Source of the DNA: Nanobdellota archaeon
Lineage (GTDB): Archaea > Nanobdellota > Nanobdellia > Parvarchaeales > Parvarchaeaceae
Direction: 5' to 3'
DNA length: 24,139 nt
Assembly: GCA_021818905.1 (NCBI GenBank)
Contig: JAKASS010000014.1
Span: 1-24,139 of the forward strand
Shown: one piece after another, positions 1-24,139 of the stretch
How the letters are laid out: the number at the start of each line of letters is the position of its first letter
Numbering within the stretch: the first letter of the stretch is position 1
Notes under the pieces: model-generated
The model's input: only the letters and a program-made list of their open reading frames with translations
Told to the model about the DNA's origin: nothing
Databases searched by the model: none
Position numbers and translations under genes: made by a program

Positions 1-370
1 GTCCAAACTGCAGGCATGTTATAAGAGACTTCAAATATCTGTCAAAAAACTTGCAAAAAAAGTACATAAATCTTGGCATCGTCCCTAAGTATGCTATTAT
101 TTCAGCTGGGACAGTCAGATATAAGAGAAAATAAGATATACGTCTCGATCGCGTTGTCAGTGAGCGAGATTTCCCGTCCGCGATTTTTATAATGAGTCGG
201 CAAGCCAGTTCTCACGACCGATAGAGAAGCGAAAGATTTTTCGTTTTTTAAAGGATGCCGAGGACGGAAACTCCCCGTAATAAATGAAATCTTGGAAACC
301 GCAATGTGGCACGCACAAAGGCAAAGGAAATGTCCTAACTCATACAAAAGGAACTTAGAAAATTAAAAGC
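1..370. other. Region without a convincing gene, upstream of the 23S rRNA promoter
   Basis: An open frame on the minus strand (102-347) gives a low-complexity, unrecognisable peptide and I do not accept it as a gene. I looked for the 16S 3' end (anti-Shine-Dalgarno), 5S, SRP and RNase P signatures on both strands and found none. The 23S gene is therefore apparently unlinked from 16S, at least within this window. Confidence 0.5.
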
Positions 371-372
371 AA

Positions 373-401
373 AGCTTATAAACAATTCTCGCCTTATACA
401 G
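373..401 (+). promoter_or_regulatory. 23S rRNA promoter (TATA box 375-382)
   Basis: An A-rich stretch followed by CTTATAAA (375-382) resembles an archaeal BRE plus TATA box. A start about 25 nt downstream falls near 401-405, where the first strand of the rRNA processing stem begins. This fits an autonomous promoter for an unlinked 23S gene. Confidence 0.6.
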
Positions 402-496
402 TTTTATCAAACGCATGCACTTCATTATATTTACTATAACGAAGCAAGGGTCGATATGCGGTAAAACGCATATATGTGACTGTACAATTGCAAAAA
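402..496 (+). other. 23S leader: 5' strand of the interrupted rRNA processing stem
   Basis: Three blocks of the leader pair perfectly with the trailer: 402-414 with 3390-3402 (13 bp), 450-455 with 3383-3388 (6 bp) and 478-496 with 3364-3382 (19 bp). Between the blocks the 5' side carries extra sequence, including a hairpin with arms 454-460 and 467-473 (ATATGCG/CGCATAT, which overlaps the middle block by two bases, so the two may alternate). The trailer strand is nearly continuous, with one unpaired base at 3389. Such stems bracket archaeal 23S precursors and are cut to release the mature rRNA. Confidence 0.75.
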
Positions 497-3363
497 ACAC
501 CAAACTATTAGATGGATGACTAGGTTCAGGTGCCGAAGAAGGACGCAGCAAGTTGCGATAATGGCACGGTAAGTGCAGACGACTGTTGATCGTGCCGTTT
601 CTGAATGCGTGAAGCCTGCATGAAAGTGCAGATTCTCGGCGCAAGCCGAGAAAGGGAACCCAGGGAACTAAAACATTTTAGTACCTGGAGGAAAAGAAAT
701 CAATCGAGATTCCCCTAGTAATGGCGAACGAAAAGGGAAGAGGGCGAACCGAATCCGTAGCAATACGGAAATGTGGTGTGGTAAATGGCCGTAAGGATAA
801 GGACGAAGTCGACTGGAATGTCGCGTCAAAGAGAGTGACAGCCTCGTAGTCTTTTGAGATGCGGTCATCACGTAGAGTAGCAGAGGTCGATACTCTTCTG
901 CGAAGACGGGTGTCAAAAACATCCAACCCTAAATACAACCTGAAACCGATAGAGTATAGTAGCGTGAGCGAAAGTTGAAAAGCACTCTCGACGAGAGGAT
1001 GAAAAGAACCTGAAATCTAATAGTCATAGTTGTTGCGGCGCGTTGTGAACCTATGAATAAATAAATAGGCTCAAGTGTTGCAACATCCTTTTAGCATAAA
1101 GGGGCAGGGAGTTTACGAGTATGGCAAGGCTAACGAAAGGGAGCCGAAGCGAAAGCGAGCACATCTTCGGACGTGCCGGTAGGAAACTGCCGTTAGTCAT
1201 ATTTGTAAGACCCGAAGCCGGGCGATCTATACGTGCGCAGGGTGAAGTGGAGATTACTCTCCATGGAGGCCCGACAAGGTCGGTAACTACATCGTCTTTT
1301 GACGTGCGTATAGGGGCGAAAAACCAATCGTGCCCGGCGATAGCTGGTTCCCATCGAAATATCCCACAGGATAGCTTATGCTTTATTGTATTGGGGGTAC
1401 AGACACTGATCATGTAGGTAAGGACCGAAAGGTCCTACTACATTGTCAAACTCAGAATACCAATATACTACATGGCATAAGTTGGGTGTATGGCATAAAG
1501 TTTTACACCTCAAAGGAAAAAACCTAGCCTTGAGTTAAGGCCCCAAAATATCTACTAAGTGCAAAAAAGGGAAATCATATCTAAAACAGTTGGGAGGTAG
1601 GCTCAGAAGTGGCCATCCTTTAAAAAGTGTGTTACAACTTACCAACCCAGATATGGTGACCCGAAAATGGACGGGGCTAAGTAGATTGCCGAAACTCAAG
1701 ATCTTCACGCAAGTGAAGATGGTAGATGGGCGTGCCTACGGACTAGAAGCTTGTCCGTGAGGACAAGTGGATCTGTATGGTATTGAGAATCCTGCCAGGT
1801 GTAGCAAAGAAATAGGTGAGAATCCTATTCACCGCATGTGCAAGGGTTCCTTGTTTTAAGATTATCTAACAAGGGTTAGTCGGTCCTAAGTCTGGCGTCG
1901 AAAGGTGCCAGGCAAATGGGAATGCGTTTAATATTACGCAACCGCAGCTACTTTATCGTATAATACACATCGAGATATGCGGAGCGGTCCCGTCAGATCG
2001 TATATGGGTGCGTTGTGTTCGAGAGATATAATGTCGAGAAGACACAGAAGCGCTTATAATGTAGCAATACATTCGCAGAATCCTGGTGTTCATAAAAAGT
2101 TATATGTCACGAGTAGTGGCGACCGTACCGAAAACTGACACAGGTGCACTGGCTTAGTAGGCTAAGGTGAGGGATTTAAACCGTGTAAGGGAAATCGGCA
2201 ATTTAGTCCTGTAAGTTCGCAATAAAGGATCCCTGATCCGGTCTTAAAAGCGGGATCAGGGCGCAGTGACTCGGGGAGTCTAACTGTTTACTAAAGGCAT
2301 AGCTGACTGCTAGAGAGCAATCTTTTGTACAGTCGGCGACATCTGCCCAGCACTGGTATCCGAAAATCTGTTCCAACGGGTATAAGGACCAGCTAGCGGC
2401 GGAGGTAACTGTGACCTTCTTAAGCAAGCATAATCCATTGCCAATTGATTGTTGGCTTGTGAACGATGTAATGAGATTCCCACTGTCCCTACATGGAAAC
2501 CCGCGACACCACCGTCCTGGTGCAAAGGCCAGGGACCCCCACAGGGTCAAAAAGACCCCAGGAACTTTACTGCAATCTCTTGTTGCGGTATTAAGATGAT
2601 AGACATAGCGTAGGTAGGAGACATCATGCTTGTCGCTTCGGCGGCAAGATAGTCGAAAGTGTAACACTACCTTTATCGTCTTATACCGCTTACCTTCGGG
2701 AACAGCAGGAGACGGGCAGTTTTGCTGGGGTGGCAATCCCACGAAAAGATAACATGGGAGCCCAAAGGTCATCTTAAGTGGTATAGAAATCCACTGTTAA
2801 GTGCAATGGCAAAAGATGGCTTGACTGTGCGCTGCAATGCAAGGCGCGCAGAGGCGAAAGCCGGGCATAGCGAACACGAATGCGTGTATTTTTGACTCCT
2901 TCGTATGACAGAAAAGCTACCCTGGGCGTAAGAGAGTTGTTGCGGATGATAGTTCATATTGACTTCGCAGCTTGCTCCACAGTCTTTGGCTCTCCCCATC
3001 CTGGTTGCGCACAAACAACCAAGGGTAGAGGTGTTCACTCGTTAAAGGGGACCGTGAGCTGAGTTTAGGCCGCCGCGAGGCAGGCCGGTATTTAACTTGT
3101 GGGGGTGTTCGATGCGTGAATGGAAGATTCGACTAGTACGAAAGGAACAGCGAGTCGGCGTCTCTAGTTAGCGGCTATCTGACAAGGTACGCCGCGTAGC
3201 CACGCGCCAAGGGATAAGAGCTGAAGGCATCTAAGCTTGAAACCCTCCGTAAAAATACGCATCGTCATAGGTCGGGGAAGAAGACCCCGTTGATAGAATC
3301 GGGGTGTAAGAACTAAGGCGCAAGCCGAGGTTTTCAGCCCACGATTACTAATAAACCAAAAAC
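497..3363 (+). rRNA. rrl: 23S ribosomal RNA (divergent archaeal type)
   Basis: Recognised from successive conserved blocks: the domain I segment around 655-720 with the AAAGAAATCAA core, the GTPase-centre region near 1605-1650, the P-loop CTGGGGTGGCA near 2727, the A-loop near 3031, the 2585/2602 strand near 3054-3090 and the sarcin-ricin loop at 3134-3150. Length is about 2.87 kb, so I see no large intron. Ends are approximate and set by the processing stem. Several positions that are nearly invariant elsewhere differ here: by eye alignment to E. coli numbering, G2447C, A2448G, C2452G, A2503G, G2505C, G1930C, U1931A and G2661A. A2450, A2451, U2506, G2553, U2585 and A2602 are kept. Part of helix 89 appears re-paired (A2455/U2497, G2456/C2496), which argues for evolution under selection rather than free decay, but a degenerate copy cannot be excluded from this window. 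Confidence 0.93.
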
Positions 3364-3410
3364 TTTTTGCAATTGTACAGTCATCGACAGCGTTTGATAA
3401 AATTTTCATT
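3319..3410 (+). repeat. 23S 3'-end/trailer repeat, copy A (the genuine rRNA end)
   Basis: Covers the last roughly 45 nt of 23S plus the trailer. It aligns without gaps to copy B (5089-5180) over about 82 nt with roughly 85 percent identity by eye, starting at the shared CAAGCCGAGGTTTTCAGC and running through ATCGACAGCGTTTG. Copy C (4147-4290) shares only the trailer part. Confidence 0.85.
3364..3402 (+). other. 23S trailer: 3' strand of the processing stem
   Basis: This 39-nt stretch pairs along almost its whole length with the leader (blocks at 478-496, 450-455 and 402-414). The same sequence, with scattered changes, recurs at about 4147-4290 and 5135-5175, where no leader strand is found nearby. 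Confidence 0.75.
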
Positions 3411-3420
3411 TACCTAACCG

Positions 3421-3442
3421 TACCTATAAAATTTTATAGGTA
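3421..3442 (+). terminator. 22-bp perfect palindrome after the 23S trailer, possible terminator or operator
   Basis: The 11-nt half TACCTATAAAA is followed directly by its exact reverse complement, and then by GTTTGTCT. It lies 19 nt past the processing stem and 45 nt before the VapBC operator. As RNA it would form an AU-rich hairpin that could end the rRNA transcript. As DNA it could be a repressor site. The sequence alone does not decide. Confidence 0.35.
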
Positions 3443-3478
3443 GTTTGTCTAATTGCATAAGCTAATAAGTGGTAGCAA

Positions 3479-3526
3479 AGTATTTATATATACAGTCTGT
3501 ATATAGAATCTTATGAGGTCAAATTT
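3479..3526 (+). promoter_or_regulatory. VapBC promoter with palindromic operator and Shine-Dalgarno
   Basis: A 19-bp inverted repeat at 3487-3505 has perfect 9-nt arms (TATATACAG and CTGTATATA) around a single T, and overlaps a TATA-like stretch (3481-3490). GAGGTC at 3515-3520 is a ribosome binding site before the ATG at 3527. Antitoxins of this class usually repress their own operon through such sites, so autoregulation is the likely role. Confidence 0.65.
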
Positions 3527-3748
3527 ATGAAGACGGTGATGTTAAATGATGAAGTATATAACGCGCTATCCAAAATAAAGGGTAAGAAAAGTTTTAGTGA
3601 ACTACTCGAGGCGTTGCTTCTAAGCTCGGAGGATTATAAGACTAAACTTTTAGAGAGCGTAAAAGGGATAATAACAGCAGAAGAAGCAAGAGCAGCGGAA
3701 AAGGCAGTTAAAAGAATCCGGGAGCACGCCAAAGTTAGGGACTTATGA
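3527..3748 (+). CDS. vapB: VapB-type antitoxin
   Basis: A 73-residue protein beginning with a short beta-like MKTVMLNDEVYNALSKIKG, then a helical ELLEALLL segment and a charged helical tail. This is the layout of small archaeal VapB antitoxins, which bind DNA with the N-terminal part and cover the toxin active site with the tail. Its TGA stop overlaps the ATG of the downstream PIN-domain gene in an ATGA junction, so the two are translationally coupled. The start at 3527 follows a GAGGTC site and a palindromic operator. Family assignment rests on size, shape and neighbour. It sits between two copies of the 23S trailer repeat. Confidence 0.8.
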   Translation: MKTVMLNDEVYNALSKIKGKKSFSELLEALLLSSEDYKTKLLESVKGIITAEEARAAEKAVKRIREHAKVRDL

Positions 3749-4128
3749 ATGTTTTATTAGATACTTCGGTAATCATCGAACAATTGAAAGGTAATGAAAA
3801 GATCAATAATTTGATAACAGCGAATGAAAGTAATAATGTTAGTGTATTGAGTGTCTATGAAACTCTTGTTGGGATAAAAGATAAGGCCAAAAGACTGAAG
3901 GTTGAACGATTTTTTGAAGCATTTCCATTACTAGGATTTTCAGCGATAGACGCAGCCGAGGCCGCCAAAATTCATGAATTATTGGCTTCAAAGGGCAGCT
4001 TAATAAACACGATGGATATGCTACTTGCAGCCCAGGCGGCAAATAGAAATTTAACGATCTTGACTAAAGATAGGGATTTTATTAAGGTAAGAGATATCTT
4101 CGGGATCAATTCTGTAATAATCGATTAA
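3745..4128 (+). CDS. vapC: VapC-type PIN-domain ribonuclease toxin
   Basis: At 127 residues it has a normal length for VapC. The PIN-domain acidic residues are in place: D6 in the opening LLDTSVIIE, E39 in SVYETLVG, D91 in MDMLLAAQA, and D109/D111 in TKDRDF. PIN toxins are magnesium-dependent endoribonucleases; known VapCs cut tRNAs or the sarcin-ricin loop of 23S rRNA. The target here is unknown, but the position right behind a 23S gene with a changed sarcin-ricin tetraloop is suggestive. It overlaps vapB by 4 bp and appears intact. Confidence 0.9.
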   Translation: MNVLLDTSVIIEQLKGNEKINNLITANESNNVSVLSVYETLVGIKDKAKRLKVERFFEAFPLLGFSAIDAAEAAKIHELLASKGSLINTMDMLLAAQAANRNLTILTKDRDFIKVRDIFGINSVIID

Positions 4129-4146
4129 AAACTAGACTATATAAGT

Positions 4147-4290
4147 TTGCAATCGTACGGTACGCGTGTGCATGACTGTCTTGTAGCGCGACTAGATACT
4201 CATCAAAATCGCCCCGTTCCTGCACATAAAGTAGGAAATGGGGAGTCATGTACAAGCGTAATCGTACGGCCATCGACAGCGTTTGATATT
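4147..4290 (+). repeat. 23S trailer repeat, copy C, split by a MITE
   Basis: TTTGCAATCGTACGG (4147-4160) and CCATCGACAGCGTTTGAT (4270-4287) join into one trailer-like sequence once the 99-bp insert and one copy of its target duplication are removed. The result resembles copy B more than copy A (both have ATCG.ACGGCC where A has ATTGTACAGTC). It lacks the 23S-coding part found in copies A and B. It lies between the VapBC and MNT/HEPN cassettes. Confidence 0.75.
4161..4259 (+). mobile_element. MITE of about 99 bp with 15-bp imperfect inverted ends
   Basis: The ends ACGCGTGTGCATGAC (4162-4176) and GTCATGTACAAGCGT (4245-4259) are inverted repeats matching at 13 of 15 positions. The 10-bp sequence AATCGTACGG flanks the element directly on both sides (4151-4160 and 4260-4269), a target-site duplication. 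Its left roughly 65 bp are nearly identical to the left end of the IS remnant at 9840, so it is a non-autonomous relative. It encodes no transposase. Confidence 0.8.
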
Positions 4291-4303
4291 TTAAAGAGTC
4301 GCA

Positions 4304-4636
4304 TTACTTTTGTAGTTTTTTTATTTTTGTTTTTATTTGCGGCAAGATAATGTTTATTACGCCCCAGACCGCGTCGAGGTCTACTGCAAAGTATTGATGG
4401 ACCAAAATATCACGCACTCCCGCCAATTCCTTCCAATTTACATCCCTATGACCGTCTCTAAATCCTTGGGACAGGTTCTTCGTGGCTTCACCGATCACAG
4501 TAAGTGATCTCAAGACAGCATTGATCTTTTCTTTATTTTTTATAAAACTTTCTTTGGATAAGTCCTTTGTACAGTTCTCAATGTCGTCTATGCTCTCAAG
4601 TATGTGCCTTACGAATTCAAAATCGTCTTTTTTCAT
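4304..4636 (-). CDS. hepT: HEPN-domain toxin, HepT type
   Basis: A 110-residue all-helical protein starting MKKDDFEFVRH. It has the HEPN RNase signature R-x4-H-x-Y at R75, H80 and Y82 (RDILVHQY). In HepT/MntA pairs the HEPN protein is an RNase, and the partner MNT protein adds AMP to the tyrosine of this motif. The start at 4636 forms an ATGA overlap with the stop of the upstream MNT gene. A longer open frame to 4690 would run inside MNT and is unlikely. All motif residues are present, so the toxin looks active. Confidence 0.88.
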   Translation of the reverse strand: MKKDDFEFVRHILESIDDIENCTKDLSKESFIKNKEKINAVLRSLTVIGEATKNLSQGFRDGHRDVNWKELAGVRDILVHQYFAVDLDAVWGVINIILPQIKTKIKKLQK

Positions 4637-5046
4637 ATAATCATTATTTCGTCGTTCAGTATACTTTGTTTTATGTGCGGATCCATCCATTTGTAGCTGA
4701 CTAGGTCTACTTTGCGCCCGAACGCTTCTTCTAGTTCAATATGCAGATCAACGACTTTGTATGCCATTTTTTCATCATCGAATTCTATAAGCAGGTCGAT
4801 GTCGCTATCGGTTTTGGCTTCTCCCCTAGCAAAGGAACCGAATAAACCGGCCCTTTTTACGCCATATTTTTTAAGTATAGGTATTGCAATGTCTTTTATT
4901 TCATTTAAATTCGGGATAGTCTTTATTCTCTGCCGACCATTTTTTATCAAGTCCAATATCACTTCTTCAAATGGTTCTCTTCTATGTATTTTTAACCCGG
5001 CAAGCAAAGACTTCGTTTTCGTGCTTACCTTTATTGTGCTAATCAT
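4633..5046 (-). CDS. mntA: MNT-domain antitoxin (MntA type) with an N-terminal VapB/RHH-like segment
   Basis: A 137-residue protein. Residues about 1-40 (MISTIKVSTKTKSLLAGLK onward) look like a small ribbon-helix-helix or VapB-type DNA-binding segment. Residues about 55-135 form a minimal nucleotidyltransferase with the G-S-x10-D-x-D motif at G70-S71-D82-D84 and a probable third acid at D114. In characterised pairs MntA inactivates HepT by AMPylation. I place the start at 5046 rather than 5115 because a TATA box lies about 26 nt upstream and an 18-bp palindrome abuts this ATG. The extra upstream residues would be read from the promoter and the rRNA repeat. The gene overlaps hepT by 4 bp. Confidence 0.85.
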   Translation of the reverse strand: MISTIKVSTKTKSLLAGLKIHRREPFEEVILDLIKNGRQRIKTIPNLNEIKDIAIPILKKYGVKRAGLFGSFARGEAKTDSDIDLLIEFDDEKMAYKVVDLHIELEEAFGRKVDLVSYKWMDPHIKQSILNDEIMII

Positions 5047-5076
5047 GGTATACTGTAGTATACCATAGTATAAATA
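5047..5076 (-). promoter_or_regulatory. mntA-hepT leaderless promoter with 18-bp operator
   Basis: GGTATACT-GT-AGTATACC at 5047-5064 is a perfect palindrome with 8-nt arms directly before the ATG of mntA on the minus strand. The TATA-like TTTATACT (about 5066-5074) is centred near 26 nt upstream of that ATG, so the transcript is probably leaderless and the operator fills the space between TATA box and start. Binding there by the antitoxin would block initiation. Confidence 0.65.
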
Positions 5077-5088
5077 CTTTATTGCGAT

Positions 5089-5180
5089 GCACAAGCCGAG
5101 GTTTTCAGCGCACAATCGCTAATCAGCCAAGGCTTTTTTGCAATCGCACGGCCATCGACAGCGTTTGGTAAATTTTTATT
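5089..5180 (+). repeat. 23S 3'-end/trailer repeat, copy B
   Basis: Starts GCACAAGCCGAGGTTTTCAG and runs through TTTTTGCAATCGCACGG and CCATCGACAGCGTTTGG. It matches the last roughly 45 nt of the 23S rRNA and its trailer (copy A), with scattered substitutions and no gaps over about 82 nt. It is not preceded by any more 23S sequence: bases just before it are the mntA promoter. It cannot be a second rRNA gene, only a detached 3' end. Confidence 0.85.
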
Positions 5181-5299
5181 GGTCTAGTCGTACTTATGCG
5201 GATTTTTGGATCACTCGGAGAGAGTACGAAGCAAAAGTTTTGGGACGGCATGAAACATAATAAGAATATAAATAGTATTCCCACATTACTATTTGAATC

Positions 5300-5698
5300 A
5301 TGGAAAGACATTTGGACGATCTGGAGCTCTTCTTAGAAGCATGCGAGCACCCAGTAAACTTGGATGATGAGCATGCGGGGTATAGCGTAATGCTGGACTT
5401 TGCCGGGCTAAAGACGAGAGCCGGTAAACCCAGAATGGTCTATAGACTATACAATAGAGAAAAACTTACCGAAAAACTACTTCAGAAAGGCGGTTTGGAA
5501 AAAGAGCTGAGGGGGATAATAAAAGAGGTTTACGAGCAGGAGATGCCCGACTTGGAAGTAGAAATAAAAGCGCCGAATGAATATGCTGCTTACATATTGG
5601 GGCGGGGGCTTCTCGATTTAAACGCAGCGTATGGTGCCAGGTCAAGAAAGGCGAATATAGCTAAGGACATGATAGTGAACGTTCTGGACTCTTTATAA
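5300..5698 (+). CDS. Small soluble protein of unknown function
   Basis: A 132-residue protein I do not recognise. It is acidic at the N-terminus (MERHLDDLELFLEACEHP), contains a GYSVMLDFAGLKTRAGKPRM segment and is predicted mainly helical afterwards, with no signal peptide, membrane segment or metal motif. A TATA-like AATATAAATAG (5266-5276) lies about 27 nt before the ATG, which suggests a leaderless transcript and supports the chosen start. It stands alone between rRNA repeat copy B and the convergent VKOR gene. Confidence 0.7.
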   Translation: MERHLDDLELFLEACEHPVNLDDEHAGYSVMLDFAGLKTRAGKPRMVYRLYNREKLTEKLLQKGGLEKELRGIIKEVYEQEMPDLEVEIKAPNEYAAYILGRGLLDLNAAYGARSRKANIAKDMIVNVLDSL

Positions 5699-5722
5699 TC
5701 TTATTCTTAGATAAAAAGTCAT

Positions 5723-6184
5723 TTATAGATCTTTTCTTAATAAATATGCGGAGATAGCCAGCATCGCAAATATGGAGGCGTGTCCGGTCGTGCAAAGCAA
5801 GCATATGGAGCCTATCTTGAAAATTTCAAGATAAATCAGATAAAACGCCGTGGCCGCGCCAAGCAAAGACAAAGTAAATATCGCGTATAGGAAATACCTT
5901 GTCTTTTTGTTTTTAATAAAAAACGCATAGATACCAGAAAGCGCAAACATGACCGAAAAGAAGACGATGCCGTAATCGTATAAGTTTATCCCGAATAAAG
6001 TCGAATACGGACTCGCTATGACTTTACCACAGTCTACTGCGGTATTATATATGCTGCAAGAATTTTGCGGTATTACATTAAAACCGAATGATAACGAAAG
6101 ATAGACCATCGCGCCGATCCCCAATGCGCTAAAAGCAATCAAAAGATAACGATACAGCCTATAATCTTTTTTGATTTTCTCCAT
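5723..6184 (-). CDS. VKOR-family membrane thiol oxidoreductase
   Basis: A 153-residue membrane protein with four helices (about 12-32, 70-90, 97-120, 125-148). It has the four VKOR cysteines: the loop pair C43 and C52, and the active-site pair C128-x-x-C131 (CLLC). Prokaryotic VKOR homologues reoxidise a periplasmic thioredoxin-like protein and pass electrons to quinone, driving disulfide formation in secreted proteins. That fits the cysteine-rich exported proteins encoded about 1-4 kb away. No thioredoxin domain is fused here. It starts 12 nt after the end of TBP, so the two may be cotranscribed. Confidence 0.88.
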   Translation of the reverse strand: MEKIKKDYRLYRYLLIAFSALGIGAMVYLSLSFGFNVIPQNSCSIYNTAVDCGKVIASPYSTLFGINLYDYGIVFFSVMFALSGIYAFFIKNKKTRYFLYAIFTLSLLGAATAFYLIYLEIFKIGSICLLCTTGHASIFAMLAISAYLLRKDL

Positions 6185-6196
6185 GCGTAAAAAGAC

Positions 6197-6730
6197 TTAG
6201 CCCTTTTTGTTTATCGCAGAAACCAAGACTTTTATTGCGGCGTCTATCTCGGCTATGTTTTTAGCGCCGGTGCATACTATTTTACCGGTCCCGAACAGGA
6301 GAAAGGTTATCTTTGAATTGACTAATTTGTATACCAAGCCAGGGAACTGTTCAGGGTTATATTCGGTCTCGTCTATGGCATATGCTATCTTGTTTAGATC
6401 TAGTGGTCTGTTCAGGTTACCACTGGCGACGATGTTCTGTATCTCGATCTTCCAACCGGGTTTCACCCGCACCTTTATCTTTTTCAGTTCTTTAATGAGC
6501 GGGACCATAGCATTGTTTATATCATTTCTGGATCTCCCGCCAGTGCATACGAGCTTCCCGCTGCCGAAAACAAGAAAAGTCACATGTAAGTCGGTCAATC
6601 TAAAAACCAACCCGGGGAACTGTTCAGGGTTATATTGCGTGTTAGGCAGCTTCTTCAGTTTTTTTAGCGGGATAGGAACTTTAAGCGATATGCTTGCGAC
6701 GATATTTTCGACTTTATAAAGTTTTGCCAT
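6197..6730 (-). CDS. tbp: TATA-box binding protein (TBP)
   Basis: A 177-residue protein made of two direct repeats. Each runs from an NIVAS motif through YNPEQFPGLV and a TFLVFGSGK/TFLLFGTGK strand to VCTG (about residues 9-80 and 99-172). This is the complete saddle fold of TBP, which binds the promoter TATA box and recruits TFB and RNA polymerase. Conservation between the two halves is high, as usual in archaea. On the minus strand the ATG is preceded by AGGTGATAAGGGAGT, a plausible ribosome binding region, and by CTATAAATATT (about 6752-6762). Confidence 0.97.
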   Translation of the reverse strand: MAKLYKVENIVASISLKVPIPLKKLKKLPNTQYNPEQFPGLVFRLTDLHVTFLVFGSGKLVCTGGRSRNDINNAMVPLIKELKKIKVRVKPGWKIEIQNIVASGNLNRPLDLNKIAYAIDETEYNPEQFPGLVYKLVNSKITFLLFGTGKIVCTGAKNIAEIDAAIKVLVSAINKKG

Positions 6731-6980
6731 ACTCCCTTATCACCTTGCTTCTTTTAATATTTATAGTCTATACAATATATATAAGTATACAAACTAGCTA
6801 ATAAAGCTGTCTATCCAAGACAAGTTCTTTATCATACAGCAAGAAGGTCAACATCGGAAAAGATAATAAGTATTGGATGGCATCTTCTTGTATTTTTCCT
6901 TGCCGCAGCAGCTTTGCTAATAAAGTCCTAACTTTTGGTTACTTAATCAGCAAAGCCCAATACGGTGCCCCCTCATAAAT
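6731..6980. other. Intergenic region with an inverted repeat at 6911-6956
   Basis: Contains the TBP promoter at its left and an imperfect hairpin with 15-nt arms, GCTTTGCTAATAAAG (6911-6925) and CTTAATCAGCAAAGC (6942-6956), around a 16-nt loop. It lies just past the 3' end of the sulfocyanin operon, so it may be its transcript-end structure. I see no gene in the remaining sequence. Confidence 0.4.
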
Positions 6981-7469
6981 TTATCTCTTGCACGTAGGTT
7001 TTGAAAATTTATTAGAATAATAAGCTATGACCAAAATGTTTATTATCACCATACCTGCTAAGATCGGCGTGCCGTAATCCTTTAAAAATCCCCCCAATGC
7101 GTAGGTGCCAGTGCTGCCGACCCCCAGCGCCGTGGCCACCGCCAAAGGGAAGGCCGTGTTGCATCCGCATAAGCCAGTCCCCATCACTATCGTTCCGACG
7201 CTTGCTGCTGTCCCGTTTATCTTCGCGTGGTTTCTAGCCAGATTCTTATAAGATATAATCGAATATATTCCCATAGTTAGTGCGATTGATGAAGTCGCTA
7301 CAAGTCCAAATATCAAAAATGGGTTTGCCTCGACCATTATAAAGCCCCCGCCCTGGACCGAAGCGAGGTACAAGAATAACTCATAATAAATAATGCCCAA
7401 AAAGATGCCCAATGCTATGTACTTTAGCCTGTAGATTTTCCTAAGCATGCCATAAAAAGACCCCGCCAT
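6981..7469 (-). CDS. Multi-pass membrane protein, last gene of the sulfocyanin operon
   Basis: A 162-residue integral membrane protein with about four helices (15-36, 48-73, 88-115, 133-152). A CGC pair (C101, C103) sits in the glycine-rich GTGLCGCNTAF stretch of the third helix region, a placement that suggests metal or heme-proximal chemistry or a disulfide. I do not recognise the family. It follows the upstream cysteine-rich gene by 6 nt, so it is probably translated from the same message and could anchor or serve the exported copper/cysteine proteins. Confidence 0.75.
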   Translation of the reverse strand: MAGSFYGMLRKIYRLKYIALGIFLGIIYYELFLYLASVQGGGFIMVEANPFLIFGLVATSSIALTMGIYSIISYKNLARNHAKINGTAASVGTIVMGTGLCGCNTAFPLAVATALGVGSTGTYALGGFLKDYGTPILAGMVIINILVIAYYSNKFSKPTCKR

Positions 7470-7475
7470 ATCACT

Positions 7476-8495
7476 TTATGCCCCACATGCTGCGCCAGTG
7501 CCGCTGGGTTGTGGCAGACCCCCGCTTTTTACCAGGTACTGGTTTACATTGGAGAAGCCCGTATAGCTCGAGAAGCCGTAGCTCATCACTTCACTGGGAT
7601 TTACTTGGCTGTAGTTCTCTCCATGTAAGTCGAAGTAAGCGGCTATCTTTATATATTGTTGGGGGAACTGATACTGATAAAAATATTTGATTGCGCTGAA
7701 CATCTGAGTCTGGTTCGCATTTTGCGATGCAAGCAGTTCGACAAGACCAAGGGCAGCCGCACCGTGGTTACAATCGGGGAATGCCGTAGGGTTATCACAG
7801 CAAGGCCTATACGAATGCGTGGCTACGTCGTACATCAAGGCTTGCTGCTGTGAAGTCAGATTTATAAGATCCAATCCACCTAGTTGCAAACTCCCAACGG
7901 GGGCGTAACCGCCCGTGCTTGCGAAATAATTGCTCGCTATGTATCCGACAGTGACTTTTTGGTTAGACGCGGCGTTGCTGTTTATCTGATCGGCGTATTG
8001 GGTGCTTGCATTGATTATGGGCCCGTTGTTTATTATGGTGTTGTTATTGTTTATGCCCAGGGCCCACAGTACAAGTTGGGAAAACTCGGTATTTGCCGAG
8101 TTGAATCGTATATATCCGTCGTATGTCCCGTTTAAAATCTCCTTTTCGACTGGTGTCAATGGCTGTCCGGAGTTGTTTAGGATTATTAATAGGTTTGATA
8201 CGTTTAACGCGCCGGTTTCCACGAGCTTATGGACGACGTCACCCCACTTGAAAGGTAATGTGTATCCATTTTGAGGGATGACCTGCGCGGCAAGCACCGT
8301 CTGGTTTAACGTCCGGTTTAACGCGTTATTGCTTTGGGTCCCGGTTGCATTGATTGCGGTGCCTGCGACCGCTATCAGGCCTGCTACGACTAGTAAGCCG
8401 AGCACGACCATTGATAATCTTTTGTGGTTGAGAGTCGGCTTCTTGTACCGAGTTTTCCTGCCTCTTTGATAGGTTGGTTTTTTCTTTTTTGGCAT
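7476..8495 (-). CDS. Membrane-anchored extracellular Cys-rich protein
   Basis: A 339-residue protein with a strongly basic N-terminus (MPKKKKPTYQRGRKTRYKKP), one membrane helix (about 28-47) and a large outside domain rich in Asn, Gln and Thr with many N-glycosylation sequons. The C-terminal part has PCC (C232, C233) followed by PDCNHG (C242, H244), then an amphipathic helix with GLVELL, and a final C337. The C-C...C-x-H-G-x-A pattern recurs in the protein encoded at 9232-9798. It recalls the PCYCGC-type metal-binding proteins, but that is inference. A copper-binding or redox role beside sulfocyanin is plausible. Confidence 0.78.
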   Translation of the reverse strand: MPKKKKPTYQRGRKTRYKKPTLNHKRLSMVVLGLLVVAGLIAVAGTAINATGTQSNNALNRTLNQTVLAAQVIPQNGYTLPFKWGDVVHKLVETGALNVSNLLIILNNSGQPLTPVEKEILNGTYDGYIRFNSANTEFSQLVLWALGINNNNTIINNGPIINASTQYADQINSNAASNQKVTVGYIASNYFASTGGYAPVGSLQLGGLDLINLTSQQQALMYDVATHSYRPCCDNPTAFPDCNHGAAALGLVELLASQNANQTQMFSAIKYFYQYQFPQQYIKIAAYFDLHGENYSQVNPSEVMSYGFSSYTGFSNVNQYLVKSGGLPQPSGTGAACGA

Positions 8496-8502
8496 ATGTT
8501 AC

Positions 8503-9228
8503 CTATTCGACTATTATCTTTCCGTACATCCCCATCTGCGCGTGTCCGGGATACATACAGAGGTACCAATAAGCTCCGGAGTTGTCAAATGCGGTAGTAT
8601 AGTTGTATTCCGTGGCATAGCCGCCAGAGTAATCCGCAGGCGGTATTATCGGCATCATGGACACTATGCCATTCATAGCCGACATCGGCATGTATTGATA
8701 CGGTGGTCCCGTAGCAGTCATTATCACATTGTGATACTCGCCAGAGTCTAGGTTTATGAACTCCACATGGATTATCGCCCCTTTTGGCACTATCAGGGTG
8801 GGATTTATCAGCCCGTATATGACGAACGCATTACCAGAACTGTTGGAATCATATGGCGGCGGCAGCTCGTGCGTCAGGTTGATTGCACGCTGAACGCCCA
8901 TTGCGAGTATGACGAGGGTTATGTTGCCGGAGCTAAACAGTAATGTATTGTTATTTGCGTATCTTTGCACGTGTTGCGGCAGGGCGTTCGCATAAGATTC
9001 GGACGTGCCTATGCTTACCTGAGTGCTGAAATTACTTGCACCCACACCACTCATCATATCACCGAACATGCCTGTGCCCATCATACCTGTCAGTCCGTTC
9101 ATCATGCCAAACATTAATCTGAAGCCAAGCAGCAATATTACGATTACTACAAGGAGCAGTACCACTGCTATTAAAAGCAACGAGGCGGTGCTTATTACCG
9201 AAGGCTCGCGTTTCGCTGTTTTTGGCAC
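8503..9228 (-). CDS. soxE: Sulfocyanin-type blue copper protein
   Basis: A 241-residue protein with an N-terminal membrane anchor (about 14-40), a Gly/Met-rich linker (41-60) and a cupredoxin domain. The type 1 copper ligands are visible: H166 in GEYHNVIM, and C224-x4-H229-x4-M234 in YLCMYPGHAQMGM. Sulfocyanins are acid-stable surface electron carriers in Sulfolobus, Ferroplasma and relatives, where they serve iron oxidation or terminal oxidase branches. It lies 3 nt after one Cys-rich gene and 7 nt before another. The symbol is used loosely, since no sox oxidase genes are seen here. Confidence 0.88.
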   Translation of the reverse strand: MPKTAKREPSVISTASLLLIAVVLLLVVIVILLLGFRLMFGMMNGLTGMMGTGMFGDMMSGVGASNFSTQVSIGTSESYANALPQHVQRYANNNTLLFSSGNITLVILAMGVQRAINLTHELPPPYDSNSSGNAFVIYGLINPTLIVPKGAIIHVEFINLDSGEYHNVIMTATGPPYQYMPMSAMNGIVSMMPIIPPADYSGGYATEYNYTTAFDNSGAYWYLCMYPGHAQMGMYGKIIVE

Positions 9229-9231
9229 AGA

Positions 9232-9798
9232 TTACCCGCCGCAGCAATCCTCTAGGTTAGTGACCTGTACTATCTGCGATACGTTGAAATCATGGTACTT
9301 TATCAGATATTTCGCCAGCCCTGCGTGCGTGTACCAAGCCCAGCACTGGCAGCAGCACCAGCCCTTGTCAGTAGTAAGGGCAGCGGCCTGATTAAACGTG
9401 TTGGTTTGACTTTGATTCAGAGTTATGTTATCATAATAACCTAGCATTTGCTTGACTTGACCGACCGATACATTATAAGGATTCTGCGGGATTTGGGATA
9501 TGTTTGAGTAATTTTTAAGTCCAGCGATCTGCTGCTGATAATGGTTCCAGTCCATCGGGGTGCAGCACGAACCCTGAAAATATGCAGTGTTTGACTGGGA
9601 AGCGACATAGTTCTGTATCGCTGTCAGATCGCCTAAATAAGCGCACTGGTCGCTTGTCGACTGACTTAAGGTGCTAAATGCCGATAGTTCGGGACTATTT
9701 GCAGCCGAAATCGGAGTTTGCCCGGCTGAAGATATTAATGCGAAAGTGATGACCACAGCTATCGCAAGCGCAGAAATCAACGGTATAAGATATCTCAT
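9232..9798 (-). CDS. Exported Cys-rich protein, first gene of the sulfocyanin operon
   Basis: A 188-residue protein with one N-terminal signal/anchor helix (about 4-24). It has ten cysteines outside it: C52, C78-C79, the cluster C148-C150 plus C152 (GWCCCQCWAWYTHAG), and a terminal C185-C186 (DCCGG). The CCC-x-C...H-x-G-x-A stretch resembles the C-terminal part of the protein encoded at 7476-8495. Such clusters would bind copper or another soft metal, or form disulfides supported by the nearby VKOR. It is preceded by a TATA box about 26 nt before the ATG, so it heads a leaderless operon. Confidence 0.78.
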   Translation of the reverse strand: MRYLIPLISALAIAVVITFALISSAGQTPISAANSPELSAFSTLSQSTSDQCAYLGDLTAIQNYVASQSNTAYFQGSCCTPMDWNHYQQQIAGLKNYSNISQIPQNPYNVSVGQVKQMLGYYDNITLNQSQTNTFNQAAALTTDKGWCCCQCWAWYTHAGLAKYLIKYHDFNVSQIVQVTNLEDCCGG

Positions 9799-9817
9799 AT
9801 CAAGTAGTCATATGATT

Positions 9818-9832
9818 AAAACTATAAATAGC
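9818..9832 (-). promoter_or_regulatory. Promoter of the sulfocyanin operon
   Basis: On the minus strand CTATTTATAGTTTT lies about 22-35 nt upstream of the ATG at 9798, the spacing expected for a leaderless archaeal transcript. The IS remnant begins only about 8 nt further upstream, at 9840, so an ancestral upstream control region may have been displaced. Confidence 0.5.
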
Positions 9833-9839
9833 TGTATTA

Positions 9840-10031
9840 GGCGTGTGCATGACTGTCTTGTAGCGCGACTAGATACTATCAAAATTGACCCGTTCCTGCA
9901 CATGATGATAAAAGCTAAATTTGGCGATATCGTTAGAAGCAAGGACAAGACTGCACAAGTAAACGAGGTCTTGTTAAAAGTCCTTTGCCACAACATCGTT
10001 GTCCTATACAATCGATGTATTGCACAACGCC
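9840..10031 (+). mobile_element. Internally deleted insertion sequence
   Basis: The left end GGCGTGTGCATGACTG and the right end GTATTGCACAACGCC (10017-10031) are imperfect inverted repeats. The first roughly 64 bp are almost identical to the left part of the MITE at 4161. They are joined to the C-terminal coding end of a DDE transposase. I see no clear target duplication, so the insertion is old or was followed by rearrangement. At 192 bp it cannot encode a whole transposase. Confidence 0.75.
9902..10016 (+). pseudogene. Transposase C-terminal fragment
   Basis: Reads MMIKAKFGDIVRSKDKTAQ then VNEVLLKVLCHNIVVL. This is the typical end of IS4/IS5-superfamily DDE transposases, in which a basic K-x-x-FG stretch follows the catalytic glutamate and the sequence ends in a K-x-L-x-HN-x-x-x-L helix. 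Everything before it, including the catalytic region, is missing. The frame runs on through the terminal repeat into unrelated sequence. Confidence 0.7.
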
Positions 10032-10365
10032 GTTACAATCGGCTACATCTTATAAATCCTCCTTTTTCAACGTCCGACGATAAGTAATTTTGGCATAAAT
10101 TTCAGGAAAAACACGTGGCATCAAGCACACGTGTAATAATCCAGTAGAATTTTACTGAAAAGAACTTAACATTTACAAAGTTCACACTAACGTAAATCTG
10201 CATTTCTCACATTACCTTTAAGCAGTCCCCGGCGATAAGTTTATGTTCAGTTTTCATAGATAGCATCTCTTATTTTAGATTTTTATATTCTCTGTATGGG
10301 TTAGGTGTGTGCAGAAAGGGAAGGGTGCAACCCATTAAACTCTAAAGTTCTAAACAACTAAACAC
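10032..10365. other. Gene-free intergenic region with three small inverted repeats
   Basis: Holds no convincing open frame. It contains ACACGTG/CACGTGT (10111-10117 with 10128-10134), CAGTA/TACTG (10142-10146 with 10153-10157) and ATGGGTT/AACCCAT (10296-10302 with 10329-10335). The last encloses a purine-rich GTGTGTGCAGAAAGGG stretch and follows a TATA-like TTTTTATATTC (about 10280-10290), so a small RNA starting near 10296-10310 is possible but unproven. Confidence 0.35.
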
Positions 10366-10593
10366 CTAAAATTGCGATACGTCAATTTCGCCACGTGCGG
10401 CCTTGTCGGCCAGCGTTTCGTCTAGCTCGATCACGCGGAAATTGCCGCCGCCCCGTGGGCGTTCCGTTCGAGTTTGTATAACCTCGTATTGTTCCAGGCC
10501 CGTGACTAACTGCGATGTCCTGCTCGGACTTAGGCGTAAGTCCCTGGTAATGCGGGGTAAAGAGAAAAATATTTTGCAAAAACTTCGAAAGAT
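10366..10593 (-). pseudogene. N-terminally truncated winged-helix DNA-binding protein
   Basis: Read on the minus strand, this frame gives a convincing helix-turn-helix plus wing: ITRDLRLSPSRTSQLVTGLE, then EQYEVIQTRTERPRGGGNFR, then VIELDETLADKAARGEIDVS before a TAG stop at 10366. The frame is closed upstream by a TAG at 10594-10596 and has no ATG, GTG or TTG start. The protein has thus lost its N-terminus where it abuts the 3' end of the isoleucyl-tRNA synthetase gene. The GC-rich codons (GGCGGCGGC, GCCGCACGTGGC) differ from the neighbours, which suggests a transferred gene. Confidence 0.6.
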
Positions 10594-10613
10594 CTACAGA
10601 TACTAGGTTACTT

Positions 10614-13600
10614 CTATTTAAAAATAGATATGACTACGTTATCCTTTTCGACGGAAAGGTCCTGTATCTTTAGGAGCTTGCCCTCTTTTTTCAGGTTTGC
10701 ATTGGTCTTCGAAGCTATGTCGCCGAGCATCTCGTCTATCCTAGGCGACGTTCTTGCCCCGTTTAGGGTTATGTTCAGCCTTATCTGATCCTGCCTGTCC
10801 ATGCTAAATTCTTTTCTTACCGCTTGTATAGCCCTTATTATCTCCCTTTTTAGCCATAGCTTGCCTACCTCTTCGTTTACGCTCTTGTCTATTATTAGCT
10901 TTCCGTCCTTTCCAGCTATTACTTCTAGATTATCCGGCCTGGCCTTTAGGACAAGGTCGCTATCAGATAATTTGTATTCCTTGGAGTCCGCGAATATATC
11001 GATCCCACGACCGAAATGCCTGGCTAGCGTGCTTCTGGTGAGTTCTATAAACTTTGCGGTTATAGCGGTGACCTCTTCCTGTTTGTACTTTTTTCCCAGT
11101 TCTTTGAAATTCAATTCGCAATCAAAGTCGTTTTCGTTCAATTCATAGCCTATGTGCAAAACGTTCCCCAAGGTCTGCAGTATCTCCTCAAGTATCTTGT
11201 CTCCGGATATGCCGGGCAGTAATATAGCGTTTATCGGCCTTTTTACCGGTAGCTTCATTTTTTCTCTTGCCGCCAGCAGATCTTGCAGCAAGCTCATCGT
11301 CAACGTCATACGGTTTTCTAAGTCCGGCTCTATCAGGGCCTCTTTTATCCCCGGGAAATTCGATAGCATCACGCTTTTTCCGCCGTTTACGATGCCATGT
11401 GCATATTCCGATATGTAAGGCGCGAATATCGAAAAGACTGGCGTAATTTCACTTAGTATACCTGAGAACGTCTCAAATGCTGCGCCGTCATTTTCGTCAA
11501 AAATCCTTGACTTGGCGAGTTTGATATAAGTCCTGCTGAAATCGTTTGTCAAGAAATCTATGACGGCATTAACTGCATAATCCGTCCTAAAATTATCCAG
11601 GCTTTCTTTGACCTGCTTTTTTGCGCTGTTCCATCGTGATATTATCCATTTATCTTCAAGCCTAAAGCGCCTGTGCTCTTTATTGTATTTTTTGAATAAA
11701 GACTTGGTAGACGCGTAGAGGTTGCATAAATTGTAGATGACGTTTATTGTCTTCATCTCGTCTTTTACGGATTCGATAGTAAAAACGACAACGTCGTCCA
11801 GCCCCTTTCTAAGCAAGGAAAGCCTTAAAGCGTCCCTACTATAGCCCTCTTTTATCAGCTCGGATGGGGGTTTATAGTTACCTTCACTTTTTGATAATTT
11901 GTTTCCGCCTTCTCCGACGACAAATTTGTGCATAAGAACATTTTTGTAAACTAATTTCGAGGTCGCCAAGTAGCCCATGACTAAAAGCGCATAAAACCAT
12001 CCGCGTATCTGGTCGTTCCCTTCGCATATAAAGTCGGCAGGGAACCATCTATCAAACTCTGCATGTTTCGAAGGATAATTAAGACTGGCAAAAGAAGCCG
12101 AACCTGAATCAAGCCAGACATCCACCAGGTCGTTTACTCTTGTCGAAACGCCGCCGCACTTAGTGCATCTTATTTTTATGCCTTCTAGGCTCGCCCTATG
12201 CAGGTCTTTGAGTTTCTTTTTTCCGCTTAACTTCAAAAGTTCACTTTTGCTTCCGACGACTATTTTTTCGTGGCAGTCTTTGCATTCCCAGATAGGCAAG
12301 GGGGTATTCCAATATCTTTGTCGGGATATGACCCAGTCTTGGGCGTTCGATAACCAAGATTCAAACATTTCCTGCGATATTGAAGGGACCCAGTGTATGT
12401 CTTTAGAAGCGGCTATCAGATCTTTCTTTATCTTGCTTATGTTCAAAAACCATTGGTCGCTTGCTCTAGGTATAAGGGGCGTCTTGCACCTCCAGCAGTG
12501 CGGGTAATTATGCAAAACTTTTTGAGTCGCTAATATAGCGCCATCTTCCCGTAGGTCTTTTATTATCTTTTCGTTTACTTTTAATACGTCTTCATTCTCT
12601 AGCCAGCCTGCTTTGTAAGTGAACTTTCCGTCTTCTGTTACTGGAGATAAAATAGGCAGATCATTCGCAATGCCGATTTTATAGTCCGATTCACCGTGGC
12701 CAGGTGCGGTATGCACAAGTCCAGTCCCTTCGCTTATCTCTACGAAAGGTACGCCATCTTCAGAAACGAATTTACCGCCATCGATTACTTTACCTATTCT
12801 TTCTATGTTCTCTTTTACTTGCGGGATGTCCGGAAAAAGCGATTTGTATTTTAAGCCGATCAGTTCCTTTCCGTTTATCTCCTTGTTTACCGAATATTTT
12901 ATCCCAAGCTGATCGAGGGCGGATTCCCTGCCTTTTGCAAAGATCACGGTTTTATTTTCTATCACAGCCTCTAAATAAGTAAAATCCCCGTTGACAGCGA
13001 TAGCTACGTTAGATGGGAGAGTCCAGGGCGTAGTCGTCCAGACGAGTAAGTACCTGCCGTCCTCAAGTTGAAATAATACATATATCGAAGTATCCTCTTT
13101 CTCATAATATTTATCGCGCACTTCATAGTTCGACATAGGCGTTCCGCACCTGACACAGAACCAAGTAGACTTGAAACCCTTGTATAACAGGCCAAGGTCA
13201 TTTGCATTTTTTATTGCCGCCCAGACAGATCCCATATAAGGATCGTCATAGGTCTTATAAGGTCTATTTCCGTACCAAAGTAACCCGTAATCCAAAAGTA
13301 TCGAAGTATTAAGCTTTATCGAAGAATCTGCTATATTTTTGCATTCATCAACGAATTTTTCCTCACCAAATTCCTTTATTTCCTTTTTGTTTTTTATGCC
13401 GAGTTTCTTTTCCGCTATGACTTCTATTGGCAATCCATGGGTATCCCACCCAGATTGCATCCTCACATCGAAACCATCGAGTGTCTTATATCGTATTATG
13501 CTGTCTTTTAAGAATATGCCAAAAAGCGTCCCCTCATGCACTTCGTTTGTTACAAATGGCGGCCCATCCAGGAAATAAAATTTTGGCTTGCCTTCAGAAG

Positions 13601-13691
13601 CTTTTTTGACCTTGTCTAATACTTTTTTACTTTTCCAATCAGAATTTATCTTATTCTCTATCTCCACGCTATTATAAAAGTTATTAGCCAT
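10614..13691 (-). CDS. ileS: Isoleucyl-tRNA synthetase
   Basis: A 1025-residue class I synthetase of normal length. DGPPFVTNEVHEGTLFG carries the HIGH-type motif in the form HEGT (52-55), and GNKLSKSEGN carries KMSKS as KLSKS (about 597-601). The editing domain lies between them, with TTTPWTLPSN near residue 220 and GTGLVHTAPGHG near residue 335. Paired cysteines (CVRCGTPMSN, CWRCKTPLIP, CKDCHEK and CTKCGG) indicate zinc sites. The C-terminal 350 residues form the anticodon-binding region. A TATA-like CTTATATATTC (about 13708-13718) lies about 22 nt before the ATG, so the message is probably leaderless. Confidence 0.96.
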   Translation of the reverse strand: MANNFYNSVEIENKINSDWKSKKVLDKVKKASEGKPKFYFLDGPPFVTNEVHEGTLFGIFLKDSIIRYKTLDGFDVRMQSGWDTHGLPIEVIAEKKLGIKNKKEIKEFGEEKFVDECKNIADSSIKLNTSILLDYGLLWYGNRPYKTYDDPYMGSVWAAIKNANDLGLLYKGFKSTWFCVRCGTPMSNYEVRDKYYEKEDTSIYVLFQLEDGRYLLVWTTTPWTLPSNVAIAVNGDFTYLEAVIENKTVIFAKGRESALDQLGIKYSVNKEINGKELIGLKYKSLFPDIPQVKENIERIGKVIDGGKFVSEDGVPFVEISEGTGLVHTAPGHGESDYKIGIANDLPILSPVTEDGKFTYKAGWLENEDVLKVNEKIIKDLREDGAILATQKVLHNYPHCWRCKTPLIPRASDQWFLNISKIKKDLIAASKDIHWVPSISQEMFESWLSNAQDWVISRQRYWNTPLPIWECKDCHEKIVVGSKSELLKLSGKKKLKDLHRASLEGIKIRCTKCGGVSTRVNDLVDVWLDSGSASFASLNYPSKHAEFDRWFPADFICEGNDQIRGWFYALLVMGYLATSKLVYKNVLMHKFVVGEGGNKLSKSEGNYKPPSELIKEGYSRDALRLSLLRKGLDDVVVFTIESVKDEMKTINVIYNLCNLYASTKSLFKKYNKEHRRFRLEDKWIISRWNSAKKQVKESLDNFRTDYAVNAVIDFLTNDFSRTYIKLAKSRIFDENDGAAFETFSGILSEITPVFSIFAPYISEYAHGIVNGGKSVMLSNFPGIKEALIEPDLENRMTLTMSLLQDLLAAREKMKLPVKRPINAILLPGISGDKILEEILQTLGNVLHIGYELNENDFDCELNFKELGKKYKQEEVTAITAKFIELTRSTLARHFGRGIDIFADSKEYKLSDSDLVLKARPDNLEVIAGKDGKLIIDKSVNEEVGKLWLKREIIRAIQAVRKEFSMDRQDQIRLNITLNGARTSPRIDEMLGDIASKTNANLKKEGKLLKIQDLSVEKDNVVISIFK

Positions 13692-13798
13692 TAACTAATT
13701 CATTATTTTGAATATATAAGTTTTGTATGAAAATTAGATGGCTTCCCAAACAGAAGTTCGTAAAGCGGTGATTTTTAACTAAGCTTACTTAAACCTAA

Positions 13799-14347
13799 TT
13801 AAGAAAGGCCCTTAGCTATAGCGGGAACCAGCTGATTAGCCCCGATGTCTTGCTTCGAATCTACGAATATAACTACAGAATCACCTTCTACTCCGACTAG
13901 TGCAGTACCATTAAATACCGAAGTAGACTCACCATAGCTGTAAGTCATCCCATCCAATGTGGCATTGACCGTTGAAAACGCGCCCGGATTTGGGCCAATA
14001 ACAGTTTCTAAAAAGTATGTATATAAGCCGTTAGGGTTTTGCGATTCGAATACTACCTCTCTGACCGCATAAAACGGTGCGCTCTGAAAAGATGAATAAT
14101 TCATACTCCAAGCTTTGGTTATCCCGCTTAGCAACGAGGAGGGGATACTCTGGTCAATGGCGCCTATCTCGGCCTGGCTGGTTAAGGTCACTGCGCTATA
14201 GTTCCCATTTGTCCCGAATATGGATGACGATTGGCTTTTTGTGAGTAAAGGAGTACCCGCGCCCGCGGACATAACAAATAAGAATACAACAGCGATTACA
14301 ACGACAACGGCTACGACACCAGCCACGGCACCGACCATTTTGTTCAT
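13799..14347 (-). CDS. Membrane-anchored extracellular protein of unknown function
   Basis: A 182-residue protein with an N-terminal membrane helix (about 6-28, GAVAGVVAVVVVIAVVFLFV) and a single outside domain of mixed beta-type sequence with no cysteines and several N-glycosylation sequons. I do not recognise the family; single-anchor surface proteins of this size are common in small archaea. A TATA-like TATTTAAATC (about 14369-14378) lies roughly 26 nt before the ATG, indicating a leaderless start. It is divergent from the Nudix gene, with only 56 bp between the two starts. Confidence 0.72.
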   Translation of the reverse strand: MNKMVGAVAGVVAVVVVIAVVFLFVMSAGAGTPLLTKSQSSSIFGTNGNYSAVTLTSQAEIGAIDQSIPSSLLSGITKAWSMNYSSFQSAPFYAVREVVFESQNPNGLYTYFLETVIGPNPGAFSTVNATLDGMTYSYGESTSVFNGTALVGVEGDSVVIFVDSKQDIGANQLVPAIAKGLS

Positions 14348-14403
14348 TATTTTATTGCGTATCCTAGATTTAAATACTTACATAAAAATTATAAATTTAT
14401 CTT
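14348..14403. promoter_or_regulatory. Divergent promoter region between the anchored protein and the Nudix gene
   Basis: TATA-like TATTTAAATC on the minus strand and CATAAAAATTATAAATTTA on the plus strand fall inside 56 bp. The two transcription start regions must nearly abut, so expression of the pair could be coupled. Confidence 0.45.
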
Positions 14404-15036
14404 ATGATACCGGAGCATGCTAGACGAGTCTTTAAGGGCGAGATATTAGAAGTTTACACTTGGGACCAGGAACTTTTTGATGGATCACATTCTACTTTTG
14501 AGAGGATAAAAAAGGTAGACGGCGTTGTCATAATTGCTACTACTGATAAAAATAAAATACTAGTCGTAAGAAATGAACAGCCGACACACAAGACCTTTGT
14601 AGGGTTGATTGGCGGCATGGTAAATCACGGAGAAAGACCTGTAGACGCCGCAAAGCGCGAACTTCTTGAAGAAGCCGGGTACTCTTCCGACGATTGGGAA
14701 CTTCTTAAGATTTATCATCCGGAATCGAATATGATGGTTTATTCAACTTACCTATTAGTAGCTAGGAACTGTTTGAAAGTCGGGGGCCAGAATCTGGACC
14801 CAGGCGAAAAGATAAAAGTCTTTAAGGTAACATTTGGCGGATTCAAGAAAGTGCTGGAAAGAAACGCGGTAAAGCAGGGCTACATCGCTTTGGAACTTTA
14901 TTATATCACAAAAATCAAGAAATTAAGCGATTCTCTTAAGAATAAGATTTTCGGAAGAGCCAAATCTAACCCATTAAAAATAGACGAGTTTGCACTACCA
15001 AAATTTGACGACTCTATTTTCAGACCCGCGGATTAA
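14404..15036 (+). CDS. Nudix hydrolase, ADP-ribose pyrophosphatase-like
   Basis: A 210-residue protein with a perfect Nudix box G-x5-E-x7-REL-x-EE-x-G-Y (G71, E77, R85-E86, E89-E90, G92). The segment before it, IATTDKNKILVVRNEQPTHK, resembles ADP-ribose pyrophosphatases, which split nucleoside-diphosphate sugars into NMP and sugar phosphate. The exact substrate cannot be read from the sequence. The C-terminus carries about 60 extra residues ending in FDDSIFRPAD. Its stop codon overlaps the convergent end of alaS by 4 bp. Confidence 0.88.
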   Translation: MIPEHARRVFKGEILEVYTWDQELFDGSHSTFERIKKVDGVVIIATTDKNKILVVRNEQPTHKTFVGLIGGMVNHGERPVDAAKRELLEEAGYSSDDWELLKIYHPESNMMVYSTYLLVARNCLKVGGQNLDPGEKIKVFKVTFGGFKKVLERNAVKQGYIALELYYITKIKKLSDSLKNKIFGRAKSNPLKIDEFALPKFDDSIFRPAD

Positions 15037-17630
15037 TCGTGTCCGAATAAGAAGTCGCCCTTTTCCGAGACCTCTTTGTATATCTTAGACAGGATTTTCT
15101 TGGTTTCTTCGCTTTTTGGGTAGGCTAAACCGATCTTCTCGGCTTTTAGTACGACATTTTTGTTTCCTAATCGCCCTTTTACAGAATCAAGGCTTTTCAT
15201 CAATATTCCGAGGTTATCAAGTTTAGTTTCTATTTCGACTGGGTCGGCATAAGAAGCCACAGCAGATGCTGATATTCTCTCCGCTTCGGCCTTTTCGTAA
15301 AGCTCTCTAAAATGTTTTGATTCCGAGAAAAATCTCTCAGCCGTCTTATATACCTCTTCTTGTTTTACACCCCAGAGTCCCATCAATTCCTTGACAAGAT
15401 CATCGAGTTCTTGGACATGTTTAAGTGCGGGCTTGTCTGCCATAAATGTCAACCTGACTACACCATCTTGTATTCGCTCAGCTTTTATAATCTTGATGAA
15501 GTTTACATCGCCGGTCCTATGGCAATGCAGACCGCCGCAGGCCTCTACGTCATATCCGGCGATCTCTACTATTCTTAAAGTCGCGTTAGGTATCGCACCG
15601 CCTTGGTATATACTCATCCCATATTTCATTTCCGCCGCGGTCCTGTCCATCAATTTCACTGTCATCTCCAGATTCTTGCTAACGGTTTCATTTGCTACTC
15701 TTTCTATTTCCTCAAGCTGTCCCCTGGATAATCTATCATAATACGTAATGTCCAAATGCGCTTTGTCAACGTCTTTTTCCGCCCCGTTCTGGTAAACGAA
15801 ATCCCCAAGAACGATCCTAGCTGCGCGGTTTACTATGTGGGTCGCGGTATGGTGTTTCCTCAAGATTTCTCTTCTTACGCCGTCTACTTCAAGAGATACG
15901 GTCTTACCGACAGCGTCTTTAATAGCCTGATCAAGGTAATGCATTATTACGTTGTCTTTTGTTTGCACATCTATGACTTTTATCCCGTTAATCGTACCCC
16001 TATCCGGTTTCTGACCGCCCATCTCTGGATAAAATATAGTTTTATCCAAGACTATTAAGTCTGGTTTTATCTTTTTTATTATCTTTGCCTTAGTATTAAG
16101 CAAGTTTTCATCGTAGAACAATTTTTCCGTTTCTTTTAAACCCTTTATTTCTGTATCGTCTTCCTTTTCCGCGCCGAGTTTTATTTTATTTATATCGGTA
16201 TAGAACCTCTCAGGTAAAGATACTTTTTTGCCTTCTAATTCAGCTTGGTAACGGATGTCGTCTATAGTTATTCCTTTTGATTCGTAGAGGGTCTTCATCT
16301 CACTTTCTTCGACTTTGCCGGCTTTTATTATGGAAGAAACGGTCTTAAAATTTCGCTCTTTAAATTCGTTGAATCTTTCCTTTTCTTTGTTTATGACTTT
16401 TGATATATCAAAGTCATTTAGTTCTGTGAACCATGATCCAAATTCCTTTTTATGTTCAGCTATCACATCGTTTAAATCGACATCCCATCTGTTCTTTGCG
16501 ATCATAAGCAATGCGCGCCTTAGGATGTTCCTTAGATTGTATCCCCCCCCCACGTTACTTGGTAAGGCCCCGTCGTGCATCGAAACAAGCAGGGTCCTTG
16601 TGTGGTCGACTATCGAATAAACGGCCTGCATTTTCTCTAACATATCATTTATCTCTTTATACTCTAAACCAGTTTCTTTGGCAAGAGAATTTATCGCAGC
16701 CGATATGCGTTTTTCTTCAAAATCGAATTTCCCAAGAAATTTGTATACTTTTCTTATAAGCGCTTCGTCATAATCCACGCCAACGGCATTTTTTACAAAG
16801 TCAAGCGTTTTCGGGAATATGGCTTCGGATATCGTCGGCGTCCCCTGACTTATCCACGCCCAACGATCAAGACCCGCCCCCATATCTATGGTTTTAGATT
16901 CTAATTCTTTCAAGCTGCCGCGTTCAATAGAATATCTCATATATACTTGGTTACCCAATTCAGCGCCCCCAGCAAAGAACTCTAAGGAATTACCAGCGTA
17001 GCCCGCGCCGACCCACGCGTCTTCTACGAATGTGATGTCATTCTTGTTTAATCTCAATCCATCAGTAAGCCATTTGTTTATGTAAATTATGGCTTCATTA
17101 TCAAAATATGATTTTGTCTTATTGGTATTAAATGCGGCTTGCTCGGCCATTACAAAGCTCGTTAAGTGTCTACCAGACAAACCTACGTTGTTTATGTCGT
17201 TGAATCTCAAACATATCTGCGGGATGACAAGGGGGTTTGCAGGGGGCTCTGCCACCCCCTTTATAACGTAAGGCGCAAAGTCGTCTATAGCGGCTTCTAC
17301 AAAATAGATATCGTTTCTCCAACGAGCGACAACAGGGTATCTTTTTATCTCTTTGTGCCCGGATTCTTCGAACATCTTTGCGAATTTTTCCCATATCTCA
17401 TGGTAACCATATTTAGCGACGGTCATTCTTCTGTCGATGAAAGTATATTCTCCTATGCAGGAAACGTCGCCGCAGACATCTCTCTCTTGGTAACTCCAGA
17501 AATGTTTACAACAAACCTTGCATTTATAACGGTACAGCCCAAGTTCTTTTAATGACTTTACCGGTACAAGTTCATTAGGGTCCTTTTCTATCTTGGCTTT
17601 TATCAGCTTTTCTACGTCGCTTTTCTCCAT
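15033..17630 (-). CDS. alaS: Alanyl-tRNA synthetase
   Basis: An 865-residue class II synthetase of the archaeal type. The N-terminal zinc site is visible in C37, C40, C53 and C58 (CKVCCKHFW, then DVCGDVSC), a feature of archaeal AlaRS. The catalytic core follows, with AGNSLEFFAGGAELGNQVYM near residue 215 and DMGAGLDRWAW near 250. The editing domain has HHTATH (about 590) and ACGGLHCHRTG (about 695), the zinc-bound proofreading centre that clears Ser and Gly from tRNA-Ala. The end is a helical oligomerisation region. A C-run sits at about 16544-16552 within the frame, which stays open. The gene is divergent from tRNA-His. Confidence 0.96.
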   Translation of the reverse strand: MEKSDVEKLIKAKIEKDPNELVPVKSLKELGLYRYKCKVCCKHFWSYQERDVCGDVSCIGEYTFIDRRMTVAKYGYHEIWEKFAKMFEESGHKEIKRYPVVARWRNDIYFVEAAIDDFAPYVIKGVAEPPANPLVIPQICLRFNDINNVGLSGRHLTSFVMAEQAAFNTNKTKSYFDNEAIIYINKWLTDGLRLNKNDITFVEDAWVGAGYAGNSLEFFAGGAELGNQVYMRYSIERGSLKELESKTIDMGAGLDRWAWISQGTPTISEAIFPKTLDFVKNAVGVDYDEALIRKVYKFLGKFDFEEKRISAAINSLAKETGLEYKEINDMLEKMQAVYSIVDHTRTLLVSMHDGALPSNVGGGYNLRNILRRALLMIAKNRWDVDLNDVIAEHKKEFGSWFTELNDFDISKVINKEKERFNEFKERNFKTVSSIIKAGKVEESEMKTLYESKGITIDDIRYQAELEGKKVSLPERFYTDINKIKLGAEKEDDTEIKGLKETEKLFYDENLLNTKAKIIKKIKPDLIVLDKTIFYPEMGGQKPDRGTINGIKVIDVQTKDNVIMHYLDQAIKDAVGKTVSLEVDGVRREILRKHHTATHIVNRAARIVLGDFVYQNGAEKDVDKAHLDITYYDRLSRGQLEEIERVANETVSKNLEMTVKLMDRTAAEMKYGMSIYQGGAIPNATLRIVEIAGYDVEACGGLHCHRTGDVNFIKIIKAERIQDGVVRLTFMADKPALKHVQELDDLVKELMGLWGVKQEEVYKTAERFFSESKHFRELYEKAEAERISASAVASYADPVEIETKLDNLGILMKSLDSVKGRLGNKNVVLKAEKIGLAYPKSEETKKILSKIYKEVSEKGDFLFGHD

Positions 17631-17700
17631 AAATTTTAAGTAGATAAGGATTTAATGCAGAAACAGTTATTTATGTGTTTGTTGGTTAATTAGATATCAT

Positions 17701-17787
17701 GGCCGCGATAGTTTAGCTCGGTAGAACAATAGGCTGTGGCTGAAAAGCAGAACCCTGTAAACGGGGGTCCAAATCCCTCTCGCGGCC
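17701..17787 (+). tRNA. tRNA-His (GUG) with a 13-nt intron
   Basis: The encoded G-1 (17701) pairs with C73 (17787), the tRNA-His identity pair, on top of a perfect 7-bp acceptor stem (GCCGCGA/TCGCGGC). The D arm is GTTT/GAAC, the anticodon stem ATAGG/CCTGT after intron removal, and the T stem GGGGG/CCCTC around TCCAAAT. Anticodon GTG is at 17736-17738. CCA is not encoded. TTATTTATG at about 17667-17675 is a likely promoter TATA box. Confidence 0.92.
17740..17752 (+). other. 13-nt tRNA intron at position 37/38
   Basis: The intron CTGAAAAGCAGAA makes a compact bulge-helix-bulge with the anticodon loop. C32-U35 (CTGT) pairs with intron GCAG to form the 4-bp central helix, flanked by 3-nt bulges GG|C and AA|C cut after their second base. 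This is the canonical archaeal position for splicing by the tRNA endonuclease. Confidence 0.8.
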
Positions 17788-17926
17788 CTTAATTTTAATC
17801 TCCGATTTAGCAAGCGTGCAATCTAATTTACTGCCGCTTTTTTGTAAACTATTTATTTCCGCTCCCTTCGCAAATCCAACAATTATACGGCGAGAGGATC
17901 GCAGGGAAACCGATAAACGGGGTGGT

Positions 17927-18088
17927 CTAACATCGGTAGCGTATTGGCCGCTTAATGACACAACAAAAGATTTTAGCGGCAACGGAGATACTGGCACGTC
18001 GATAAACACCATATTTACTACAAATTATCTATGGATTTAGCCGGGCACTAAATTTTCGAATGCATTTGATGCGGATAAAGAAGCGTAA
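17927..18088 (+). pseudogene. Remnant of a LamG/concanavalin-like surface-protein domain
   Basis: One frame reads SVAYWPLNDTTKDFSGNGDT, then further to an in-frame TAG at 18038, and continues in the same frame as PGTKFSNAFDADKEA before a TAA at 18086. The W-P-L-N-D...D-x-SGNG-x-x-G-T and G-x-x-x-x-NAF-D pattern is the start of LamG-type domains found in large archaeal surface proteins. Only about 50 residues survive, with an internal stop and no start site. The rest of 17788-18137 shows no gene. Confidence 0.6.
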
Positions 18089-18137
18089 AAAATAAAAGCA
18101 ATACTTTTATTCTCAAAAATCCAGAAGAATTTAGAGT

Positions 18138-21100
18138 ATGGAGGAGCAAGAGTATTTCAAAGAACTTTCTGATGAAGTTTTAAGAGAATATGAATTGATA
18201 GGAAAGATTAAAAAAATAAAAATACCGTTAGCTACAGACGTTGGCGCGAGGATAGAAGGTCTTCTTTCGGTTATAAACCATAATCTTTTGGGGGGTGGAC
18301 TGGCAGAATTCATAAGAGAATCCGAGAAAAAATATTCTCCAAATGATTGGCGTGTCGCGATAGATAGTGCGATAGCGACTGCAAATTCTAAGTTCGTAAA
18401 GTTTGAGGATCAGCACGCCGCGATAGAAATGGGTATACGTGTCGGTCTAGCATACATAACTTCCGCGATAGTTTCGGCTCCTTTAGAAGGCTTCGTAAAA
18501 GCCGAGTTCAAACAAAGAAAAGATGGACAGGAATACATAGCTTGCCACTTCGGTGGCCCGATAAGAGGCGCCGGCGGCACTGCGGCAGCATCGGTTCTTG
18601 TAATAGCAGATGCTCTTAGGGTTGCTTTTAATCTAGGAAAATATGACCCGGAAGAAGGAGAAATAAACCGCGCAAAAGTCGAAGCCACGGATTATAATGA
18701 TTACGAAGCAAGACTACAGTACTTCCCGAATATAAACGAAATAGACTTCTTGGTCAGGAACCTGCCGATAGAGATAGACGGTGACCCTACGACGGATAGG
18801 GAAGTTTCGGCTTACAAAAACCTCTCTAGGATAAAAACCAATAGGATACGCGGCGGAATGTGTCTTGTCCTTTGCGAGGGCATAGCTCAGAAAGCAGCTA
18901 AAGTGAACAAAATGATAAAAGCCTTCGGGGACGCATACGGCATCGCGGAAGATTTTAAGTTCCTTTCAGCCTACATAGAGTTAAAAGAAATAGAACACGC
19001 AAGCAAAAAAGAAAAATCAGAAGCCACGGAAAGCAAGGTTTTACCGAATTATAGGTACCTCGAAGAACTTGCAGCGGGCAGACCAGTATTTTCTTATCCC
19101 CTTCGGAGCGGTGGTTTTAGGCTTAGATATGGACGCAGTAGAACATCCGGATTTGCCGCAGCATCGATTAATCCGATTACAAATATAATTTTCTATAATT
19201 TTATAGCTACCGGATCCCAGTTAAGGGTCGAATTACCCGGTAAGGCCTGTGCGGTTACTCCCTGCTCTACCATCGAAGGCCCGATAGTAAGATTGGCTGA
19301 CGGTTCTGTGAGAAAGCTAAGGACAACGAAAGAGGCGGAGCTACTGTTGCCTAAAATATCCGAGATATTATACGTAGGCGACATACTTTTCAACTACGGC
19401 GATTTTTCTGAACAAGGACACCTGCTTATGCCCTCGCCTTTCGTTGAAGAATGGTGGAATGAAATATTGGAGAGAAAAGGCGAGGAAGCCATAAGAGAAA
19501 GTAAAAAATTGCGTTCTTACAGCGATTATGCGGTATTCTCCAAGAAATTTGGAATGCCATTGCATCCAAAATTCCTATATTTTTGGACCCAGATATCGCG
19601 GGATGAGCTTTATGCTTTGCTCGAAGCAGTTTACACCAAGGGGAAGGTCGGAATACAGGAAAAGATAAACGGGGAGAGCTCAAAGATACTGACTATTCCA
19701 AACGAGCCGCGGGCAAAAAGGGCATTGGAGGTTCTAGGTGTCGAGCATAAACTAATAAATGATGTAATAGTCGAAGATGCAGATGCGTTGTTAGGCACAC
19801 TGGCCTATTCCGTTTCCGGATTCGATAAGGCGATAAGTTTGTTCGAACAGTCTAGTAATAACCTAGAATTTCTTACGAACCTGTCAGGTTTGGAAATAAA
19901 GGATTCCGCCGGCACATTCATAGGCGGCAGGCTGGGTAGACCCGAAAAGGCAAAGATGAGAGAGATGGAGACAAATCCCAATGTTATATTTCCTATAGGT
20001 GCAAGCGGCGGAAATTCTAGAAACATAGTCGCAGCAGCAGAGAAAGGAGTCATAGAGGCAGAATACGGACTTTTTTATTGTCCAAATTGTAAGAAAGATA
20101 CCATCTATTCGGTTTGCCAAAATTGTGGTTCAGAAGTGAAAAGGTCATTCTATTGCAAGATCTGCATGTCGAAGACGGAAGAAAGATTCCACCACGGAAG
20201 GGAAACGTCAGGTAAAGCCAAGATCAAAATAAACCTTAAAGAATACTTAGAGCAGGCATTTTCTAAACTTTCCACGGAGCAGAGGCCGGCAAGCATAAAA
20301 GGCGTAAAGGGAGTATTCAATTCAACGGGGGCGATAGAGCCTCTTGAAAAAGGGATACTTAGATCTTTGTACGAGCTGAACGTAAACAAAGACGGGACTG
20401 TAAGGTTTGATGCGATAGAAGTTCCAATAACTCATTTTAAGCCGAAAGAAATAGAGACTAGCATAGAAACTTTAAGAAAATTAGGGTATACAAAAGACCT
20501 GTACGGGAAAGAGCTGTCAAACGACGAACAAATATTACAGCTAGCTCCACAGGACATAATACTTCCAACATATGGCGGCCCAGATGAGAATGGTGCAGAG
20601 GTCTTGATTAGAATTTCAAAATTCGTTGACGAGCTTTTATCAAAATACTATGAAAAAGAACCTATCATGAACGTCAAGACAAAAGAGGACTTGATTGGAA
20701 AAATCGTAGTTGGATTGGCGCCCCACACTTCATCAGGAATCGTTGGAAGAATAATCGGGTTTTCGGAGACTCAGGGATTTTTTGCCCACCCGTTTTTCCA
20801 CGCAGCCATGCGAAGAAACTGCGATGGCGACGAGGCGTCTTTGATGCTTTTGTCGGATATGCTTCTTAACTTCGACAGGGAACTATTGCCGGATACGAGA
20901 GGCGCAAGGTACATGGACTCGCCGCTGGTTCTTTCAATAAAATTAGATTTAAACAGCGTAGATTCGGAAGCTTACAATATAGACATCGTAGACAGGTACC
21001 CTCTAGAATTTTATGAAGCCACGCAATCATATGCCAAACCTTCCGACGTTAAAATAAAACAAGTAAAGAGCATCTTAAACCAGCCAAACGCCGCGATTCT

Positions 21101-21560
21101 TTTCACCCATGATACGGAGAACATAAACCACGGCATAAACGTATCGTCTTACAAAACACTAGAGACGATGCACGAAAAGGTCGCTTCCCAGATGAATTTA
21201 GAAGAAAAATTAAGGGCTGTGGAGCTTTCTGATATAGCCAGGATAATAATAGACAAACACTTCATAAAGGACATAAAGGGGAATCTGAGAAGATTTGGTA
21301 CGCAGGAATTCAGGTGCGTAAAATGCAATGAAAAATATAAGCGGATACCCTTAATAGGAAAATGTCCAAAATGTGGCGGCAATATCGTCCTTACTTCCAG
21401 CGAAGGGAACATAAAGAAATATCTCTACATGTCGCTAGAAATCGCTGAAAAATATAAAGTACAAAGTTATCTTAGAAACGAACTTTCTCTCCTTAAAGCC
21501 GAAATTGACGCTATATTTGGCGTTACCGTAAGCAAACAGATGTCCTTGGCAGCATTCTAA
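18138..21560 (+). CDS. polC: DNA polymerase D large (catalytic) subunit, DP2
   Basis: A 1140-residue protein, full length for DP2 and without an intein. Landmarks are GPIRGAGGTAAA (about 141-152), AVTPCSTIEGP (about 372), and the catalytic acids D896 and D898 in NCDGDEAS, which belong to the two-barrel core shared with RNA polymerase. A zinc cluster CPNC/CQNC/CKIC lies at about 646-676, and a second CVKC/CPKC at about 1059-1080. The C-terminus KQMSLAAF resembles a PCNA-binding box. PolD replicates DNA in most archaea outside the Crenarchaeota; its exonuclease partner DP1 is not in this window. Confidence 0.96.
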   Translation: MEEQEYFKELSDEVLREYELIGKIKKIKIPLATDVGARIEGLLSVINHNLLGGGLAEFIRESEKKYSPNDWRVAIDSAIATANSKFVKFEDQHAAIEMGIRVGLAYITSAIVSAPLEGFVKAEFKQRKDGQEYIACHFGGPIRGAGGTAAASVLVIADALRVAFNLGKYDPEEGEINRAKVEATDYNDYEARLQYFPNINEIDFLVRNLPIEIDGDPTTDREVSAYKNLSRIKTNRIRGGMCLVLCEGIAQKAAKVNKMIKAFGDAYGIAEDFKFLSAYIELKEIEHASKKEKSEATESKVLPNYRYLEELAAGRPVFSYPLRSGGFRLRYGRSRTSGFAAASINPITNIIFYNFIATGSQLRVELPGKACAVTPCSTIEGPIVRLADGSVRKLRTTKEAELLLPKISEILYVGDILFNYGDFSEQGHLLMPSPFVEEWWNEILERKGEEAIRESKKLRSYSDYAVFSKKFGMPLHPKFLYFWTQISRDELYALLEAVYTKGKVGIQEKINGESSKILTIPNEPRAKRALEVLGVEHKLINDVIVEDADALLGTLAYSVSGFDKAISLFEQSSNNLEFLTNLSGLEIKDSAGTFIGGRLGRPEKAKMREMETNPNVIFPIGASGGNSRNIVAAAEKGVIEAEYGLFYCPNCKKDTIYSVCQNCGSEVKRSFYCKICMSKTEERFHHGRETSGKAKIKINLKEYLEQAFSKLSTEQRPASIKGVKGVFNSTGAIEPLEKGILRSLYELNVNKDGTVRFDAIEVPITHFKPKEIETSIETLRKLGYTKDLYGKELSNDEQILQLAPQDIILPTYGGPDENGAEVLIRISKFVDELLSKYYEKEPIMNVKTKEDLIGKIVVGLAPHTSSGIVGRIIGFSETQGFFAHPFFHAAMRRNCDGDEASLMLLSDMLLNFDRELLPDTRGARYMDSPLVLSIKLDLNSVDSEAYNIDIVDRYPLEFYEATQSYAKPSDVKIKQVKSILNQPNAAILFTHDTENINHGINVSSYKTLETMHEKVASQMNLEEKLRAVELSDIARIIIDKHFIKDIKGNLRRFGTQEFRCVKCNEKYKRIPLIGKCPKCGGNIVLTSSEGNIKKYLYMSLEIAEKYKVQSYLRNELSLLKAEIDAIFGVTVSKQMSLAAF

Positions 21561-21587
21561 TCGCGTCTACTCTTGTGGCTGACAGGA

Positions 21588-22679
21588 TTAAAATTCATCT
21601 CTAAAATGCTCTAGGGAATTTTCAAGTTTTTCGAGCGCGTCCCTTAAAAGAACTTCTTTTACTACGCCGTCTACTTTTATATCCAATTTCTTTTTGCCGA
21701 ATGCAAGAAGATTAAGCTGGTATTTTCCAACTTTATCGTGGACTTTCTTAATGTGCAGTCTCATGCTTGTTATTCCGCCGACGTTAAAAAAGAAGCGTTC
21801 TCTCTTGTTTATCTCGCTTCTAGCCAACAGGATGAATTCGTAATCGTATTCTCCAGAAAGTTGTACATCTATGTTATCTCCTATGCTTTTGCCGCCCAGA
21901 ATGTCGAGAATCTTTAGCCTGCTCAGTATGCCCACCGGCTTTATATCGTTGTCAACTACAATAACGCCCTTGGTTTTTGTAGACAGCATCATCTCTAATG
22001 CCCTCCGTAGATTTAGCGTAAGAGATATCTGTGGAAGTTCTCTTCTCGATATTTCCATTACGTTCTTTTCCAGCCCGGCCACCTTATTTTGATCCTTGTC
22101 TTTTTTGGCGGTCTTTTTGCCGGCGAATGCAGCAAACGTGTATTTCATTATATCGGACAAGAATACCTGTCCTACGACCTTTCCGAAATTGTCTACTATG
22201 GGCAGACCGTCTATCCTGTTTATGGCTGCGAGCTTCTGGGCCTTCGCCAGCGTGTCCTCGGTCCTTAGTATCGGGAACTTCCTTATCACGACATCTTCTA
22301 CTTTGAGCGAATCAAAAATCCGGTTGTTTATCAGGAGCTTTATTATATCATAATCCGACACGATCCCTATCAATTTTGAATCTTCGTCAGTTATTGGCAG
22401 TGCTCCGATGCCGTTGACTTGCATTATCTTTATCACTCGGTCTATAGAGTCTTTCGGTGAAAGCGACGGCACGCGCCTTATGAATTTTTCTATTTTATCG
22501 GTCTTATTAGCGTTCCTGTCTACAAGGTCGTAATAAAGGAGGAGCCCGAAATATTTTTTCTTGGAGATGACAGGAAGTTCTTTTATTTCCTTCGTGTCCA
22601 TCAGGCTTATAACCGTGTTCATGCTGGCGGTTTTTTCTACAGAAATTACCTTCTTCGTCATTATCTTTGAAATATTCAT
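21588..22679 (-). CDS. Four-CBS-domain protein with an extra C-terminal alpha/beta domain
   Basis: A 363-residue protein with four CBS units (about 1-55, 60-120, 122-180 and 205-262). CBS pairs bind adenine nucleotides and act as energy sensors. The last 85 residues (RMHIKKVHDKVGKYQLNLLA, then DIKVDGVVKE and DALEKLENSLEHF) have the strand-strand-strand-helix rhythm and the D-x-x-x-A-L-x-x-L ending of S30AE/HPF ribosome-binding domains. That match is by eye only. The gene converges with polC across 27 bp. Alternative: a plain CBS regulator with a lineage-specific tail. Confidence 0.85.
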   Translation of the reverse strand: MNISKIMTKKVISVEKTASMNTVISLMDTKEIKELPVISKKKYFGLLLYYDLVDRNANKTDKIEKFIRRVPSLSPKDSIDRVIKIMQVNGIGALPITDEDSKLIGIVSDYDIIKLLINNRIFDSLKVEDVVIRKFPILRTEDTLAKAQKLAAINRIDGLPIVDNFGKVVGQVFLSDIMKYTFAAFAGKKTAKKDKDQNKVAGLEKNVMEISRRELPQISLTLNLRRALEMMLSTKTKGVIVVDNDIKPVGILSRLKILDILGGKSIGDNIDVQLSGEYDYEFILLARSEINKRERFFFNVGGITSMRLHIKKVHDKVGKYQLNLLAFGKKKLDIKVDGVVKEVLLRDALEKLENSLEHFRDEF

Positions 22680-22766
22680 AGCAACCCAATCAAATTATAC
22701 CTTCTTTAATCGCTCTCGGTAAATAAATATCTAATCATATTGGCGGGTAGGGCTTAAAGCTGAAAT

Positions 22767-23375
22767 TTATTGGTGTTCGGGCATCAGCGAAAGCCTGTAG
22801 ACCCCGGCTATAGCAGTCAAAATACCGACTACGATATAAGCCATGAACAAACCGAATGCTAGCGCCATTAAGAACGCATCGGTTCCGCTATAAGTGCCCA
22901 TGAACCCAAAAAGAGTGGCGACGGTATCGGAGGAGATAGGAACTACCGCCAGTATAGAGACCACGGCCGCCATGCTGAATATTATGGCAAAGATAGTTCC
23001 GTATAATACCGTCTTTCTATGTCTCGATCTGAAGTAAAACGCCGTCAGGAGCAGCATGGCTCCGCTTATCGCAGCCAGAGGGATAAATAACAGCGCCGCG
23101 TTTTTAACTGCCGCGGTCAAGCTTACGATAAACGCCGCAGCAGAAACACCAGACGTGTAGTTAGCGGTGCCGTTTCCATATTCAGCGACTAAAATCCGCT
23201 GAGCTTCGGAAAGGAAAGAGGCAGAATTGAACGTTATCGCGCTCCATGATACGTAGAGTATGAGTATGGCGGCGACAATCGCGCATATCCCGGCTATAAC
23301 GGCTAAAGAAAAGGTAAATTTCCAGTTAAGTACCCAGTGAGGTTTGGTATGGTGTTCGGATGCGGATTTTTCCAT
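22767..23375 (-). CDS. Four-helix membrane protein of unknown function
   Basis: A 202-residue protein with helices at about 20-43, 93-115, 122-145 and 166-192. A glycosylatable loop (46-90) lies between the first two and has the sequons NGT and NYT. The N-terminal ASEHHTKPHW contains histidines but no recognised motif. I do not know the family. ATATAAAAT (about 23396-23404) lies roughly 25 nt before the ATG, consistent with a leaderless transcript. It is flanked upstream by an IS insertion. Confidence 0.75.
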   Translation of the reverse strand: MEKSASEHHTKPHWVLNWKFTFSLAVIAGICAIVAAILILYVSWSAITFNSASFLSEAQRILVAEYGNGTANYTSGVSAAAFIVSLTAAVKNAALLFIPLAAISGAMLLLTAFYFRSRHRKTVLYGTIFAIIFSMAAVVSILAVVPISSDTVATLFGFMGTYSGTDAFLMALAFGLFMAYIVVGILTAIAGVYRLSLMPEHQ

Positions 23376-23440
23376 TTAACTATATCCTATTATATATATT
23401 TTATATGCCTACGATTTAAATAGTTTAATATCATTCTTTA

Positions 23441-23947
23441 GGCGTGTGCATAACTAGACCAGTAAATCTTTATTCTAAGCCGAACTATGACTGATACGTC
23501 GTCTAATATCGCTAAAAACAGGGTAGAAAGAAGTGGGGGCCGCCTTGACAAACGGAGTGGACCATATGACAAGGGATTGTCGCCCCCAGAAATGTGAGGT
23601 GATGATAGACCAGTTCAGCCTGCCCCCCATTCTCATCTGGAAAAGAAGCACCCCCCCGTCACGGACGGCGCGATACTATTCGACGAGCTCAATGTGATGC
23701 GCTACTACCAGAAAAAATGGAAGTCAAGAGTTGGATACGGGAAACGCTAGCTCGTCAAGTCGTTCTTTTCACCCTCAAACGACGCTTCAGGGAGCACGTA
23801 TGCTCCAGAAGGTGGAAGTCCGCGCAGAACAGGATAAGATCGAAGGCGATGCTTTACAACCGACTGATCGGCTGAGCGCAGCAGGAAAGAAAGTCCAAAG
23901 CAAGTCAGACGGAGCTAGGCTTATTTAATGGAGTTATGCACAAGTGT
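23441..23947 (+). mobile_element. Decayed 507-bp insertion sequence
   Basis: The ends GGCGTGTGCATAAC (23441-23454) and GTTATGCACAAGTGT (23933-23947) are inverted repeats. ATATCATTCTTTA is repeated exactly on both sides (23428-23440 and 23948-23960), a 13-bp target duplication. The GCGTGTGCAT ends match those of the elements at 4161 and 9840, so all three belong to one group. The inside holds a broken transposase frame much shorter than a complete gene. Confidence 0.85.
23487..23875 (+). pseudogene. Broken IS5-like DDE transposase
   Basis: From an ATG at 23487 one frame continues through a TGA at 23595 to AILFDELNVMRYYQKKWKSR and VGYGKR, where a TAG (23748-23750) replaces the tryptophan of the usual GYGKRW-x-VE motif. 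After it LVKSFFS is followed by a frameshift, and the next frame reads LKRRFREHVCSRRWKSAQNR then IRSKAMLYNRLIG and a TGA at 23873. GYG-RW-x-V-x-x-FFS...KR-x-F-x-E-x-V is the C-terminal signature of IS5-type transposases. Two stops, one frameshift and an internal deletion make it inactive. Confidence 0.75.
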
Positions 23948-23960
23948 ATATCATTCTTTA

Positions 23961-24033
23961 TTTAGCCGCATACAGGCAATCTTTGTTTTGGTGGCGCAAC
24001 CGTCCGTTTCCGGTTACTCTTTAAAGGTGACCA
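23961..24033. other. Short intergenic stretch with a small hairpin
   Basis: Contains AACCG/CGGTT arms at 23998-24002 and 24011-24015 and no open frame. It separates two mobile-element ends. Confidence 0.4.
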
Positions 24034-24058
24034 CGGCTCTGTAGAAATCCTCTAAAGT

Positions 24059-24106
24059 AAGCACCTCTTTAATTATTATAAGAAATAAACAAAAAAAGAG
24101 GTGCTT
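24059..24106 (+). promoter_or_regulatory. Hairpin that buries the ribosome binding site
   Basis: AAGCACCTCTTT (24059-24070) and AAAGAGGTGCTT (24095-24106) are perfect 12-bp inverted repeats around a 24-nt AT-rich loop. The right arm contains the Shine-Dalgarno GAGGTG (24098-24103) just before the ATG at 24107. In a transcript entering from outside, the left arm would mask the site. Confidence 0.7.
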
Positions 24107-24139
24107 ATGAATAAAAATGGGAGTCCTTACTATAAAAGA
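24107..24139 (+). CDS. Start of a coding region (possible transposase), truncated by the window end
   Basis: Eleven codons, MNKNGSPYYKR, run open to the last base. The start is well supported by GAGGTG four to nine bases upstream. The identity cannot be read from so few residues; a transposase is inferred only from the IS-like end and the hidden ribosome binding site before it. Confidence 0.5.
   Translation, partial: MNKNGSPYYKR

Follow-up and report, generated by a model that had tools for sequence, protein, structure and literature searches.

Toxin-antitoxin cassettes alternating with copies of the 23S rRNA tail in a Parvarchaeum-group archaeon may record gene capture with target duplication

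Homology-facilitated illegitimate recombination and template-switch insertion duplicate tens to hundreds of base pairs of their target and involve no dedicated enzyme. Toxin-antitoxin (TA) modules encode no mobility functions, and their transfer between genomes is an old question. TA systems have been treated as mobile two-gene modules (PMC2701414). Tandem decayed elements that keep their att sites are known in bacteria (CIMEs and tandem accretion; PMC5704250), and among the archaeal integrons and CALIN arrays some DPANN cases have been reported (PMC9668308). Here, we describe a locus in which the 23S rRNA 3' end, with its trailer, is repeated after each of two TA cassettes, and compare it with its counterparts in related genomes.

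The DNA stretch analysed (the window, 24,139 nt) is contig 9 of the 945-kb draft genome G000 (25 contigs), whose host is a tiny acid-loving archaeon. Relatives were ranked by TBP identity to the window (97%, 94%, 89% and downwards) and are MAGs named Candidatus Parvarchaeota or Nanoarchaeota (Parvarchaeum group), all genomes compared being draft MAGs. The window carries a complete archaeal 23S rRNA gene at positions 488-3371 of the forward strand (Rfam RF02540, 2292 bits), the one intact 23S gene found in G000; searching the genome with its own 23S end returned only the true tail and one duplicate, copies 1 and 3 below. The 23S leader (406-496, forward) supplies the 5' strand of the processing stem, as judged from co-folding with copy 1 and from the matched leader/trailer pairs that seven relatives possess (those whose contigs hold both 23S ends). 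Its pairing segments are ATCAAACGC (406-414), GTCGAT (450-455) and GACTGTACAATTGCAAAAA (478-496), and with the trailer of copy 1 it forms a long stem whose inner part pairs free of mismatches, as 478-496 does. In other archaea, 16S and 23S processing stems carry bulge-helix-bulge motifs that are cleaved by the splicing endonuclease (PMC7714728). It is the 3' strand of such a stem, that of the 23S gene, that has been duplicated in the window.

Three copies of this segment lie on the forward strand. Copy 1 (3318-3427) comprises the true 23S tail, the trailer (3365-3402) and a downstream segment, and copy 3 (5089-5197) duplicates the last ~45 nt of the 23S gene together with trailer and downstream segment. 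The two align at 78% identity over 110 columns (E 7e-21), with a best local score of 60 that lies far beyond the highest value among 300 shuffles, 19, and are homologous in both arms, from -45 to +65, not merely in a core. Copy 2 (4146-4288), detected by sequence alignment, is a shorter copy of the trailer, which it matches over 36 nt apart from 2-3 differences (E 6e-5 for the 29-nt core; its score is 23, where shuffles reached 16 at most); a weak alignment suggests that it possibly extends further left, into the vapC stop codon and its 23S-like CGATTA. A 15-nt block is identical across all three copies and itself pairs within the rRNA stem; this stretch, ATCGACAGCGTTTG, belongs to the outer portion of the processing stem and has just three exact copies genome-wide. 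Copies 2 and 3 have in common three substitutions absent from copy 1, the sequence AATCG.ACGGCC, which is unlike the host stem, and an insertion, ATCGACAG, that is otherwise confined to the close lineage of the window (as a variant in G004), while copy 3 retains CAGCGCAC and TAATCAGCC, like many relatives. Against the leader, copy 2 shows two A/C mismatches and copy 3 three, with one G-U pair each besides. Because copy 3 deviates at 5 of the 26 columns that are invariant among 24 true 23S ends, it is non-functional as a 23S end.

The vapBC cassette (3477-4122, forward) lies between copies 1 and 2, and the HEPN-MNT cassette (4299-5080, reverse) between copies 2 and 3, their boundaries being set by blastn against G014:C27 (78% DNA identity) and G014:C1 (75%), respectively. 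The first contains the vapB antitoxin (3527-3748, forward; PF02697, E 2e-15) and the vapC PIN toxin (3745-4128, forward; PF01850, E 9e-14), whose stop codon falls within the CGATTA just mentioned; the second contains a HepT-like HEPN toxin with an RDILVH motif (4304-4636, reverse; PF01934, E 6e-25; start codon picked by inspection) and an MNT nucleotidyltransferase antitoxin with a GSX10DXD motif (4633-5049, reverse; PF18765/PF01909). Both are overlapping gene pairs that combine domains of TA systems (PF02697 with PF01850, and PF18765 with PF01934), from which their activity is predicted. In G014, a distant congener with only 59% IleRS identity, their homologues (vapC 77% and MNT 81% identical in amino acids) occupy two unrelated loci; no MNT relatives were found among viral contigs. 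DNA homology to G014 ends near the copies, with the outer ends ~8-50 nt away from them, and because it stops at 3477/4122 and 4299/5080, the mobile unit is hardly more than a promoter and two genes. Beyond copy 3 follow an accessory ORF (ORF5300; 5300-5698, forward; 132 aa), which has no Pfam match and a relative in one other genus member only (40%), and then VKOR and TBP (5723-6730, reverse; assigned by synteny and Pfam), the conserved genes found directly after the 23S gene where the site is empty.

The interruption of copy 2 is a MITE of 100 bp (4161-4260, unstranded) with TACGC...GCGTA ends, flanked by a 9-bp target duplication, ATCGTACGG (4152-4160 and 4261-4269). It matches five other places in G000, six clear genomic places in all, where further copies have these terminal repeats too; 9-bp duplications flank three full-length copies, the window's included, and are clean at the other two. 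Terminal inverted repeats, a fixed target duplication and several copies, by which a MITE is recognised, are thus all present. The original prediction had described three related sequences near the 23S end, the middle one split by a MITE, with VapBC between the first two and mntA-hepT between the last two, and on each of these points the alignments, the Pfam assignments and the MITE copies elsewhere bear it out. Tandem duplication of the whole region, genes included, which it had named among the observations that would speak against site-specific capture, does not describe the locus, since the two cassettes are unrelated TA families and the tails alone are repeated.

We compared the interval between 23S and VKOR across the genus. 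In nine relatives (G001, G005, G009, G010, G011, G017, G018, G020 and G026), the site is empty, the VKOR stop lying ~80-250 nt past the 23S end, and in eight genomes including the window, 0.5-2.3 kb of unrelated sequence separates the two genes. The cargo is an MFS transporter in G013, a small unknown gene with a DUF218-like gene in G004, DUF4143-type ATPases in G003 and G014, TnpB in G025, an unknown gene in G006, a phosphatase-like gene with another gene in G023, and the two TA modules with ORF5300 in the window; outside the window these names were assigned by reading the sequences, not by family search. Nine empty and eight occupied sites mark the gap as an insertion site. For VKOR, TBP and IleRS, the window groups with G013 and, where present, G004, and the downstream side is therefore native; VKOR had been considered as a sign of foreign downstream DNA, a candidate rejected on this grouping, which is that of vertical descent. 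The closest sister, G378, is uninformative on the site, as its contig ends exactly at the VKOR stop and the genome gave no 23S match.

One of these relatives repeats the architecture of the window. In G014, the order is 23S, DUF4143-type ATPase, a duplicate of the genome's own 23S tail with trailer, and VKOR, the second tail spanning -33 to +31 (65 nt, 80% identity, z 17 against shuffles). Its best-kept stretch, AATCGGCCAAAATTTTCGTAAATCA, is the extreme 23S end with the inner stem, whereas the identical stretch of the window lies in the outer stem. G014 thus shows that this site received another insertion independently of the window, likewise with a 23S-tail copy. The occupied sites of G013, G004, G006, G023 and G025 have no significant second tail copy, and the match in G003 is insignificant; at such sites, the displaced copies may have decayed or the insertions may have produced none. 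Separately, G001 and G003 gave weak second matches to the 23S end that were rejected as tail copies, as they resemble the coding sequence of a CsaA-like gene. Within a gap of ~80-250 nt, a target duplication of ~100 bp would include the 23S tail, and because the gap is this short, recurrence at the 23S gene would need no site-specificity.

Profile searches of the whole 945-kb G000 assembly gave no match to tyrosine (PF00589) or serine (PF00239) recombinases; the controls of these searches were positive in 14 of 14 and 10 of 14 genomes, and the result concerns G000 alone. The lack of an integrase noted for the original stretch thus extends to the genome. The accompanying proposal, that the 23S 3' end is a site at which TA cassettes were captured one after another, stands in part. 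Insertion there is supported by the nine empty relatives, by the G014 homologues located elsewhere and by the separate G014 insertion. A dedicated landing site with ATCGACAGCGTTTG as its core finds no such support: the 15-nt block is the same in the three window copies, but the best block in G014 is a different one, both arms are homologous, no recombinase gene was found in G000, and other targets are scarred in a similar way. Nor is retention by addiction, which had been suggested for the cassettes, needed to explain the site, because its cargo is not always a TA module and includes an MFS transporter, a DUF4143-type ATPase and TnpB.

We give slightly better than even weight to the reading that the copies are scars of two gene captures with target duplication, made independently of any recombinase. 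Each event would have placed a bare TA cassette, promoter and two genes, in the narrow interval separating 23S from VKOR. Its target, the 23S tail together with the 3' strand of the processing stem, would have been duplicated, so that the rRNA gene stayed intact while decay set in at the other copy. The machinery would most likely be that of DNA repair or replication, with template switching or with imported DNA joined by homology-facilitated illegitimate recombination, and no dedicated integrase would take part. The same process would strike other targets, such as promoters and protein-gene ends, with selection favouring insertions that spare the end of the interrupted gene; what is seen looks like a general mode of gene gain and not like a landing site specific to the ribosomal gene. 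Insertion relative to empty sites, the discreteness of the cassettes, the duplication, the separate G014 case and the similar scars at other loci are directly visible in the sequences, whereas the repair mechanism, the number and order of the events and the selection for gene-sparing insertions are inferred. We favour capture by repair or replication because of the lack of a recombinase in G000, the two-armed homology, the differing identical blocks and the scars at other targets. The geometry of the copies suggests that HEPN-MNT was inserted first; the changes shared by copies 2 and 3 misfit a simple order of two insertions. The occupied 23S sites with no second tail, five in number, also count against this reading, as do two results from other loci described below.

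Scars of this kind were sought across the class at HEPN-MNT and VapC loci picked irrespective of repeats, a locus being scored as bracketed by direct repeats with E up to 1e-4 and a spacing of up to 2.5 kb. HEPN-MNT modules were bracketed at 9 of 40 loci (4/20 and 5/20 in two sets), compared with 26 of 626 control positions (combined p 9e-5), the controls being stretches of the same genomes at contig starts and possibly less variable than TA-rich regions. The final thresholds were fixed after the first set had been examined, making the second the fairer test, and it gives p 0.002 alone (5/20). VapC modules, selected blind to repeats, showed no excess (0 of 20 bracketed), one of the two results that weigh against capture by repair. 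The repeats around HEPN-MNT modules are frequently gene 3' ends: in L332 (125 bp, 90%) and L331 (105 bp, 91%), the upstream gene contributes its 3' end to the repeat, and that of L232, from an earlier scan, corresponds to the end of a gene for a surface protein; in L265, the repeat comes from the downstream gene, of which it is the 5' region. The vapBC of G014 is itself flanked by a 26-bp direct repeat (30 bp when extended) of promoter sequence, with no third occurrence in that genome; an empty-site comparison gave no pre-insertion state, the PpiC-ABC order not being conserved in relatives. Flank repeats at L110, L163 and L145 were discarded as self-overlap artefacts of truncated loci. Control repeats are similar in length to those flanking TA modules, and the length of archaeal Okazaki fragments, considered as a source of ~100-bp duplications, is for that reason not claimed. 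At L230 in G297, five TA modules, all on one strand, are separated by repeated 3' ends of a single protein gene, and an apparent MITE with the target duplication CGAGTGATTG splits one of these copies. This array reuses the same junction and is more site-specific in look, the second result that weighs against capture by repair.

Because of that reuse, a sizeable share of the probability stays with the main rival, a CIME-like accretion, in which site-specific elements inserted at the 23S 3' end, restoring the gene tail and later losing their integrase, and left TA cargo between att sites; we nevertheless regard it as unlikely. Gene-end copies do alternate with cassettes, a 15-nt block is identical in three copies, five cassettes share a single junction in G297, and the bacterial precedent keeps its att sites after decay (PMC5704250). 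The block, however, also takes part in the pairing of the rRNA stem, its G014 counterpart is another part of the tail, copies 1 and 3 are homologous in both arms across 110 nt, and TA genes are the sole content of the cassettes. The absence of tyrosine and serine recombinases from G000 tells against accretion too, although a decayed CIME could have lost them.

It is improbable that the array was assembled in another, related strain and arrived by import, the conserved 23S gene having served for homologous recombination and copies 2 and 3 then being donor tails. Such an origin would suit the departure of AATCG.ACGGCC in both copies from the host stem, the retention of CAGCGCAC and TAATCAGCC in copy 3 as in many relatives, and the presence of the TA modules in the distant G014. 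Yet the ATCGACAG insertion ties both copies to the window's own close lineage, copy 3 violates invariant 23S positions, the downstream VKOR and TBP are vertically inherited, and import shifts the origin of the array elsewhere, leaving it unexplained. We consider it very improbable that the copies are kept as functional RNA or regulatory elements, whether terminators or processing-stem decoys: the 23S-derived half of copy 3 does fold at -18.3 kcal/mol (z -3.8, against z 0.3 for the true tail) before a T6 run, but a terminator scan leaves copy 3 unflagged, copies 2 and 3 pair worse with the leader, the copies occur nowhere else in the genome, and a function could account for their retention, not for their origin. 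An assembly artefact or a chimera of strain variants, conceivable in a draft genome of 25 contigs, is hardly credible, given that copy 3 is the functional 23S end of no strain, the MITE within copy 2 made a target duplication there, the flanks retain native synteny and G014 independently has the same architecture.

Returning to capture by repair or replication with target duplication, we put forward more tentatively a general form of it: DPANN archaea may possess an undescribed, integrase-free way of capturing bare TA and other cassettes with a target duplication of ~65-130 bp, repeated use of which at one gene end would build TA arrays, including that at the 23S 3' end, where it is the rRNA processing stem that is duplicated. 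An insertion scar delimits the mobile unit, points towards a mechanism akin to repair and lends itself to counting in many genomes, and the window shows that the 3' end of a single-copy essential rRNA gene, with its processing stem, can be duplicated at insertion with its function retained.

Among described processes, homology-facilitated illegitimate recombination and template switching would give the same duplication with no enzyme of their own; their action in DPANN is our proposal, and their recurrent use by TA modules would be new. Like CIMEs and tandem accretion at gene 3' ends (PMC5704250), the locus has cassettes free of recombination genes with copies of the target-gene end between them; unlike them, it lies in a genome with no recombinase detected, has homologous arms of ~110 nt, shows no core common to its cases, carries only TA cargo and has an rRNA tail as target. 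Archaeal integrons and CALIN arrays (PMC9668308) resemble it in their small cassettes parted by repeats, and CALINs also occur without an integrase, whereas the window's genome has no PF00589 and with it no integron integrase, the repeats are pieces of a host gene, and in a motif search, matches to the attC motifs GTTRRRY/RYYYAAC fall outside the copies. As in the account of TA systems as mobile modules (PMC2701414), VapBC and MNT-HEPN are patchy and exchanged, with 77% and 81% identity to a distant relative; neither a target nor a scar left by insertion is mentioned in the passages considered of that account, and here a scar can be seen.

The 23S-derived half of copy 3 (window 5089-5142), the downstream duplicate of the 23S rRNA tail and trailer, forms a stable hairpin with a folding energy of -18.3 kcal/mol (z -3.8), followed by a T6 run, whereas the true 23S tail forms none (z 0.3). 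Several of the changes between copy 1, the true tail with its trailer, and copy 3 add base pairs to this hairpin. The segment may have turned into a terminator. In the 23S leader, a separate conserved hairpin (GCACTTCnTTATA...GAAG..AAG.GTC; window 406-480), distinct from the processing stem, is kept in nearly all relatives in which the leader was read.

Between copy 3 and VKOR, the conserved gene that directly follows 23S at empty sites, lies an orphan ORF of 132 aa (window 5300-5698), which has one relative in the genus (G019, 40%) and no Pfam match. This ORF is a third accessory gene at the 23S-VKOR site. For the closest sister genome, G378, the 23S flank is missing because the contig begins at the VKOR stop codon (L217, G378:C35:1-476).

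The MITE within copy 2 (window 4161-4260) belongs to a family with TACGC...GCGTA ends and 9-bp target duplications. This family occupies six clear genomic places, two of them within the window, the second being a partial copy at 9838-9903. Elsewhere in the window, Rfam identifies an 86-nt tRNA (17702-17787) that is missed by ARAGORN and is perhaps intron-containing or unusual.

Downstream of 23S in the distant congener G014, a duplicate of the 23S tail and trailer (L099, approximately +1449 to +1513 relative to the 23S end) sits behind a DUF4143-type ATPase; this duplicate is independent of that in the window. Repeats also accompany toxin-antitoxin (TA) modules at other loci. Direct repeats of 85-130 bp, made up of the ends of adjacent genes, of promoters or of intergenic DNA, lie on both sides of HEPN-MNT modules at L332, L331, L265, L232 and L271. 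In genome G297, an array of five TA modules, all on one strand (L230, G297:C42:15000-21847), is interleaved with 3'-end copies of one protein gene (...GPSAVENWNLYE*), one of which is interrupted by an insertion with the target duplication CGAGTGATTG, and transposase genes lie both inside and adjoining the array.

Follow-up and report, generated by a model that had tools for sequence, protein, structure and literature searches.

A horizontally acquired operon for a rusticyanin-like cupredoxin and three proteins of unnamed families, a candidate copper-handling module in a Nanobdellota archaeon

Organization of the locus

The window, by which we mean the whole stretch of 24,139 nucleotides that was analysed, belongs to the genome of a Nanobdellota archaeon (G000; 0.94 Mb in 25 contigs), probably of the Parvarchaeota type and from acid mine drainage. 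Four genes on its minus strand, A, the cupredoxin gene, C, and D, follow one another with gaps of 3, 7, and 6 nt in the ORF survey of the window, in keeping with an earlier reading based on the sequence only (hereafter the sequence-only reading), which had placed them 3–7 nt apart. The features of the locus are:

5723–6184, minus strand: VKOR gene; context only, outside the module
6197–6730, minus strand: TBP gene; context only, VKOR and TBP being ancestral neighbours of IleS
6981–7469, minus strand: gene D, 162 aa, multi-pass membrane protein with an invariant GLCGC (alignment)
7476–8495, minus strand: gene C, 339 aa, membrane-anchored, large unnamed family (alignment, predicted structure)
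8503–9228, minus strand: rusticyanin-like cupredoxin, 241 aa, GTG start, membrane anchor (profile and alignment)
9232–9798, minus strand: gene A, 188 aa, one N-terminal membrane anchor, unnamed family (profile searches, alignment)
9822–9829, minus strand: candidate TATA box ATTTATAG, about 24–31 nt before the A start codon (read from the sequence)
9838–10020, plus strand: insertion-sequence remnant directly upstream of the operon, a 66-bp repeated element with a C-terminal transposase fragment

The position of the candidate TATA box would fit a leaderless archaeal transcript. Every protein of the set except D shows a single N-terminal hydrophobic segment, and of the four only the cupredoxin is named by Pfam or NCBIfam profiles. 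The window ORFs include no oxidase subunit, as the sequence-only reading had noted, and no cytochrome c or aa3 oxidase genes of the kind found in an iron-oxidising rus operon; within the window, neither CopA, CsoR, a TRASH regulator, nor CcdA adjoins the operon. The association of the four genes is not a matter of chance, since seven other genomes also carry A, C, and D as a cluster, four of them with a cupredoxin gene alongside, and the linkage on which the sequence-only reading depended thus extends to related genomes.

The four proteins and their families

The blue copper protein had been taken for a sulfocyanin, an identity that we reject: the sulfocyanin profile TIGR03094 gives 19.6 bits against a cutoff of 168.4, whereas the rusticyanin profile TIGR03095 gives 107.1 bits (E 8.8e-31), and the best solved relatives are all rusticyanins. 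Pfam SoxE (PF06525) scores 22.2 bits, just above its cutoff of 21, with Copper-bind higher at 28.9. Because the TIGR03095 score lies below the equivalog cutoff of 146.7, we refer to the protein as rusticyanin-like and not as a rusticyanin. It shares with rusticyanins a complete set of type-1 copper ligands (H166, C224, H229, and M234, invariant in 8 aligned relatives), but is membrane-anchored, carries a Met-rich linker (residues 39–60), and lacks the partners of the rus operon.

Protein A contains nine Cys residues (C52, C78–C79, C148–C150, C152, and C185–C186), a CCCxCWAWYTHAGLA motif, and a C-terminus that reads DCCGG; C52, C78, C79, C148, C149, C150, C152, and C186 are invariant from archaea to Sinorhizobium/Ensifer, despite an identity of 32–35%. 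It matches no Pfam or NCBIfam profile, a sequence search of solved structures with the A profile gave nothing below E 0.5, and Foldseek returned nothing at E ≤ 0.001, which, the model being of moderate quality (pLDDT 76), is no proof of a new fold. By tblastn, relatives 33–36% identical over nearly the full length were located on Sinorhizobium, Ensifer, and Microvirga plasmids, and Patescibacteria have others (32–35% identical); none were found in viral contigs or phage records. The bacterial proteins have added His tails. Several of the plasmid-encoded proteins start with Tat-like twin-arginine signals, as read from their sequences, which would be consistent with an extracytoplasmic location.

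Protein C is predicted to have a helical ectodomain (residues 60–325; pLDDT about 98 in this region and 87 on average), with the motif RPCC-N-xxxFPDCNHGAA and a C-terminal Cys337. Across 84,980 species genomes, the scan brought up 261 relatives; DPANN archaea, Chloroflexi, Patescibacteria, and a few other groups account for the best 80 of these 261 loci. The family also reaches Proteobacteria, where the motif half of C was found by tblastn on Burkholderia/Paraburkholderia plasmids; viral contigs contained no relatives. Among 65 aligned sequences, W144, R230, P231, C232, C233, N235, P240, D241, C242, N243, H244, and G245 are invariant, together with other residues, and at least 90% retain C337. 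As for A, neither a Pfam nor an NCBIfam family was matched, no solved relative was found below E 0.5 with the C profile, and Foldseek gave nothing at E ≤ 0.001, which is not evidence of a new fold. A PCYCGC-type affiliation, considered in the sequence-only reading, did not materialize, as PF13798 matches neither A nor C in the Pfam searches and is not among the families listed for the 65 C members.

A and C are, judged from their sequences, distant homologues. The profiles compared directly give only a weak match (P 0.0017, and 0.012–0.039 at other settings), and the claim of homology is based on a third family that matches both. This bridging family, found in four C neighbourhoods (L052, L055, L095, and L114), has the motif C-x-Y-C-C-G-A...C-x-C-x-H-S-x-A-x-R-G-L-A-K-[YW]-[LM], and its profile pairs with C at P 3e-7 and with A at P 8e-6; in a null panel of 40-odd neighbour families, the next-best family for C other than CcmH reached P 0.039. 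HMM searches agree, in that the C model matches the bridging family at 1e-6, the bridging-family model recovers proteins of the C family at 3e-9 and of the A family at 2e-5 to 5e-5, and the A model picks up, at 3e-4, bridging-type proteins from two genomes of Micrarchaeota. Common to all three are, in this order, a Cys pair, a C-x-(C)-(H/W) element, and a helix with GL. The two related, exported, Cys-rich partners of the sequence-only reading are therefore upheld by the A–C homology; its shared C-x-H-G-x-A motif, taken literally, exists in C alone (CNHGAA), and the kinship holds by way of the bridging family instead.

A kinship of C with CcmH is suggested by fold and profile, short of proof. 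Among the Foldseek candidates, the structure that C matches best is the three-helix N-terminal domain of CcmH from E. coli (VIA-align Z 4.2, a weak value for a helical protein; rmsd 3.2; 78/81 residues). In an independent profile comparison, the CcmH proteins of Chloroflexi whose genes lie near C match the C profile at P 6e-4, the Cys-rich segments being in register, and rank second of 43 families, where the next non-CcmH family has P 0.039. The match is only suggestive because, in a similar panel, D formed an evidently false pair with a DUF1573-like family at P 9e-4, and P values near 1e-3 are for this reason not trusted alone. In addition to the weak similarity of the motif region, C is linked to the CcmH/NrfF family (PF03918) by the closeness of their genes in Chloroflexi, but it has RPCC-x8-C-N-H in place of the LRCxxC redox motif and a larger helical domain (265 residues); PF03918 does not match the window protein, nor is it one of the 25 families most often matched by the 65 members at E 0.5.

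Protein D, like A and C without a match in Pfam and NCBIfam, contains three strong hydrophobic segments as well as the pair C101-G-C103, confirming the membrane protein with a CGC pair that the sequence-only reading had described. Eight loci of Chloroflexi or Patescibacteria encode, in the vicinity of C, proteins of a membrane family with an "ACCAHH" signature. The model of this family finds one D protein at E 8e-4, and both share the pattern FLxxY-x11-N, so that D may be a distant relative. Three ACCAHH members carry an N-terminal HMA domain, fused forms being present in some Chloroflexi, and through these relatives D may itself be linked to copper. In the limited set of papers searched, we found neither A, C, and D nor the bridging family described.

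Insertion between core genes and transfer across phyla

In two genus mates without the operon (G005 and G015; loci L129 and L130), VKOR, TBP, IleS, and AlaS are contiguous. The closest relative (L125) has two unrelated genes between TBP and IleS, and the window has the four-gene operon and the insertion-sequence remnant in this place. From this synteny, the operon is an insertion and VKOR an old neighbour. The VKOR gene proposed in the sequence-only reading to mature the module is real, but its specific role is not borne out, since the gene lies beside TBP also in relatives that lack the operon, and we reject it as a part of the module. Oxidative folding may still matter elsewhere, as a VKOR and a thioredoxin-like DUF929 protein are encoded directly behind A-D-C in a Micrarchaeota locus (L051). 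Further copies of the 66-bp element occur at 4161–4227 of the window and on contigs C5, C18, and C3, and a similar transposase C-terminus is found at another locus with clustered A, C, and D (L053).

The operon was acquired by horizontal transfer across phyla, as its closest kin are in Micrarchaeota, with identities of 57–71% for A, 71–73% for the cupredoxin, 52–70% for C, and 43–56% for D. The IleS of the window is only 29–41% identical, over matched parts, to those of the same Micrarchaeota genomes and 56–92% identical to those of its own genus, and for this reason we reject a mis-binned contig. In a maximum-likelihood tree, the window C groups with six Micrarchaeota sequences (support 100/99), and a second C copy of the same genome (contig C3) groups with its own genus. 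Among 28 sampled genomes of the genus, D is present in G000 only, and A has 45% identical counterparts in three others. The direction of transfer was likely from Micrarchaeota into the window lineage.

A CopA is encoded elsewhere in the genome, on contig C18 (566.9 bits against the TIGR01511 cutoff of 397), with the motifs CPC, NLFWAFGYNTVLIP, and MALSS of the IB-1 type. Because it is 68% identical to the CopA that lies beside the operon in a Micrarchaeota genome (L046), and 42% identical to that of the genus mate G015, it may share the transfer history of the operon.

Copper and thiol neighbourhoods

The gene neighbourhoods of C were compared in 81 retrieved stretches, reaching up to about 6 kb on each side and in many cases shortened by contig ends. 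P-type ATPases are present in 36 of these, against a chance expectation that we estimate at a few per cent, and 31 of the 36 have the Cu+ signature (NX6YNX4P and MxxSS), the full signature being missing in the other five heavy-metal ATPases. CcdA-type proteins were found in 25 of the 81 stretches, with a CC variant (LFAPCCITFLLPAY...SACCAPVL) in Patescibacteria, TlpA/redoxin-type proteins in 14, and CsoR-type repressors in 7; the one repressor inspected (L099) has, by our own count, a C-H-C spacing of +25/+29, like copper CsoR. C adjoins a TlpA-CcmF-CcmH-CcmI cluster in Chloroflexi, and on Burkholderia/Paraburkholderia plasmids it lies beside heavy-metal ATPases, CcdA, and TlpA.

Gene A is adjacent to C in most A-bearing Micrarchaeota and in three of four Patescibacteria; it adjoins CopA in one Patescibacteria locus (L121) and is near a CsoR-type gene and CopA in L148. 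All seven rhizobial plasmid loci, among them that of pSinB from Sinorhizobium sp. M14, have the order DsbA-CcdA-A, and in six of them SCO, DUF411, multicopper oxidase, and/or CusA genes are found beside A. In Micrarchaeota, L046 contains the full operon together with CopA and a divergent PadR-TRASH-like regulator, and in L045–L048 a divergent PadR regulator precedes A, its C-terminal Cys-rich domain being TRASH-like where complete. This regulator is absent from the window genome, which has a distant PadR only. A-C-D clusters also exist without an adjacent cupredoxin (L050, L051, and L053), as do bacterial A or C genes. The involvement of the operon families with copper is well supported by this context, which also backs the dedicated copper module that the sequence-only reading had proposed, as one of two options, for the surface of an acidophile with a reduced genome.

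Proposed function and comparison with known systems

Copper sites outside the cytoplasm need to be loaded and protected. To our knowledge, the known chaperones (Sco, PCuAC, CusF, and CopZ) are insufficient for this in many organisms, DPANN archaea especially, and two large unnamed families that lie beside copper pumps, sensors, and thiol reductases are good candidates for the missing parts. With moderate confidence, we propose that the horizontally acquired operon encodes an extracytoplasmic module for the handling of copper. Through their CC...C-x-H and CCCxC...CGG thiols, the membrane-anchored ectoproteins A and C would take up Cu(I) outside the membrane or pass it on, the ion probably being exported by the genome's own CopA. 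D, with its CGC pair, would bring copper or reducing equivalents across the membrane, and would stand where other family members have a CcdA or CPLC membrane protein beside them. The rusticyanin-like protein would be the co-encoded cuproprotein and presumed client, as recipient, final copper sink, or both, and the module would buffer copper and mature or protect the cupredoxin. The computations show the structure of the operon, its conservation, the A–C homology, the move between phyla, and the association with copper and thiol machinery; metal binding by A and C, the direction of transfer, and the role of the cupredoxin as client are what we infer. In a wider and more tentative form of the proposal, A, C, and the bridging CEYCCGA...CxCxHSxAMRGLAKYL family would be an unrecognised CcmH-related superfamily of extracytoplasmic Cu(I)/thiol carriers that transfer has carried into Archaea, Patescibacteria, Chloroflexi, and Proteobacteria. 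Together with the D/ACCAHH proteins, sometimes HMA-fused and as a membrane family no less unrecognised, these carriers would make up a complete copper relay between CopA and exported cuproproteins.

The closest rival to the copper module is a thiol-disulfide relay, in which A and the CcmH-like C keep the Cys residues of apo-rusticyanin and other exported cuproproteins reduced without binding copper. The register of the Cys-rich segments in the C–CcmH comparison, the rank of CcmH among the structural matches, the Chloroflexi cluster, and the position of A after DsbA-CcdA in rhizobia all point this way, and with cytochrome-c-maturation genes near C the shared theme could be thiol chemistry and not metal. 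TlpA, which keeps the Sco and CoxB cysteines reduced, offers a precedent (PMC9145763). However, A and C lack CxxC, their CC, CCCxC, and CGG clusters and the His tails of bacterial A resemble ligand sets, and both the low Z value and the false pair noted above detract from the CcmH match. We consider such a relay rather unlikely, although it shares its partners with the copper module and the two may hold together, in the manner of Sco and TlpA (PMC9145763). The same partners surround bacterial A and C as in the maturation of copper sites by TlpA, Sco, and CcdA, but A and C showed no thioredoxin fold in the searches made.

A role in electron transfer, such as Fe(II) oxidation, with the cupredoxin as carrier and A, C, and D maturing it or linking it to the quinone pool, is improbable. 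The complete H-C-H-M ligand set agrees with it, and tandem rusticyanins with a multicopper oxidase have been proposed for iron oxidation in Parvarchaeota (PMC5864196). Against this, the operon lacks cytochrome c and oxidase, rusticyanins of Acidithiobacillus increase also with copper (PMC7463520), and an iron-oxidation module is made less likely by the A-C-D clusters, and the bacterial A or C genes, that have no cupredoxin beside them.

Cys-rich sites bind all soft metals, which counts for a general detoxification of Ag, Hg, Au, or As instead of copper. Resistance modules for copper and many other metals are reported for pSinB (PMC6115938), but the ATPase motifs and the CsoR-type, SCO, DUF411, multicopper oxidase, and cupredoxin neighbours indicate copper and make this last explanation very improbable.

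Mobile copper islands of ARMAN-type archaea (PMC5498576) and Parvarchaeota rusticyanin clusters (PMC5864196) are already known. The former, described for Ferroplasma, Cuniculiplasma, and Mia14, contain CopA, a TRASH/YHS metallochaperone, and an Lrp regulator (PMC5498576). The window operon is similar in that laterally mobile copper genes were gained by an ARMAN-type archaeon, probably of acid mine drainage, but it is made up of a cupredoxin and three proteins of unnamed families and has no ATPase, chaperone, or regulator; an adjacent copper ATPase and metallochaperone were looked for and not found in the window, CopA being on contig C18. The Parvarchaeota cluster consists of two rusticyanins, a multicopper oxidase, and three hypothetical proteins (PMC5864196), and likewise has rusticyanin-like proteins clustered in a Parvarchaeota-type genome, but locus and gene content differ from those of the window. 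Tandem cupredoxin pairs in relatives (L037, L038, and L042–L044) are 28–29% identical to the window protein where aligned. The present case shows copper genes moving among DPANN phyla into the gap between two core genes, and, owing to the relatives on Sinorhizobium/Ensifer plasmids, the function of an operon from an uncultured archaeon can be tested in laboratory strains.

Additional C copies and a dispersed repeat

A second copy of C, the gene of an unnamed Cys-rich family, is found in this genome in a different operon. Besides two unnamed proteins, that operon encodes a MarR-type regulator with a membrane domain, a Met-rich protein of 80 aa and a membrane protein of CPLC type. In the related stretch L035, the counterpart of this copy is followed by YHS-CopA. 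A relic on contig C18, immediately preceded by an acetyl-CoA acetyltransferase gene and 8 kb from the copper P-type ATPase CopA, is 72% identical to residues 311–339 of the window C, and is the trace of a second C copy since lost. Copies of a 66-bp repeat (GCGTGTGCATGACTGTCTTGTAGCGCGACTAGATACT...) lie just upstream of both C operons (window 9838 and C3:7889); dispersed across the genome, the repeat is an insertion-sequence remnant.

L030 6891-10460 (contig C3): second C copy
C18:49195-49281 (L031 about 9196-9282): 29-codon relic, 3′ end of a C gene
Window 4161-4227, window 9838-9903, C5:62087, C18:38506, C3:7889: 66-bp repeat

Two toxin-antitoxin-like gene pairs, named by eye as VapBC-like and HEPN/MNT-like (window 3527-4128 and 4304-5115), adjoin the 23S rRNA.

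Bridging, membrane and CcdA-like families

L114 1951-2817, L095 3502-4296, L052 1232-2014, L158, L159: unnamed family, motif CxYCCGA...CxCxHSxAMRGLAKYL
L080 3933-4715, L105 941-1714, L109 4259-5053: membrane family, motif ACCAHHxTDVLPxLGL, fused to an N-terminal HMA domain

The first of these families is a bridge that links A with C, and the membrane part of the second is without a Pfam family. Patescibacteria loci, including L121 1983-2816, encode CcdA-like proteins with adjacent cysteines in both conserved motifs (APCCIT and SACCAPVL), where the usual CcdA has a PC motif.

Rusticyanin-like pairs and bin labels

Rusticyanin-like genes occur as tandem pairs in genus and family mates (L037, L038, L039, L042, L043 and L044), and these pairs probably represent the Parvarchaeota cluster described in PMC5864196. 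The operon proteins are letter-identical between L045 and L046, one from a ‘Marsarchaeota’ and one from a ‘Micrarchaeota’ bin contig, and one of the two bins is probably mislabelled or contaminated.
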